Assembly: GCF_028618435.1 (NCBI RefSeq)
Contig: NZ_JAQISW010000001.1
Span: 186,001 to 250,000, forward strand
DNA: 64,000 bases
DNA from: Bartonella sp. MM73XJBT.G
Lineage (GTDB): Bacteria; Pseudomonadota; Alphaproteobacteria; Rhizobiales; Rhizobiaceae
Reading direction: 5' to 3'
Shown piece after piece: positions 1 to 64,000 of this stretch (within the stretch, counting starts at the first letter, position 1; each line of letters begins with the position of its first letter). The notes under the pieces are model-generated. The model did no database searches. It saw only the letters and a list, made by a program, of their open reading frames with translations, and was not told the DNA's origin. A program made the position numbers and the translations under genes.

Positions 1-265
1 AAGGAACTTTTATTTTTTCGCATCTTTTTTGAAGAAGAAGTTTAAGTTTTTCATCAATTATTGTGTAAAGAACAATACCAGGCTCTTGTTGTATTTCATC
101 AAGAGCTTTTTGTAACTGTATTTTATTACGAATCATAGGATAGATATGCTCTGTTGCCTGACTCGTTGTATACTGCGATGCTACAGCTCTTCCAACAGAA
201 ATTAATGTTTCCCCGGTTGCATCAGAAAGCATGTGTAAATGAAAGAATTTTTTTTCTTTTGTCAC
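1..265 (-). CDS. ppsR: PEP synthase / pyruvate phosphate dikinase regulatory protein, 5' part
   Basis: Only the first 88 codons lie in the window; the gene runs off the left edge. From a GTG at 263-265 the product begins VTKEKKFFHLHMLSDATGET and continues with a segment containing EHIYPMIRNK. This matches the N-terminus of the DUF299 family, bifunctional kinase/pyrophosphorylases that control PEP synthase or pyruvate phosphate dikinase by reversible phosphorylation. The GTG is preceded by AAGGAG at good spacing, which supports the start. In Caulobacter and Rickettsia the homologous gene lies beside the chromosome origin, so the location is informative. The family call is fairly secure; whether the target is PpsA or PpdK cannot be told here. 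Confidence 0.8.
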   Translation of the reverse strand, partial: MTKEKKFFHLHMLSDATGETLISVGRAVASQYTTSQATEHIYPMIRNKIQLQKALDEIQQEPGIVLYTIIDEKLKLLLQKRCEKIKVP

Positions 266-272
266 AAAAATT

Positions 273-287
273 TTAACTCCTTGTTAA
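273..287. promoter_or_regulatory. CtrA-type binding site TTAA-N7-TTAA
   Basis: The sequence TTAACTCCTTGTTAA is a complete match to the alphaproteobacterial CtrA consensus of two TTAA half-sites spaced by seven bases. It overlaps the ribosome binding region of ppsR and lies at the edge of the candidate origin. CtrA represses replication initiation in Caulobacter by binding such sites. A role here is inferred. Confidence 0.4.
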
Positions 288-349
288 GACATGTGCATAT
301 ATCCTTAGCCTTTTTTATAAAACTAAAATTTAGAAAAAATCTTCCATTA

Positions 350-358
350 TTATACACA
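350..358 (+). promoter_or_regulatory. DnaA box
   Basis: TTATACACA fits the DnaA consensus TTATNCACA exactly. It is one of three box-like sites within about 130 bases upstream of rho. Confidence 0.45.
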
Positions 359-455
359 GATAAATCCCTTGTGATAATCTAAAACCTCTTTTAAGAGAAA
401 AGAGGGGATAACACCTTTAAGAGAGTGTTATTTTTATCTTTTTTTTCTTCTCTTT

Positions 456-464
456 TGTGGATAA
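456..464 (-). promoter_or_regulatory. DnaA box (perfect TTATCCACA)
   Basis: Read on the minus strand this is TTATCCACA, the strongest E. coli-type DnaA box. A second, imperfect box (TTATCCTCA) follows at 468-476 in the same orientation, and AT-rich sequence suited to unwinding lies to the right. Confidence 0.5.
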
Positions 465-706
465 AATTGAGGATAAATAAAGTGTAAATAATAATTCACA
501 CTAAACACAGTTTTAAATAAAAAGAATCCTTTTTATAATATAAATTTATTAATAAAAAATTCTGTAAAAAATACTCTTGAATGGTACTTAATGAATGCTA
601 TAAGTTAAAATCATATTTTTTATAGGATAATTAGAGATTATATCGAATTTTGTATTTTTATATAATATTCTTAATATTACACGAATAAATTTCATATAAA
701 TGGTAC

Positions 707-735
707 TTGCAGATTAAAGAAATTGAGTGTAAAAT
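707..735 (+). promoter_or_regulatory. possible sigma-70 promoter of rho
   Basis: TTGCAG at 707-712 and TAAAAT at 730-735 are separated by 17 bases and lie about 85 bases upstream of rho. In such AT-rich DNA promoter-like pairs are common, so this is a candidate only. Confidence 0.3.
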
Positions 736-820
736 GTTTTTTTCTTGAGAATATTTCGTTCTATAAAATCTCCATAAATTGTTCAAGGTAATTCTCTCCT
801 TAATTTAAAGAGCATATTTC

Positions 821-2086
821 ATGCAAAAAATGAAACTACAAGAACTTAAAAGTAAAAATCCTGTTGAACTTGTTTCTTTTGCTGAAACATTAGAAGTTGA
901 AAATGCTTCCCTGATGCGTAAACAAGAATTAATGTTCGCTATCTTGAAAAAACTAGCTCTACAAGATGTAGAAATTATAGGAGAAGGTGTTGTTGAAGTT
1001 TTGCAAGATGGATTTGGATTTTTGCGGTCTGCTGATGCTAATTATCTTCCTGGACCTGATGATATTTATCTTTCACCTGCGCAAATTCAGTCATTTTCTT
1101 TAAAAACTGGCGATACCATTGAAGGTCCTATACGGAGTCCAAAAGAAGGGGAACGTTATTTTGCTCTTCTTAAAATTAATACCATTAATTTTGAAAAACC
1201 TGAAAAAATTCGTTATAAAATTCACTTTGATAATCTTACACCTCTTTATTCAAATGAGCGTTTCCAAATGGAAATACAAGACCCTACAGAAAAGGATATG
1301 TCATCGCGTGTGATTGATTTGATATCTCCATTGGGAAAAGGACAAAGAGGATTAATTGTTGCACCACCTCGTACGGGAAAAACAGTTCTCCTTCAAAATA
1401 TTGCTCATTCTATTACGACTAATCATCCTGAATGTTATCTTATCGTCCTTTTAATTGATGAACGGCCAGAAGAAGTTACCGATATGCAGCGTTCTGTAAA
1501 AGGAGAAGTTGTTTCTTCTACTTTTGATGAACCAGCAATACGTCATGTACAGGTTGCTGAAATGGTTATAGAAAAAGCCAAACGCCTCGTTGAATATGGT
1601 CGTGATGTTGTTATTCTTCTTGATTCTATTACACGTTTGGGGCGTGCCTATAATACGGTTGTTCCTTCCTCTGGTAAGGTTTTAACAGGTGGTGTGGATG
1701 CAAATGCTCTACAGCGTCCTAAACGTTTTTTTGGTGCAGCGCGCAATATTGAAGAAGGTGGGTCTTTAACTATTATTGCTACAGCTTTGATTGATACCGG
1801 TAGTCGTATGGATGAGGTTATTTTCGAAGAATTTAAAGGAACAGGTAATTCGGAAATCGTTCTTGATCGTAAAGTTGCTGATAAGCGTATTTTTCCTGCT
1901 ATGGATATTTTGAAGTCAGGAACACGTAAGGAAGAGCTTTTAGTAGCACGGCAAGATTTACATAAAATTTTCGTACTTCGTCGTATTTTAGCACCTATGA
2001 ATGTAACGGATGCAATTGAATTTTTAATTGATAAATTAAAACAAACGAAAAACAATAGTGAATTCTTTGATTCAATGAATACATAA
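821..2086 (+). CDS. rho: transcription termination factor Rho
   Basis: Hexameric RNA-dependent ATPase that ends transcription at Rho-dependent sites. The 421-residue product has the usual length. Its order is an N-terminal helical domain ([13 protein letters not shown]), a cold-shock RNA-binding domain with DGFGFLR at 63-69, the Walker A loop APPRTGKT at 181-188, and the Walker B strand [16 protein letters not shown] near 263-278. Methionine 4 is an alternative start. It heads the rho-mnmE-mnmG-rsmG-parA-parB run, an order typical of Rhizobiales, although hemE, usual upstream in free-living relatives, is missing. The identification is secure. Confidence 0.97.
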
Positions 2087-2119
2087 AAAAAATTAATTTT
2101 TTTGGTTAGGATACATCCT

Positions 2120-3427
2120 GTGGATACAATCTTTGCCGTTTCGAGTGGATTGTTACCTTCAGGGGTTGCGGTCATTCGAGTTTCTGGTCCTCATGTTATA
2201 AATGTTGTTAAAACGCTTTGTGGCTGTTTGCCTAAGCCGCGTTTTATGCATTATGGAAACCTTACCGCTCGTGATGGTAGCTTTTTGGATGCTGCTTTGA
2301 CTGTTTTTTTTCCTGCTCCTCATAGTTTTACAGGAGAAGATTGTGCAGAGTTTCATTTGCATGGAGGAAAAGCGGTTGTAAATCGTTTTATTGATGAATT
2401 GTCTACATTTTCTGGATGCCGTATGGCTGAAGCAGGTGAGTTTTCTCGTCGTGCTTTTATGGAAGGAAAATTAGATCTTGTTCAAGCAGAAGGTCTTGCT
2501 GATTTAATAGAAGCAGAAACGGAAAGTCAGCGGCGTTTGGCAGTTATGGGTGCTAGTGGGCATTTAACAGAACTTTATCGCGATTGGCGGTATAAACTTA
2601 TGAAAGCACGTGCTTTTATTGAAGCAGAACTTGACTTTTCTGATGAAGCTGATGTTTCAAATTCGCTCTCTGATAAAGTTTGGAAAGATGTGGAAGATCT
2701 TTGTAGTTCTCTTCAAAAACATATTGATGAGGGAGAACGTGCAAGTATCTTACGTGATGGGTTAAAAATTGTTATTGCTGGTGCTCCAAATTCTGGAAAA
2801 TCAAGTATCATGAATCGTTTGGCTGGAAGATCTGTTGCTATTGTGACAGATGAGGCAGGAACAACGCGTGATGCTTTAGAGATGAGACTTGTTTTTGGTG
2901 GTTTACCAGTTTTTTTGACAGATACTGCTGGTTTTAGAGAAACAGAAAACAAAATTGAGCAATTAGGAATAGAAGTTGCAAGGCAGCATGTTAGAGAAGC
3001 TGATTTGGTTATTTTTGTTTATGATATGACAAAGCCAAAGGAAATTGAACTACCAGAAACTTTAGCTGAAATATGGTATGTTGGTAATAAACTTGATCTT
3101 TGTGAAAAAAGTGAATTTGATTTTTTTATACAGTTTTCTGCATCAACAGGTTTGAATTTTAACTATTTTATTAAGGAACTTGAGACATTTTGTTCACGTC
3201 GTGCTGCTGAAATTGGAAATCTTGTTCCAGCGCGTAAAAGACAACTTCAGCTCTTAAAAGAAGCTGTTAAAGAAATTGAGGTTTCTATAAATTATCCATC
3301 TCTTGATCTCAGTTTACGTGCAGAACATCTTCGTCGTGCTAGTGATTTTCTTGGAAAAATTACGGGTGATATAGATGTTGAGGATTTACTTGATATTATT
3401 TTTTCGGAATTTTGTATTGGTAAATAA
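2120..3427 (+). CDS. mnmE: tRNA uridine-5-carboxymethylaminomethyl modification GTPase MnmE
   Basis: Works with MnmG to install the cmnm5 group on wobble U34 of several tRNAs. The start is the GTG at 2120, because TTAGGA lies 8 bases upstream and the protein then begins VDTIFAVSSG like other MnmE; the in-frame TTG at 2102 is too early. The folate-binding N-terminal domain is followed by a G domain with GAPNSGKS, DTAGF and NKLD, and the protein ends with the conserved CIGK, whose cysteine is typical of the family. At 435 residues it has normal length. Its stop is directly followed by a parS-like site. Confidence 0.96.
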   Translation: MDTIFAVSSGLLPSGVAVIRVSGPHVINVVKTLCGCLPKPRFMHYGNLTARDGSFLDAALTVFFPAPHSFTGEDCAEFHLHGGKAVVNRFIDELSTFSGCRMAEAGEFSRRAFMEGKLDLVQAEGLADLIEAETESQRRLAVMGASGHLTELYRDWRYKLMKARAFIEAELDFSDEADVSNSLSDKVWKDVEDLCSSLQKHIDEGERASILRDGLKIVIAGAPNSGKSSIMNRLAGRSVAIVTDEAGTTRDALEMRLVFGGLPVFLTDTAGFRETENKIEQLGIEVARQHVREADLVIFVYDMTKPKEIELPETLAEIWYVGNKLDLCEKSEFDFFIQFSASTGLNFNYFIKELETFCSRRAAEIGNLVPARKRQLQLLKEAVKEIEVSINYPSLDLSLRAEHLRRASDFLGKITGDIDVEDLLDIIFSEFCIGK

Positions 3428-3443
3428 TGATTCACGTGAAACA
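3428..3443. promoter_or_regulatory. parS-like site 1
   Basis: TGATTCACGTGAAACA differs at one position from the universal parS 16-mer TGTTTCACGTGAAACA. ParB binds such sites to build the partition complex. It is one of four sites in the first 13.2 kb and lies between mnmE and mnmG. Confidence 0.75.
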
Positions 3444-3491
3444 TTGATTATTTCATAGACAGATTCAAAAGATTATGTATTTTATAAATTC

Positions 3492-3507
3492 TGTTTCACG
3501 TGAAACT
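3492..3507. promoter_or_regulatory. parS-like site 2
   Basis: TGTTTCACGTGAAACT has one mismatch, at the last base, to the parS consensus. It lies 49 bases after site 1 in the same mnmE-mnmG spacer. Confidence 0.8.
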
Positions 3508-3538
3508 TGAAAATAGATTCTCTATAGGATAAATTCTA

Positions 3539-5407
3539 ATGCACTCGTATGATGTTATCATTGTTGGTGGTGGCCATGCTGGCTGTGAAGCAGCTTGTGC
3601 TTCGGCACGTGCTGGGGCAAAAACGGCTCTTGTTACACATAAAATAGCAACATTGGGAACAATGTCGTGTAATCCTGCTATCGGTGGGCTTGGAAAAGGG
3701 CATTTGGTTCGTGAAATAGACGCTTTGGATGGTCTTATGGGACGTGCAGCAGATGCTGCTGGAATTCAATTTAGACTTCTTAATAGACGAAAGGGTCCAG
3801 CGGTAAGAGGACCGCGTACCCAAGCTGATCGACAACTCTATAAAGAAGAAATTCAAAAACTTTTGAAAGAACAGGATAATCTTGTTCTCATTGAAGATGA
3901 GGCTATTGATTTAATTGTTAAAAATAAAAGTGTTTCAGGTGTTGTTTTAAAAAAACAAGGGACTTTTTTTTCTGGTGCTGTTGTTTTAACAACAGGAACA
4001 TTTTTAAATGGTCTTATTCATATTGGTGATAAAACATGGACAGCTGGACGTATGGGGGATCAGTCAAGTGTTCAACTTGCTGAACGCTTGAAAAGTTATG
4101 GTATAAAGCTTGGGAGATTAAAAACAGGAACGCCTGCGCGTCTTAGTAAAAAGACAATCCTTTGGGAATCTCTTGCAAAACAGCAAGCAGATGAAGATCC
4201 AGTTCCTTTTTCTCTTTTAACAGAGAAAATTGAACAACCACAAATTGAATGTGCAATAACACGTACAAATGCGCAAACACATCAAATTATTCGTGAAAAT
4301 ATTCATCGTTCTGCTTTGTATTCTGGAAATATTGAAGGATTAGGTCCGCGTTATTGTCCTTCTATTGAAGATAAAATTATTAAATTTGGTGAACGTGATG
4401 GACATCAGATCTTTCTGGAACCAGAGGGATTAAATGATGATACTATTTATCCAAATGGGCTTTCTACTTCTCTTCCTGAGGATGTACAAATTTCTTTATT
4501 GAGAACTATTGAAGGGTTGGAAAATGTGAAAATTTTACAATCTGGTTATGCTATTGAATATGATTTTGTTAATCCACAGCAGTTGACAAGAAATTTAGAA
4601 TTACGCTGTTTGCCAGGACTCTTTTTAGCGGGGCAAATTAATGGTACAACAGGGTATGAGGAAGCAGCAGCACAGGGGCTTTTGGCAGGGTTAAATGCGG
4701 CACGTAAGGTGGGTGGTTTAGATGAAATACTTATAAGTCGTTCTACAGCTTATATTGGTGTTATGGTAGATGACTTAATTTCACGTGGAGTGTGTGAACC
4801 TTATAGAATGTTTACATCACGTGCTGAGTTTCGTTTATCTTTACGATCTGATAATGCTGATACACGTTTGACACCTTTGGCACAAGAATGGGGAATTGTC
4901 AGTAAAATACGTTGGAATTGTTATCAGAAAAAACAACAACGTCTTGATCAAGCACGATCAATATGCCAAAATCTCTTTTTAACACCGAATGAAGCTTCCG
5001 CTTATGGATTACATGTAAATCATGATGGAATTCGGCGTTCGGCTTATGATTTTCTTGCTTATCCTCATATGACTTTAGAGCGTCTTTCACATTTTTGGCC
5101 ACAATTACAGTCAATTGATTCTAAAACTGTTGAAGCTTTAGAAATTGAAGCACAATATGCGGTTTATTTAGAAAAACAAGCACAAGATATAGCGTCTCTT
5201 CAACGTGATGAGCGTTTAGAAATTCCCTCTTCGCTTGATATTCAATCAATTTCTGGTCTTTCAAATGAGCTTAAAACGAAAATTCAAGAAATTTCACCGC
5301 GTTCAATTGCTGATGCACAAAAAATTGATGGTATGACACCCGCAGCATTATCGCTTATTGTTACATATATTCAACGTCAACGACGTGAAAAGGCTAAAAT
5401 AGCTTAA
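3539..5407 (+). CDS. mnmG: tRNA uridine-5-carboxymethylaminomethyl modification enzyme MnmG (GidA)
   Basis: FAD-dependent partner of MnmE in wobble uridine modification. The protein opens with the dinucleotide-binding motif [13 protein letters not shown] near residues 7-19. It also has the family signatures [23 protein letters not shown] and RGPRTQADR, and the C-terminal part carries the helical tRNA-binding domain. At 622 residues the length is normal. AGGAT stands upstream of the ATG. Its TAA stop overlaps the ATG of rsmG by one base, indicating translational coupling. Confidence 0.97.
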
Positions 5408-6054
5408 TGAATCTTTCTGTAGAAAAAAAATATCAACTACTCTCAGATATCATTCCTTCTGTTTCACGTGAAACGATGGAAAAATTAATACAATTTGAGA
5501 CTTTAATAATGCAGTGGAATAAGCATATTAATTTAATATCTTCTTCAACAATACCTCTGCTGTGGACACGTCATATTTTGGATTCAGCACAAATCTATCC
5601 TTTATATAGTGATTTACTACATTGGTGTGATCTTGGATCAGGTGGTGGTTTTCCTGCAATTGTTATTGCTCTCTTTATGAAAGAAAAAAAAGGCGGACAT
5701 ATTGATCTTATTGAAAGCAATGGAAAAAAAGTCGCTTTTTTACGTACAGTCATTGCTGAGTTTGATCTTCCAGCGACAGTTTATCACCACAGAATTGAGG
5801 ATGTATACAAAAAAATAGCAAAACCAGAGGTTATAACAGCACGGGGATTAGCTTCACTTGATGAACTTTTAAGGCTTATTTTTCCTTTATTCACACAAAA
5901 AACAATCGCTGTTTTGCAAAAAGGACGGGATTACTCTACAGAAATAAAAAAAGCCTCTGCCAATTGGCAATTTGATCTGCTAAAACATAAAAGCAAAATT
6001 GATGAAAATTCTGTTATTTTGGAAATTTCTCATCTTCGATCATGTAGAGGGTAA
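5407..6054 (+). CDS. rsmG: 16S rRNA (guanine-527-N7)-methyltransferase RsmG (GidB)
   Basis: Methylates G527 of 16S rRNA using S-adenosylmethionine. The 215-residue protein has the SAM-binding segment WCDLGSGGGFPAIVIA and the family motif VSRET at residues 19-23. Exactly those five codons form a parS-like palindrome (5460-5475), so the segment is both coding and a likely ParB site. The gene overlaps mnmG by one base and ends 6 bases before parA, so it is part of one operon. Confidence 0.95.
   Translation: MNLSVEKKYQLLSDIIPSVSRETMEKLIQFETLIMQWNKHINLISSSTIPLLWTRHILDSAQIYPLYSDLLHWCDLGSGGGFPAIVIALFMKEKKGGHIDLIESNGKKVAFLRTVIAEFDLPATVYHHRIEDVYKKIAKPEVITARGLASLDELLRLIFPLFTQKTIAVLQKGRDYSTEIKKASANWQFDLLKHKSKIDENSVILEISHLRSCRG
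5460..5475. promoter_or_regulatory. parS-like site 3, inside rsmG
   Basis: TGTTTCACGTGAAACG matches the parS consensus with one mismatch, at the last base. It is read in frame as Val-Ser-Arg-Glu-Thr in RsmG and lies about 600 bases upstream of parA. Confidence 0.85.
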
Positions 6055-6060
6055 AGCAAA

Positions 6061-6858
6061 ATGAGCGAAACACGAATTATCGCTATTGCAAACCAAAAAG
6101 GTGGGGTCGGAAAAACAACCACAGCAATTAATCTTGCAACAGCTTTAGCAGCCATTGGGGAAAATGTTCTTATTATGGATGTTGATCCACAAGGAAATGC
6201 GAGTACAGGATTGGGAATAGATCGTAATAACCGTCCTTTATCTTCTTATGATGTTTTGGTTTCAGGGGTTTCAGTAACAAAAGCTGCTTTAAAAACAGCG
6301 GTACCTAATCTCTATATTGTTCCTTCTACACTTGATTTGTTAGGTGTTGAAATGGAAATTTCTTCATCAAAAGATCGTATTCAACGGTTACGTAAAGCTC
6401 TCTACGATGATCCAAAAATGGAGAAAAAATTCAGTTATATTTTGATTGATTGTCCCCCATCTCTTAATCTTCTGACATTGAATGCTATGGGAGCTGCAGA
6501 TTCTGTTTTGGTGCCTATGCAATGTGAATTTTTAGCACTTGAGGGATTAAGTCAATTGCTTGAAACGGTTAAACAAGTACGATCCGTACTCAATCCATCT
6601 CTGGAAATTCAAGGCATTGTTCTTACCATGTATGATGGACGGAATAATCTTTCAAATCAAGTTGTTGAAGATGTACGTTCTTTTATGGGAGATAAAGTTT
6701 ATCGTACCGTTATTCCAAGAAATGTGCGGGTATCAGAAGCACCTTCTTTTGGTAAACCCGTATTGCTTTATGATCTCAAATGTGCAGGAAGTCAGGCTTA
6801 TTTGCGTCTAGCATCAGAGGTCATACAACGTGAAAAACAAGCACATGCTGTTGCTTAG
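6061..6858 (+). CDS. parA: chromosome partitioning ATPase ParA
   Basis: Deviant Walker-type ATPase that binds DNA and moves ParB-parS complexes apart during chromosome segregation. The motif KGGVGKT lies at residues 13-19 and the Walker B region is ILIDCPPSLNLLT. The length of 265 residues is typical for chromosomal ParA. It starts 6 bases after rsmG and is followed after 47 bases by parB. The nearby parS sites complete the partition system. Confidence 0.96.
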   Translation: MSETRIIAIANQKGGVGKTTTAINLATALAAIGENVLIMDVDPQGNASTGLGIDRNNRPLSSYDVLVSGVSVTKAALKTAVPNLYIVPSTLDLLGVEMEISSSKDRIQRLRKALYDDPKMEKKFSYILIDCPPSLNLLTLNAMGAADSVLVPMQCEFLALEGLSQLLETVKQVRSVLNPSLEIQGIVLTMYDGRNNLSNQVVEDVRSFMGDKVYRTVIPRNVRVSEAPSFGKPVLLYDLKCAGSQAYLRLASEVIQREKQAHAVA

Positions 6859-6905
6859 AAATGTGAAAAAATAATTTTTGTAAAGAAAACTCAAAGAGTG
6901 AAATT

Positions 6906-7811
6906 ATGAATGATGATCAATCAAAAAAAAGACTGGGACGTGGATTAGCAGCATTGATTGGTGATATGAGTTTAAATAACAGTCTTACACGTTCACCTAA
7001 TGCTGAAAAATTAACAGAGTTTGGTTCAGTTTCTCCACATTCTGAGCGGTTTGTTTCACTTGAAGCTATTTCGTGTAATCCACATAATCCACGGCGCCAT
7101 TTTACTGAATCAGAACTTGATAATTTAGCGCAATCAATTCGTCAGCATGGTGTTGTTCAACCTGTTATTGTAAGGCCTTCACGCGAAAATCCTCAGCGAT
7201 TTGAATTAATTGCTGGTGAACGGCGATGGCGTGCTGCACAGCGTGCTCATTTAAGTCAATTGCCAGTAATTATTCGCGATGTGGATGATAAAACGGCTTT
7301 AGAATTGGCAATTATTGAAAATGTTCAGCGTGCCGATCTTAATCCTATTGAAGAAGCAATGGGGTATGAACTTTTGCTGAATGAACATGGTTATACGCAA
7401 GTAGATTTGGCGCAGGTCATTGGAAAAAGTCGAAGTCATGTTGCAAATACGCTTCGTTTGTTAAAATTGCCAGAAAAAGTACAACAATTTTTAACTGATG
7501 GCCAACTCTCTGCTGGTCATGCGCGTTGTCTTATAACCGTCGATAATCCGCAAAATTTAGCTGAAAAAATTATTCGTGAAGGTCTTTCTGTGCGTCAAAC
7601 TGAAGTACTTGCCTATGAACAGGCTAACCCGAAGGTCAAAAAACGAACCTCTGTAGAAAAAGATGCGGAAACTAAATCTTTAGAAAAGTTGCTTGCAGAT
7701 GTCATTGGAATGAAAGTTATTATTAGGCATGGGAAAAAAGGTGGTGATTTAAAAATACACTACTCTTCGTTAGAACAATTAGATGATATCTGTCGGCGTT
7801 TGCAAAGCTAA
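6906..7811 (+). CDS. parB: chromosome partitioning protein ParB
   Basis: CTP-dependent DNA clamp that loads at parS and spreads. The N-terminus has the ParA-interacting segment RLGRGLAALIGD. The CTP-binding motif GERRWRA is at 104-110, ENVQRADLNPIEEA follows at about 118-131, and the parS-reading helix-turn-helix (TQVDLAQVIGKSRSHVANTLRL) is at about 144-165. The C-terminus is the usual dimerisation domain. At 301 residues it is full length. It should not be confused with the unrelated ParB-like phage gene at 50.8 kb. Confidence 0.96.
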   Translation: MNDDQSKKRLGRGLAALIGDMSLNNSLTRSPNAEKLTEFGSVSPHSERFVSLEAISCNPHNPRRHFTESELDNLAQSIRQHGVVQPVIVRPSRENPQRFELIAGERRWRAAQRAHLSQLPVIIRDVDDKTALELAIIENVQRADLNPIEEAMGYELLLNEHGYTQVDLAQVIGKSRSHVANTLRLLKLPEKVQQFLTDGQLSAGHARCLITVDNPQNLAEKIIREGLSVRQTEVLAYEQANPKVKKRTSVEKDAETKSLEKLLADVIGMKVIIRHGKKGGDLKIHYSSLEQLDDICRRLQS

Positions 7812-7920
7812 TCAATTATTCAAAATAAAAAAGTTTTTTAGCAAATTCAATATTGCTTAAAGGCATAATGTTTTGTTTATGAGGGGAGTTTTCTTCGTTT
7901 GTAAGGATATTTAGGTTGCC

Positions 7921-8196
7921 TTAAAGTGTTAAGTGACCAACAACAAAATCTTTGAGTGTGAGACTATTTTTTCTTAAAAAATTTACAAGTTTTGGTTTAC
8001 GAGAAATATAAGCGATATATCCTTCAATACACTCATTATTAGTGGTTGGATCATTTTCGATCTTAGCTGTTTCTGGTTCTGGAGGTAAATCTTCACATTC
8101 TTTTCCTATTTTTTCCAAATTCAGCTAAGACTTCTTTATTTGTGTTTTTGCAGAGATAGTGAAAATAAAAGTAATTATTAGGAATGCTAAAGACAC
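7921..8196 (-). pseudogene. small exported protein interrupted by an amber codon
   Basis: A GTG at 8194-8196 opens a frame coding a signal-peptide-like stretch (MSLAFLIITFIFTISAKTQ). It is broken by TAG at codon 24 and continues in the same frame for 67 more residues, ending KDFVVGHLTL. The downstream half has a proline- and acid-rich linker followed by a short helical domain (GYIAYISRKPKLVNFLRKNSLTLKDF). The same C-terminal pattern recurs in the remnant at 8409-8600, so a duplicated small secreted protein seems to have decayed. Function is unknown. An intact downstream piece started at TTG 8118 is possible but would lack the signal peptide. Confidence 0.5.
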
Positions 8197-8408
8197 AGTG
8201 ACTTTTAATTATACTATTCTTTATTAGAATAATAATGGGATGATATTTTTTTATATTTCAGAATTGATAAATTCATCTAAAAAGAGCTCTTCATAGCTCC
8301 TTAGAAAAGTGGTTATCTTAAATGTTTTTTACAAATTTAAGATTGTTTAGAGATAGAATATTTTTACTGAGGTAAAAACTCTTTTTCAGATGTAAATGCA
8401 AGGAGCAT

Positions 8409-8600
8409 CTATACTTTTGTAAGTGTTAAGGTATAAGCAGTAAAATCTTTAGATCTTAGGTCATTTTTTCTATTGATTATTTTTGAATTTGGAGAGAAAT
8501 TTTATATTCTTTTTCCATTTTTCTGGCTTTAAAATAAAATACTCTGTTAAGGGATCATTTGCAAAGAGAGGAGATGGAGGAAAGTGATTATCTGTTTTTT
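8409..8600 (-). pseudogene. second, frameshifted copy of the small exported protein
   Basis: Minus-strand translation gives NHFPPSPLFANDPLTEYF, then a lysine-rich helix ending KFLSKFKNN. After a one-base shift in an A run it continues as NRKNDLRSKDFTAYTLTLTKV and a stop. It resembles the C-terminal part of the gene at 7921-8196 (NDP-T, a helix rich in Lys and Phe, then the S/T-x-KDF-x-x-x-x-LTL ending). The 5' part is missing. I infer an old tandem duplication in which both copies are now broken. Confidence 0.4.
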
Positions 8601-8670
8601 ATTTAGTGTATTTTAGTATATGATATGAAAGAAAAAAGGAACAGAAAACATAATGTAAAACTAAATATGA

Positions 8671-9432
8671 TTAAAAATTATCCTTTTTTTTCCGAATTTC
8701 AGCAAAAACTTCTTCATCTGTTGCATCTTCCATGGCAAGATTTTTTCTGATTGTATGATTATCCCAACGAAGAAAGGGATTTGTTGCTTTTTCTTGACCT
8801 AAAGTAACAGGAAGAGTCATGGCGTTTTTTTTGCGCAATAAAAAAACTTCTTCTGCTCTTTGTTGAAGTTTTTGATTATGTGGATCAAGCATCAATGCGA
8901 AAAGAGCATTGTTTTTGGTATATTCATGGCCACAATAAAGAAGTGTTTCATCGGGAAGTTGACGAAGTTTTTTTAAAGAATCCAGCATTTGTGCTGGGGT
9001 TCCTTCAAAAAGACGTCCGCAGCCAAGTGAAAAGAGCGTATCTCCAGCAAAGAGGAGTTTTTTTTCAGGAAAATAATAAGATAAGGCGCCTAGTGTATGA
9101 CCAGGTGTTGAAAGCGCTAAAATTGTTTGATTGCCAAAGAAAAAGCTTTCGTCAGGCTGAAGTGTTTTATCAAGGTGACAAATTTTTTCTTTTTCTGCCT
9201 CTGGTCCGATAACAATAGTCTTATAGACTTGTTTTAACTCAGCTAGTGCTTCCACATGGTCGTGATGATGGTGTGTTATAAAAATAGTCTGAAGTGTCCA
9301 ATTACGACGTTTTAAAGCATTATGGATAGCTTTACTTTCAGGAGCATCAATAGCGGCTGTATAGCCGCTTTTGTCATCGTGAATAAGTACACCTAAGTTG
9401 TCTTCTCGACAGATAAACTGTTCAATTAACAT
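8671..9432 (-). CDS. gloB: hydroxyacylglutathione hydrolase (glyoxalase II)
   Basis: Cleaves S-lactoylglutathione to lactate and glutathione, the second step of methylglyoxal detoxification. The metallo-beta-lactamase metal motif THHHHDH is at residues 53-59, with later ligands in GHTLGALSYY, AGDTLF and YCGHEYT. At 253 residues the length is typical. It is the last gene of a minus-strand series that begins with dapF. Confidence 0.95.
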   Translation of the reverse strand: MLIEQFICREDNLGVLIHDDKSGYTAAIDAPESKAIHNALKRRNWTLQTIFITHHHHDHVEALAELKQVYKTIVIGPEAEKEKICHLDKTLQPDESFFFGNQTILALSTPGHTLGALSYYFPEKKLLFAGDTLFSLGCGRLFEGTPAQMLDSLKKLRQLPDETLLYCGHEYTKNNALFALMLDPHNQKLQQRAEEVFLLRKKNAMTLPVTLGQEKATNPFLRWDNHTIRKNLAMEDATDEEVFAEIRKKKDNF

Positions 9433-9501
9433 ATCTTTTCTCCATGAACAGTGTAAAGTGATAAATCTAAAACATGATTTATAATGATGGATGCATTTTG
9501 T

Positions 9502-10188
9502 TTAAGAATCAGATTTGTCCTTTTCTGGAAAAAGTCCCTGTGAATGTTTTAAGATAAGAGGCATTTGGGTAAGCATGAAAATAACTGTTATAGGCATCAC
9601 ACCAAATACCTTAAAACTCGTCCAAAAATTATCGCTAAAATTGCGCCAAATTATTTCATTCAAAAGAGCAAGAAAAACGAAAAAAAATGCCCAACGATAG
9701 GTCAGTTTGTGCCATCCTAAATTATCGAGTGTTAAAGTAGAATCAAGCGCATAACGCAACAATGGTTTTTTAAAAAACATCCCACCAAAAAGAATAACAG
9801 CAAATAAACTATTAATGATTGTTGGCTTCATTTTTATGAAAGTTTCATTATGAAGCCAGAGCGTTAAAAAGCCAAAAACGAGAACAAATATTCCCGAAAT
9901 AAGAGGCATAATAGGAATTTGTCTTGCAAGGATCCATGATAAGCTTAGAGAAATAATAATAGCTACCATAAAAATAGCTGTTGCTGGGAAAATGGGTTTG
10001 CTAAAATTTTGAAAAAATTCAATGTTTCTTATTAACCATTCTCCCTTGTAATTGGCAAAAAAGAAGGCGACCAATGGTCCCATTTCTAAGAGAAATTTAA
10101 ATGTTGGTGTGAGATGCGTTTTTTTATTGTTGTTCATATTTTTCTCAGAATTATTGTGTGAATTAGGGTTCGTTAAAGGTTGTTTCAT
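9502..10188 (-). CDS. yciB: YciB/IspZ family inner-membrane septation protein
   Basis: Polytopic inner-membrane protein with about five to six hydrophobic segments. The family opening FKFLLEMGPLVAFFFANYKGEWL is clear, and so is the ALLNEIIWRNFSDNFWTSFKVFGVMP region. YciB proteins affect cell envelope integrity and septation, but the mechanism is not settled. The start at 10188 overlaps the ftsY stop as ATGA and has AGGA upstream. A later in-frame ATG at 10137 would remove the polar 17-residue extension. 228 residues with the longer start. Confidence 0.9.
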   Translation of the reverse strand: MKQPLTNPNSHNNSEKNMNNNKKTHLTPTFKFLLEMGPLVAFFFANYKGEWLIRNIEFFQNFSKPIFPATAIFMVAIIISLSLSWILARQIPIMPLISGIFVLVFGFLTLWLHNETFIKMKPTIINSLFAVILFGGMFFKKPLLRYALDSTLTLDNLGWHKLTYRWAFFFVFLALLNEIIWRNFSDNFWTSFKVFGVMPITVIFMLTQMPLILKHSQGLFPEKDKSDS

Positions 10189-11369
10189 ACATGTTTTCCT
10201 ACAATAGTTTCGGCAAAGTCAGAAGCAGAAAAAGGTTGAAGGTCTTCAATATTCTCTCCTACACCGATAAAATAAATGGGTAATTTATATTTTGCTGCGA
10301 TCGCGACAAGAATTCCCCCGCGTGCAGTCCCATCTAGTTTTGTCATAACTAAACCATTTACACCGGCAATATCGCAGAAAATACCTACTTGGCTAAGTGC
10401 ATTTTGCCCGGTGGTTGCATCAAGCGTTTGAAGGATTGTATGCGGCGCTTGGGGGGAGTGTTTTCTTAAAACACGAATAATTTTTGCCAGCTCATCCATC
10501 AATTCAGTTTTATTTTGTAAACGTCCTGCTGTATCAATAATTAATACATCACTGTTTTCTGTTTTTGCTTTCTCAAAAGCATCAAACGCTAAACTAGCCG
10601 CGTCTGCTCCTAGTTTGGTGGAAATAACAGGAGAACCTGTGCGTTCACCCCAAATATGTAATTGCTCAATCGCTGCGGCTCGAAAAGTATCACCAGCAGC
10701 AAGCATAACTTTTAGTCCTCCCTCCGTTAATTTGGCTGCAAGTTTTCCAATAGTTGTCGTTTTTCCAGTACCATTTACACCGACCAGCAAAATAACATGA
10801 GGCTTATGATTGAGATCAAGCTCTAATGGTCTTGCTACAGGTTTCAAGACTTTTTTGATTTCATTAGCAACAATCATATGAATATCATCTGGGGAGAGAT
10901 CTTTTTCATAACGACTGGAAGCTAAAGTATTTGTGATGTGTGTTGCTGTTTCTACACCAAGATCAGCTTGAATAAGAATATCTTCGAGCTCTTGCAATGT
11001 CTCTTCATCAAGTTTTCTTTTAACAAAGAGGTCGCTAATTGATCCACTTAGGTGTTGTGAAGAAAGGGCTAAACCTTTTTTAAGGCGTCCAAACCACGCT
11101 GTCTTTTTTTGTTCAACAGCGGATGCAGGTAAAGTTTCTTCGCTCTTTTTTTCACGAACGGTATTTGTAACAATAACTTTGCCATGAGAGGGAATTTTTC
11201 TAGTATCGTCTTCAACAGATGGAGTTTTCTCATCATATTTTGCAGATGTTGTCTTTTGACTTTCTATTTGTTCTGTTTTTTCTTTTTCTTTATCATCTTC
11301 ATAAGAAGGTGAAACCCGTTCTTCAGATTTTTTAAAAGAAAATATTTTTTTTATAAAAGATTTCGTCAT
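10185..11369 (-). CDS. ftsY: signal recognition particle receptor FtsY
   Basis: GTPase receptor that docks SRP-ribosome complexes at the inner membrane. An acidic/lysine-rich N-terminal A domain is followed by the N domain and the G domain with GVNGTGKTTTIGKLAAKL, DTAGRLQNK and TKLDGTARGG. The ATG at 11369 is preferred, with AGGA 8 bases upstream, over the in-frame TTG at 11387, giving 394 residues. It overlaps yciB by 4 bases and lies 14 bases after mtaB. Confidence 0.96.
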   Translation of the reverse strand: MTKSFIKKIFSFKKSEERVSPSYEDDKEKEKTEQIESQKTTSAKYDEKTPSVEDDTRKIPSHGKVIVTNTVREKKSEETLPASAVEQKKTAWFGRLKKGLALSSQHLSGSISDLFVKRKLDEETLQELEDILIQADLGVETATHITNTLASSRYEKDLSPDDIHMIVANEIKKVLKPVARPLELDLNHKPHVILLVGVNGTGKTTTIGKLAAKLTEGGLKVMLAAGDTFRAAAIEQLHIWGERTGSPVISTKLGADAASLAFDAFEKAKTENSDVLIIDTAGRLQNKTELMDELAKIIRVLRKHSPQAPHTILQTLDATTGQNALSQVGIFCDIAGVNGLVMTKLDGTARGGILVAIAAKYKLPIYFIGVGENIEDLQPFSASDFAETIVGKHV

Positions 11370-11383
11370 AAGAGTTTTCCTGT

Positions 11384-12667
11384 TCAAGCAGCATTTAATT
11401 TTGGAAGGACAGCAATCAATTTATTGCTATCATGGTCAATGATAAGAGCTTGAACAATTGTTCCTGCTTTTGCACCTTTAATTTGTGTCAGAGTATAATC
11501 TTCTGTTCGTCCAATTTCATCTTTTTCAACGAGAATTGTTTGCTGGCTATTTTGTAAGCGAGCAAGATGTTTTTGGTAAGCCTCTTCACCTACTTTACGC
11601 AATTTTTCAGCGCGCACTTTAACTATTCTACGGTTGACTTGTGGCATTCTTGCGGCTGGTGTTCCTTCTCTTGGACTAAAGGGGAAAATATGAAGATGGG
11701 TTAAATTACAATCTTTGATTAAAGCAAGACTGTTTTGAAACATCTCTTCTGTTTCCGTAGGAAAACCAGCTATTAAGTCGGCACCATAAACCATTGTAGG
11801 GCGTTTGGAACGCAATTCTTGGCAAAATTGAATAGCATGTTCACGCAAATGACGACGTTTCATCCGTTTTAAAATCATATTATCACCTGCTTGCAAGGAT
11901 AAATGCAAATGGGGCATGATCCTTTTCTCATAGGCTAAAAGATTGATAAGTTCTTCGTCTGCTTCAATAGAATCAATAGATGAGAGGCGTAATCGGGCCA
12001 AATCGGGGATATGATGTAAAATGGCTGATGTTAATTTTCCTAGAGTTGCTTTTCCAGGAAGATCATGACCATAACTTGTAAGGTCAACACCTGTAAGGAC
12101 CACTTCTTGAATTCCCTCGCCTGTCAGCTTTTTAATTTGTTCAATGACAGCTCCCATGGGAACTGAACGTGATGGTCCGCGTCCATAAGGGATAATGCAA
12201 AATGTACAGCGATGATCGCATCCATTTTGTACTTGTACAAAAGCGCGGGTGCGTTCTTGCATTGCACTGACCATATGGGGAGCAATTTTTTGCACTTCCA
12301 TGATGTCATTGATACGCACCTTTTCGGAATGGTTTATGCCAAAATCAGGAAGTTGACGATAAGAATGGGCGTGAAGTTTATCTTCGTTCCCTAAAACGAG
12401 ATCGACTTCTGTCATGGAGGCAAAATTTTGTCCTTCTGTTTGAGCTGCACATCCTGTGACAATAATGCGGGCATGAGGATTTTTCCTTCTCGCTTTGCGG
12501 ATAGCTTGTTTTGCTTGTCGCACAGCTTCAGCTGTGACAGCACAGGTATTAAAAATAATAGCACCATCTTTGAGCTGATCTAGACCTGAAGAAGCACTTT
12601 CTTTACGAATAATTTCCGATTCGTAGCTATTGAGTCGACAACCGAAAGTTACAATTTCTATCGTCAT
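11384..12667 (-). CDS. mtaB: tRNA t6A37 methylthiotransferase MtaB
   Basis: Radical-SAM enzyme that converts t6A37 to ms2t6A in tRNAs. The N-terminal methylthiotransferase domain starts IEIVTFGCRLN, and the radical-SAM cysteines are in CDHRCTFC. A C-terminal TRAM-like domain follows. The ATG overlaps the stop of dapF (TGATG), which fixes the start and gives 427 residues. It is cotranscribed with dapF and ftsY. Confidence 0.92.
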   Translation of the reverse strand: MTIEIVTFGCRLNSYESEIIRKESASSGLDQLKDGAIIFNTCAVTAEAVRQAKQAIRKARRKNPHARIIVTGCAAQTEGQNFASMTEVDLVLGNEDKLHAHSYRQLPDFGINHSEKVRINDIMEVQKIAPHMVSAMQERTRAFVQVQNGCDHRCTFCIIPYGRGPSRSVPMGAVIEQIKKLTGEGIQEVVLTGVDLTSYGHDLPGKATLGKLTSAILHHIPDLARLRLSSIDSIEADEELINLLAYEKRIMPHLHLSLQAGDNMILKRMKRRHLREHAIQFCQELRSKRPTMVYGADLIAGFPTETEEMFQNSLALIKDCNLTHLHIFPFSPREGTPAARMPQVNRRIVKVRAEKLRKVGEEAYQKHLARLQNSQQTILVEKDEIGRTEDYTLTQIKGAKAGTIVQALIIDHDSNKLIAVLPKLNAA

Positions 12668-13518
12668 CAAAAGTGATCCTTTTTGTAGCACCCTGTTAAA
12701 GGGTTTAAAAAACCACTAAATTGATATTTTATGGGTCCTGTCATAATAATGTGATTATCTTCTCGGTAAAAAATATTAAGTGTTCCCCTTGGTAAGTTTA
12801 CATCAATATGGCGCTGTGCCAGACCACGTCGGTAAGCGGCCACTGCACTGGCACATGCAGCACTCCCACATGCTTGTGTTAGGCCTGCTCCTCGCTCCCA
12901 TGTACGTAAATTTAGACTTTTCTTTGACGTTATGCAAGCAATGGAAATATTGCACCGTTCTGGAAAAAGGGAATCATGTTCAAGTATTGGTCCGTATTTT
13001 TCTAATGGAATATGTTGAAGATCACTTTCAACAAAAAAGATAGCGTGGAGATTGCCAATAGAGACAAGACAAGCATCTTTTAGGGGACCAGCTGTAATTT
13101 CTACATGATTGGTATCAACTATTTCACGTGAAACAGGCATCTCTTTTGCATTGAAATTTGGGCATCCCATATCAACAGAAATGAGATTATCTGTTTGGTA
13201 TTTTCCTTCGATTACTCCAGCGGGGGTTTCTAAACGAAAATTTTCACCAAAATTGTGATTTTTAAGCCATGCAATGACGCAGCGGGTACCATTGCCACAA
13301 GCTTTAGCCTTTGAACCATCAGCATTCCATATTTCGATGCGGAAGTCGGCTTCGTTTTGGGTTGGTGTGTGGATAGCCATGATTTGATCAAAATGCATTT
13401 CAGGATCTGCTGATAAAGCAAGAATTGCTTGTAGTGTAAGAGCCTGTGTGTTTTCGCGCATATCGGCAACAATAATTTGATTTCCAAGACCATCCATTTT
13501 GCTAAATGGCGTTTTCAT
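12667..13518 (-). CDS. dapF: diaminopimelate epimerase
   Basis: Interconverts LL- and meso-diaminopimelate for lysine and peptidoglycan synthesis. The two catalytic cysteine regions are ACGNGTRC and QACGSAACA. The length of 283 residues is typical. A parS-like site lies in the coding region at 13120-13135 and, on the coding strand, encodes Val-Ser-Arg-Glu-Ile, much as in rsmG. First gene of the dapF-mtaB-ftsY-yciB series. Confidence 0.95.
   Translation of the reverse strand: MKTPFSKMDGLGNQIIVADMRENTQALTLQAILALSADPEMHFDQIMAIHTPTQNEADFRIEIWNADGSKAKACGNGTRCVIAWLKNHNFGENFRLETPAGVIEGKYQTDNLISVDMGCPNFNAKEMPVSREIVDTNHVEITAGPLKDACLVSIGNLHAIFFVESDLQHIPLEKYGPILEHDSLFPERCNISIACITSKKSLNLRTWERGAGLTQACGSAACASAVAAYRRGLAQRHIDVNLPRGTLNIFYREDNHIIMTGPIKYQFSGFLNPLTGCYKKDHF
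13120..13135. promoter_or_regulatory. parS-like site 4, inside dapF
   Basis: TATTTCACGTGAAACA has one mismatch (position 2) to the parS consensus. It lies about 6 kb beyond parB. Confidence 0.7.
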
Positions 13519-13739
13519 GAAACTTCTCTATTCCAAAGATTACTTATCAAAGGATATATGACTAAAAATCTTATAAATTTCTAGTGTTAATAAATATAAA
13601 CCCAGGTACATAAATTATTTCGTTTAAAATAAGGAATTTTAATCCTGTTTTTTTAATTTGTTAATTTATCTTTGTAATTATAAAAATATTCACTTAATTT
13701 TTTGTGAGTTTATTTATTGTCATGGGAGAGAGTACAGAT

Positions 13740-14273
13740 ATGTCGTTTTCAAAAATTTCGTTTTTCGTTGCAATGTCAACTGTAATGCTTTTAGGGGGAT
13801 GTTCAACAACGCGGTTTGACAGTAATGATAATAGTAACGCATTAGAAGTTTTTTATCCATCTCAACCAATGACAACCTTGGAAGTATCTGCTTCTTCGTT
13901 GGAATCTGAAGCTGCAAATGCTTCGATGTATGAGAAAGGAGATTCTCAGAGCGATGGACGAATGGCTAGTCTCGAATTACCAAGTAATGCTACTGATTTG
14001 TTTCCTGCAAGTATTGCTGGGGTATGGAATCTTTCTATTGGGGGTAAAGTTTGTCGGATTGCAACGCCACAAACAAAGTTTGGACAAGGGTACAGAGCTG
14101 GTCCTTTACACTGCTCAGGAATTATTTCCCAGGTGAGGTCGTGGGCTGTTAAAGGAAAAAGATTATATTTTTATAATAGTTCTGGACGTGTTATCGTTGC
14201 TCTTTATTCTTCAAATGTTGATCATTTTGAGGGACGTACACTTGATGATCATCCCGTTGTTTTAAGCCGTTAG
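13740..14273 (+). CDS. omp19: outer-membrane lipoprotein Omp19, protease-inhibitor-like
   Basis: The 177-residue product has a signal peptide and lipobox LGGC with Cys21. A disordered Ser/Ala-rich linker follows, and the C-terminal domain has AGVWNLSIGGKVCRIATPQT, YRAGPLHC and SWAVKGK. This matches the Inh-type inhibitor fold of Brucella Omp19, also 177 residues, which inhibits host proteases and is an immunogen. The ATG at 13740 is chosen because GGAGAG lies 9 bases upstream. Inhibitor activity here is inferred from the family. Confidence 0.88.
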   Translation: MSFSKISFFVAMSTVMLLGGCSTTRFDSNDNSNALEVFYPSQPMTTLEVSASSLESEAANASMYEKGDSQSDGRMASLELPSNATDLFPASIAGVWNLSIGGKVCRIATPQTKFGQGYRAGPLHCSGIISQVRSWAVKGKRLYFYNSSGRVIVALYSSNVDHFEGRTLDDHPVVLSR

Positions 14274-14371
14274 ATCATTTTTGACCGTTTATAAAAAAAT
14301 AAGCTATATGAGCGGGTTTGTGAAAAGAATTTGTATTCTTTATTGAAAACGGTTGGAAAAAGGTTGTTTGG

Positions 14372-15571
14372 ATGGTTCTGGTTTCAACGCGCTATAAGGA
14401 GTTGGTTTCTAAAGGAAAAGTTAGTTTTGATCCAGCTCAATTGGCTGTAACAGAGCACTTTGATCATTTATTAAAGAAAATTTTGGAACAAAATACTTCT
14501 CGTTCTTGGTCTTGTATGTTTTGGTCTTTTTTAAAAAGAATATTTAAAAGGAAAAGACAAAATTTTGCTCGTGTTACAAAACAAGAGGATGAAAGTAGCT
14601 TTTTTCAGGGGTTATATATTTATGGTGAAGTAGGACGAGGAAAAACCATGCTGATGGATTTGTTTTTTTCTTGTTTGCCTAAGAGTAATAAAAAACGCGC
14701 TCATTTTAATGATTTTATGGCTGATGTGCATGAACGTATTAATTTTTATCGTCAAGCATCGGGGCATGCAAAGTCTAAACAAGATAATCCTATTTTAGCT
14801 GTTGCTGAAGATCTTTCACGAGAAGCAAAGGTGCTTTGTTTTGATGAATTTAGTGTAACAGATATTGCTGATGCTATGGTGTTGGGGCGGCTTGTTTCTG
14901 CTTTGTTTGATAAAAAAATTTTCTTTATTGCGACTTCAAATGTGGCGCCGAATAACCTCTATTATAACGGTTTAAATCGTGAACTTTTTTTGCCTTTTAT
15001 TGAAGTTTTGAAAACATATGTTCGTGTTGTTAATCTTGACGCAAAAACAGATTATCGTCTTGAAAAATCGAATCTACAGCCTGTGTATGTAACGCCATTA
15101 GGGAAAAAAGCAGATGAATGTATGGACCAAGCATGGGCACTTGTGTTGCAAGGAGATAAAGAAAGATCTGATGAGCTTTCTATAAGAGGGCGCCTTATTC
15201 CTATTCCACGTTTTGCTGCGGGTTGTGCACGCTTTGATTATCGAGACTTGTGTGTAAAGCCTTTGGCTGCATCTGAGTATTTGGTGTTAGGGGAGCAATA
15301 TCATACGATTTTTATCGATAATGTACCGATTATGGATGACACATGTCGCAATGAAGCAAAACGGTTTATTTTGCTTATTGATATTCTTTATGAACGTCAC
15401 ATCCGATTATTTATGTCGGCAGCAGCAAGGGTGGAGGATTTGTATAAGGGTTATGCTCAGACTGCGGAAACATTTGAATTTCAAAGAACACAGTCACGTC
15501 TTTTTGAAATGCAAAGTTACGATTATTTGAAGCTTTGGAAAGAACATTTTCTTTTGAAGAAGAAGCTTTGA
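14372..15571 (+). CDS. zapE: cell division ATPase ZapE (AFG1 family)
   Basis: AAA-like ATPase of the AFG1/ZapE family. In E. coli ZapE acts at the division site; mitochondrial AFG1 helps degrade respiratory subunits. The P-loop GEVGRGKT is at about residues 86-93, and Walker B is VLCFDEFSVTDIADAM. The conserved ATSNVAPNNLYYNGLNRE segment is present. At 399 residues it is full length. It sits directly before the TCA-cycle genes, as often seen in Rhizobiales. Confidence 0.92.
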   Translation: MVLVSTRYKELVSKGKVSFDPAQLAVTEHFDHLLKKILEQNTSRSWSCMFWSFLKRIFKRKRQNFARVTKQEDESSFFQGLYIYGEVGRGKTMLMDLFFSCLPKSNKKRAHFNDFMADVHERINFYRQASGHAKSKQDNPILAVAEDLSREAKVLCFDEFSVTDIADAMVLGRLVSALFDKKIFFIATSNVAPNNLYYNGLNRELFLPFIEVLKTYVRVVNLDAKTDYRLEKSNLQPVYVTPLGKKADECMDQAWALVLQGDKERSDELSIRGRLIPIPRFAAGCARFDYRDLCVKPLAASEYLVLGEQYHTIFIDNVPIMDDTCRNEAKRFILLIDILYERHIRLFMSAAARVEDLYKGYAQTAETFEFQRTQSRLFEMQSYDYLKLWKEHFLLKKKL

Positions 15572-15789
15572 TTATACTTTTACCTTTACGTAAACTGTAA
15601 AAACAATAACTCTTTGAAATTAAAGAAATGTAATAATTCTGTTGTATTTTTTTAAAATTCACTTTATCGATACATCATGATAATTTTCTAATAGTTGTTT
15701 CTGCGGAGGGTTGTTGTTTCTGTAAGAGGAGAAATTTGTAAAATTCATTTCTTTACTGCTTTTTATGATATTGTTTAAATGTGGTTTAA

Positions 15790-16821
<1,032 letters not shown>

Positions 16822-16910
16822 AAAAACAAGTTTTCTTTCATTAAAATAAAGTATTGATAATATTAGAATTTTAGGATTAATAATAATCTATAAAAGAAAA
16901 GGATAAATGC

Positions 16911-18107
16911 ATGAATATCCATGAGTATCAGGCCAAACGTCTTCTTCATGAATATGGAGCACCCATTGCAAATGGTGTTGCTATTTATTCTGTAGAACAA
17001 GCTGAAAAATGGGCAAAGAAACTGCCTGGACCTCTCTATGTAGTTAAAAGTCAGATACACGCTGGTGGTCGTGGTAAGGGTAAGTTTAAAGAACTTGGTC
17101 TTGATGCAAAGGGGGGTGTTCGGCTTGCACAATCTGTTGAAGAAGTCGTTGCAAATGTTCAAGAAATGTTGGGCAAAACTTTAGTAACCAAACAAACTGG
17201 TCCAGAAGGTAAACAAGTCAATCGTCTTTATATTGAAGATGGTGCTGATATTGAACGCGAGCTTTATCTTTCTCTTTTGGTTGATCGGAGTGTTGGTCGG
17301 ATCGCTTTTGTTGTTTCAACAGAAGGTGGAATGGATATTGAAACGGTTGCTGAAGAGACACCAGAAAAAATCTTTACTCTGCCCATTGAGGTGGTCGAGG
17401 GTGTTACCTCAGCTGATTGTGGAAGACTTTGTGATGCATTGGGATTGCAAGGGTGTGCACGAGAAGATGGTGAAAAGCTTTTTCCAATTCTCTATAAGGC
17501 ATTTTGTGAAAAAGATATGAGTCTTTTAGAAATTAATCCACTTATTGTGATGAAAGATGGTCACTTGCGCGTTCTGGATGCAAAAGTTTCTTTTGATAAT
17601 AATGCGTTGTTTCGTCATCCAGATATTTTAGAATTACGCGATCTTTCAGAAGAAGATCCAAAAGAAATCGAAGCCTCAAAGCATGATCTTGCTTATGTTG
17701 CTCTTGAAGGCACAATTGGTTGTATGGTCAATGGTGCGGGGCTTGCGATGGCAACCATGGATATCATTAAGCTTTATGGAGCTGAACCGGCAAATTTTTT
17801 GGATGTTGGTGGTGGCGCATCAAAAGAAAAGGTGACAGCTGCTTTTAAAATTATTACAGCTGATCCAAATGTTAAAGGCATTTTGGTTAACATTTTTGGT
17901 GGTATTATGCGTTGTGATGTTATTGCTGAAGGTGTGGTTGCTGCTGTGCGTGAAGTTGGTTTAAAGGTTCCCTTAGTTGTTCGTCTTGAAGGAACGAATG
18001 TTGAGCAGGGTAAAGCAATTATCAAGGACAGTGGTTTGAATGTTATTCCCGCTGATGATTTAGATGATGCTGCTAAAAAAATTGTTGTAGCCGTGAAGGG
18101 AGCTTAA
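16911..18107 (+). CDS. sucC: succinyl-CoA synthetase beta subunit
   Basis: ATP-grasp subunit of the enzyme that makes ATP or GTP from succinyl-CoA. The protein begins [18 protein letters not shown] and has the nucleotide-binding motif [10 protein letters not shown] and the C-terminal [12 protein letters not shown]. 398 residues, standard. It is followed after 3 bases by sucD. Confidence 0.97.
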
Positions 18108-18110
18108 GTT

Positions 18111-19013
18111 ATGTCGATTCTTGTGAATAAAGAGACGAAAATTCTCGTTCAAGGGCTTACAGGAAAAACAGGAACATTTCATACAGAACAGGCTCTTGCT
18201 TATCATGGCACGCAAATGGTTGGTGGTGTTAATCCTAAAAAGGGGGGTGAGACATGGGGGGGGTCAAAAGGTGAAACTCTTCCTATCTTTGCTAGTGTTT
18301 CAGAAGCAAAAGAAAAAACAGGTGCTGATGCTTCCGTTATTTATGTTCCTCCTTCAGGGGCTGCGGCAGCTATTATAGAAGCAATTGAGGCTGAAGTTCG
18401 TTTAATTATCTGTATTACGGAAGGCATTCCCGTTATGGATATGGTCAAGGTAAAGGCGCGATTAGAAAATTCAAAATCTCGTCTTATTGGTCCTAATTGT
18501 CCTGGTATTCTCACACCAAACGAATGTAAAATTGGTATTATGCCTGGTTCTATTTTTAGAAAAGGTTCTGTTGGTGTTGTTTCAAGGTCTGGAACTTTAA
18601 CTTATGAGGCTGTTTTTCAAACGAGTCAGGAAGGTCTTGGACAAACAACCGCTATAGGGATTGGGGGTGATCCTGTTAAGGGAACTGAATTTGTTGATGT
18701 GTTGGAAATGTTTTTAGCAGATGATGAAACTCAATCTATTGTTATGATTGGTGAAATTGGTGGTTCTGCTGAAGAAGAAGCAGCACAGTTCCTCCAAGAT
18801 GAAGCGAGAAAAGGTCGTAAAAAGCCAGTTGTTGGTTTTATTGCTGGTCGTACGGCTCCTCCAGGACGTACAATGGGGCATGCTGGTGCTGTTATTTCTG
18901 GTGGTAAAGGTGGGGCAGAAGATAAAATTGCAGCAATGGAATCAGCAGGGATTCGTGTGTCTCCTTCACCATCACAGATAGGTAAGACTTTGATGTCAGT
19001 TTTGAAAGGCTAA
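18111..19013 (+). CDS. sucD: succinyl-CoA synthetase alpha subunit
   Basis: Carries the CoA-binding domain ([12 protein letters not shown]) and the phospho-histidine loop [10 protein letters not shown]. With SucC it forms the heterodimer of the TCA cycle. 300 residues. A strong inverted repeat follows at 19022-19060. Confidence 0.97.
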
Positions 19014-19021
19014 AAGAAAAC

Positions 19022-19060
19022 TTCACCTGAATTAGGAGTATTTTCTTAAATTCAGGTGAA
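19022..19060 (+). terminator. 12-bp hairpin between sucD and sucA
   Basis: TTCACCTGAATT at 19022-19033 pairs perfectly with AATTCAGGTGAA at 19049-19060 across a 15-base loop. On the plus strand only AAAGC follows, with no U run, so it may stabilise or process mRNA rather than end it. On the minus strand the stem is followed by a T-rich tract. Confidence 0.5.
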
Positions 19061-19177
19061 AAAGCTTGAGTATAAAAAGCAAAAATTTTTTGAATGTTCG
19101 ACCCCTCATCTGCTTTGTAAGCATTTAAGGATCGAAGAAAGATATAAGGAGACGGAATAGATGTTCCGGAGAGATAT

Positions 19178-22177
19178 ATGGCAAGGCAGGACGAGATAAA
19201 TAGTCTTTTTGCGCAAACGTCATTTCTGTATGGTGGGAATGCGGATTATATAGATCAACTTTATGCTCAGTATGAAAAAGATCCTACCAGTGTTGATTCA
19301 CAGTGGCGTGCTTTTTTTGAAGGTCTCCATGATAACAGAGAAGATGTTCTCAAAAATGCTGAAGGAGCAACGTGGCAGCATGACCATTGGCCATTAAAGC
19401 CAGATGGTGAATTGGTTTCTGCTCTTGATGGTGATTGGTCTTCTCTTGAAAAATATCTTGGTGACAAATTGAAAGAAAAAGCAGCAACGGGGGGTGCTCA
19501 AAAGGGAAAAACTTCCAGTGAACAAGATATTATTCGTGCAACGCGTGATTCTGTTCATGCCATTATGATGATTCGGGCATTTCGAGCACGGGGGCATCTT
19601 CGGGCAAAGCTTGATCCTCTTCAATTGGCCGAAAATCTGGAAGATTATAAAGAACTTTCTCCTGAAGCTTATGGTTTTACTCCTGCTGATTATGAACGTC
19701 CCATTTTTATTGATAATGTTTTAGGGTTGGAATATGCAACTATTCCGCAAATGCTTGAAATTCTCAATCGTACCTATTGTTCAACAATCGGTGTGGAATA
19801 TATGCATGTTTCTGATCCAGTCCAGAAAGCATGGCTTCAAGAGCGTATTGAGGGGCGAGATAAAAAAATTGCTTTCACCCAGCAAGACAAGAAAGCTATT
19901 CTGAATAAGCTGATTGAAGCAGAGGGATTCGAACAGTTTTTAGACACTAAATATAAAGGAACAAAACGTTTTGGACTTGATGGTGGTGAAGCGCTAATTC
20001 CTGCTCTTGAACAGATTATTAAATGCGGTAGTGCGTTAGGGGTGCAGGAAGTTATCTTAGGAATGGCCCATCGTGGTCGTTTAAATGTTCTTTCACAAGT
20101 TCTCGCTAAGCCGCATAGAGCTATCTTTCATGAATTCAAAGGGGGATCTTATAAGCCTGATGATGTAGAGGGATCAGGCGATGTTAAATATCATTTAGGA
20201 ACGACGGCTGATTTGGACTTTGATGGTAATAAAGTGCATTTATCACTTTTAGCTAACCCCTCTCATCTTGAGATTGTTGATCCAGTTGTTATGGGAAAAG
20301 CACGTGCTAAACAAGATCAACTTGTCGGACCCACACACACTGATTCACTCCCATTGAGTGAGCGTTCAAAAGTGTTGCCATTGCTTATTCACGGTGATGC
20401 TGCTTTTGCAGGTCAAGGCGTTATCCAAGAGACCTTTGGTCTTTCAGGTCTCAAAGGTTATCGTGTTGCAGGTTCACTTCATGTTATTATTAATAATCAG
20501 ATTGGTTTTACAACAGCGCCACGTTTTTCACGTTCTTCGCCTTATCCATCTGATGTTGCAAAAATGATTGATGCTCCCATTTTTCATGTGAATGGTGATG
20601 ATCCTGAAGCTGTTGTTTTTGTTGCAAAAATAGCAATGGAGTTTCGTCAAATTTTCCATAAACCGGTGGTCATTGATATGTTTTGTTATCGCCGTTATGG
20701 ACATAATGAAGGTGATGAACCTTCCTTTACGCAGCCACTTATGTATAAAGCAATTCGTAATCATAAAACAACTCTTCAGCTTTATAGTGATCAATTGATC
20801 GCAGAAGGATTGGTTTCTTCAGAAGAGATTGAGCAACAAAAAAAGTTATGGCGCGATAAACTTGAAGGCGAGCTTGAAGCAAGTGCTTCTTATAAGCCCA
20901 ATAAGGCTGATTGGCTTGATGGAAGTTGGACGGGGCTCAAAGCTTTTAGTAATGCTGAAGAGCAACATTCTAAAGAAACGGGTGTTGAATTAAAGACTTT
21001 AAAGAAAATTGGTCAGAAACTTGTCGAAATTCCAGAGAATTTTCATGTTCATAAAACGATACAGCGTTTTTTAAACAATCGTGCTAAAATTTTCGAAACC
21101 GGTGAGGGCGTTGACTGGGCTACCGCTGAAGCTCTCGCTTTTGGCTCACTTTGTTTAGAAGGAGCACCGGTTCGTCTTTCGGGTGAAGATGTTGAACGGG
21201 GAACTTTTTCACAACGTCATTCAGTTCTTTATGACCAAGAAAATGAAGCGCGTTATATTCCTTTGAATCATTTACAAAAGGGGCAAGCACTTTATGAAGT
21301 TGTTAATTCTATGCTTTCTGAAGAAGCTGTTCTTGGTTTTGAATATGGATATTCTCTTGCTGAACCACGAGGATTAATCCTTTGGGAAGCACAATTTGGT
21401 GACTTCTCTAATGGTGCACAGGTCATTTTTGATCAATTTATTTCATCTGCAGAACGTAAATGGCTTCGTATGTCTGGTCTTGTGTGCTTATTGCCTCATG
21501 GTTTTGAAGGACAAGGGCCGGAGCATTCTTCTGCACGTTTGGAGCGGTTTCTTCAGCTTTGTGCGGAAGATAATATGCAGGTTGCTAATTGTACAACACC
21601 TGCAAATTATTTTCATATTTTGCGTCGACAAATTAAGCGTGATTTCCGTAAGCCATTGATTTTAATGACACCTAAATCACTTTTGCGTCATAAACGAGCT
21701 GTTTCTCTTCTCAGTGAAATGGGACCAGAAACGAGTTTCTCTCGTGTATTGCTTGATGATGCAGAATGTCTCAAAGATTCTGTTGTGAAGTTGCAAAAAG
21801 ATAATAAAATTCGCCGTGTCGTTCTTTGTACGGGTAAGGTTTATTACGACCTTTATGAAGAACGTGAAAAAAAGGGTATTGATGATGTTTATCTTCTTCG
21901 TATTGAACAGTTATATCCTTTCCCTGCAAAGGTTTTGGTGAGTGTGTTATCACGCTTTTTGCAGGCAGAAGTTTTTTGGTGCCAAGAAGAGCCAAAAAAC
22001 ATGGGGGCTTGGTCATTTATTGAGCCTTATTTGGAATGGGTTTTGACGCATATTAATGCGCAATATTCACGTGCTCGTTATGCAGGACGTCCGGCGAGCG
22101 CATCACCGGCCTCTGGGTTAATGGTGAAACACCTTGAACAACTGGCTGCGTTTCTTAAAGACGCGTTAGGTTCTTAA
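19178..22177 (+). CDS. sucA: 2-oxoglutarate dehydrogenase E1 component
   Basis: Thiamine-diphosphate-dependent decarboxylase of the 2-oxoglutarate dehydrogenase complex. The N-terminus [21 protein letters not shown] is typical. The E1 core follows with [19 protein letters not shown] and [11 protein letters not shown], and the transketolase-like C-terminal half includes [14 protein letters not shown]. 999 residues, full length. A 164-base leader with hairpins separates it from sucD. Confidence 0.97.
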
Positions 22178-22209
22178 TTTGTTACTACTCTGATGTATGG
22201 AAAAATATT

Positions 22210-23421
22210 ATGACTACTGAAATCCGTGTTCCTACTTTGGGCGAATCGGTTACCGAAGCAACGGTTGGCAAATGGTTTAAAAAACTGGGCGAAGCTGTCG
22301 CTATGGATGAGCCTTTGGTTGAATTAGAAACTGATAAGGTAACTGTTGAAGTTCCTTCTCCTGTTGCTGGAAAATTATCTGAAATCATCGCAAAAGAAGG
22401 CGATACGGTTGAAGTGAAAGCTCTTTTAGGAATGGTGGAAGCTGGCCAAGCCGGTGCTTTCCAATCATTTTCAGCTTCTGCGACACCTGTGCCAGCGGCT
22501 TCATCTAAAACGGAGAAGCTTGCTTCGAGTAGTACTATGCCTCCTTCACCCTCAGCAGCAAAATTGATGGCTGAAAATAATGTAGCAAAAAGTGATATTT
22601 CAGGTTCTGGAAAACATGGACAAATTCTTAAAGAGGATGTTCTTGGTGGATTAGAACAAAGAACAAAAACGCCTACTCCTTCTTCCTCTGCAACAGGTTC
22701 TTCAATGGTTTCTGTTCCAGAAACGCGTGAAGAGCGGGTTCGTATGACTAAATTGCGTCAAACAATTGCTCGTCGTCTTAAAGATGCGCAAAATGTAGCA
22801 GCAATGTTAACCACATTTAATGAGGTTGATATGTCTGCGGTAATGGATTTGCGCAAGCGTTATAAGGATCTTTTTGAAAAGAAGCATGGTGTTAAACTTG
22901 GTTTTATGGGATTTTTTACCAAAGCTGTTTGTCATGCATTAAAAGAACTTCCCGCTGTTAATGCCGAAATTGATGGAACAGACATTGTTTACAAAAACTA
23001 TGTCAACGTTGGAATTGCTGTTGGAACGGATAAAGGTCTTGTCGTTCCAGTGGTGCGTGATGCAGATCAAATGTCATTGGCAGAGATTGAAAAAGAGATT
23101 GGCCGTTTGGGACGTCTTGCGCGTGATGGGAAATTAGCCGTTTCTGATATGCAAGGCGGAACTTTTACCATTACCAATGGTGGTGTGTATGGATCGTTGA
23201 TGTCAACACCGATTTTGAATGCACCACAATCTGGTATTTTGGGAATGCATGCAATTAAAGAGCGAGCAATGGTTATCGAGGGCCAAGTTGTGATCCGCCC
23301 CATGATGTATTTAGCGCTTTCTTATGATCACCGTATTGTGGATGGGCAAGAAGCTGTAACTTTCCTTGTGCGTGTTAAGGAAAGCCTAGAAGATCCGGAA
23401 CGCCTTGTTCTTGACTTGTAA
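22210..23421 (+). CDS. sucB: dihydrolipoyl succinyltransferase (E2)
   Basis: Core acyltransferase of the 2-oxoglutarate dehydrogenase complex. A single lipoyl domain with the acceptor lysine in ETDKVTVEV is followed by a Ser/Pro/Ala linker. A peripheral-subunit binding domain ([11 protein letters not shown]) and the catalytic domain ending [15 protein letters not shown] come next. 403 residues. 32 bases after sucA. Confidence 0.97.
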
Positions 23422-23452
23422 AATACAGTTTTCAGGATGAAAGGAGAAACGG

Positions 23453-24859
23453 ATGTCTTATGATGTGGCTGTGATCGGAGCGGGTCCAGGTGGTTATGTA
23501 GCGGCAATAAAGGCGGCACAACTAGGGCTTAAAGTAGCGATTATTGAAAAGCGTACAACATTAGGGGGAACATGTCTCAATGTTGGTTGTATACCTTCTA
23601 AAGCATTGTTGCATGCTTCAGAAGTGTTTGCTGAAACCCAGCATGGTTTTGAAACGCTTGGGGTTTCTATTGGCAAATCTAAGCTTAATCTTGAACAAAT
23701 GATGCTTCATAAGAAAGCTGTAGTGACAGCCAATACAAGTGGCGTGTCTTTTTTGATGAAAAAAAATAAAGTTGATACTTTTTTTGGAACAGCCAAAATT
23801 TTGAGTGCGGGTCATGTGGAAGTTGTTGCTAGAGATGGTCATAAACAAACAATTGAAACAAAAAATATTATCATTGCTACAGGTTCAGAGAGTTCAGGCA
23901 TTCCAGGAGTGAATGTTGAAATTGATGAAAAGACTATTGTTTCTTCTACCGGAGCCCTTTCTCTTGAAAAAGTACCATCGCGTATGATTGTCGTGGGTGC
24001 TGGTGTCATTGGTTCAGAACTTGGTTCAGTTTGGAGCCGTTTAGGGGCTAAGGTGACCATTATTGAGTATCTGAATAAGGTTTTGGGATCAATGGATGGT
24101 GAAGTTTCACGTCAATTTCAAAAGTTAATGGAAAAGCAGGGGATTGAATATAAAACGGGTGCAAAGGTAACAGCCATTACACAATCTGGCTCAGCGGCTC
24201 AGGTGAGCTTTGAATCTGTTAAAGGTGGTGAATCTGAAACTTTAGAGGCTGATGTTGTGCTTATTGCGACTGGGCGTTCTCCGTATACGGAGGGGCTTGG
24301 ATTGAGTGAAGTTGGTATTCAGTTAGATGAACGCGGATTTGTTGCAATTGATACCCATTGGCAGACAAATGTTCCTGGAATTTATGCGATTGGTGATGTC
24401 GTAAAAGGACCAATGTTAGCGCATAAAGCAGAGGAAGAAGGCGTTGCTGTGGCAGAAATTTTGGCAGGTCAAAAAGGGCATGTTAATTTTGATGTTATTC
24501 CTAGTGTTGTTTATACACAGCCGGAAATTGCGAGTGTAGGAAAGACAGAAGAAGAACTACAAGCAGCCGGTATTGAATATAATGTTGGTAAATTTCCTTT
24601 TATGGCCAATGGTCGTGCACGTGCAATGCAAAAGAGTGATGGGTTTGTTAAAATCCTTGCTGATAAGAAAACAGATCGGGTTTTGGGGGGGCATATTCTT
24701 GGGTTTGGTGCCGGTGAAATGATTCACGAAATTACAGTTTTAATGGAATTTGGTGGTTCATCAGAGGATCTAGGACGCTGTTGTCATGCTCACCCTACCT
24801 TATCAGAAGCAGTTCGTGAAGCAGCTTTGGCAACATTTGCTAAACCGCTTCATATTTAA
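23453..24859 (+). CDS. lpdA: dihydrolipoyl dehydrogenase (E3)
   Basis: FAD disulfide oxidoreductase that reoxidises lipoamide. It has the FAD motif IGAGPGGYVAAIKAAQLG, the redox-active disulfide in GGTCLNVGCIPSKALL, the NAD motif GAGVIGSELGS and the C-terminal catalytic HAHPTLSE. 468 residues. AAGGAG precedes the ATG. It closes the TCA operon. Confidence 0.96.
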   Translation: MSYDVAVIGAGPGGYVAAIKAAQLGLKVAIIEKRTTLGGTCLNVGCIPSKALLHASEVFAETQHGFETLGVSIGKSKLNLEQMMLHKKAVVTANTSGVSFLMKKNKVDTFFGTAKILSAGHVEVVARDGHKQTIETKNIIIATGSESSGIPGVNVEIDEKTIVSSTGALSLEKVPSRMIVVGAGVIGSELGSVWSRLGAKVTIIEYLNKVLGSMDGEVSRQFQKLMEKQGIEYKTGAKVTAITQSGSAAQVSFESVKGGESETLEADVVLIATGRSPYTEGLGLSEVGIQLDERGFVAIDTHWQTNVPGIYAIGDVVKGPMLAHKAEEEGVAVAEILAGQKGHVNFDVIPSVVYTQPEIASVGKTEEELQAAGIEYNVGKFPFMANGRARAMQKSDGFVKILADKKTDRVLGGHILGFGAGEMIHEITVLMEFGGSSEDLGRCCHAHPTLSEAVREAALATFAKPLHI

Positions 24860-25119
24860 AAAGCTTTTAAAACCTACATTTTAAAAGGCCAAAAAGGACA
24901 GTAAATATTTGTGAAGCATACAACAAATTTTGAGAGAGAATAAAAACAATCGTACGAGGTGTTCTCCTTAATTCGTTGTGTGCTTTTCAGTAATTGTTGT
25001 TTTAGATTTCAATTGTGTCGTTTTGATCGTTTATTCTGTTGTGCACACTTGTTTAAAGCAGTTATATTTAGTCTATATCAAATTTTACATATGAGGTATT
25101 TTTATCCTGTTATAAATTT

Positions 25120-25560
25120 CAGGATAGGATTCTCAGTCTATTTGCGTTCTTTGTTTTAAGGAAACATCTCTCAAAGCTCTCAAATCTATTTCGCGATAGT
25201 GTGCTCGTGAAGGGTGTAACTGTAAAGCTCTTCGTGAAGTATATAAAACGCATTATATACCACTATCTTTATGCTTCATAAAAGGCATAAGTTGGCGCCA
25301 AGTTATATTTATGGGTCTTCAATGTTATACAATTTTCGTCTATTTGAGAGCATTTATAAGAGGTATTTTTTCTTGCTGCTTCTTTTATTTATAAGGACTC
25401 TCGCCGCTTGTGATATGTGGAAAAAATGGTTTTATATAAATAGACTTGCCATAAGAGAATCCTACGGTATTAGGAGCTCTCATTCAACGTGTGAAATAAA
25501 TAAATTATACTTACAATTTATATTAAGAGAAAAGTTTGCTTATAGAGTTCATGCAGTGGA
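25120..25560. repeat. dispersed repeat family, long copy A
   Basis: Shares interrupted similarity with 58835-59245. The segments TAAAGCTCTTCGTGAAG, CACTATCTTTATG and ATAAAAG are matched there by TAAAGCTTCTCGTAAATG, CACTATCGTCTTTACG and ATAAAAG. The portion 25404-25505 (GCTTGTGATATG, then AAGAGAATCCTACGGTATTAGGAG, split here by variation) also resembles copies at 43.56, 52.67 and 59.1 kb. Copies are diverged, so boundaries are approximate. Confidence 0.5.
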
Positions 25561-25780
25561 AAGCTAAGTGGAAGGTATTCGATAAGAAGTTGGATTATTT
25601 ATAAACCATTGTTTAGAGAAACGATATTTTATTTTTATAAATTAATGAGTTATAGATTATGCGAGACATATGAAGCGTGAAGGAAAGTGGCGTTTTCTTA
25701 AAGAAATCTGATTGTTTAATGATTAGTGTGGGTTAAGGATTTGTTTTTTTTAAGATCAAGAGGGTGCTAAATATTTTGAA

Positions 25781-25806
25781 AAATACCACCTTTAAAGGTG
25801 GTATTT
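25781..25806. terminator. perfect palindrome, likely bidirectional terminator
   Basis: AAATACCACCTTT is directly followed by its exact reverse complement. T-rich tracts follow on both strands. On the minus strand it lies about 40 bases downstream of the small frame at 25847-25966. Confidence 0.65.
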
Positions 25807-25846
25807 TATATCTTTTTTTATGACAATAGTAGGCCATACAATATGA

Positions 25847-25966
25847 TTAAGTTAGTTTTTGCCTCTTAGTCCTTTTTACTCGTTGCTTGCTCTGTCTTAA
25901 AAAAGATGATCTGGATCTTTCTTTCAAATTTTTAAGAAATCCCAATGTTCTCAAAACATGACCCAT
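25847..25966 (-). CDS. possible 39-residue basic protein
   Basis: A minus-strand ATG frame encodes a very basic peptide starting MGHVLRTLGFLKNLKERSR and ending in Lys/Arg-rich sequence. It lies between two perfect palindromic terminators, so it would form its own small transcription unit. No ribosome binding site is evident and no family is recognised. It may be a chance frame or a gene remnant. Confidence 0.25.
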   Translation of the reverse strand: MGHVLRTLGFLKNLKERSRSSFLRQSKQRVKRTKRQKLT

Positions 25967-25980
25967 AGCTAAAATTTTTG

Positions 25981-26016
25981 AAAAAACATAATATTCATAT
26001 GAATATTATGTTTTTT
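25981..26016. terminator. 36-base perfect palindrome terminator
   Basis: The 18-base arm AAAAAACATAATATTCAT is followed directly by its exact complement. A-run and T-run flanks make it a bidirectional intrinsic terminator. It lies 60 bases downstream of the stop of the carboxyspermidine dehydrogenase gene on the minus strand. Confidence 0.75.
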
Positions 26017-26075
26017 CATGAGGTGATTTTATAATAACTGAAAAAAACAGACCTATGTTTTCTATAGGAATAAAT

Positions 26076-27314
26076 TTAAAATTGTAATTTTTTATTCTCT
26101 TCTTGTTCTCTTATAAAGGTGGGAAGCCCCATATGATCAAGATATTTTAGGAAAGGGTGGGGAGGTAATTCTTCTACATTGACCATCGTTTTAACATTCC
26201 ATTCGCCTGTGGCAATGAGAAGGGCTGTTACAGCTGCTGGTACACCAGCTGTATAGGAAATACCTTGTGCTCCGGTTTCATGAAAAGCTTGTTTGTGATC
26301 GGCTATGTTATAAATAAAAATTTCTTTTGGTTTTCCATCTTTTTCACCTTTGATAAGATCCCCAATACAGGTTTTTCCTGTGTATTCAGGGGCGAGAGAA
26401 GAAGGATCGGGTAAGACAGCTTTTACAACTTTTAAAGGAATGACTTCTTGACCTTCTGCTGTTGTAACAGGCTGTTCGGATAAGAGACCAAGATTTTTCA
26501 AAACGGTAAAAACAGTGATGTAACGATCACTAAAACCCATCCAGAAGCGGACATTTTGGACATCAAGATTTTTGGAAAGTGAATGAATTTCATCATGTCC
26601 TGTCATATAGGCTTTTTGTTTTCCAACAACAGGAAGATCCCATTCATGGCTGATTTCAAACATTTTATTGGAAACCCATTTTTTATTTTGCCATGACCAT
26701 ACTTGTCCTGTAAATTCACGAAAGTTAATTTCTGGATCAAAATTCGTGGCAAACCAACGTCCATGACTTCCAGCATTAATGTCAATGATATCGATATCAG
26801 TGATCTTATCGAAATAAGATTTATGCGCTAACGCTGCATAAGAATTTACAACGCCTGGATCAAAACCAGCGCCTAAAATAGCCGTGATACCCGCTTGTTC
26901 ACATTCTTGACGTCGAGGCCATTCATAATTGCCATACCAGGGTGGTGTTTCACAAATTTTAAGAGGATCTTCATGAATGGCAGTATCGATATAAGCACAT
27001 TTGGTTTCGATACAAGCTGAGAGAACAGACATATTAAGAAAAGCTGAACCAACATTAATGACAATTTCACATTTGGTTTTTTGGATGAGCTTTACAGTTT
27101 CTTCTACATTCATGGCATTAAGCAAATGGCTTTTGAGAACACCTTGTTCTTTCATAGAATTTTTTTCTTTAATAGAAGCAATAATGGCTTCACATTTTTT
27201 GAGTGTTCGTGAAGCAATATGAATTTCACCAAAAATGTCATTGTTTTGAGCACATTTGTGCGCAACAACTTGTGCAACACCTCCAGCACCAATAATGAGA
27301 ACGTTTTTTTTCAT
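26076..27314 (-). CDS. carboxy(nor)spermidine dehydrogenase, saccharopine dehydrogenase-like
   Basis: NADPH-dependent enzyme expected to condense putrescine (or diaminopropane) with aspartate semialdehyde to carboxyspermidine or carboxynorspermidine. The N-terminal Rossmann motif is VLIIGAGGVAQVVAHKCAQ and the saccharopine-dehydrogenase-like domain continues with ITAILGAGFDPGVVNSYAA. 412 residues. The partner decarboxylase lies directly upstream, separated by 56 bases, so both form the alternative spermidine pathway. Substrate choice is inferred from alphaproteobacterial relatives. Confidence 0.88.
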   Translation of the reverse strand: MKKNVLIIGAGGVAQVVAHKCAQNNDIFGEIHIASRTLKKCEAIIASIKEKNSMKEQGVLKSHLLNAMNVEETVKLIQKTKCEIVINVGSAFLNMSVLSACIETKCAYIDTAIHEDPLKICETPPWYGNYEWPRRQECEQAGITAILGAGFDPGVVNSYAALAHKSYFDKITDIDIIDINAGSHGRWFATNFDPEINFREFTGQVWSWQNKKWVSNKMFEISHEWDLPVVGKQKAYMTGHDEIHSLSKNLDVQNVRFWMGFSDRYITVFTVLKNLGLLSEQPVTTAEGQEVIPLKVVKAVLPDPSSLAPEYTGKTCIGDLIKGEKDGKPKEIFIYNIADHKQAFHETGAQGISYTAGVPAAVTALLIATGEWNVKTMVNVEELPPHPFLKYLDHMGLPTFIREQEENKKLQF

Positions 27315-27370
27315 TGTAGGTTCATCTCCTTTTTAATACTGTTGTATGACGTTTTTTTGTGGTTATTCTT

Positions 27371-28471
27371 TCATGAAAGACTTATCTGATAATCATGATA
27401 GTTAAATTGACGTTGAAGCGTTAGTGTACCATCAAATTCTTTTATGACAATGGCAGGCATTGCAACGCCATTAAACCAGTTTTTCTTGACCATTGTATAA
27501 CCTGCTGTATCCTGAAAAGACAGTCTATCCCCTATTTTCAGAGGTTTTGGAAATTGAAATGTTCCAAAAATATCACCGGCAAGGCAAGATTTGCCGCAGA
27601 CCATAATTTCATACGGACCTTGATTTGGTTCTAATTTCGCATTTTCGCGGTAAATGAGAAGATCAAGCATATGTGCTTCGATTGAGCTATCAACGATAGC
27701 AAGATTCTTTTCATTATACAATGTATCAAGAACACTGACTTCTAGAGTGGTACTTTTTGTTATAGCAGCTTCTCCTGGTTCTAGAAAAATAGTGACACCA
27801 TAGGTTTCTGAAAACTGTTTTAAGCGTTCTGCGAAAGTTTCTAGAGGATAATTTTCAGCTGTAAAATGAATTCCACCACCAAGGCTTATCCAATCTACGG
27901 CAGAAAAAAGTTCTGAAAATTTTTCTTCCATAACCCCAAGCATTTGGTTAAAAAGATTAAAGTTAGCATTTTCACAATTGTTATGGATCATCAAGCCGTT
28001 GATGAGAGGTAGAACTTCTTTAATAGCACTTTGGTTTGTTTCTCCTAAGCGACTAAAAGGGCGGGAGGGATTAGCAAGATCAAAATTGGATGCACTTATT
28101 CCTGGATTTAATCTTAGACCTCGTTGAATGGTTTTTGTTGCATCAGAAAAGCGTTGAAGTTGCTGGATTGAGTTAAAGATAATTTTATCTGCATAACCAC
28201 AGGCTTCATCAATTTCGTGATCAGCCCAAGCAACCGAATAGGCATGGGTTTCTTTGCCAAATTTTTCTCTTCCTAAACGCAGTTCATAAAGAGATGATGA
28301 GGTGGTTCCATCCATAAATTCAGACATGACATCAAAAACACTCCATGTGGCAAAACATTTCAAAGCAAGCAAAACTTTTGCTTCGGACATTTCTCGTAAA
28401 CGAGAAATTATTTGCATATTTTTGATGAGTTTCGATTTGTCTATAAGATAGTATGGGGTTTTTATCATCAT
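27371..28471 (-). CDS. nspC: carboxy(nor)spermidine decarboxylase
   Basis: PLP-dependent, alanine-racemase-fold decarboxylase that removes CO2 from carboxy(nor)spermidine to give spermidine or norspermidine. The PLP lysine lies in VLLALKCFATWS, and SLGGGIHFT and FLEPGEAA bind the cofactor phosphate. The catalytic cysteine is in CGKSCLAGD. 366 residues. Two adjacent ATG codons (28471, 28468) could start it. It is the first gene of the pair. The gene symbol follows the Vibrio enzyme. Confidence 0.88.
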   Translation of the reverse strand: MMIKTPYYLIDKSKLIKNMQIISRLREMSEAKVLLALKCFATWSVFDVMSEFMDGTTSSSLYELRLGREKFGKETHAYSVAWADHEIDEACGYADKIIFNSIQQLQRFSDATKTIQRGLRLNPGISASNFDLANPSRPFSRLGETNQSAIKEVLPLINGLMIHNNCENANFNLFNQMLGVMEEKFSELFSAVDWISLGGGIHFTAENYPLETFAERLKQFSETYGVTIFLEPGEAAITKSTTLEVSVLDTLYNEKNLAIVDSSIEAHMLDLLIYRENAKLEPNQGPYEIMVCGKSCLAGDIFGTFQFPKPLKIGDRLSFQDTAGYTMVKKNWFNGVAMPAIVIKEFDGTLTLQRQFNYHDYQISLS

Positions 28472-28635
28472 TTATTCATTCTTTTTTAAAGGATCTTATT
28501 CTTGAGATCAGCGTTTAGTACAAAGAGTAACAGAATGTCTCAAGAAAAAAGAATCTTAAGAAAAGAATCTGTTTCTGTCTAGCAATAGAAAGGCTTTCTG
28601 TAACGGCTGTCATTTATTAGTTTGAGTTTTGCGTT

Positions 28636-29133
28636 ATGCGTATGAAAAAAAAATTATATTATGCTTTAGCTTTTTTATTTATGAGCAGTATTTTCATTAT
28701 AACAACTGCTCTTGTTCATTTGGGGCAAAATAAAGGTGATGCTAAAGCCAAACTGGTTTCTCAGACTTCTGTCCAAGAGAGTTCGGAGCCTTTGATTTTT
28801 ACGGGGCGTAGAGAACTTAATGGTTTTAAGGGTTATCATCATTATCGGCGTGGTTACGTTAAGTATAAAGATAATTGGTGGTATCCTGAAGCGGCTTTTG
28901 TGACATCACCGCACTTAAGCACAAAAAGCGCATCATTAAAAGTTGTATCAGGTGCTAAAAGAATCTTTTTAACCTCTTCTTCAGAAAAATTAGAAAAAAA
29001 AGAGCCATGGATGCTGAAACAGCATATTAAATCTTGTCGTTCCCGTTATCGCTCTTATAAAGAAAATGATAATAGTTTTCAGCCTTTTCATGGTTCGCGT
29101 AAACAGTGTTTATCGCGTTTTTTTAAAGGATAG
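28636..29133 (+). CDS. membrane-anchored BA14K-like protein
   Basis: The 165-residue protein has an N-terminal hydrophobic segment (about residues 7-28) that serves as signal or anchor. A Tyr/Trp-rich part (GYHHYRRGYVKYKDNWWYPEAAF) follows. The C-terminal motif HIKSCRSRYRSYKENDNSF followed by QPFHGSRKQC resembles the BA14K family of Brucella, immunoreactive lectin-like surface proteins. The two cysteines fit that domain. Function in this organism is unknown. Confidence 0.7.
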   Translation: MRMKKKLYYALAFLFMSSIFIITTALVHLGQNKGDAKAKLVSQTSVQESSEPLIFTGRRELNGFKGYHHYRRGYVKYKDNWWYPEAAFVTSPHLSTKSASLKVVSGAKRIFLTSSSEKLEKKEPWMLKQHIKSCRSRYRSYKENDNSFQPFHGSRKQCLSRFFKG

Positions 29134-29364
29134 AAATAATTAAATAAAATTTTAATTGCTTCTTGTCGTGAGTGTTATTGTTCTTACAATAAAAAAGAAA
29201 GCTTGTTTGGTGTGCAGTATTTCTATGCGGGCATTGTTTTTTTGAAAAATTTAAATACTTTTAAGTTTTATTAAATCTTATTATCGTTAAGTGTGGAATG
29301 GGGGGAAATATAAACTTTTGTTTTGTCAATGACAAAATATTAAAGACAGGATGGAGCTTAAAGA

Positions 29365-32286
29365 ATGACAGTACGGGAAGCAATGTTGATATTGCTTATT
29401 TTGCTTCCCTTTTGTGGAAGTACTGTTATTGGTTTTTTTCGTTCGACAGCAAAAAATAATGAAGCGTGGTTTGCTGGGGGCATTGCTCTTTTTAGCCTTC
29501 TTTTTACTATCATGCTTTATCCAGCAATTCGCGGCAATCACATTATCCGTTTAAATATTCATTGGCTTCCAGAATGGGGGGGTGATTTTATCCTCCGAAT
29601 GGATGGTTTATCGTGGCTTTTTTGCTTGCTCATTACAGGAATTGGGTTGCTTGTCGTTGTTTATGCCCGTTATTATATGGATCCTGCGGATTCTGTACCA
29701 CGGTTTTTTTCTTTTTTTCTAGCCTTTATGGGCTCAATGACAGGGATTGTTTTATCAGGTAATCTCATCTTTTTGGTTGTTTTCTGGGAACTTACTAGTA
29801 TTTTTTCTTTTTTGTTGATTGGTTATTGGTATCATAATGCCAGTGCGCGTGAAGGGGCGCGTATGGCTTTAACGATTACAGGTTTTGGTGGTTTTGCCCT
29901 TTTTATTGGGGTTTTATTGATTGGGTATATTGTTGGTAGTTTTGATTTGGATAAAATTTTACAGTCTGGCGATGTAATCCGATCAAGTTCGCTTTATATC
30001 CCTACCCTTATTTGTATTTTATTGGGTGGATTAACAAAAAGCGCACAGTTTCCTTTTCATTTTTGGTTACCTAATGCGATGGCAGCTCCAACACCCGTAT
30101 CGGCTTATTTGCATTCGGCAACGATGGTAAAAGCAGGGTTGTTTTTGTTAGTTCGTTTATGGCCCGTGCTTTCTGGGACAGAAACTTGGTTTTGGATAGT
30201 TGGCTTTTCAGGACTTTCAACATTGTTGCTTGGCGCTTATTTTTCTATGTTTCAGCAAGATTTAAAGGGACTGCTTGCTTACTCAACGATTAGTCATCTT
30301 GGATTGATTACCACGCTTTTAAGTCTTGGGAGTCCCCTTGCGTGTGTTGCAGCAATCTTTCATATGGCCAATCATGCTACTTTTAAAGCGTCTCTATTTA
30401 TGGCTGCCGGCATTATTGATCACGAAACGGGAACACGTGATATGCGCAAGTTAACAGGTCTTTATCGCTCTATGCCGATTACAGCAACACTTGCTTTAGT
30501 AGCAAGTGCGGCAATGGCTGGTGTTCCTTTGCTCAATGGTTTTTTATCAAAAGAAATGTTTTTTGCTGAAGCTGTTGAAACGCACATGGAATCATGGCTT
30601 GACTGGATTTCTCCCTATGTAGCAACACTTGCTAGCCTATTTAGCGTAACCTATTCTATACGTTTTATTCATGGGGTCTTTTGGGGACCAAAATCGGACG
30701 AATTACCTAAAATACCGCATGAACCACCGCATTTTATGCGTTTACCCATGGAACTTTTGGTGTTTATTTGTTTGGCTGTTGGTATTTTTCCTAATTTTAC
30801 AATCGGGCCTATTTTAGATAATGCTGTTGTATCTGTTTTAGGACCGATGACGATCTCTTATAGCTTGGCTGTTTGGCATGGGTTTAATACACCATTAATG
30901 ATGAGCTTGGTGGCTTTATTAGGGGGAGGCTTGCTCTATGTTGTCGGGCGGCGTTATTTTTTATCTTGTGATGATGGTGCTCCCTTTTTTCGTCATTTGA
31001 AAGGACCGCGTATTTTTGAACGCATTCTTGTGATTATTTCTTGGAAATGGGCACGTGCGGTGGAAGCTCTTTTGTCAACACGTCGTTTGCAAATCCAGTT
31101 GCACTGGATTTTTACTGTATGTTTTATTTTTGTTGGTCTTTTGCTTTGGCATGATGGTTTAATCGCACTAGGAGGGCTGCCGCTTTTTCCACTTGATATT
31201 CCTTTTCTTGTTATTTGGCTGGTCGGTGGATTGTGCGCGATTTTAGTCGCTTGGCAAGCAAAGTTTCATCGTCTTGCATCCCTCATGCTTTTGGGGGGAG
31301 CAGGGTTAATGACATGTGCAACCTTTTTATGGCTTTCTGCGCCCGATTTGGCTATAACGCAATTGGTTGTTGAAGTGGTGACAGTTGTTTTATTATTGCT
31401 TGGTTTGCGTTGGTTGCCTAAGCGTGTGTATAATTCTTCTCCAACATCTGTTCATTTTTGGGTACGTTTACGTCGCGCCCGTGATTTCATCTTAGCAATT
31501 ATAGGAGGTGCTGGTGTTGCATGGCTCTCTTTTGCGATGATGACACGTCCTCAAGGGACAACGGTTTCTAATTTTTTTCTGAAAAATGCTTATTCTGGTG
31601 CAGGTGGTCGCAATGTTGTGAATGTATTGTTAGTGGATTTTCGTGGTTTTGATACGATGGGAGAGGTTGTGGTTTTGGGGGGTGTTTCTTTAACTGTCTT
31701 TGCTCTTTTGCGTCGATTCCGTCCTGCTCCTGAAAGTATTGAGCCGCCGTTTCAACAACGTGTTCAGGAAGCTTTTGATAAAGCACAACCGGATCGAAAC
31801 GTGGGGGATACAATCTTAAACTATCTCGCTATTCCTTCTGTTATTATGGGGTGGCTCTTTTCCGTTATTATTGCTTTTTCTTTTTATCTATTTGTGCGAG
31901 GACATGATCTTCCTGGAGGGGGATTTGTAGGAGGGGTAACTTTAGCGATAGGCTTTATTTTGCAGTATCTTGCGCGGGATATTCGTTGGGTAGAAAATCA
32001 TTTAAGAGTTTTGCCTTTACGCTGGATGGGCTTTGGCTTATTGCTATCGGTTGTCACGGGAGCAGGGGCTTTGTTTGTTGGGTACCCTTTTTTAACATCA
32101 TTTTTCCAATATATTCATATGCCATTGATTGGAAAGATTCCTATAGCATCTGCTTTTTTGTTTGATTTTGGTGTGTTTTCTCTTGTGTTGGGAGCAACAA
32201 TTCTCATTTTAATTGCCCTTGCACATCAATCCATTCGTAGTTACCGAATCGGTAAAAAACCTACTTTAAAAGAGAAGGAAAATTAA
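29365..32286 (+). CDS. phaA: monovalent cation/proton antiporter subunit A (A/B fusion)
   Basis: Largest subunit of the Pha/Mrp K+ or Na+/H+ antiporter, related to NuoL. The 973-residue protein has many membrane segments. The NuoL-like core has FWELTSIFSFLLIGYWYH, KSAQFPFHFWLPNAMAAPTPVSAYLHSATMVKAG (shown as two motifs around the central HFWLPNAM), and HATFKASLFMAAG. The C-terminal third is the MrpB-like domain fused as in rhizobial PhaA. First of six overlapping genes. Confidence 0.93.
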   Translation: MTVREAMLILLILLPFCGSTVIGFFRSTAKNNEAWFAGGIALFSLLFTIMLYPAIRGNHIIRLNIHWLPEWGGDFILRMDGLSWLFCLLITGIGLLVVVYARYYMDPADSVPRFFSFFLAFMGSMTGIVLSGNLIFLVVFWELTSIFSFLLIGYWYHNASAREGARMALTITGFGGFALFIGVLLIGYIVGSFDLDKILQSGDVIRSSSLYIPTLICILLGGLTKSAQFPFHFWLPNAMAAPTPVSAYLHSATMVKAGLFLLVRLWPVLSGTETWFWIVGFSGLSTLLLGAYFSMFQQDLKGLLAYSTISHLGLITTLLSLGSPLACVAAIFHMANHATFKASLFMAAGIIDHETGTRDMRKLTGLYRSMPITATLALVASAAMAGVPLLNGFLSKEMFFAEAVETHMESWLDWISPYVATLASLFSVTYSIRFIHGVFWGPKSDELPKIPHEPPHFMRLPMELLVFICLAVGIFPNFTIGPILDNAVVSVLGPMTISYSLAVWHGFNTPLMMSLVALLGGGLLYVVGRRYFLSCDDGAPFFRHLKGPRIFERILVIISWKWARAVEALLSTRRLQIQLHWIFTVCFIFVGLLLWHDGLIALGGLPLFPLDIPFLVIWLVGGLCAILVAWQAKFHRLASLMLLGGAGLMTCATFLWLSAPDLAITQLVVEVVTVVLLLLGLRWLPKRVYNSSPTSVHFWVRLRRARDFILAIIGGAGVAWLSFAMMTRPQGTTVSNFFLKNAYSGAGGRNVVNVLLVDFRGFDTMGEVVVLGGVSLTVFALLRRFRPAPESIEPPFQQRVQEAFDKAQPDRNVGDTILNYLAIPSVIMGWLFSVIIAFSFYLFVRGHDLPGGGFVGGVTLAIGFILQYLARDIRWVENHLRVLPLRWMGFGLLLSVVTGAGALFVGYPFLTSFFQYIHMPLIGKIPIASAFLFDFGVFSLVLGATILILIALAHQSIRSYRIGKKPTLKEKEN

Positions 32287-32627
32287 TGGAAATTATTCTT
32301 TCTTTGGCCATTGGCGTTCTTGTTGGATCTGGAATTTGGCTCATTTTGCGCCCCCGAACTTTTCAAGTCATTCTTGGTTTATCCTTGATATCCTATGGTG
32401 TTAATCTTTTCATCTTTGCAATGAGTAGACCACGCAGTAATGCAGCGCCAATTGTTGATCCTACGATGGCTATCAATCCGGCGAATTATGTTGATCCTCT
32501 TCCACAGGCTTTGGTTTTAACTTCAATTGTGATCGGTTTTGCAACAACAGCCCTCTTTTTGGTTATCTTGTTGGTTTCACGCGGTTTAACAGGTTCAGAT
32601 CATGTTGATGGACGTGAGGTACAGTGA
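32286..32627 (+). CDS. phaC: antiporter subunit C
   Basis: NuoK-like small membrane subunit with three hydrophobic segments, 113 residues. The sequence GLSLISYGVNLFIF and the glutamine-containing PLPQALVLTSIVIGFA match the MrpC/PhaC family. Its ATG overlaps the phaA stop by one base, and its stop overlaps the phaD start. Confidence 0.93.
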   Translation: MEIILSLAIGVLVGSGIWLILRPRTFQVILGLSLISYGVNLFIFAMSRPRSNAAPIVDPTMAINPANYVDPLPQALVLTSIVIGFATTALFLVILLVSRGLTGSDHVDGREVQ

Positions 32628-34249
32628 TGGAAGCTTGTGTGCATCACCTTCTTATCATGCCAATTCTTTTGCCGTTAAGTACTGGAGCCCTTCTTCTTTT
32701 CTATGATGAACGTCGTTCAAAACTGAAATCACTCATAAGTATTTTTTCTGCCGCATTGTTGGTTGTTGTTGCTGTTTTATTGGTGATGCGTGCTCTTGAA
32801 GTTGCACCAGCTGTGGATGTTTATCGGCTTGGTAGTTGGCCTTCTCCTTTTGGTATTGTTTTGGTGCTTGATCGCTTAAGTGCTATGATGCTTTTGCTTT
32901 CTAGCTTGTTGATCAGTGCTTCGTTGGTTTTTGCGCGGGCTCATTGGTATAAAGCGGGTTCTCATTTTCAGTCATTGATGCAATTTTTCATGGTTGGAAT
33001 AAACGGCGCTTTTTTAACAGGTGATTTATTTAATTTATTTGTATTTTTTGAAGTGATGTTAACAGCCTCTTATGGGCTTGCGTTGCATGGTTCTGGTCCG
33101 CTACGTGTGCGTGCTGGGTTGCATTATGTCGTGATTAATCTGGTTGCTTCGTTGTTTTTTCTCATTGGTGCGGCACTTATTTATGGAATCGTAGGTACCC
33201 TCAATATGGCTGATTTGGCTGTAAAAATGCAATATATAGCTTCTAGCGATATGACTTTATTTGAAATAGGGGCTGCTCTTTTGGGAATTGCTTTCTTAAT
33301 TAAAGCAGGGGTGTGGCCATTGAATTTTTGGTTGATGCCAACTTATAGTGCAGCAGTAGCACCTGTTGGGGCTTCTTTTGCACTTTTAAGCAAAGTCGGT
33401 ATTTATATTATTTTACGCTTAACATTGTTATGGTTTGGACCAGAAAGTGGACATTTTAACCATTTTGGTCAAACGGTTTTGTTTTACGGTGGGCTTGCTA
33501 CTATGGCTTTTGGTTTTATTGGGGTGTTGGCAAGCCAAATCTTGGTACGTTTGGCAGCTTATAGCATTTTGGTCTCTTCTGGGACATTGTTGAGCGCAAT
33601 CGGGATCGGTAATACAGCACTGATCGCAGGAGCACTCTTTTATATTGTTTCCTCGACTTTAGCACTGGGCGCTTTTTTTCTTTTGGTGGAATTGGTTGAA
33701 CGCTGTCAAGATGTCGCAGCTAATGTTTTGACGGTGACAATGGAAGTTTATGGGGACGATGAAGAAGAGGAAGAAGATGAAGTAGGCACTTATTTACCCG
33801 TAGCTTTGGCAATTCTTGGAGCTTGTTTTGGTTTTTGTGCACTTTTGATTATTGGCCTGCCTCCTTTTTCTGGTTTTGTTTCTAAATTTATGATGTTTGT
33901 GGCACTCTTAAACCATAGTAAAGAAAATATTTCTCCCTCTCTACCTGTTTATTACGATTGGCTTTTTATAACTTTTATCAATCTCTCTGGTTTTGCGGCT
34001 TTTATTGCGATGACACGAACGGGCATTCGAACTTTTTGGATCTCTCTTGAAGGGAGGATTCCACGGGTGCAAGTGATTGAATTTGCCCCCATTGCCGTTC
34101 TACTTGCTTTGTGTTTTCTTATTACAATTGTCGCTGGTCCTGTTAGTCGTTATATGCTTGAAACAGCTAAAACTTTGCATGAACCTCAAAATTATATTGG
34201 CAGCGTTTTAGATGATTTTTCTCTTGAAAATAGGGGAATTTATCAGTGA
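32627..34249 (+). CDS. phaD: antiporter subunit D
   Basis: NuoN/NuoM-like proton-channel subunit with about fourteen membrane segments. Characteristic motifs are FFEVMLTASYGLALHG, FLIKAGVWPLNFWLMPTYSAAVAPVGA and GLPPFSGFVSKF. A run of acidic residues (DDEEEEEDE) lies in a loop near residue 377. The ATG at 32627, with GAGG 7 bases upstream, is preferred over GTG 32624. 540 residues. Confidence 0.93.
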   Translation: MEACVHHLLIMPILLPLSTGALLLFYDERRSKLKSLISIFSAALLVVVAVLLVMRALEVAPAVDVYRLGSWPSPFGIVLVLDRLSAMMLLLSSLLISASLVFARAHWYKAGSHFQSLMQFFMVGINGAFLTGDLFNLFVFFEVMLTASYGLALHGSGPLRVRAGLHYVVINLVASLFFLIGAALIYGIVGTLNMADLAVKMQYIASSDMTLFEIGAALLGIAFLIKAGVWPLNFWLMPTYSAAVAPVGASFALLSKVGIYIILRLTLLWFGPESGHFNHFGQTVLFYGGLATMAFGFIGVLASQILVRLAAYSILVSSGTLLSAIGIGNTALIAGALFYIVSSTLALGAFFLLVELVERCQDVAANVLTVTMEVYGDDEEEEEDEVGTYLPVALAILGACFGFCALLIIGLPPFSGFVSKFMMFVALLNHSKENISPSLPVYYDWLFITFINLSGFAAFIAMTRTGIRTFWISLEGRIPRVQVIEFAPIAVLLALCFLITIVAGPVSRYMLETAKTLHEPQNYIGSVLDDFSLENRGIYQ

Positions 34250-34728
34250 AATACCGTTATTTTTTCTCTTTTTCTAGCTTAGCAATTATTTTTATGTGGC
34301 TGATCTTAAATGGCTTTAGTTTCGGTCAACTGCTTTTAGGCGTTATCATTGCTTTATTTGGGGGCTGGATGATGCGGCTTCTTGAGCCGGAAAAAATAAC
34401 GATTAAAAGTTGGCGTGCCGTTTTTAAGCTGTTTTTTCGTGTGTTTATTGATTCTATTATTTCAAATATTGTTGTGGCTTACTTCGTTTTAACCAAAAGA
34501 TCTCGAACACAGCAGTCTGGTTTTATTGTGGTGCCTATTTCGCTTGAAAGTCGCACAGCTTTAGCTGTTTTGGCATGTATTCTTTCAGCAACTCCAGGGA
34601 CTATTTGGATTGCCTATAATAGAAAGAATAGTGAACTTTTGCTTCATGTCTTAAATTTTGAAAATGGATTTGATTACCAAAAATTGATCAAAAAACGCTA
34701 TGAGCAATTACTTTTGGAGATTTTTTAA
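34246..34728 (+). CDS. phaE: antiporter subunit E
   Basis: Small subunit of the Mrp/Pha complex with two or three N-terminal membrane segments and a soluble C-terminal part, 160 residues. The motif SATPGTIWIAY is typical of MrpE. The GTG start overlaps the phaD stop by 3 bases. Confidence 0.92.
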   Translation: MKYRYFFSFSSLAIIFMWLILNGFSFGQLLLGVIIALFGGWMMRLLEPEKITIKSWRAVFKLFFRVFIDSIISNIVVAYFVLTKRSRTQQSGFIVVPISLESRTALAVLACILSATPGTIWIAYNRKNSELLLHVLNFENGFDYQKLIKKRYEQLLLEIF

Positions 34729-35009
34729 TGAGTATGGTGATCCTTTATTGGGGGCTTTATCTTTCGCAATTTTTTTTAAGTTTGGCAATGATTCTCGCAC
34801 TGTTTCGGCTGATTCGTGGTCCACGAGCGCAAGATCGGATTGTGGGGTTGGATGCTCTTTATATAATCACTATTCTTTTATTTTTGACATTTGATATCCG
34901 TTCAGGCACAACCATTTATTTTGTGGCAGCTCTCATTGTTGGCTTATTGGGCCCTGTATCAAGTATTGCGTTGGCAAAATTCCTCATGCGAGGGGAGATT
35001 ATTGAATGA
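34728..35009 (+). CDS. phaF: antiporter subunit F
   Basis: 93-residue membrane protein with three hydrophobic segments and the MrpF signature RLIRGPRAQDRIVGLDAL. Start overlaps the phaE stop by one base, and its end overlaps phaG by 4 bases. Confidence 0.92.
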   Translation: MSMVILYWGLYLSQFFLSLAMILALFRLIRGPRAQDRIVGLDALYIITILLFLTFDIRSGTTIYFVAALIVGLLGPVSSIALAKFLMRGEIIE

Positions 35010-35416
35010 AGGATGATGTATCGCTTATTGTTGCTGTTGCTGTTACGGTTTTTTTGATCTTAGGATCGGGTCTTACGTTGATTGGAACGATAGGATTGGT
35101 GCGTCTTCCCAGTTTTTATAAGCGTTTACATATGCTTTCACTCAGTACAAGTTGGGGCGCTGGTAGTATTCTTGTTGCGTCGTTTCTTTATTCAATTTTT
35201 GTAGATCATCATTTTGTTTTTCATGAATTTTTGTTGATGATTTTTTTACTTGTAACTATACCGGCCGCTTCTATGTTGATATCGCAAGCAGCGGCTTACC
35301 GACACTATTCAGAAAATAAATTAGAAAAACCGCTGGCTCTTTTATCACGTCAGAGGGAAAAAAAAACCTCTGTTTCCGACGAAATGTCACGTGACACGAG
35401 CCAGAGCGATTTTTAA
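35006..35416 (+). CDS. phaG: antiporter subunit G
   Basis: 136-residue membrane protein with three segments and the MrpG signature LTLIGTIGLVRLPSFYKRLHM. Last gene of the complete six-gene antiporter operon, which supports pH and cation homeostasis. It converges with the minus-strand lysozyme inhibitor genes. Confidence 0.92.
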   Translation: MKDDVSLIVAVAVTVFLILGSGLTLIGTIGLVRLPSFYKRLHMLSLSTSWGAGSILVASFLYSIFVDHHFVFHEFLLMIFLLVTIPAASMLISQAAAYRHYSENKLEKPLALLSRQREKKTSVSDEMSRDTSQSDF

Positions 35417-35433
35417 GACACTATAAGCTTTTT

Positions 35434-35826
35434 TTATTCTGTTTTTTGTTCTTCTACACATTGAATAAGATTTTTTTCTTCTGGATCATTAATGAGATCA
35501 GAAAGTGTGGCTTCGTTTCCTTTTGTCCACCATATATAGGGTCCTCCCATATATTTTGCTCCAGAAGCACTTATGCTGCGGGAAGCGATGATGCGCTTTT
35601 CTTGCCATTTGAAATCAACAAGCGAAATATTACCCGCATTGAGATAGGTTACTTCAACATGCTCTTTACTTGTACCTGTTTCACATTGATAGGTAGTAAC
35701 TTCTGTTGTTGGCTCTGGATCATCTGGCACTTCAATAACTAAAGAGCCTGCAAAAGCATTAAGTGAACCGAATAGCGGTAGGCTTAAAGAAATAAAAAAT
35801 CCCACAATAAAAGCAATTTTTTTCAT
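35434..35826 (-). CDS. MliC-family lysozyme inhibitor, copy 1
   Basis: 130-residue periplasmic or surface protein with a signal peptide ending near AFA. The mature part has the MliC pattern: TTYQCETG, a VEVTYLNAG strand, and SASGAKYMGGPYIWWTKGNEATL, which contains the SASGAKY loop that enters the lysozyme active site in this family. There is no lipobox, so it is probably PliC-like and soluble. It is a tandem paralogue of the next gene and could protect against host C-type lysozyme. Confidence 0.82.
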   Translation of the reverse strand: MKKIAFIVGFFISLSLPLFGSLNAFAGSLVIEVPDDPEPTTEVTTYQCETGTSKEHVEVTYLNAGNISLVDFKWQEKRIIASRSISASGAKYMGGPYIWWTKGNEATLSDLINDPEEKNLIQCVEEQKTE

Positions 35827-35843
35827 GATATTTCCTCAGTTAT

Positions 35844-36227
35844 TTAAAATAATAACAGTGATTCATCCTTACAGAGGATGGGCTTTTTTTCTTCTGGATC
35901 TTGGATAAGATCATAAAGTGTTACTTCTTTATTTTTCTCCCACCAGATATACTGCTCCCCTACATATTTTGCTCCAGAAGCAGCAATAACATTCGCAGCG
36001 ATAATACGATCGCCTTTCCATTTGAAATCAACCAATGAAAAATCGTCAGTGTTGTGATAAGTTGCTTCAACGCGTTCTTTATTTGTACCCATATCACATT
36101 GATAGGTTACGGTTTGTGTTTCTGGATTACCTGACACTTCAATGACTAAAGCTGCAGCTAAGGTGCTGCTAACATTGAAAAATAATAAAGAGGAAAAAAA
36201 TCCTAAAATTTGTAGAGTTTTTTTCAT
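35844..36227 (-). CDS. MliC-family lysozyme inhibitor, copy 2
   Basis: 127-residue paralogue of the gene 17 bases downstream. It has a signal peptide (FFNVSSTLAAA), then TVTYQCDMGTNKERVEATY, AASGAKYVGEQYIWWEKNKEVTL and a C-terminal cysteine region shared with copy 1. The serine of the usual SASGAKY loop is Ala here. The two copies keep the same layout but differ at many positions, which points to an old duplication. It lies between tRNA-Arg and copy 1. Confidence 0.82.
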   Translation of the reverse strand: MKKTLQILGFFSSLLFFNVSSTLAAALVIEVSGNPETQTVTYQCDMGTNKERVEATYHNTDDFSLVDFKWKGDRIIAANVIAASGAKYVGEQYIWWEKNKEVTLYDLIQDPEEKKPILCKDESLLLF

Positions 36228-36266
36228 AATGCTTCCCTATATGAAAAGTAATTTGTCTTAATAAGA

Positions 36267-36571
36267 TGGTGTCTACGGCAGGATTCGAACCTGCGACCCC
36301 AGGATTCATACCACTTCGATTTTCACCGCCAGCGTTAAAAGCTGTTTGTGGTCTGGACTGTCTCTTCACCGTAAAGCTTGCGCCTTTTAGGTGCTGCCCG
36401 TTCAGTCTCTACACCTTCCTCTCATGTTAAGAGAGGCTTGGCTCGGGATTGGCATATAGTTTTGCCCATGAAGCTTTCCCCGAATTTGAGCAGATCCACT
36501 TTGAGGATTTCTCCTCAAGGCGCCCAATTTCTTTAGGAATCCTGTGCTCTATCCTACTGAGCTACGTAGAC
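36267..36571 (-). tRNA. tRNA-Arg(CCU), interrupted by a group I intron
   Basis: Exon 1 (36535-36571) and exon 2 (36267-36306, CCA encoded) join to a complete cloverleaf. Acceptor arm is GTCTACG/CGTAGAC, anticodon stem CAGGA/TCCTG and loop TTCCTAA with anticodon CCT; the T arm is GCAGG TTCGAAT CCTGC. The exons are separated by 228 bases directly 3' of the anticodon, between positions 36 and 37. Agrobacterium is known to carry a self-splicing intron in the same tRNA. Confidence 0.9.
36307..36534 (-). other. group I self-splicing intron in tRNA-Arg(CCU)
   Basis: This 228-base insert in the anticodon loop follows a U and ends with G, as group I introns do. Near its 3' part the RNA strand has the conserved core with GACTGAACGGGCAGC and, later, GAGACAGTCC. 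These correspond to the P7 strands: GACTG pairs with CAGTC. No endonuclease frame is present. Mobility therefore depends on other means, and vertical inheritance in Rhizobiales is plausible. Confidence 0.85.
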
Positions 36572-36631
36572 ATCATCATAACTATTCCTTTAATAGAAGT
36601 ATAAAAACGAATCAATTATATTCAATATGAA

Positions 36632-37765
36632 TTAACGAATTTCTGTTAATTTTTGTTCCAAAAAGGATAAAACTGCATCTGATGGAACATTTTTTGCAAT
36701 AAATGATTGGCCAAGTCCCCGTGTTAAAATAAAGGTCAAATTGTTTTGTGAAACTTTTTTATCTTGAGCAATGAGATTCATCAATGTTTCAGCATCTGGT
36801 AGATCTCCTGGGATATCCTTTAACCGTATAGGTAAACCTACAGCTTTAAGGTGTGTTTCGATACGATGTATGAGTGTGGGGTCACATAGATTCAGTTGTG
36901 CAGAGAATTGATGTGCCAGAATCATTCCAATTGCTACAGCTTCACCGTGAATTAAGCGCTTGGAATCATAAGCGGTTGCTGTTTCAAGCATGTGCCCAAA
37001 GGTATGACCGAGATTTAAGAGTGCGCGCTCCCCTGTTTCGTATTCGTCACGGGCGACTATGGCAGCTTTAAATTGGCATGAGCGGACAATAGCTTCTGTT
37101 CGCATGGGGCCATTGGAGAAAATTTTTTGTCCGTTTTTTTCAAGCCATGCAAAGAATTCAGGTTGGTTAATAAGACCATATTTAACCATTTCTGCATAAC
37201 CTGCGCGAAATTGGCGTGGTGGGAGTGTATCAAGAACAGATGTGTCAGAAATAACGCATTGCGGTTGATAAAAAGCACCAATAAGATTTTTACCATATCG
37301 GCTGTTGATGCCCGTTTTTCCACCAACAGAAGAATCAATTTGTGCAAGAAGCGTTGTGGGCATCTGAATGAAATTCATTCCGCGGCGTATCATACTTGCG
37401 GCAAATCCTGCTAGATCTCCAATCACACCGCCACCAAAAGCAATCACACAGTCACCTCTTTCTAAGCGTGCGGCAAGAATTTGGTCGATAACAGTTTGCA
37501 AGGTTGAAAATGATTTTGATTGTTCTCCTGCTTCTACAATAATAGGGACAGTGTGAATTTTATTTTTTGTTAACTCTGCTTGTAATGGATCCAAATGGAG
37601 AGGTGCAACATTTGTATCTGTAACAATTGCTAAACGCGTTTGATGAAAATCCGTTTTCTGAAGAGAATGCTTAATTTGTAAAGCTGCTTGCGCAATGAGA
37701 TTTGGTCCAATGATGATATTATAACAGCGCTTGTCCAGTTTAACAGTAACGGTTTTGGTTTGCAT
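36632..37765 (-). CDS. aroB: 3-dehydroquinate synthase
   Basis: Converts DAHP to 3-dehydroquinate in the shikimate pathway, using NAD and a metal. The motifs [46 protein letters not shown] and the metal ligand histidines in [12 protein letters not shown] and HGEAVAIGM are intact. 377 residues. It follows aroK by 17 bases. Confidence 0.96.
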
Positions 37766-37782
37766 GCTTGTTGTTCCTGTGG

Positions 37783-38373
37783 TTATTTTTCTGTATCGAG
37801 ATAGTGATGTATAGATCGTATGACATTTTTTGCTACGGTAAGACAGCTTTCTTTATGTGTGTGAATTGTTAAGTTTGCCTTTGCATAAATAGGATAACGC
37901 TGGTCCATGAGCTTTTGCATGGTTTCTTTAGGGTTTTCTGTTTGGAGAAGGGGCCGCGTTTTGCGCTTCGAGACACGTTGCATGAGGATATCAAGGTCGG
38001 CTTTGAGCCAGATAGATATAGCATTTTGATGAATGGCTTTTCGAATGTTTTGATTTATGTATGCACCGCCACCAGTTGCTAAAATGAGAGGACTTTTTTT
38101 TATAAGATTGAGAATAACACGCTGTTCAAGAGCGCGGAACTCTGATTCACCATAAATTTTAAAGAGTTCGGTGATGGTCATTTTTGAAGCTTTTTCAATT
38201 TCTTGATCAGAATCATAAAAGGGTAAATCAAGTATGGTGGCAACGCGTTTTCCGATGACTGATTTTCCTGCTCCCATAAGACCAACAAACACAAGAGCGC
38301 GTTTATCAAGAGATGATGAGACTTGTCTTTTTATTTGTGAGAGAGGTTGATGTTGGGGTCTATTACTTTTCAT
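37783..38373 (-). CDS. aroK: shikimate kinase
   Basis: Phosphorylates shikimate. The P-loop is [15 protein letters not shown]; the shikimate-binding residues lie in [17 protein letters not shown] and ATGGGAYI, and the lid has [11 protein letters not shown]. 196 residues, with an N-terminal extension of about 25 residues. Forms an operon with aroB and is divergent from xerD. Confidence 0.95.
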
Positions 38374-38468
38374 AGCTTATTTCGGCATTTATCTGTTTTA
38401 AAGTCAATTCCTGTTAATCTTTATAGGATAAAATAAGAGATAGAGTATTTGGGGAAGTTTATTATTTT

Positions 38469-38627
38469 ATGCCAACATTAACCAGACTTTTGATGATTCT
38501 TTTCATTTTGCTTGCTATTCTTTTTAGTATAATGATCATTCTTGTCATTTTTGTTGACCCTGTAACTGTGGATATGTCTGTTGATGTCCCTTTGGATTCA
38601 CTGGCTCTTTCTTTGAGAATGAATTAA
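38469..38627 (+). CDS. small membrane protein upstream of xerD
   Basis: A 52-residue frame from ATG 38469 encodes one long hydrophobic helix (about residues 7-28: LLMILFILLAILFSIMIILV), followed by a short soluble tail. Its TAA stop overlaps the ATG of xerD by one base, so the two are probably translated together. No family is recognised with certainty. Small single-span proteins at this position occur in other Rhizobiales, to my recollection. Confidence 0.55.
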   Translation: MPTLTRLLMILFILLAILFSIMIILVIFVDPVTVDMSVDVPLDSLALSLRMN

Positions 38628-39565
38628 TGAAAAGTAACATTGTGATAGAGCGTTTTCTTGAAATGATGAGTGCTGAGCGAAGCGCTTCTGCTCATACGCT
38701 TGCGGCTTATCAGCGTGATTTACAATGGGCGCAAGAGGAATTGTCTTCGCATTCGGTTTCGCTCCTTTCAGCACAAAAAGAGGATCTTATTGCTCTTTTG
38801 TCGCTCATGCATACATTTGGTTTTACTGCAACGTCACAAGCACGCCGTTTATCAACATTGCGTCAATTCTATCAGTTTCTTTATGCAGAGGGATTAAGAG
38901 TAGATGATCCTTCCAATGATATTGATGCCCCTCGCCAAGGGCGTCCTTTGCCCAAAATTATCAGTGAAGATGCGGTGACAAAATTTCTTGATTTGGCGCA
39001 GGTGGAGGTTAATCAAGCAGAGTATGGATCTAAGGATTATCTGCGCGCATTGCGTCTTCAGCTATTGAGCGAAATGCTTTATGCAACAGGATTACGCATT
39101 AGTGAGTTGGTGAGTCTGCCTGTGCAGGCTGTTCGAGGGAAAGCATACAGTATCTTGGTTCGCGGTAAGGGAAAAAAAGAACGAATGGTGCTGTTATCAA
39201 AAAAAGCCTATCAAGTTCTTTTGCAGTGGTTGAATTTACGTGATCAGGGAGAAGATGCGAAAAGTCTTTATCTTTTTCCAGCCCATTCAAAAACAGGCTA
39301 TATTGCACGTCAAGTTGTTGCGCGAGAATTGAAGAATCTTGCTAAAAGGGCTGGAATAAAAAGTGAAAGCTTTTCTCCCCATGTGTTACGTCATGCTTTT
39401 GCTAGCCATCTTTTGCAAAATGGTGCTGATTTGCGGGCCGTTCAACATTTGTTAGGTCATTCTGATATTTCTACCACTCAGATTTATACCCATGTGTTAG
39501 AAGAAGGACTTTATCGTCTCGTTAATGAGCATCATCCACTTGCCGATGTGCAAAAGGCTCGTTAA
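38627..39565 (+). CDS. xerD: site-specific tyrosine recombinase XerD
   Basis: Resolves chromosome dimers at dif with XerC. It has an N-terminal SAM-like core-binding domain and the catalytic set Arg in ATGLRISEL, Lys in RGKGKKER, His and Arg in SPHVLRHAFASHLL, His in LLGHSDISTTQ and the nucleophile Tyr in IYTHV. 312 residues. A phage integrase is excluded by context and length. Confidence 0.93.
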   Translation: MKSNIVIERFLEMMSAERSASAHTLAAYQRDLQWAQEELSSHSVSLLSAQKEDLIALLSLMHTFGFTATSQARRLSTLRQFYQFLYAEGLRVDDPSNDIDAPRQGRPLPKIISEDAVTKFLDLAQVEVNQAEYGSKDYLRALRLQLLSEMLYATGLRISELVSLPVQAVRGKAYSILVRGKGKKERMVLLSKKAYQVLLQWLNLRDQGEDAKSLYLFPAHSKTGYIARQVVARELKNLAKRAGIKSESFSPHVLRHAFASHLLQNGADLRAVQHLLGHSDISTTQIYTHVLEEGLYRLVNEHHPLADVQKAR

Positions 39566-39643
39566 AGAAAAGGTGATGTTTTAGAAAAGACTTTATAAAG
39601 AAAATTATAAGTGTATAAGTGACACTGAATGAGTTGGTACAGA

Positions 39644-40600
39644 ATGCATAATTATCTTGATTTTGAAAAACCAGTTGCTGATCTTGATGGAAAAATTCTT
39701 GAATTAAAAAAAATTTCTCAGGAAAAAGGCAGTCTTGATATGAGTGACGAGATTGCACGTCTTGAAACACGTTCCAAAACGGCATTGCGCGATCTCTATA
39801 AAAAATTGTCGCCGTGGCAAAAAACACAAGTTGCTCGTCATCCTGACCGTCCGCATTTTATGGACTATTCTAAACGCTTATTGAGTGATGTTACACCTTT
39901 GGCAGGAGATCGAAAGTTTGCTGAAGATGAGGCTGTTCAAGCTGGGTTTGCACGCTTTAAGGGGGAAGCAGTAGCTTACATTGGTCAAGAGAAAGGTCAC
40001 GATACGCAAACACGTTTGCGCTATAATTTTGGTTCTGCACGTCCAGAAGGATATCGTAAAGCTGTTCGTATTATGGAAATGGCTGACCGATTTGGTTTGC
40101 CACTCCTTACTTTTGTCGATACGGCGGGTGCTTATCCTGGGGTAAGCGCTGAAGAACGTGGGCAAGCAGAAGCAATTGCTCAATCAACAGCCGCAACTTT
40201 GCGCCTAAAGGTTCCTGTTGTATCCGTTGTTATCGGAGAAGGTGGTTCTGGGGGGGCAATAGCAATTGCGGCTGCCAATAAAGTTTATATGTTGGAACAT
40301 GCGATTTACTCGGTTATTTCTCCAGAAGGAGCAGCTTCTATTTTATGGCGTGATCCAGCGCGTGCAAAAGATGCTGCAATGAATATGCGTATTACCGCTC
40401 AAGATTTACTTCGCTTAAAGATTATTGATGGCATTATTTCAGAGCCTTTAGGAGGAGCACATCGTGATAAAGAGATTGCCATTGATGCAACGGGTGAAAT
40501 TATTTCAGAGGCTTTAAAAGCTATGGCTGGAAAAGATGGTGAAGTTCTTAAACAAGAGCGAAGGGAAAAGTATCTTCAAATTGGTCGGTCATTAACATAA
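39644..40600 (+). CDS. accA: acetyl-CoA carboxylase carboxyltransferase alpha subunit
   Basis: Transfers carboxyl from biotin to acetyl-CoA with AccD, the first step of fatty acid synthesis. The start MHNYLDFEKPVADLDGKI is chosen by similarity to other alphaproteobacterial AccA; an in-frame ATG at 39629 adds 5 residues and neither has a clear ribosome site. Crotonase-like motifs PEGYRKAVRIMEMADRFGLP and GEGGSGGAIAIA are intact. 318 residues. Confidence 0.94.
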   Translation: MHNYLDFEKPVADLDGKILELKKISQEKGSLDMSDEIARLETRSKTALRDLYKKLSPWQKTQVARHPDRPHFMDYSKRLLSDVTPLAGDRKFAEDEAVQAGFARFKGEAVAYIGQEKGHDTQTRLRYNFGSARPEGYRKAVRIMEMADRFGLPLLTFVDTAGAYPGVSAEERGQAEAIAQSTAATLRLKVPVVSVVIGEGGSGGAIAIAAANKVYMLEHAIYSVISPEGAASILWRDPARAKDAAMNMRITAQDLLRLKIIDGIISEPLGGAHRDKEIAIDATGEIISEALKAMAGKDGEVLKQERREKYLQIGRSLT

Positions 40601-40639
40601 GTTGTTTTTTATGAGGGGTGTTGGATTGGAGTTTTTTCG

Positions 40640-41389
40640 ATGACATTTAACAGATTCCTTGCTGTGTGTGTGTTGTTTGTAATGGGAATATTGACAGCCT
40701 GTGAAGGGAGATTACCAGCTTCTATTCGCGCTAAAGTTGAGCAGCCTCTTCCGCAAGAAATCCAGAATAGAATGGCTTTGTATGATATTGATCCTTATGC
40801 ACCAATTGTAATGCGCTTTTTCAAAGAAGAAAATCTTGCTGAAGTTTGGAAGCAATCTCGTTCCGGTCCTTTTATCTTGGTTGCACGCTATGGTATTTGT
40901 AAGTGGTCTGGTAAGCTTGGACCTAAATATAAAGAAGGGGATCTTCAGACACCAGAAGGTTTTTATACGATTACAGCAAAGCAAATGAATCCTTATTCAA
41001 AATATTATCTTTCTTTTAATATAGGGTTTCCTAACCTTTATGATCAGGAAAATGGTCGGACAGGGAGCAATCTTATGGTGCATGGTTCTTGCTTTTCTGC
41101 CGGTTGTTATTCTATGAGTGATAAGAATATGGCTCAAATTTATGCTTTTGCGCGGGATGCTTTTAAAGGAGGACAAAGAGCATTCCAATTGCAGGCTTTT
41201 CCTTTCCGCATGACCAAGGATAACATGTTACGTCATAGCAATGATCCTCATTACCCATTTTGGGTTATGCTTAAGAAAGGTTATGATTTTTTTGAAGAAA
41301 ATCGTCAACCTCCAGTCGTTGAAGTGTATGAAAAACGTTACATTTTTAATCGCGATATTGATAAAAATTCAGTTTCTTTAATGAAGTGA
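40640..41389 (+). CDS. L,D-transpeptidase (YkuD/YafK-type) lipoprotein
   Basis: Periplasmic enzyme expected to crosslink or trim peptidoglycan. A signal peptide with lipobox LTAC at about Cys21 suggests a lipoprotein. The YkuD catalytic motif is MVHGSCFSAGCYSM, with the nucleophile in SAGC. The preceding GDLQTPEGFYTI also fits the family. 249 residues; closest to the YafK/DpaA branch, some members of which cleave lipoprotein from peptidoglycan. Confidence 0.85.
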   Translation: MTFNRFLAVCVLFVMGILTACEGRLPASIRAKVEQPLPQEIQNRMALYDIDPYAPIVMRFFKEENLAEVWKQSRSGPFILVARYGICKWSGKLGPKYKEGDLQTPEGFYTITAKQMNPYSKYYLSFNIGFPNLYDQENGRTGSNLMVHGSCFSAGCYSMSDKNMAQIYAFARDAFKGGQRAFQLQAFPFRMTKDNMLRHSNDPHYPFWVMLKKGYDFFEENRQPPVVEVYEKRYIFNRDIDKNSVSLMK

Positions 41390-42226
41390 GTATTATTTTA
41401 TTCGTCTATATTGTGAAACATCATTGCTTATGATGATGGCCGTATAGGATATGCAAAAACTTTATATATGGAATGTTTAAGGGGGCGTCCATACTTTAAA
41501 GTGCTGAGTTTTTTATAGAGTTTTATGTCAGTAAATCAAATAAAGTGTGGGAGGACTAAGAGCAATTGGCTCAGAGAAGGTGGGTTGTTTGCAGACCTAT
41601 ATGGGGGCAATTTGGTTTTTTTTAGTGGAGAGTAGGTTAATATAAAACGCACCTCTCTTTTTATTTTCAATAAGATAATATTTTATGGTTTTATTATTTC
41701 ATGCTGTAAAATATTATCTTATCCTGCTTGGGTTATAAGATATATACATACATCTAAAAAGACGATATTTCTGTTTGATATTAGTTTTTTGCTTAAACTT
41801 AAGAGGATTTTGTTTCAATTAGCTAGGGAAATATAGAGTTTAGCGGAATATTTAAAACTAAAAATGTGTCCAATGGGATTGTGAAATGAATCACATGAAG
41901 TTATTTGCAGATGAAGTTTATGTTGAGAAAAAACAACCTAATTACAGATTAGTAAATATTAAAAAAATTTATCATAACAATTTAATTTATAATAATAATT
42001 TATAACTTTTTTCCATTTGAATAAGAGCTTGAATATCATGAGGTCTTTTATCTGAAAATCTGTTTATCTTTAATCAATAAAAATGCCTCTAATGAAATCC
42101 TCTCACGTGCTAAGAGCTACTAAAAATTGGGGGATGGAAAAATCTATGGTGGAGCTTTTTTGTTTTTTTAAAGCGTAAAGAAGTTATGGCTCAATGGATT
42201 TAATGTTATGTCATTAAAGGGAAGCA
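41390..42226. other. 837-base spacer with a strong inverted repeat
   Basis: No conserved coding region is visible. A 36-codon ATG frame at 41525-41635 has no ribosome site and no recognisable features. The notable element is the perfect 16-bp inverted repeat at 41670-41722. Confidence 0.5.
41670..41722. repeat. 16-bp perfect inverted repeat, 21-base spacer
   Basis: ATAAGATAATATTTTA at 41670-41685 is exactly complementary to TAAAATATTATCTTAT at 41707-41722. The arms are almost pure A and T and there is no flanking T run. It is about 280 bases after the L,D-transpeptidase gene, too far for a simple terminator. Confidence 0.6.
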
Positions 42227-43300
42227 TTAAAACTTTATTCCTGGAATGATGAGAGGGTTTTCTAAGAGAGCTGTTTTGTCGGCAGTATCTATTGCTGGTT
42301 TATTAAAAAAAGCATTGAGAAGTTTTTGTATCGCTTCTTTTTCAACACCATCGGCAATGATGACAAAACGTGTTTGTTTTATTCCTTTTGGCCATGCTGG
42401 CAACCTTATAGGGGGATGGAAAAATGTTTGTACGCCATGTAATACAAGTGGGCGATGAGGATCATCACGCAATGCAATAATTGCTTTAATACGGAGTAAC
42501 TTTGCACCATAACGTTTTTGTAGGAGATCTAAAAAAGTTTCAATTGTGGCATAATCAACAAGATCTTCACAGTCTAGTGAAAAGGTACGAATGGTTTTAT
42601 GGGGAGGGTGATCATGTAGAGCCGTCGTAAGATTTTGCTTAAAGTGTGTGTTTTCTCCTGTTTCATTCCATAATGTGTGATTTATTAATATATTTGAGCA
42701 GAAATCTTCAGAGTGGACATCAATGATTTGTGCTGTAGGATTCATTCTTTTGAGTGTGTTAAGGAGCTTATTTGAAAGGGTTTGTGGGGCTGTGAGATCT
42801 GTTTTGGTGAGAATGATTTTGTCAGCAAGGATTAATTGTTTATATATTTCAGGATAGCGCTCGCATATGGAAAGAGTGCTTAATGTATCAAATGTTGCAA
42901 GAACAGCATTTATGGACAGTGTTTGAATAAACAGTGGGTGGCTTAAAAGTATTTGTAAAATAGGGGCGGGATCAGCCATTCCTGTTGTTTCAATGATAAT
43001 ATGATTGAGTTGTTTGATTTGTCCTGTCTGGATGCGATTGATTAAATCAATTAATGTATAAATGAGATCACTGCGTAAATTGCAGCATAAGCAACCATTT
43101 GCAAGCTCAATAATTCCTTCTGTCGCCTTTTCAACTAGAAGGTGGTCAATACTAATTTCGCCGAATTCATTGATGATAACAGCACATTCCGTTAAGAGAG
43201 GGTCTTGTAGCATACGGTTGAGCAAAGTTGTTTTACCAGAGCCTAAAAAACCAGTAATAAGCGTGAGAGGAATGCGCTTCATTTTCATTTTAATCATCAA
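42227..43300 (-). CDS. CobW/ZNG1-family G3E GTPase
   Basis: Metal-chaperone GTPase. The Walker A motif ITGFLGSGKTTLLNRML is near the N-terminus. INEFGEISIDHLL and the metal-binding CxCC motif in NGCLCCNLRSDL are intact, with TKTD as the G4 motif and a C-terminal CobW_C domain. 357 residues. No cobalamin genes are nearby, so a zinc-transfer role is more likely than cobalt chelation. It has several Met codons at its start. Confidence 0.85.
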   Translation of the reverse strand: MMIKMKMKRIPLTLITGFLGSGKTTLLNRMLQDPLLTECAVIINEFGEISIDHLLVEKATEGIIELANGCLCCNLRSDLIYTLIDLINRIQTGQIKQLNHIIIETTGMADPAPILQILLSHPLFIQTLSINAVLATFDTLSTLSICERYPEIYKQLILADKIILTKTDLTAPQTLSNKLLNTLKRMNPTAQIIDVHSEDFCSNILINHTLWNETGENTHFKQNLTTALHDHPPHKTIRTFSLDCEDLVDYATIETFLDLLQKRYGAKLLRIKAIIALRDDPHRPLVLHGVQTFFHPPIRLPAWPKGIKQTRFVIIADGVEKEAIQKLLNAFFNKPAIDTADKTALLENPLIIPGIKF

Positions 43301-43552
43301 CTGCAGTTCTATTTTAAGGAAACATACCTTATGACGTCAATCCCCATTTATAATGGGGCTCGTGAAAGATATGTGATGGACAATTGCCTATGAAATCTAT
43401 TTTATCACCACTTTTAAGTTTATAAAGGTGAGAGCGGGTGTAATCATACCACTTTTTAGTGCTTGTATTTATGATCATTCTTGGCACTTGAAAGCCCTTA
43501 TAGGAAGAGTTTTAATTCCTTAAATTCCTTACTTTAATTATTTTATCTATAT

Positions 43553-43645
43553 ATGCTTATCCACTTTGTGACGTGAAAGAGATAGATTTTAATCGATTTA
43601 ACAGCGATGGATTTGAAATGAGAGAATTTTACGATATTTGTGGTT
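43553..43645. repeat. dispersed repeat family, short copy B
   Basis: The stretch with CTTTGTGACGTGAAAGAG, then GATTTTAATCGATTTAACAG and TTTGAAATGAGAGAAT, aligns with the copies at 25.4, 52.67 and 59.1 kb. It lies in the 378-base gap between the CobW gene and the dacF-type gene. Confidence 0.45.
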
Positions 43646-43678
43646 TTGAGAAAATGGGGCAAAATAATTAATCATAAA

Positions 43679-44785
43679 TTATGAATTATGGCTTACGGCT
43701 TTTTTTATAGGATAGTTTGTGCGTTTTTTATGCGGACTATGGGGTTTTTTTAGTGGTTTTACTGTTATTTTAGGTGCTTGTGGCGTATGAATGAGGTGTA
43801 CTACTAAAGGATGAGAAAAAGAAGGTGGAGCAGTGATAAAAGGTGAGGTGAGAATAATATTTCCTTGATCATCATATGAATTGGCATGCATTTTTATGGC
43901 TTCAGGCGTACATGTTTGTTGTCTCATATTGTTGGCTTGTGTTATGTTGTTCCCATAAGGTTTTAATGTTGCTAGTGTTAATTGGGCGCTTCCTTGATGC
44001 AAAAAACCTATTTCAAGAAGTTGCGCCGCTTTTTCTTCCCTTTCACTTATGTTGTTTGCCCCTAGAATGACAGCAATAATTGTACGTTTATTGCGGGTGG
44101 CTGATGCAACAAGATTAAAACCAGAGGCGCAAATAAAGCCTGTTTTCATACCGTCTATTCCATAAAAGCGGCCAATGAGGTTGTTTGAGTTATGCTGGAT
44201 TTTTCGGTTATTACCAAAATCAATGGCTGGAATAGAAAAATAATGAGCATACTGTGGAAATTCCCGACGTATTTGGACAGCTAAAAGAGCAATATCACGT
44301 GCCGTGGAGTAGTTTTGAGGGTCTGGTAACCCACTTGCATTTGCAAAATGGGTGCCAAACATGCCTAAACGTTTAGCTTCGCTATTCATTTTGCGCACAA
44401 AAGCTTTCTGTGAACCAGCAACGGCTTCACTCATGGCAATAGCCAAATCATTGGTCGATTTAACCATGGTGATGCTTAAGGCTGTATCAAGTGTGAGAAC
44501 AGAACCAGCTTTATAGCCTGAACGGTATGCTGGTGCTTTTGCGGCATATTCGCTGATGGTAATAGGTTTGTTGGGTGAAATTTCTCCTCGACTCATGGCA
44601 CGAAAAATAACATAAGCGGTCATTAATTTTGTTAAGGAAGCAGGATACCAACGCTCAAAAGCTTGATGATGTTTTAAGATATTTCCCGTTGTAACATCAA
44701 CAGAAATAAAAGGCTGAGACAGAGCAAAAGTGCTTGTCAAGATCAAAATAAGAGACAAAAAAAGATTAATAAAGAGTCGTTGCAT
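43679..44785 (-). CDS. dacF: D-alanyl-D-alanine carboxypeptidase (DacF/PBP5-type)
   Basis: Penicillin-binding protein that removes the terminal D-Ala from peptidoglycan stems. After a signal peptide (FINLFLSLILILTSTFALS) the catalytic motifs are SLTK, STN and KTG (in GMKTGFICASG). The C-terminus ends in a Pro/Lys/His-rich tail. ATG 44785 is preferred over TTG 44800. 368 residues. Confidence 0.92.
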   Translation of the reverse strand: MQRLFINLFLSLILILTSTFALSQPFISVDVTTGNILKHHQAFERWYPASLTKLMTAYVIFRAMSRGEISPNKPITISEYAAKAPAYRSGYKAGSVLTLDTALSITMVKSTNDLAIAMSEAVAGSQKAFVRKMNSEAKRLGMFGTHFANASGLPDPQNYSTARDIALLAVQIRREFPQYAHYFSIPAIDFGNNRKIQHNSNNLIGRFYGIDGMKTGFICASGFNLVASATRNKRTIIAVILGANNISEREEKAAQLLEIGFLHQGSAQLTLATLKPYGNNITQANNMRQQTCTPEAIKMHANSYDDQGNIILTSPFITAPPSFSHPLVVHLIHTPQAPKITVKPLKKPHSPHKKRTNYPIKKAVSHNS

Positions 44786-44800
44786 TAAGTTTAAATCCAA

Positions 44801-45418
44801 TATCTTCTTATCAGTGATTTAGAACTGTTTTAATTTAGCACAAAAAGCTTTTAAGTCTATGATAGAAGAGGGGAAATGGTTAATGCCGTATGCGTTTTTT
44901 GCTGAGATAAAAAGACGATCATTCTTTAATTTTCCCCTTTGTGTTCAACTTCGTGGCTTGCAAAAGCCCCTCATGCAATATCTTTTCAATCATGGATATT
45001 GCGCTATGCCTTATTCGTTGATCATGTTCTTCATTGAAAAAGAGCATGCTATTGTTTAGCTACGCATTTCTTTTAAAGAGATTTTTTTATTTTATCTCCC
45101 ACCCCATATCTTTGCACAGCTTGTAATATATCATCTATAGTCCATTAGGTATTACAATTTTTGTGCTTATATTTATGCTTATAGATGTATAGACAACCAC
45201 CGTATTCTACTGATTAACTTCTAATATTGCAACTGCTCTTCTCTTGATACGGTTTATAATCAGTATATTAAACAATATTTTGTGTTTCACACATTACTCT
45301 CTTTTTCTGGAATAAGCTGCAAGCAAATTTTTAGTGTTTCCTTATAGGTTAAGTAAGATGGAAAAATGCTCCTGTATTTGTTACTTTGAGTTTCATCTAA
45401 AAAGAGATTATTATTTTA
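44801..45418. other. 618-base spacer, no secure gene
   Basis: A minus-strand 42-codon frame (44919-45047) encodes a protein-like sequence, MLFFNEEHDQRIRHSAIS followed by MIEKILHEGLLQATKLNTKG, which could be the tail of a lost gene. The opposite-strand 66-codon frame over the same DNA looks like chance. The part 45210-45250 has weak resemblance to the dispersed repeat near 59.0 kb. Confidence 0.35.
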
Positions 45419-46228
45419 TCAGTCAATATTTTTATCGTGATATTTTAGTGCTTGGATCTTTTTAATAGCACAAGCGGGTAACGGTGGAGGATTAGAATCT
45501 TGGGCTGCTAAGAGAAGCAGTTCATCACACGCTTCTTCAGTTTTTTGGATCAGTTGATTTAGAAAGTCACGTTTGCTTAAACCAGCTTCTATTGGAGGAA
45601 GAATACGAACACGAATTGTTCCAGGATAGCGGCGGAAATTATTGCGGGGCCAATATAGGCCGGCATTATGCGCAATCGGAACCACTTGAAGTTCTAATTC
45701 ATTATAGAGTGCGACAATTCCTGATTTATAATCTGGTTCCTGACCGGGTTGTCGGCGTGTTCCTTCGGGAAAAATGAGGATTTGACGCCCTTGTTTTACT
45801 TTCTCTTTTGCTTTTTGTATAACTGTTTTTAAGGCTTTGATGGGCGTTGTGCGGTTAATGGGGATAATTTGTGTTTTGGCCATATACCAGCCGAACAATG
45901 GAATCCACATCAATTCACGTTTTAAAATGAGAGTGGGATCATCAAAATAGGGAACAAGGCTGAAAGTTTCCCATGCAGATTGATGCTTTGGAGCAATGAT
46001 ATAGGCCCCTTTGGGGAGATTTTCTAATCCTTCAATTTCATAATGTGTACCCGCGATGTATTTTTGCAAAAAGAGTGTAACGCGCGCCCATATTTTAGGA
46101 ACAATCCATGCCTTTTTTCGGGGCATGAGAAAATAAACGGGAGCGTAAAGAATCATTTGTATGAAAGTTGTGGTATAAAAAGCGAATGTAAAAAGAATAG
46201 AACGAAGGATAAGCACTATATTTTCCAT
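45419..46228 (-). CDS. plsC: 1-acyl-sn-glycerol-3-phosphate acyltransferase
   Basis: Inner-membrane enzyme that makes phosphatidic acid from lysophosphatidic acid. The N-terminus has membrane segments, motif I is KHQSAWETF (H-x4-E instead of the usual H-x4-D) and motif III is FPEGTRR. The Glu variant occurs in other alphaproteobacterial members. 269 residues. Divergent from thiD. Confidence 0.9.
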   Translation of the reverse strand: MENIVLILRSILFTFAFYTTTFIQMILYAPVYFLMPRKKAWIVPKIWARVTLFLQKYIAGTHYEIEGLENLPKGAYIIAPKHQSAWETFSLVPYFDDPTLILKRELMWIPLFGWYMAKTQIIPINRTTPIKALKTVIQKAKEKVKQGRQILIFPEGTRRQPGQEPDYKSGIVALYNELELQVVPIAHNAGLYWPRNNFRRYPGTIRVRILPPIEAGLSKRDFLNQLIQKTEEACDELLLLAAQDSNPPPLPACAIKKIQALKYHDKNID

Positions 46229-46359
46229 TTTATATCTATAAGAAGACTTTGTATATAATATAATTTACAGAAGAAAACATCTTCTTTATGTTTTTTTTCG
46301 AGCATCTATTTTTTCGGTAGTTCATTTTCTGATATTTAAAAACAGAAGGAAAGAGGTTG

Positions 46360-47214
46360 ATGGAATTACAAAAAGGTGAACTTTTTATTCCACGGATTTT
46401 ATCTATTGCGGGAACAGATCCTTCTGGTGGCGCTGGAATGCAGGCGGATTTGAAGGTTTTTTCAGCCATGAAAACTTATGGTATGAGTGTGGTTACAGCT
46501 GTTGTTGCACAAAATACTCAGGGTGTGCGTTCTTTTCAGGCATTAGATGCTTCTTTTGTTGCAGATCAAATTGATTCTGTTTTTGAAGATATCCACGTTG
46601 ATGCCGTTAAAGTTGGTATGGTTGCAAATGCCCAAATTGCACAGGTTATTGCAGAACGTCTTGCTTATCATAAAGCGCGTTTCATTGTTTTTGATCCGGT
46701 TATGGTTGCAAAAAGTGGTGATGTTCTTTTAAAGTCTGACGCCATTGAAATTATGCGTGATATTCTTGTGCCGATGTCAACTTTGATCACGCCAAATTTG
46801 CCTGAAGCTGCACTGTTATTGGGATGTGACGTGCAATGGTCTTTAGAGGCTATGTATCAATATGCTCCACGACTCTTAGCGCTAGGGTGTCATGCGGTTT
46901 TGTTAAAAGGTGGACATTTGAATAGGCTTACCAGAAATAGGATAGAAAATTATGATTATTCTAGTCCAGATCTTTATTGTGATTGTGAAAATCTTGTTAT
47001 GCTTGAAGCTTCTCGTTTTTCAACCACACATGATCACGGGACAGGGTGTACCATTTCTGCTGCCATTGCAGCTTTATTGCCTACACAGCCTTTAGACTGC
47101 GCTGTGAAACAAGCAAAGAACTATTTACATGGCGCTTTAACGGCCTCAAATGCTTTAAAAGTAGGGAAAGGACGAGGTCCACTTCACCATTTTTATGCAT
47201 TGTGGAAAGATTGA
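46360..47214 (+). CDS. thiD: hydroxymethylpyrimidine/phosphomethylpyrimidine kinase
   Basis: Ribokinase-fold enzyme that phosphorylates HMP and HMP-P for thiamine synthesis or salvage. The motifs SIAGTDPSGGAGMQADLK, VKVGMVAN, TPNLPEA and DHGTGCTISAAIAA are intact. ATG 46360 is used, with AAGGA 9 bases upstream. 284 residues. No other thiamine genes are seen in this window. Confidence 0.93.
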   Translation: MELQKGELFIPRILSIAGTDPSGGAGMQADLKVFSAMKTYGMSVVTAVVAQNTQGVRSFQALDASFVADQIDSVFEDIHVDAVKVGMVANAQIAQVIAERLAYHKARFIVFDPVMVAKSGDVLLKSDAIEIMRDILVPMSTLITPNLPEAALLLGCDVQWSLEAMYQYAPRLLALGCHAVLLKGGHLNRLTRNRIENYDYSSPDLYCDCENLVMLEASRFSTTHDHGTGCTISAAIAALLPTQPLDCAVKQAKNYLHGALTASNALKVGKGRGPLHHFYALWKD

Positions 47215-47612
47215 TACAACAGTTTATTGTGAAAATTTTCACTCTGTAGATTTATTTCGTCATTATATCCTGTTTGCGATTTATGACTGATAAATGTTAG
47301 CGTATTGTAACTTAACAGTTGTTTTGTATTTAGAAAAATGAGAGAGAAAAGTTATATTTATTGCTTTTATACATATATACATATTTTTACGATTAATATA
47401 TCGTGTATAAAAGGCAACTTTAAGTGAAAAAAGAGAGTGTGAGACTCTTATAAGTCAAAATTTGATGGTAAAAAGGGTAGAGGGTAAGGCTTTTTACAAG
47501 GCGAGAGCTCGTTTATCCCATCATATTTGCTATTGATCGATTGGTTGGTTATATTTGATTTCTGCTGAAAGTAATAAATTTTCTTAAGTGATGCGTAAAA
47601 AAGAGTCTTCCG

Positions 47613-48362
47613 TTAAATGACCATGTGTTTATTGGAACAAACTTTAAATTCACCAAAGTTTATAAAACCTAATTTTTTATAAATGCTTAATAGCAATTTT
47701 TGTCATGAATGTTCCAATACCTCTTTTTTGAAAATCTGGATTGGTGACAATATCATACACACCATCCATGCCATCCGCTTTTATACAAAAACATATGGCT
47801 ACAGGATTGTTATTTATATACCCAACGAACATCTCTACATTGGGATCTTTTTTATAAAAATGACCTATGGTTTCATAAAATCTTACCGCCTCTTCATCAA
47901 AAGGCTCGAAGACGGATGCCATAACATTTCCGTAATCTCTGAAATCTTGAAGTAATTCAACTTCCTTGATTTTGAAGTTATCCGGCATAGAAGTAACATG
48001 TGAGTTTATATCTTGCGCTAAAGCCGCCATTCCTACTTCTGTTTCAACATGCTCTAAGCCCACAGACAAGAGAACTTCATTGATGTTATAGTGAGACGAA
48101 TGAGGTCCAACCCACCAAGCTAAAGGTTGTTTTTGTGCATTAAAGGAATCGATTATAGATTTTTCTTGGTCTACAGGTATAGTTTCTTGTAAATTTTTAG
48201 CAGAGATAATGTTGAATGTGTCTGAAGCACATGTTGAATTAACAGAAGATACGCCATTTGAAAAATCAATAACCTGCATTTGAGGACACAATTTTGGTAA
48301 AAAACGCACCTTTGAACAAAATTATTCTCTAATGATAAGTCAACTTTTGACTTGTCTAACAT
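47613..48362 (-). pseudogene. broken GNAT N-acetyltransferase
   Basis: The central frame (47677-48309) encodes an acetyltransferase with the acetyl-CoA loop NPDFQKRGIGTFMTKIAI. Before it, an ATG at 48362 opens MLDKSKVDLSLENNFVQR in another frame, which would supply the missing N-terminus after a one-base shift near a T run. After it, a third frame supplies SIYKKLGFINFGEFKV and ends at 47613, the usual GNAT C-terminus. The segment expected between loop and tail is missing. I infer decay by a 5' frameshift and an internal deletion. A shortened functional product is unlikely. Confidence 0.7.
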
Positions 48363-48392
48363 TTGTTTTCCTTATCATTTCTTATTGATCTG

Positions 48393-48560
48393 TTAATACT
48401 GGGGCTGTAAAAAGTCCGTTGGCTTAAAGGCAATCCAAAATTCTTTTGCATAAGCTTCTATAACCAAGTCCGCAAAAGATCTGCCGCCAATACTAAAACT
48501 AAAAAATTATCTTCAGGATGGTAAGAGGCAATACAAAATATTGTTGGGAAAATACTTTTG
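48393..48560 (-). pseudogene. unidentified protein C-terminal fragment
   Basis: Minus-strand translation gives SIGGRSFADLVIEAYAKEF and then FWIAFKPTDFLQPQY before a stop, preceded in a shifted frame by SYHPEDNFLV. The composition looks protein-like, but no start exists and I do not recognise the family. It lies between the broken GNAT gene and the left edge of the phage-like island. Confidence 0.25.
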
Positions 48561-48846
48561 GGAAAAATAATCCTAGCAAAGTTACAAGTTATCGTTGCCA
48601 AATAGCGTCATAAACCAGTGGGAATTGTCTCAAGCTTATTTTACACGAAGGATCTAGCAAATTACAATGATTTCTTAGAGAAATGCCGCTTAAATCACTT
48701 TCATATAAGTAATGACCATTTTTTCTGTGTAGTTTGACAGTAGGTTTTGTACTAAGTGGGAAAAGGTGGGATTAGATAGGAATACGTGATAATTTATTGT
48801 TTTTATGTATAAAATTTAGTATTAAATGTGTGTTTTGTCAAAATAG

Positions 48847-48857
48847 ATTTTGACACC
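48847..48857 (+). repeat. left candidate terminal inverted repeat of the island
   Basis: ATTTTGACACC is the exact reverse complement of GGTGTCAAAAT at 54451-54461. Together the two bracket all phage-like genes. No matching short target duplication is seen outside them. Confidence 0.35.
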
Positions 48858-48921
48858 TAAAATTGCGAAAATTACCGAAAATCAGAAAAAAGTGCGTTTT
48901 CATGGTAAAAATGAGAGAAGG

Positions 48922-49006
48922 CTTTGAAAGGTCTTTGAAAACCCTGTGAAAAATTTTGAAAAGTCTGTGAAAGCCCAGAAAACCGCCTTTGAAGACCCTT
49001 TGAAAA
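48922..49006 (+). repeat. left flanking TTTGAAA-rich direct repeats
   Basis: CTTTGAAAGGTCTTTGAA (48922-48939) and CTTTGAAGACCCTTTGAAAA (48987-49006) both recur exactly at the other side of the island (54376-54393 and 54387-54406). At this side the two blocks are separated by diverged TTTGAAAA units. They could be transposase or end-binding sites. Confidence 0.5.
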
Positions 49007-49187
49007 AAATCAATCCAAAAGTTCAATTGACTCCAAAATCAGCCAAAAATGACCAAAAAAGCAAAAAAGATATGCGCCATATGGCGCGTTTCTATTTTTT
49101 GTAAAAATAATTATTTAAAAACAATGTGTTATTTAAGTTTCTTAATGTAAAGAGAAACGCGCCTGTATTTTTCATTTTAGAGAGGCA

Positions 49188-49769
49188 TTAAGCCGTATTT
49201 TGTGTAGTTTCTAGATGTGCTCTTTCAGCTTCTATTTGACGCTTTAAATGCAATTTTAGGAGAGGCAAAGTAAGCTCTATTTCTTCCGTGTCGTTAATGT
49301 CTTGAACAAGCTCTTGCAGTTTTTTATAAAGTTCCGCCGCGAGTTCCGCTATATCTTCAGGGGGGAGTTTTATTTTAGCATCGCGATAGGTTGTATAAGC
49401 TATGCGACCAAGCTTTTTCATGAGACCAGCAGGAATGGTGGGTGCTTTAAAACCTGCTGCTTTCGCTTTTGACATGTCACTAAACATTTCGCCTTCACCA
49501 GTGACAAGCCAGTCTAAGGATATTCCACAGCGATCTTTATATATTCGCATTATAGATGCAGGGGGTTCTTGCAAACCCGTTTCATAATTGCGCATAGTCG
49601 TTTCGGGGATTTCAAAATGTTTAGCAAATTGTTTGCGCTCTGTAAAACCAAGGGTGTGCCGTATTTCACGCAATCGTTTTGCCAGTTCTGTTGTAGGTTC
49701 TTTTTCAGGGCGTGCCAAAAAAATCACTCCAAATCCATTTTCGGTATTTACAAAAGCCGAATTTGGCAT
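49188..49769 (-). CDS. phage repressor-like HTH protein
   Basis: 193 residues with an N-terminal Xre-type helix-turn-helix (LAKRLREIRHTLGFTERKQFAKHF, then PETTMRNYETG), followed by GISLDWLVTGEGEMF, typical of phage CI-like and Mu c repressors. It is divergent from the Ner-like gene across a 102-base spacer, the usual layout of a lysis-lysogeny switch. No catalytic protease domain is seen. It begins the phage-like region. Confidence 0.75.
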   Translation of the reverse strand: MPNSAFVNTENGFGVIFLARPEKEPTTELAKRLREIRHTLGFTERKQFAKHFEIPETTMRNYETGLQEPPASIMRIYKDRCGISLDWLVTGEGEMFSDMSKAKAAGFKAPTIPAGLMKKLGRIAYTTYRDAKIKLPPEDIAELAAELYKKLQELVQDINDTEEIELTLPLLKLHLKRQIEAERAHLETTQNTA

Positions 49770-49871
49770 TATACATCTAATTACCGCCCGATATAGAGGG
49801 CAGATATTTTACAATTAACCCCACAAAAAACGGATGGTTTGAGCATCCGTTTGAAGCAGGAGCGAAAGTTT
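49770..49871. promoter_or_regulatory. repressor/ner divergent control region
   Basis: This 102-base interval separates the divergent repressor and Ner-like genes and should hold both promoters and operators. A short GCCC...GGGC inverted element lies near 49788-49802. Operator assignment is by position only. Confidence 0.35.
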
Positions 49872-50177
49872 ATGACAACCACACAAACATGCATTCAAGT
49901 ATGGGATCGCCATAGTATTTTAGCTGAGCTACGCCGCCGTAATATGACCTTGGCGGAGCTCGCGAAAGCTTATCAACTCTCGTCATCCAGTGTTCAACAC
50001 ATTTGGACACGGTCTAACGAGAAAGCTGAACGTGCTATTGCCGATTTTATCGGTTTGCCCGTCGAGCAGGTTTTTAGTGACCGCTACCCCAAAAGTCGCC
50101 GTCGCATTTTTAAAGCAGCAAAACATGCCAATACAGATTCGCGTGCGCATTCTGCTTTGCGCGGTAATGCTGCTTAA
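49872..50177 (+). CDS. Ner-like phage DNA-binding regulator
   Basis: A 101-residue protein with WDRHSILAELRRRNMTLAEL and then AYQLSSSSVQHIW, IADFIGLPVEQVFSDRYP. This is the Ner/SfsB family fold of Mu-like phages, which represses early transcription. CAGGAG 10 bases before ATG 49872 sets the start; the frame opens upstream at 49839. Being divergent from the repressor fits Mu. Confidence 0.8.
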   Translation: MTTTQTCIQVWDRHSILAELRRRNMTLAELAKAYQLSSSSVQHIWTRSNEKAERAIADFIGLPVEQVFSDRYPKSRRRIFKAAKHANTDSRAHSALRGNAA

Positions 50178-50250
50178 ACCTCGTTACACGGCTTTGCGTT
50201 TTTGCGCATTTGCCATGTATTTAGATACCATAAGATAAAAAGGTTTATCA

Positions 50251-50388
50251 ATGTCTAAAGATCAATACGAAATAGGCAAGAAAAATTGCACAGAGTTGCA
50301 TCATGGAACAGCCGATTGGATGGGTTGGTTTTGGCGATTAGGGGGTCAAGTTTTCTTTATCGGGGGTGGTTATGGTTGCGGCTTATAA
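50251..50388 (+). CDS. small phage protein, 45 residues
   Basis: ATG 50251 has AAAGG at proper spacing and encodes MSKDQYEIGKKNCTELHHG followed by a Trp/Gly-rich tail (WMGWFWRLGG). It overlaps the start of the next gene. No function is recognised; the position between ner-like and ParB-like genes fits an early phage gene. Confidence 0.4.
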   Translation: MSKDQYEIGKKNCTELHHGTADWMGWFWRLGGQVFFIGGGYGCGL

Positions 50389-50770
50389 TTTATGGACTCT
50401 CGATGCCAAAAAAGAAATTTTTAATCCTTATTCAGAAGCTGAACGGTTGCACATTATGGTGACTTGTTCTTTTAAGGCGGTGAGTGGTGGATTTAGGCAT
50501 TTGCCAATCCGATATATTATTGACCCCCCGCATGGCTTATTTGATGCGGCATTAGCACGACAGATTGTTATTCATATTTTGCATTATCAGTTTGAAGTTC
50601 CGCGGCGGCGTCTTGTCGCTATGCAAGAGCGTGAACGCACTGCTGTTGCTCGCTCTTTGCGTACAATTAATCTGCGTTTGGAAGAGCCTGTCTTTGCTAG
50701 AGCCTATCAAAGGTGGGCGGGGCGTGCGATGGATTTATTTTTTAAAGAAATGGCAAAGGCGGGGGCGTGA
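50372..50770 (+). CDS. phage protein with DnaA C-terminal-like helix-turn-helix
   Basis: About 132 residues. The middle, LARQIVIHILHYQFEVPRRR, then ERTAVARSLRTINLRLEEP, resembles the DnaA domain IV helix-turn-helix (RQIA...L, R-x-RT/ST-V) used by small phage and Rhizobiales proteins. It lacks an AAA+ domain and cannot act as a full initiator. GTG 50366 is an alternative start. It overlaps the ParB-like gene by 4 bases. A DNA-binding role is inferred. Confidence 0.5.
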   Translation: MVAAYNLWTLDAKKEIFNPYSEAERLHIMVTCSFKAVSGGFRHLPIRYIIDPPHGLFDAALARQIVIHILHYQFEVPRRRLVAMQERERTAVARSLRTINLRLEEPVFARAYQRWAGRAMDLFFKEMAKAGA

Positions 50771-51717
50771 TGGCACAGTTTCAGAAGCTTGCTCTTGATG
50801 TGATTGTGGTGCCGGAGCGTATACGCCCTGTAGATGATGAGCATGCCAAGGCACTTGCACAATCGATGGCGCGGGAGGGATTGATGAATCCGATTACGGT
50901 GCGCCATACCCCCAATGCTAAGGAAAGCAATTACACGCTTATTGCTGGTGCGCATCGGCTGCGTGCTGCGGAGCTTTTGGACTATAGTGACATTGATGCC
51001 GTTGTGGTGCAGGCTGATAAGGATAATGCTGCGCTTTTAGAAGTAGCGGAAAACCTCTTTCGCAATGAATTGTCAGTGATTGACCGTGCGCTTTTTGTCC
51101 AGATTTACCGCGAATTGTGGGAAAAGAAGTATGGGGAGATTCAACGTGGTGGAGATGGTAGTAATCAATATAAGGTTAAAAAAGAGCAATTCGGTCAAGT
51201 TGACCGAATTGCTCAAACAAACGAAGGTGCCTCTTCAAATGACAATGAAACCGCAGGTGCAGGGGACAAAGTGGCAAAGGTGCAAGTTGCACCTTTGCCA
51301 AATGATGGTGACTTAAATGGCAAAGTGCAAGGTTTGCACTTTGCCAAACATGTGGTGGACCGCATTGGTTTGTCTGAAGAGTCAGTGAGACGACTCAACC
51401 GCATTGCTCAGCATTTACAGCCGGAGTTGCGGTCTGTTTTGCGGGGGACGGCATTGGCGGATAACCAAGCGCAGTTGTTGAAGTTGGCAAAGATGGAGCC
51501 GGTTGCGCAACGGCGGGTGGCGATTGCTTTGCAACAGGTTGAAGGGGATTTACGGCGGGCTGTTGATTTGGTCAATGGGATTAATATACCCCCGAAAGTT
51601 AATGAGCAAGAGCGGGTTTTTGCTCAATTGTTGAGTGTGTGGCAGAGAGCGGATGCACAGACACGGGCGTGGTTTTATGATTATTTGAACAAACAATCGG
51701 GGGAGGGGCAGGCATGA
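50767..51717 (+). CDS. ParB-like phage protein with palindromic variable segment
   Basis: 316 residues with an N-terminal ParB/sulfiredoxin-type domain: VVPERIRPVDDEHAKALAQS, MNPITVR, IAGAHRLRAAELL. The ParB GERR motif is GAHR here. A middle segment (about residues 138-195) holds three copies of a peptide like FGQVDRIAQ, KVQVAPLP and KVQGLHFA separated by polar linkers. Their DNA is three perfect palindromes (51184-51346). A C-terminal helical domain follows. ParB-like genes before the transposase are known in Mu-like phages of alphaproteobacteria. The array at the island's right end is related to the middle segment. Confidence 0.75.
   Translation: MMAQFQKLALDVIVVPERIRPVDDEHAKALAQSMAREGLMNPITVRHTPNAKESNYTLIAGAHRLRAAELLDYSDIDAVVVQADKDNAALLEVAENLFRNELSVIDRALFVQIYRELWEKKYGEIQRGGDGSNQYKVKKEQFGQVDRIAQTNEGASSNDNETAGAGDKVAKVQVAPLPNDGDLNGKVQGLHFAKHVVDRIGLSEESVRRLNRIAQHLQPELRSVLRGTALADNQAQLLKLAKMEPVAQRRVAIALQQVEGDLRRAVDLVNGINIPPKVNEQERVFAQLLSVWQRADAQTRAWFYDYLNKQSGEGQA
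51184..51214. repeat. palindrome P1 in ParB-like gene
   Basis: Perfect 15-bp arms, GAGCAATTCGGTCAA and its complement, around one G. The inner 23 bases recur at 54150-54172. In frame it encodes QFGQVDRIA. Confidence 0.9.
51272..51300. repeat. palindrome P2 in ParB-like gene
   Basis: Perfect 14-bp arms, TGGCAAAGGTGCAA and its complement, around one G. The sequence differs from P1 but the CAA-N-TTG centre is the same. Encodes AKVQVAPLP. Confidence 0.9.
51318..51346. repeat. palindrome P3 in ParB-like gene
   Basis: Perfect 13-bp arms, TGGCAAAGTGCAA and its complement, around GGT. Encodes GKVQGLHFAK. Confidence 0.9.
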
Positions 51718-52172
51718 AGAGGCATGGTTTCCAACAGCTTGATTTTTTTCAACGTCCGGTTTTTCCTTGCCGTGAACCCGTTGCGCAGATTGATTTAGAG
51801 CGGTTTCGTTCTCGCATTAAGCGGGCGATGGCACGAGCTTTGCGTGAATGTCTGGTTGAGCGCAGTGTGATTGCAGAGCGTATGGCGCATTATTTAGGCA
51901 TTGGTTGTTTAAGTAAGGCGAGTTTGGATGCTTATGTAGCGGAAAGTAAGCAGGTGGATATTTCCCTGCCACGCTTTAAAGCTTTTGTGCGGGCGACGGG
52001 CGCCTTTTGGCTTTGGGATGAGGTGGTGAGTGAAGATGGATTGTTGCTGTTGCAAGGGGATGAAGCGCGTTTGGCAGAAATTGCAAGATTGCAGCAGGAA
52101 CAGCGTGAGATTGCGGCGCGGTTGAAAGCGATGCGTGCGGTTCCGGTTCGTATTAGACGGGGGCAGCCATGA
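51714..52172 (+). CDS. conserved phage protein of Mu-like early region
   Basis: 152-residue, arginine-rich protein with RSRIKRAMARALRECLVERS and a helical middle (MAHYLGIGCLSKASLDAYVAE), then a C-terminal coiled-coil-like stretch (ARLAEIARLQQEQREIAARLKAM). It overlaps its neighbours by 4 bases on each side. I recall similar proteins beside ParB-like and transposase genes of transposable phages, but no function can be given. Confidence 0.6.
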   Translation: MKRHGFQQLDFFQRPVFPCREPVAQIDLERFRSRIKRAMARALRECLVERSVIAERMAHYLGIGCLSKASLDAYVAESKQVDISLPRFKAFVRATGAFWLWDEVVSEDGLLLLQGDEARLAEIARLQQEQREIAARLKAMRAVPVRIRRGQP

Positions 52173-52507
52173 AAGAGTGGTTTAGTATTGCTGAGTTGGC
52201 TGAAGCGGCTTTGCCGGGATTGCCAAAAACAAAGATCGGTCTCAACAATCTTGCGCTTAAGAAATGGCGTTTGAATACACAATTGTTTCGCCAAACATTA
52301 GGCAAAACCAAGCCGGTTTGGGAGTATCACATCTCTTTATTGCCGGAAGGGGCGCGGGCAGCATTGTTGTTGCGGGCGGGTGGTGTTGATGTTTTGCAAA
52401 AGACAGAACAGAGCATGCAAAAGGAAAGTGTTTGGGTGCGTTATGAGGGGCTTTCAGGCAAGACATCTCTTAAGGCACCCAAACCCATTTCGCGACGGCG
52501 CCCGTGA
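52169..52507 (+). pseudogene. Mu-type transposase A, N-terminal fragment
   Basis: The first ~95 residues match the Mu DNA-binding domain that binds phage ends and enhancer: KEWFSIAELAEAALPGLPKT and, later, WEYHISLLPEGARAALLLR. From about 52456 the frame only runs through the complement of an integrase fragment, giving meaningless residues to a stop at 52507. The catalytic DDE domain and MuB are absent, so the phage cannot transpose by itself. Confidence 0.75.
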
Positions 52508-52638
52508 ATGGTATAGCGATAAATCCATTGAGCACCACCATCTTTACGCTTATGGAGTAACAAGCCGGCACCATCATTATATTTGCCAGCCCCCAATGTT
52601 GCGACAGATCTTGCATTAAGACAGTTCATAAGGACCAT
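52441..52638 (-). pseudogene. P4-type integrase N-terminal fragment
   Basis: ATG 52638 has an excellent AAAGGAG and opens MVLMNCLNARSVATLGAGKY, then a segment with DGAGLLLHKRKDGGAQWIYR and MGLGALRDV. This is the arm-binding DUF4102 domain of tyrosine integrases. The similarity stops at about 52460 where it meets the transposase fragment, and the catalytic domain is missing. Confidence 0.75.
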
Positions 52639-52666
52639 TTTTACTCCTTTCTTATACAAATTTGAT

Positions 52667-52800
52667 CCACACACTCATCCCGCTTGTGATGTGCAAATGA
52701 GTGCTTTTGATTGATTCAAGATAAAGAGATTTGAAATGAGAGAATCTTACGTTATTCGGTGTTCTAATTCAATATGAATAACGCTAAATTATCATTATAA
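52667..52800. repeat. dispersed repeat family, copy C
   Basis: Contains CTTGTGATGTGCAAATGAG, TTTTGATTGATTCAAGAT, TTTGAAATGAGAGAATCTTA and TTATAAATCAATAT. It aligns with the copies at 25.4, 43.56 and 59.1 kb. It lies exactly between the integrase fragment and the truncated tail gene, so it marks a recombination junction. Confidence 0.5.
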
Positions 52801-53716
52801 ATCAATATCTTGTACAGACCATGCGGGAAATGAAACTGATACATTCGAGGCAGAGTTTGATGATAGCGGCAATGATTTAGAGATTCCCTCCAGTAACAGC
52901 GCGCTCCATGTTACCTTTGGTTATCAGGACAGCATCAGTGCTTTTATGGGGTGTTTTGTTGTGGAATCGGTGATCAGTTGTGGGGGCAGTGATGGAGAAA
53001 TCTTGCGTCTTTGTGGCAAAAGCGCCTCGATGCGTAAAGAACTCAAAGAACAGGGAAGCGAACATTTTGACCACAAAACCATTGCTGAGATTGTTGAGAC
53101 CCTTGCCAAACGTCATGGTTATCAAGCAAAGGTCAGTCCACAATTTACCAAACAAACCTTGCCTTATGTGGTACGCACCGATCAATCGGCGATTGATTTT
53201 TTAACCCGCCTTGCTGATCGGATGCAGGCGCGTTTTTTAATCAAAGACAATAAGTTTTTATTTTTAAGCGGGGACAATCTCCCCCTCCAGACCATTCATC
53301 AACAGGAATGTTCCCATTGGGAATTTAGTCTCGAGCCACGCACGCAATATGGCACTATTGAAGCTGCTTATTTTGATCGCTCAAAAGGGCAGCAATGCCA
53401 AGTCAAGCATCAGACAGGTTTTAGTGGTCCCGTGCGTTGTCTGCGTGGTTGTTACACTTGTAAAGAAGAAGCACAAGCTGCTGCTGCATCAGAATCAGAC
53501 CGACTTTGCCGTGCTGTGGGCAGTGGTTCTTTAAGCCTTGAGGGGCGCCCTGAAATCATGGCGGGTCAACCGCTGCTGCTTCAAGGGTTTCGAGGCGAAA
53601 TCAATGGACCATGGAAAGCCGCTACCGTTACCCATCGCTATGAAAAGCAAAGTGGTTACACCACAGAAATCACACTCGAAGCACCAGACAAGGGAAAAGA
53701 AGCAGGGGAAAAATAA
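52798..53716 (+). pseudogene. phage late control D / tail protein, 5'-truncated
   Basis: The open frame from about 52798 reads SISCTDHAGNETDTFEAEF and later LHVTFGYQDS, MGCFVVESV, TIAEIVETLAKRHGY. This is the gpD family of contractile tails, part of the baseplate hub and related to VgrG. The N-terminal 20-40 residues and a start codon are missing because the frame begins at the repeat boundary. ATG 52946 could start a shorter product of 256 residues, but that would lack a conserved part. Confidence 0.7.
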
Positions 53717-54240
53717 ACCTTCGAGAAACATAAAATCAAAGGGTCAACTTGACCCTTTGATCGGTGATGATGAACATTTAGAGCAATTGGTGCAACTTGC
53801 ACCAATTGCTAAAAGGAGCAATAGTGCAAACATTGCACAATTGCATGATGAAGAAAAATTGGGTCAAGTTGATCCTATTTTTGAAATATTCAGATCACAA
53901 TGAAATTTTATGTGAAGGAAATGGAAGATCAAAAGTGCAACCTGCTCCTTTGATCGGTTGTAATGCTTTCTGAGATCAACGTGCAATGTTTGCACTTTGG
54001 GTGGGAGAGCAATGGGGACAACTTGTCCCTATTCCTTAAAGAATAGGATCAAGTTGATCCAATTGCATGAGTTCAGCAATAGGGTAATGTTTACCCAATT
54101 CCTCAAACAAGTAATGGTACAAAAATTGCGCAATTGCATATCGAAGTGTAATTCGGTCAAGTTGACCGAATTCCTCAAAGCTTCTTTTGTTTTAATAATG
54201 CCTCAGAAAACTGAAAAGCTGTCACTCACTTTATGTTAAA
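53717..54240 (+). pseudogene. decayed repeat gene made of palindromic units
   Basis: In one frame up to 53903 the sequence encodes KGQLDPLIG, LVQLAPIAK, ANIAQLHD and KLGQVDPIF separated by acidic linkers. After frame changes further units follow: VQPAPLIG, VQCLHFG, GQLVPIP. Then in a single frame broken by TGA, TAG and TAA come DQVDPIA, GNVYPIP, TKIAQLH and FGQVDRIP. These resemble the variable segment of the ParB-like protein at 50.8 kb. No start codon or ParB domain is present. Confidence 0.55.
53736..54172. repeat. array of about eleven palindromes with shared CAA-N-TTG centre
   Basis: Arms (left/right): 53736-53747/53749-53760 perfect 12; 53782-53795/53797-53810 perfect 14; 53818-53829/53833-53844 one mismatch; 53856-53867/53869-53880 two; 53927-53939/53943-53955 two; 53981-53986/53990-53995 perfect 6; 54011-54021/54023-54033 one; 54042-54052/54054-54064 one; 54078-54087/54091-54100 one; 54113-54122/54126-54135 three; 54150-54160/54162-54172 perfect 11. 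Arm sequences change between units while complementarity is kept. Spacing is mostly 30-45 bases. Confidence 0.85.
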
Positions 54241-54375
54241 AGAAGAGATACCTTTTTATGCATGCTGCTTCTCAAATAATGCGATTGTAATACGATTCTG
54301 GCAAAAGAACTGATCATTAAAAATCATAATTTTTAGGAGAAGAGAAAGAAATTCATTAAAGAGGCTCTAAATGAT

Positions 54376-54406
54376 CTTTGAAAGGTCTTTGAAGACCCTT
54401 TGAAAA
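54376..54406 (+). repeat. right flanking TTTGAAA-rich direct repeats
   Basis: CTTTGAAAGGTCTTTGAA (54376-54393) and CTTTGAAGACCCTTTGAAAA (54387-54406) overlap here and are exact copies of blocks at 48922-48939 and 48987-49006. Confidence 0.5.
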
Positions 54407-54450
54407 CACCTTAAAAACCCTTTAAAAGAAAATAAATTGGTACAAAACCT

Positions 54451-54461
54451 GGTGTCAAAAT
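54451..54461 (-). repeat. right candidate terminal inverted repeat of the island
   Basis: GGTGTCAAAAT is the exact complement of 48847-48857. It lies 60 bases before tRNA-Gly. Confidence 0.35.
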
Positions 54462-54520
54462 ATACAAAACCCGCTGACAAGCTACAACGAATAAATCAAA
54501 ATTCAATAATCAAAACTTAA

Positions 54521-54595
54521 TGGAGCGGGCGATGGGATTCGAACCCACGACCCCAACCTTGGCAAGGTTGTGCTCTACCCCTGAGCTACACCCGC
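54521..54595 (-). tRNA. tRNA-Gly(GCC)
   Basis: Minus-strand cloverleaf: acceptor GCGGGTG with CGCCCGC, D arm GCTC..GAGC, anticodon loop TTGCCAA (anticodon GCC), T arm with GGTTCGAATCC and an encoded CCA. The phage-like island ends just beside its 3' end, a common integration position for P4-type integrases. Confidence 0.95.
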
Positions 54596-54773
54596 TCACT
54601 GATTCGATACATACTTTGCTTGTATGGCTTAGGCTTCTATGAATTGCAACAAAAAAATATCATCTCAGTTTGATTTATTTTGTCTATGTAATAAAATAAA
54701 GATTGATTTTAGAAGATTTTTTAGTAATAAATTACCCCCTTTTTAATTTTTGCATGGAGAGGGGTGGAATATA

Positions 54774-55751
54774 ATGTTGAAGAGAATAAGTATATTAGGG
54801 ATTGTCGTTGCAGCTGTTTTTATGATGAACAGTGCTGTAAAAGCGGATGACCAAGTTAAACACGTTAAAGTTGCTTTAACACAAATTATGATCCATCCTG
54901 CGGCGGATGCTGTTCGTAAAGGTGTGGAAGATGTTCTTGCAGAAAATGGTTATAAGCAAGGTGAAAATTTTCAACTGACCTTTTTATCAGCACAGGGAAA
55001 CATTTCAACAGCAACACAAATTGCACGTAAATTTGTTGGTGATAAACCCGATGTTATTGTAGCGATTACCACGCCTTCAGCACAAACAATGCTTGCAGCA
55101 ACAAAAACAATACCTATCGTCTTTGCGGCGATTTCTGATCCTATCGGAGCTAAAATCGTTTCTTCGCTGACTAAGCCTGGCGGCAATATGACGGGGAGTT
55201 CTGATCGTATCGATGTTGCTGAAAGTGTTAAACTTTTGCAGGAAGTAAAACCAGATTTGAAAAAAATTGGTTATCTTTATAATGCTTCTGAAGCAAATTC
55301 TGTTTCAACCCTTAAGACGTTAAAGGATGTCGCAAAAAAAACTGGAATTGAAATCATTCCTTCATCGGCACCAAAGCCTTCAGATGTTCAAGCTGCAACA
55401 CGTGCTTTAATCGGGAAGGTTGATGTTATTTTTGTTCCTGCTGATAATACGATTCTGTCTGTTTTAGAGGGAGCCATAAAGGTCACCCAGGAAGCCAATA
55501 TGCCTGTATTTACTGTTGATGCGAATACGATAGGACGTGGTCCTTTTATGACGCAAGGTGTGAATTTCTATGATGTTGGGGTTGATGCTGGGAAGTTGGT
55601 TGTGCGTATTCTAAAGGGTGAAAAGCCTGGTGATATTGATGTTGTGCAGGCAGCTAATAATGACATTCGAATTGATTTGAAAGCAGCAGAAAAGGCGGGG
55701 ATTGTTATTCCGCAGGCCGTTATTGACCGTGCAACAAAAGTGATTCAATAA
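54774..55751 (+). CDS. ABC transporter substrate-binding protein (PF04392 type)
   Basis: Periplasmic binding protein with a signal peptide (ISILGIVVAAVFMMNSAVKA). It has the ABC_sub_bind fold: VALTQIMIHPAADAVRKGV, PDVIVAITTPSAQTML and GGNMTGSSD. 325 residues from ATG 54774, which has GGGGTGG upstream. With the next two genes it forms a complete importer. Some relatives near trp genes are thought to take up tryptophan, but the substrate here is unknown. Confidence 0.87.
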   Translation: MLKRISILGIVVAAVFMMNSAVKADDQVKHVKVALTQIMIHPAADAVRKGVEDVLAENGYKQGENFQLTFLSAQGNISTATQIARKFVGDKPDVIVAITTPSAQTMLAATKTIPIVFAAISDPIGAKIVSSLTKPGGNMTGSSDRIDVAESVKLLQEVKPDLKKIGYLYNASEANSVSTLKTLKDVAKKTGIEIIPSSAPKPSDVQAATRALIGKVDVIFVPADNTILSVLEGAIKVTQEANMPVFTVDANTIGRGPFMTQGVNFYDVGVDAGKLVVRILKGEKPGDIDVVQAANNDIRIDLKAAEKAGIVIPQAVIDRATKVIQ

Positions 55752-55812
55752 CTTTTGTTGATAGGGTGTTAATACAATAAAAACTGTTTAGTTTTCTTGG
55801 GGATTGCTTTAC

Positions 55813-56709
55813 ATGAATATATTTGCCTTTTCTGGCGCTGTGGAATTAGGTCTTATTTATGCGTTTGTGGCTATAGGAGTTTATCTCTCATTTCGTGTTT
55901 TGGATTTTCCGGATTTGACAGTTGATGGCTCGTTTCTTCTTGGATCCTGTGTCTGTGGCGTCTTGATTCTTTTAGGTTTTAATGCATGGACAGCTATGGC
56001 ATGTGCTTTTTGTGCGGGTATGGTAGCAGGTTTGCTAACAGCTCTGTTGAATTTGCGTTTTGGCATTTTGAATCTTTTGGCTTCTATTTTGACAATGTCA
56101 GCACTTTATACAGTGAATCTCCGTATTATGGGGATTATGGGAGGCTCTAATATTAATTTGGCGCTTTCTGATACGGCTTTAACACCCTTTTATAATTTGT
56201 TTGGGTTACCTGATATCTTTGTGCGTCCTCTTTTCGTTGGTGCTGTATTGCTGGTGGTGGCATTCTTGATCTGGCGCTTTTTGGAAAGTGAAATAGGTCT
56301 TGCTATGCGTGCAATGGGAGCTAATCCACAGATGGCGACGGCGCAAGGGGTTCATACTTCAGCATTGATTTATTTTGGTATGGGGCTCTCTAATGCTTGT
56401 GTTGCGCTTGGTGGTTCTCTTTATATTCAAACTGCAATTGCAACAGATATTACCGGTGGAATTGGTACAATTGTTTTTGGGTTGGCTGCTGTGATTATTG
56501 GGGAAACGCTCTTTCGTACGCGCAATATTTTTTGGATTATAATCAGCTGTATTGTGGGGTCAGTTCTTTATCGTGTGGCCGTGCAATTTGCATTTGAGGC
56601 TAATGGAATTGGTATTGATACGTCGACAGATCTTCAGTTGATTACGTCACTGTTGGTTGTGTTAACTCTTATTGTACCACGCTATTGGAGGAGGCGTAAA
56701 CGTGATTGA
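55813..56709 (+). CDS. ABC transporter permease
   Basis: Inner-membrane permease of the BPD_transp_2 (LivH-like) family with eight or more hydrophobic segments. The motifs SFRVLDFPDLTVDGSF and LAMRAMGANPQMATAQGV, found in the TrpY-like branch, are clear. The start at ATG 55813 has GGGGA upstream, giving 298 residues. It overlaps the ATPase gene by 8 bases. Confidence 0.88.
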   Translation: MNIFAFSGAVELGLIYAFVAIGVYLSFRVLDFPDLTVDGSFLLGSCVCGVLILLGFNAWTAMACAFCAGMVAGLLTALLNLRFGILNLLASILTMSALYTVNLRIMGIMGGSNINLALSDTALTPFYNLFGLPDIFVRPLFVGAVLLVVAFLIWRFLESEIGLAMRAMGANPQMATAQGVHTSALIYFGMGLSNACVALGGSLYIQTAIATDITGGIGTIVFGLAAVIIGETLFRTRNIFWIIISCIVGSVLYRVAVQFAFEANGIGIDTSTDLQLITSLLVVLTLIVPRYWRRRKRD

Positions 56710-57496
56710 GCTTTTTCATGTTGGGGTCACATTTAAACCGCAAACGCCTTTGGAAAAACAGGCTTTAATTGATATTAACCTCAAAATTGATCAGGGTAGC
56801 TTTGTTACGGTTATTGGTTCAAATGGTGCAGGTAAATCAACGTTGCTCAGTGTTTTGGCGGGAGCAACACTTCCCTCGACAGGAAAAGTGGTTATCAATG
56901 GACAAAATGTTTCTAGGCAATCAGTTAGCGAACGCGCTGGGAAGGTTGCCTGTGTTTTTCAAGATTCTTTAAAGGGAAGTTGTGGTTCTTTAACAATTGA
57001 AGAAAATTTAGCTCTTGCCGCTCTTCGCGGAAATCGTCGTGGTTTGCGTTCAGCTTTAAACCATGAAAAAAGACAATTTTTTCGAGAGAAAATTGCTCAA
57101 TTAGGCATTGGTCTTGAAGCATATATTCAAAATCCTATGGACAGTTTATCCGGTGGACAACGCCAAGCTGTTTGTCTTGTGATGGCAACATTAGCTCATG
57201 CAGATGTTTTATTACTTGATGAACATACCTCAGCACTTGATCCTGGAATGGCTGATTTTGTGATGCGGTTGACTGAAAAAATCGTTGAAGAGAAAAAATT
57301 AACGACTATTATGGTAACCCATTCTATGCGTCAAGCTCTTGATTATGGCGATCGTACTCTGATGTTGCATGGTGGAAAAGTGATTTTGGATGTCTGTCAT
57401 GAAGAACGTAAGGGATTGAATGTTAATGATTTAATTCATATGTTTCAGAAAGTTCGCGGGGACGTTCTTGATAATGATGAACTGTTAATGGATTAA
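56702..57496 (+). CDS. ABC transporter ATP-binding protein
   Basis: Cytoplasmic ATPase of the same importer. Walker A GSNGAGKSTLL, signature LSGGQRQA and Walker B LLLDEHTSALDP are intact. The GTG at 56702 with GGAGGAGG 7 bases upstream is the clear start; the open frame from 56672 would overlap the permease more. 264 residues. It ends 4 bases before holA. Confidence 0.92.
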   Translation: MIELFHVGVTFKPQTPLEKQALIDINLKIDQGSFVTVIGSNGAGKSTLLSVLAGATLPSTGKVVINGQNVSRQSVSERAGKVACVFQDSLKGSCGSLTIEENLALAALRGNRRGLRSALNHEKRQFFREKIAQLGIGLEAYIQNPMDSLSGGQRQAVCLVMATLAHADVLLLDEHTSALDPGMADFVMRLTEKIVEEKKLTTIMVTHSMRQALDYGDRTLMLHGGKVILDVCHEERKGLNVNDLIHMFQKVRGDVLDNDELLMD

Positions 57497-57500
57497 TAAT

Positions 57501-58541
57501 GTGGCTCAGAAAAAAGCACATGAGGTTGATCAATTTCTAACGCGTTTCTCACGTTCTTTTCCTATTGTTCTCATTTATGGGCTAGATCGTGGTCTTATTT
57601 GTGAACGTGCCAAACGTTTTGCTAGGCTTACAAAGGTCGCAATAGAAGATCCATTTTCGACAATCCGTTTGGATGCTGCTGAAATTGATAAAGATCCCGC
57701 ACGTTTGGAAAATGAAGCGCGTACTTTCTCGCTTTTTGGGGGAGACCGTTTGATATGGATCTCTAATGCTGCTAACCAAAAAGGTTTTCTTGCCGCCTTG
57801 AAACTTTTAATTGAAAAACCACCAGAGCAGAGTTTTATTCTTATTGAGGCAGGCGATTTAAAAAAAGGAACAGGATTGCGCAATACTATTGAAACGGCAG
57901 AAAATGCAATGGCTTTGCCCTGTTTTGCTGATGATATGCGTTCTCTTGACGGTTTGATTGATGAGGTTTTAGGACAGTTTAAGAAGACTCTTTCTTTAGA
58001 TGCACGTAGATGGTTGCATGAAAGTTTAGGGGTAGATCGTCTTGTATCACGAGGTGAATTAGAAAAGCTTTGTCTTTATGCTTCAAATGTTCATATTACC
58101 CTTGAAGATGTGAAAGCTGTTGTAAGCGATGTAAGTGCTCTTTCTCAAGATGAAGTCATTGATGCCCTTTTGTTGGGCGATATATCAGGCTTTGAAGCAC
58201 ATTTTAATCGATATGCAGCATTGCAGGGAGCGCTTTTTTTTATTTTAAGTACAGCACAGAGGCATTTTCAGCAATTACAGCTCTTGCGTTATCAGGTAGA
58301 GGTTGAAGAAAAATCGCCTTTTACGGTGATTGCTCAAGCGCGTCCTCCCATTTTTTTTCAACGGAAAAAAATTGTTGAACAAGCTTTAAAATATTGGAAA
58401 TTAGAACAGATTTCTTACGCAATGGAAAAAATTCAGAGGGCTGTTTTAGAAAGCCGTAAAAATCCGCTTTTGGGTGAAGCCATTATTCGTCAAGCTTTGT
58501 TAGGACTCACAATTATTGCACGACGCCAAATGGCAGCTTAA
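57501..58541 (+). CDS. holA: DNA polymerase III delta subunit
   Basis: Clamp-loader subunit that opens the sliding clamp. The 346-residue protein has the HolA N-terminal domain (VLIYGLDRGLICERAKRFA, FSLFGGDRLIWI) and the middle helical part with WLHESLGVDRLVSRGELEKL. It starts with GTG right after the ABC ATPase, without a clear ribosome site, so coupling is likely. In other Rhizobiales holA follows parB; here it is 50 kb away. Confidence 0.88.
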   Translation: MAQKKAHEVDQFLTRFSRSFPIVLIYGLDRGLICERAKRFARLTKVAIEDPFSTIRLDAAEIDKDPARLENEARTFSLFGGDRLIWISNAANQKGFLAALKLLIEKPPEQSFILIEAGDLKKGTGLRNTIETAENAMALPCFADDMRSLDGLIDEVLGQFKKTLSLDARRWLHESLGVDRLVSRGELEKLCLYASNVHITLEDVKAVVSDVSALSQDEVIDALLLGDISGFEAHFNRYAALQGALFFILSTAQRHFQQLQLLRYQVEVEEKSPFTVIAQARPPIFFQRKKIVEQALKYWKLEQISYAMEKIQRAVLESRKNPLLGEAIIRQALLGLTIIARRQMAA

Positions 58542-58561
58542 CATATTTAAAAATATGATAA

Positions 58562-58680
58562 TTTTTTATTTTGCGTATAGCACAAGGGCATTTTCAGCAA
58601 TTACAGCTCTTGTGTTATTAGGTAGAGGTTGAAGGAAAATCGCTTTTTACGGTGATTTATCAAATGCGTTCTCATATTTA
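58562..58680 (+). pseudogene. partial duplicate of the holA 3' part
   Basis: The segment repeats holA 58235-58353 with roughly 90 per cent identity by eye: both contain GGCATTTTCAGCAATTACAG and GGTAGAGGTTGAAG. Translation is broken by a stop, so it is non-coding. It begins 21 bases after the holA stop. Confidence 0.8.
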
Positions 58681-59490
58681 TTGTTCATAGAACCTTTAGT
58701 GAAGTGAATCATACGGGTGGTGAGTGGTATAAGAGGGCAGATAAATCTTGCATATTCGGTATTTTTTATGAGAATATGGGGTGGATATTAGAGGGTTTGA
58801 AGATGTCGCGTTCTTCATACAAAAAAATATGACAGAATGTATTTATCTTACGAATTTATGCGCTTTCTTAAAAACATTTTTCAATGCGTGTCATATCTAC
58901 TTCACAACGGTGCTCATAAATAGGATAATGGTAAAGCTTCTCGTAAATGCCATTAGTAGGCACTATCGTCTTTACGTTTAATAAAAGTGTACCGGAACTC
59001 ATTGCGTACTTTGCTAACTTCTACTGTTGCGTTAGTTCTTGAAATTAGAGAGTGTGAGGCTTTTTATTTCTTCTTTTAAGTATTTTTATACATATACTAT
59101 CCATCTTGTGAGGTGCAAAAGACGTGATTTTGATTAAACTTAACATAAGAAGGCTTAAAATGAAATAATTCTGCGGTATTTAAGAGGTCTCTTTCAATAT
59201 ATAATATAAAATAATATAATTATCTTTATAAATCAAAGTGTTGAATTTTATTAAGCAATGAAATAAGAATTTAGAAGTTTGGTTTTAAATTTTTCGTTAC
59301 ATATTTTTTGCATTTTCTAGATAAAATGATCTGTTGTTCGTTTGCGTAGGTGATGATGGGTAAACAGCGTTATTCTCTCGTTGTAGTTTTTTAATATTTT
59401 GAGCATAACTCTTGAATAAACAAACAAAAAAGTCGTGATTTTTTTACAACTATCTTTGTTGCCATTGAAAAAAATCTTTAAAGGTGAAAG
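58681..59490. other. gene-free region with dispersed repeat copy D
   Basis: No convincing gene. The part 58835-59245 is a diverged copy of 25120-25560. The section 59095-59245 aligns with the shorter copies at 43.56 and 52.67 kb (CTTGTGAGGTGCAAAAG, TTTATAAATCAA). The 66-codon frame at 58781-58981 lies within this repeat and is not counted as a gene. Confidence 0.5.
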
Positions 59491-60423
59491 ATGTTCCATA
59501 TTCAATTTGAAAAAATAGCACTCATTGGAATCGGTTTGATTGGATCTTCTTTAGCAAGAGTGATTAAAAAGAAAAATCTTTCAGCTCAGATTTCTATTGC
59601 AACGCGTCGACAAGAAACACTGGAAAGAGCGCGTGAATTAGAACTTGGAGATTTTTATACAACGGATAATGCAAAGGCTGTTGAAGGCGCTGATCTCGTT
59701 ATTATTTCTGTTCCTGTTGGAGCGAGTGCAGAGGTGGCAAAAAACATTCACAATCATTTAAAGTCAGGAGCGATTGTGAGTGATGTTGGTTCTACAAAAG
59801 AATTGGTTATTACAGAAATGGCGCCTTTATTGCCAAAAACGGTTCATTTTATTCCGGGACATCCCATTGCTGGAACGGAATATTCGGGACCAGATGCTGG
59901 TTTTGCTGATTTATTTATGAATCGCTGGTGTATTTTAACGCCTTTTGTGGAGAGTGATGCAGCGGCAGTTGCACGGTTGACAGCGTTTTGGGAAGCTTGT
60001 GGGGCGCGTGTTGAAAAGATGGAGCCTAAGCATCATGATCTCGTTTTAGCAATTGTTTCACATTTGCCACATTTGATCGCTTATAATACTGTTGGGACAG
60101 CGAGTGATTTAGAAAAAGTAACCAATTCAGAAGTGATTGCTTATTCTGCTTCCGGTTTTCGTGATTTTACGCGTTTGGCATCTTCTGATCCTGTCATGTG
60201 GCGCGATATTTGTTTGCATAATAAAGAGGCTATTTTAGAAATGTTGGGTCGTTTTGGTGAAGGACTTGCTTTTTTAGAACAGGCAATTCGTATAGGTGAT
60301 GGTGAAACACTGTTTAATTTTTTTACGCGTACGCGTGCTGTGCGCCGTAATATCATTGCAGCGGGCCAGGAAATTGATGCCCCTGATTTTGGGCGTCATA
60401 GCGTTTCTAAAGAGGGAATGTAA
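59491..60423 (+). CDS. tyrC: prephenate/arogenate dehydrogenase
   Basis: NAD(P)-dependent dehydrogenase of tyrosine synthesis. The Rossmann motif IGIGLIGSSLARVIK is near residue 12. PGHPIAGTEYSGPDAG and SHLPHLIAYN carry the substrate-binding and catalytic histidines. 310 residues, single-domain cyclohexadienyl type. The usual histidinol-phosphate aminotransferase partner is not adjacent. Confidence 0.92.
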   Translation: MFHIQFEKIALIGIGLIGSSLARVIKKKNLSAQISIATRRQETLERARELELGDFYTTDNAKAVEGADLVIISVPVGASAEVAKNIHNHLKSGAIVSDVGSTKELVITEMAPLLPKTVHFIPGHPIAGTEYSGPDAGFADLFMNRWCILTPFVESDAAAVARLTAFWEACGARVEKMEPKHHDLVLAIVSHLPHLIAYNTVGTASDLEKVTNSEVIAYSASGFRDFTRLASSDPVMWRDICLHNKEAILEMLGRFGEGLAFLEQAIRIGDGETLFNFFTRTRAVRRNIIAAGQEIDAPDFGRHSVSKEGM

Positions 60424-61535
60424 AATAAGAGATTTTTGAATTTTGTGCTGTTGTTTTGCTTATTCTTATCACGCCTTTAGATATCTGTTCTTTTAAATTG
60501 TTTGTTGTAATGAAGATATGGTATTGTTTTCAGTCGTTTGTGTATGATAAGTGGCATTGCTTACCTTTATCTCCAACCCTGTGCTCCAAAATGGTTTTTG
60601 CCCTCCCAGAGGGGGGCTTGTTGTTTTGGTTAGCCAATTCGCGTAAATGAGAGAGAAAAGAGATAGACTTCAAATTCAATTTATTTCATATCAATGGACA
60701 TGTAATTCTTATTAGTCATGTCTGTAAAAGGAAAGAAGTCATTTTTTGAAAGATAAAAGCTTTGTTCAATAATTTTTTGTATTGCTGAGGGTAAAGACTT
60801 ATAAAATGCTTTTATGGTGTTATTATTCACATTATCGAGCTAAGAATTATAGCCCTATAAATTTGATTTTTACGAATATAACCAAGAGATTGATGAGGGA
60901 TTTTTTAGGGACAGGGTATTTGTATGAATGTCTGTAAATCAATGCAAAGCTAGATTGTATTATGGGTGCTGTCTCGTAAAAAATGTTTTATGAAAACAGA
61001 GGCGCATTCTTCAATCGATGGTCAGTATATTTTTTCTGGCAATTGTAAATGAATATTCAAATCTCATAAAGCAACATGTTTGAGAAAAATATTCATATGA
61101 TTTAGTGTACTCGTTTTTTAGCTTTTATGTGCTTGTTTGGAGTGAGAATATTCTATCTGCTTGATTGGTCTTTTAAAGCAGGGAAAAACTTTATTTGAGA
61201 ACAATATATAAAGGCGTAAATATAAAAACTCATTTCCGCCTATTCTCTTTTAATTTAAGCGTTAAAAAGGAAAGAAGCACTCATGGAAATATCTTTGTTT
61301 CAGATTTTATTTTTTTGTGTTCTTTAATAGAGAGCAGTTTTCAATATAAAATAAAAAGCTCTAAATAGGAGATAATTTGTTTGGTAAAATTCGTTGGCTT
61401 TTCAGTTTTTGAATAGGGTGAGGCTTGACCACATGGATTATTGCCCTTTATACTAAAAAATGTTTTTTTAAGTCTTGATGCTTTTATACAGCATGAGATA
61501 ACTAAAAAAAGGATGTTACCAGAAAGTATTGAGAT
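60424..61535. other. 1.1-kb spacer without recognised genes
   Basis: A GC-rich hairpin (GCCCTC near 60601, GGGGGGC near 60612-60618) lies about 180 bases after tyrC and may be a terminator. An imperfect inverted repeat built on TGAATATT and AATATTCA lies around 61048-61095. Otherwise only AT-rich sequence with short chance frames is seen. Confidence 0.4.
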
Positions 61536-62387
61536 TTGTTAAGAAGTATCTTTTGGTATGGCTATCGTATTTTTGGTGACGCAATAAGTCATTATTGGCG
61601 TGATAGTGGAAGTGCTTTTGCAAGCCATGTTGCGCTGTCAGGCCTTTTAGCATTTTTTCCTTTTTTTATTTTTGGAACATCTTTTGCTCGTTTTCTCGGG
61701 GCTTTTACCTATACACCGCAAAAAATTAAAGCGCTCGTACAGCTATTGCCTGATGTCATTGCTGAGCCTTTATCTCAGGAAATTGTCAATGTTTTAACCC
61801 TTCATCAAGGAGGTGTGTTGACGCTTTCTGTCATTGGAGCGGCTTATTTTGCTTCTAATGGAATAGAGGCTTTGCGTACAGCTTTGAATAAAGCGTACCG
61901 TGTGACTGATCGACGGAGTTTGTTATTTTGTCGTTTTCAAAGTTTGTTTTTTGTCATCCTTGGAGCTTTTGGTCTTGTTGTGATGAGTTTTTTATTGATT
62001 TTAGCGCCTTTGCTGATCAAAATTATGCAAAATCATTCTTTTTTTATGACTGAATATATTGGGATTATTCGTTTATGGCGTTATACAATTGCTGTCGTTA
62101 TTTTGTTTATCAGTCTTTTGATTGTTCATAAATGGCTTCCAGCAGGAGAGCGGAAGTTTATAGATATTTTACCGGGAATCGTGGTGACAATGTTTGTATG
62201 GTTTATGGCTTCTCTTGCTTTTGCGCACTATTTAACGATGTTTGATTATATTTCAACCTATGCGGGGTTAGCATCTATTATGGTTGCCATTATTTTTCTT
62301 TACATATTAAGCGCAATTTTTATTTTCGGGGGTGAAATAAATGCTGCAATAATGTTTTATCGCAATTGTTGGCAATCGCCTCGGTGA
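61536..62387 (+). CDS. YihY/BrkB-family inner-membrane protein
   Basis: 283-residue polytopic protein with six or so membrane segments. SGSAFASHVALSGLLAFFPFFIFGTS and ALRTALNKAYRV (family signature) match YihY/BrkB proteins, formerly misnamed ribonuclease BN. The only start in frame is TTG 61536, with no good ribosome site. A neighbouring frame encodes VLRFVKKYL directly before it, so a frameshift near the T run at 61551 may have cut the true N-terminus. Followed at once by the YaiI gene. Confidence 0.8.
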   Translation: MLRSIFWYGYRIFGDAISHYWRDSGSAFASHVALSGLLAFFPFFIFGTSFARFLGAFTYTPQKIKALVQLLPDVIAEPLSQEIVNVLTLHQGGVLTLSVIGAAYFASNGIEALRTALNKAYRVTDRRSLLFCRFQSLFFVILGAFGLVVMSFLLILAPLLIKIMQNHSFFMTEYIGIIRLWRYTIAVVILFISLLIVHKWLPAGERKFIDILPGIVVTMFVWFMASLAFAHYLTMFDYISTYAGLASIMVAIIFLYILSAIFIFGGEINAAIMFYRNCWQSPR

Positions 62388-62897
62388 ATGAAAAAATGTA
62401 GATCATATGAAAGCCAAAAGATGGGGCAAGGAATAAGACCAGCTATTACTTTATTGGTTGATGCGGATGCCTGTCCTGTAAAAGCTGAAATTTATCGTGT
62501 TATGAATCGTTATCAGCTTAAAACATTTATTGTTGCAAACCGTTTTCTTTCTCTTCCCCAGGAAGAGCTCATTGAAAGAATCGTTGTTTCTGATGGGCTT
62601 GATAGGGCTGATGATTGGATTGTAGAACATGTACATGAGGCGAGTATCGTTATTACTAGTGATATCCTTTTGGCAGAACGGGTTGTACGGTCTGGTGGGC
62701 TTTGTCTTTCGCCAACGGGGCGTATTTTTGATAACAATTCAATCGGTCAAGCTCTAGTCGTGCGCAATTTGATGGAAGATTTGCGAGGACAGGGACATAT
62801 CACAGGAGGACCACGTCCTTTTTGTAGAAAAGATCGTTCTACTTTTTTGTCAGCGTTGGATTGTCAAATCCAACGTTTAAAAAGATGTGGTTATTAG
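62388..62897 (+). CDS. YaiI/UPF0178 family protein
   Basis: 169-residue protein of the DUF188 family, related to PIN-like nucleases. The acidic motifs LLVDADACPVKAEI and DGLDRADDWIVEH, and VITSDILLAERVV, are intact. No activity is established for the family. ATG 62388 adjoins the YihY stop; ATG 62421 (MGQGI) is an alternative start. Confidence 0.85.
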   Translation: MKKCRSYESQKMGQGIRPAITLLVDADACPVKAEIYRVMNRYQLKTFIVANRFLSLPQEELIERIVVSDGLDRADDWIVEHVHEASIVITSDILLAERVVRSGGLCLSPTGRIFDNNSIGQALVVRNLMEDLRGQGHITGGPRPFCRKDRSTFLSALDCQIQRLKRCGY

Positions 62898-62898
62898 A

Positions 62899-63597
62899 TT
62901 ATTGTGCTTCTTTCATGACAGCTTTTATGAGTGTTTTGGCTTCATTATTGGCCCATGGCGCTGCTCCATTATAGGAAGCAATAAGATACCCCTTTTTATC
63001 AATGAGAAATGTAATGGGGAGTCCTAAAGCAAGTCCTTGTTTTCTCATGTCGTTAAAGATATTCATGGTTTCATCGCGATAGTAGACTAAATTATCTGCA
63101 TGAATGTCTTGCAAAAATTGCTGAATTTTTTCCACAGAAGCGGCTTTATCGATATTAATCGCTATAACATCAAAGTTTTCTCCACCCAGTTCGCGTTTTA
63201 ATGCTGCAAGTTCAGGCATTTCTGTGCGACAGGGCACGCACCAGATAGCCCATAGATTGATGAGTATCGGTTTTCCGTTAAATTCAGCGATTGTGTGGTC
63301 TTTTCCTTGAATATCCTTAAAAGAGAGGGTATTCATATCTAAGGGTGTATCCGTAAATCGCATGTGAGCAAAAAAACCTGTTGCGGCTTTTTGGATTGTC
63401 ATCATTTTTTTGTCTTGTATTTTTTCTGTCTTTTCTTTTGAAATGGTGTTGGCAAAAGAGGAGACTGTCTTGTCATGATGATTTTTTATTGCGTATAAAC
63501 TGATACCAACTAAGATAATGGCCACAAAAAAGGATGCTATGAAACTTTGCCTCTTTTTGTTTTTCTTTTTTGGACTATTAAAATTTTGAAGAATCAT
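62899..63597 (-). CDS. TlpA/ResA-like membrane-anchored thioredoxin
   Basis: 232-residue periplasmic thiol-disulfide oxidoreductase. One N-terminal membrane segment (SFIASFFVAIILVGISLYAI) anchors a thioredoxin fold with the active site WAIWCVPCRTEMP and the cis-proline in GLPITFLID. It likely reduces cysteines for cytochrome c maturation or copper handling. ATG 63597, with AAGGAC upstream, is the start; the frame is open to 63657 but overlaps argH control sequence. Divergent from argH, an arrangement also found in related genomes to my recollection. Confidence 0.88.
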   Translation of the reverse strand: MILQNFNSPKKKNKKRQSFIASFFVAIILVGISLYAIKNHHDKTVSSFANTISKEKTEKIQDKKMMTIQKAATGFFAHMRFTDTPLDMNTLSFKDIQGKDHTIAEFNGKPILINLWAIWCVPCRTEMPELAALKRELGGENFDVIAINIDKAASVEKIQQFLQDIHADNLVYYRDETMNIFNDMRKQGLALGLPITFLIDKKGYLIASYNGAAPWANNEAKTLIKAVMKEAQ

Positions 63598-63629
63598 GAT
63601 TTTGTCCTTTTTATGGGTGTTTTTAGAAT

Positions 63630-64000
63630 ATGACAGATGAGAAGTTAAAGAATCCAATGTGGGGGGGACGGTTTATCGCAGGACCTGCTACAGTTATGGA
63701 AGAAATTAACACCTTAATTGATGTTGATCAAAAACTCTATCGGCAAGATATTCAAGGTTCGCTCTCTCATGCTGCGATGTTAGCGCAAACAAAGATTATT
63801 TTACAGTCTGATTATGAAAAAATTTCTCATGGTTTAAAAATTATTCTTCAAGAAATTGAAGAAGGGACATTTGTTTTTTCACGAAAGCTTGAAGATATTC
63901 ATATGAATATTGAAGCGCGGCTGAGTGCGTTGATTGGTCCTGTTGCTGGGCGTTTGCATACGGCGCGTTCACGCAATGATCAAGTGGCTGTTGATTTTCG
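63630..64000 (+). CDS. argH: argininosuccinate lyase, 5' part
   Basis: The first 123 codons lie in the window: [20 protein letters not shown] and later [10 protein letters not shown] and [15 protein letters not shown]. These are hallmark motifs of ArgH, which splits argininosuccinate to arginine and fumarate. The gene continues past the right edge. The ribosome site is weak. Confidence 0.93.

Follow-up and report, generated by a model that had tools for sequence, protein, structure and literature searches.

Intragenic palindromes as very likely parS-like sites of a ParB-like protein of Mu-like phages, multiplied in Bartonella

A Mu-like prophage remnant of Bartonella carries a run of short palindromes near its right end, 3' of the tail-hub gene, and the question raised by this locus is what such palindromes are and why their two arms change together. 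Array-type palindromes also lie in frame within the linker of the intact ParB-like gene of the same prophage. Based on sequence comparison, we propose that in all likelihood they represent parS-like DNA-binding sites recognised by the ParB-like protein that Mu-like phages encode, usually intragenic and, in Bartonella, multiplied. Features of the window, by which we mean the whole stretch of 64,000 nucleotides that was analysed, are collected in Table 1.

Table 1. Positions of the prophage remnant, its genes, the sites in the ParB-like gene and the array units in the window
Feature	Position	Strand	Basis or remark
Mu-like (transposable) prophage remnant	48729..54487		inverted ends TGTAG[T/C]TTG[A/T]CAG..GGTTTTGTA; ends approximate
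CI-like phage repressor	49188..49769	-	Pfam Phage_CI_repr 2.2e-8
Ner-like winged HTH	49839..50177	+	Pfam HTH_35 1.2e-24, phrog_769
Early phage gene, function unassigned	50366..50770	+	phrog_9734 9.8e-73
ParB-like gene, intact, 316 aa: ParB_N, disordered linker, HTH	50767..51717	+	Pfam, PHROG, model
Linker, residues 127-191	51145..51339	+	pLDDT <50
Site P1, core CGGTCAA-G-TTGACCG	51184..51214		15/15 arm pairs
Site P2, core GTGCAA-G-TTGCAC, QDVVKRL-class word	51272..51300		14/14 arm pairs
Site P3, core TGCAA-GGT-TTGCA, TGCAAA-type; tentatively KRAVHYL class (one gene)	51318..51346		13/13 arm pairs
HTH recognition helix, residues 204-216; h2=E205, h5=R208, h6=R209	51376..51414	+	model helix; specificity columns
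Conserved regulator between parB and transposase A	51714..52172	+	phrog_2345 6.9e-50
Transposase A, truncated to N-terminal DNA-binding domain	52169..52507	+	Pfam HTH_Tnp_Mu_1
Tail hub (gene D) fragment, without N-terminus	52814..53716	+	Pfam Phage_GPD, phrog_52
Array unit 1	53735..53761		GGTCAA word (cognate)
Array unit 2	53782..53810		GTGCAA word
Array unit 3	53818..53844		TGCAAA-type word
Array unit 4	53854..53882		hybrid GGTCAA/GATCAA
Array unit 5	53927..53955		degenerate, GTGCAA-like
Array unit 6	53977..53999		TGCAA-type
Array unit 7	54009..54031		GGACAA word
Array unit 8	54039..54066		GATCAA word
Array unit 9	54078..54100		GGTAAT, counted as GGTAAA word
Weak unit relic	about 54117..54137		6-bp arms only; 3/14 pairs if centred at 54127
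Array unit 11	54150..54172		GGTCAA word (cognate), core identical to P1

Within bases 53719-54180 (462 bases), nine palindromes with a score of at least 7 were found. Across 200 dinucleotide shuffles of these bases, the average count was 0.25 and the highest 2; across 134 further stretches of 462 bases from the 64 kb, the corresponding values were 0.46 and 5. At a score of at least 10, four palindromes contrasted with 0.02 in both controls. An earlier note on this DNA had described about eleven palindromes, and this count was confirmed as about ten units and one relic, far above chance. The array is composed of few core words that alternate within few outer-arm kinds (TGGCAAAG, ATCAAAG, GAGCAAT). 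All six Bartonella core words are present, including the word of the window's own ParB (GGTCAA), which occurs twice; as had been noted, the last unit is therefore equal to the core of P1 in the ParB-like gene. Units centred at 53868, 53941, and 54127 are decayed or hybrid. The previous description of most mismatches as single was only partly correct, as mismatches per 14 pairs range from 0 to 5 over the ten units, eight of which have two or more. Near-identical repeats with unique spacers were not seen, the units differing in both core and arms, and the exclusion of CRISPR stands.

Symmetric arm changes between units, another statement of the earlier note, were borne out in a larger sample. 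Units were picked at a minimum of 11 of 15 pairs from 18 related loci as well as from the window; of 42 picked, one was dropped as a chance match, leaving 41. In this set, 90.6% of cells were paired and the covariation score was 0.642, compared to 0.184 for shuffled controls, a difference inflated by the fact that units were chosen for pairing. A separate search for RNA-family identity gave only one tRNA and one group I intron in the window at gathering scores; the intron lies at 36335-36547 on the minus strand.

The prophage bounds were placed by similarity to other copies, which begins at 48728 (window versus locus L087) and ends at 54487 (window versus L095), and they hold where comparison with other copies reaches that far. 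No target-site duplication was recognised at the prophage ends. From left to right, the order is CI-like repressor, Ner-like protein, early gene, ParB-like protein, regulator, cut transposase A, end of the tail hub, array, and right end. Transposase A has 112 aa in the window and 664 aa in L087, and the tail-hub gene has a full size of 335-336 aa in relatives (L090/L093). At the deletion point of the prophage, a minus-strand frame at 52441-52674 resembles what we take to be the start of a tyrosine integrase.

With E values up to 0.1, a covariance model of the units had matches in 37 of the 61 Bartonella genomes, where stricter filters may lose weak units. In three genomes for which all matches were listed, sites fall in parB genes and right-end arrays, with the exception of one single unit, and the association of the palindromes with a ParB-like phage gene thus holds. 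That unit, with the GGTCAA word, lies at G000:C1:6499-6529 (L040), away from any phage gene that could be recognised nearby. A tail-hub match was present at 43 of 47 right-end loci examined. Right-end loci with at least one core word number 29 entries among 42 distinct starts, L142 and L160 being counted twice because two alignments hit one gene. The number and order of right-end units vary between loci: L153-L156 contain a single clear unit each and no core word under the counting rule, while L157, L164, L165, and L167-L169 have a right end without an array. At these last six loci, the tail-hub end abuts sequence resembling what is presumably a replicative helicase gene. The array is not confined to coding repeats in intact homologues, as it also lies 3' of the tail-hub stop in other genomes, where no ORF of at least 90 aa spans it in L090 or L093; a coding-repeat view was rejected because the array sits past the gene D stop in these genomes.

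The ParB-like protein was assigned by several matches. Its ParB_N domain matches PF02195 (9.8e-12, above the cut-off) and TIGR00180 (64.5 bits, cut-off 58.45), and the gene belongs to phrog_3264 (3.4e-102). ParB_N is the only Pfam domain in the protein, with zero matches to any HTH family; the HTH following ParB_N was instead placed by the predicted model, which aligned through residue 272 to Caulobacter ParB (6t1f) with moderate confidence (mean pLDDT 65.8). Caulobacter ParB was the first match of the predicted fold (Z 12.8), tied with Noc (7nfu, 12.2) and followed by KorB; for the ParB_N part of the model, sulfiredoxins and other proteins match almost equally well. In an alignment of ParB-like proteins, G60, R63, and N95 are invariant and E94 and R98 nearly so; with regard to putative CTP binding and hydrolysis, the GxHR and ENLxR columns are conserved.

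Related transposable phages carry a comparable palindrome outside Bartonella. In POA1180, Aussie, RcapMu, StopSmel, and RR1-B, parB contains a palindrome of 23-29 bases between ParB_N and the HTH, and its sequence differs from phage to phage. The Bartonella covariance model detects the POA1180 palindrome, and weakly those of RcapMu and StopSmel. In all five sequenced phages, the palindrome core is present once per genome, inside parB, and no extra copy of the site rose above the shuffled best in any of the five, except at POA1180 (L170) 35616, a second, half-matching copy (23 of 29 bases, shuffled best 20). The RR1-B genome (L174) also contains a second kind of palindrome, TGACCGGAACCGRGTTCCGGTCA, which is perhaps the site of a different regulator and occurs in four almost identical copies spread over positions 11530, 18994, 26071, and 31108.

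In a first set of 33 phage-type genes, the best palindrome of the gene fell within the linker in 28 (p 4e-18, kinship ignored). Of 60 synonymous-codon shuffles per gene, no more than one matched the linker palindrome in 22 genes of this set, and between 3 and 50 did so in the other 11. Among four chromosomal-type ParB controls (L200, L201, L202, and L204), 8, 10, 13, and 38 of 60 shuffles matched, so that the palindrome is not rare there; two of these four (L200 and L201) nonetheless have their highest-scoring palindrome in the linker stretch. The gene set was then widened with phage records, phrog_3264 matches in the order, profile matches in the class and phylum, and viral contigs, where POA1180 as a query yielded eight relatives and one distant query none. 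After five near-duplicates were dropped and Bartonella and the four chromosomal-type genes excluded, 74 non-redundant genes were obtained, taken from at most 30 loci per genome search among the matches listed, with further full-length matches existing; they are phage-type by profile, and not all of them need lie in a prophage. In 59 of these 74 genes, the best palindrome lies within the linker, which makes up 10.9% of the gene, and in 15 it lies outside; the median best score was 9.99 in the linker versus 6.98 elsewhere. One parB from another proteobacterium (L235) has two identical perfect palindromes, at nt 433-461 and 715-743.

With protein and palindrome encoded by one gene, helix residues h5, h6, and h2 can be read against half-site positions -6, -3, and -4, where half-site positions are counted from the centre towards the ends and helix residues from the one that follows 'GxS'. 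A linker palindrome scoring at least 6.9 was present in 63 of the 74 genes, of which 58 were kept; four genes with an even centre were dropped, as was L188, whose palindrome does not keep the register of the others and would have scored as an exception. Among the 58 genes, E or Q at h5 is accompanied by C at -6 in 27 of 28 cases; for R or K, the base is G in 19 of 20, and for A, F, W, or Y it is T in all nine. At h6, R occurs with C at -3 in 30 of 31 and non-R residues with A in 27 of 27. The relation of h2 to -4 is looser: E goes with T in three of three genes and S with T in four of five, and R with A in 23 and with C in 19 of 44, two being unpaired. R or K facing G and E or Q facing C are chemically plausible pairings. 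A blind scan of 249 columns against nine half-site positions, with residues grouped into four kinds, placed h5/-6, h6/-3, and h2/-4 at ranks 1 to 3 (z 28, 22, and 15).

The two leading rules also held with one gene per cluster (22 genes, <40% identity outside the linker and HTH), where C at -6 was found in 9/9 genes with E or Q at h5 versus 0/7 with R or K, and C at -3 in 12/12 with R at h6 versus 0/10 with another residue. The 11 of 74 genes scoring below 6.9, and therefore left out, offer a fair test of the rules: L186, L205, and L210 fit both, and the other eight do not. In Caulobacter ParB, the recognition helix inserts into the major groove of parS, with which N178 makes contact (PMC7383237). 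By counting from G170, we placed N178 at helix residue 6. Judged by covariation, the palindrome is specific to its own ParB, and its linker location, together with the tracking of bases by helix residues, argues that it is, with high probability, a parS-like site for the protein encoded by the same gene.

To relate this code to Bartonella, 31 distinct linkers with an HTH were compared; one gene with an internal stop (L048), which is without the GGACAA word suggested by its helix, was set aside. When named genomes were searched for ParB, all 33 loci obtained came from Bartonella records. The ParB-like genes fall into six HTH classes, and the class word was present as GGTAAA in 8/8 genes with KESVKLL or KESIKLL, GTGCAA in 10/10 with QDVVKRL, GGACAA in 7/7 of the SKS/TKS type, GATCAA in 2/2 of a pair with h2=V, and GGTCAA, the word of P1, in 2/2 of the window protein's own class, EESVRRL. 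The sixth class, KRAVHYL, is one gene that carries four words, including TGCAAA, and its pairing with that word is therefore a guess. In four classes (all except the h2=V pair and KRAVHYL), the own word was present in 27 of 27 genes versus 14.3 expected under class shuffling. When words were re-chosen for each shuffle across six classes, 30 of 30 compared to at most 27 in 20,000 shuffles, a test that corrects in part for classes having been defined after the data were seen and that chose a word other than TGCAAA for the one-gene class. For h6=L and h5=K, the code predicts A at -3 and G at -6, and GGTAAA is the sole fitting word among the six; it was found in 8/8 h6=L genes versus 7/21 h6=R genes (p 0.002). 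This prediction is out of sample because the h5 and h6 rules derive from non-Bartonella genes.

Together, these data are best accommodated by a protein that reads its own gene. A dimer would read one half-site with each HTH, and both halves of the palindrome would change together for this reason. Bartonella phages would have multiplied the site within the linker, where up to five sites occur in one gene, and in the array located within the prophage at its right end. We infer that the protein binds and loads at the site, perhaps as a CTP-dependent sliding clamp like ParB, Noc, and KorB, and that the bound intragenic site may act on the early operon, for example as a roadblock before the transposase genes. 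Such a roadblock or silencing role is our preferred guess, to which we give perhaps a third of the weight, because, in the early operon, the transposase genes follow the intragenic site. With the site inside the gene, the protein and its address would also stay linked in phages with mosaic genomes. A plain partition function seems less probable, since ParA is not annotated in POA1180, Aussie, RcapMu, StopSmel, or RR1-B (annotations only; POA1180 has a short 'ATPase', gp33). The passages of a fold survey that concern plasmid and prophage members describe many of them as orphans (PMC12704722).

Words of foreign classes are carried by 23 of 29 Bartonella genes in five classes, and two readings that build on the parS-like explanation differ in what these words do. 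They may be leftovers of earlier HTH specificities after recombinational swaps of the HTH, with only cognate sites at work, which we regard as possible, if somewhat unlikely. The decayed or hybrid units of the window array and the mixing of HTH classes and words between linkers are as expected from such a history; many non-cognate sites are nevertheless perfect palindromes, unexpected in unused DNA unless they are very recent or repaired.

A more doubtful possibility is that the ParB-like protein acts against rival phages, by exclusion or silencing, and that the palindrome labels DNA as self. Arrays of many words would then give a phage passage where the resident prophages belong to other ParB classes, an extension that we consider unlikely. 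The frequency of foreign-class words and the presence of all six in the window array agree with such a function, as does the tendency of right-end arrays to repeat words less than shuffled ones (66 distinct versus 56.6, p 0.0003, 19 distinct arrays). That test took 20 of the 29 entries, leaving out single-unit arrays, repeats, L133, and L162, and we do not rely on it because the arrays are related by descent, so that an excess of distinct words may be inherited, and because nine of the 29 entries were left out; linkers, moreover, display no such excess (68 versus 67.7). Defence models match the protein poorly: a PADLOC scan returned one weak methyltransferase match (E 2e-4) and no BstA match. 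A precedent exists in BstA, which, in the sections of its report on self-immunity, has an intragenic, cognate DNA element for that purpose (PMC8585504). In its fullest form, this reading holds that self-addressed parB modules with a residue-to-base code entered an arms race between classes in Bartonella and gave rise to 'passport' arrays, by which a phage is recognised or exempted by other ParBs, and in that form too we judge it improbable.

The earlier note had attributed the pairing to selection or a copying process acting on a DNA or RNA hairpin. Constraint on the DNA rather than on the peptide was upheld, and strong pairing with changes on both sides would fit hairpins under structural selection, for example in parB mRNA, or palindromes perfected by template-switch repair. 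However, core letters track recognition-helix residues, which neither hairpins nor template switching predict, and G-U cells are few (18 of 574 in the covariation set, with 12 confined to the two outermost pairs). There is therefore no need to invoke a hairpin or copying process, an explanation that we consider very improbable; the pairing would thus reflect protein recognition, and template switching may help to keep the palindromes symmetric. A mobile palindromic element inserting in frame, like those of Rickettsia, would account for in-frame units of variable number within a protein linker but is hardly credible given the confinement of sites to parB linkers and right-end arrays, bar one unit, in the three fully listed genomes, the single parB copy in the five other phages, and a palindrome sequence that follows the HTH.

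The parS-like reading has consequences beyond this locus. Natural protein-site pairs, each contained in one gene, make ParB-type HTH specificity readable from sequence, and they offer a clue to the role of orphan phage ParBs. Several specificities within one genus, gathered in one array, make rivalry or cooperation between prophages testable. In a search of mostly freely readable literature, no published report was found of a palindrome in transposable-phage parB or in Bartonella prophages, and 'palindrom' occurs 0 times in the texts of PMC5492332, PMC5488378, and PMC12704722.

Several known systems resemble parts of this arrangement. The BstA-aba system of Salmonella prophage BTP1 has a short, cognate-specific element within the protein's own locus that works at the DNA level, and by its sequence the linker palindrome is likewise an intragenic cognate element; BstA is another protein as far as described, and aba contains CCCGCC direct repeats and extends across the start of the gene (PMC8585504). 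The mechanism of the BstA-aba encounter is described as unclear, and arrays go unmentioned, in the corresponding sections (PMC8585504). ParB-parS, Noc-NBS, and KorB share with the phage protein ParB_N, the HTH, the invariant residues, a fold match (6t1f, 7ol9, 8qa9), and, as the code suggests, a palindromic site read by the recognition helix. The phage protein differs in that its site lies inside the linker of its own gene and varies from phage to phage, that no ParA is annotated in the five related phages, and that Bartonella carries several specificities together. In Bacillus subtilis, a parS site also lies inside spo0J, the gene for its own ParB, but chromosomal parS sites there have one fixed common sequence. 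Rickettsia palindromic elements are likewise in frame in proteins, but are longer, scattered over unrelated genes, and without a link to a DNA-binding protein. The palindromes are not a new repeat class as such; what is new is a ParB with a putative site that is intragenic, self-addressed, and code-readable, and that is assembled into multi-specific arrays in Bartonella.
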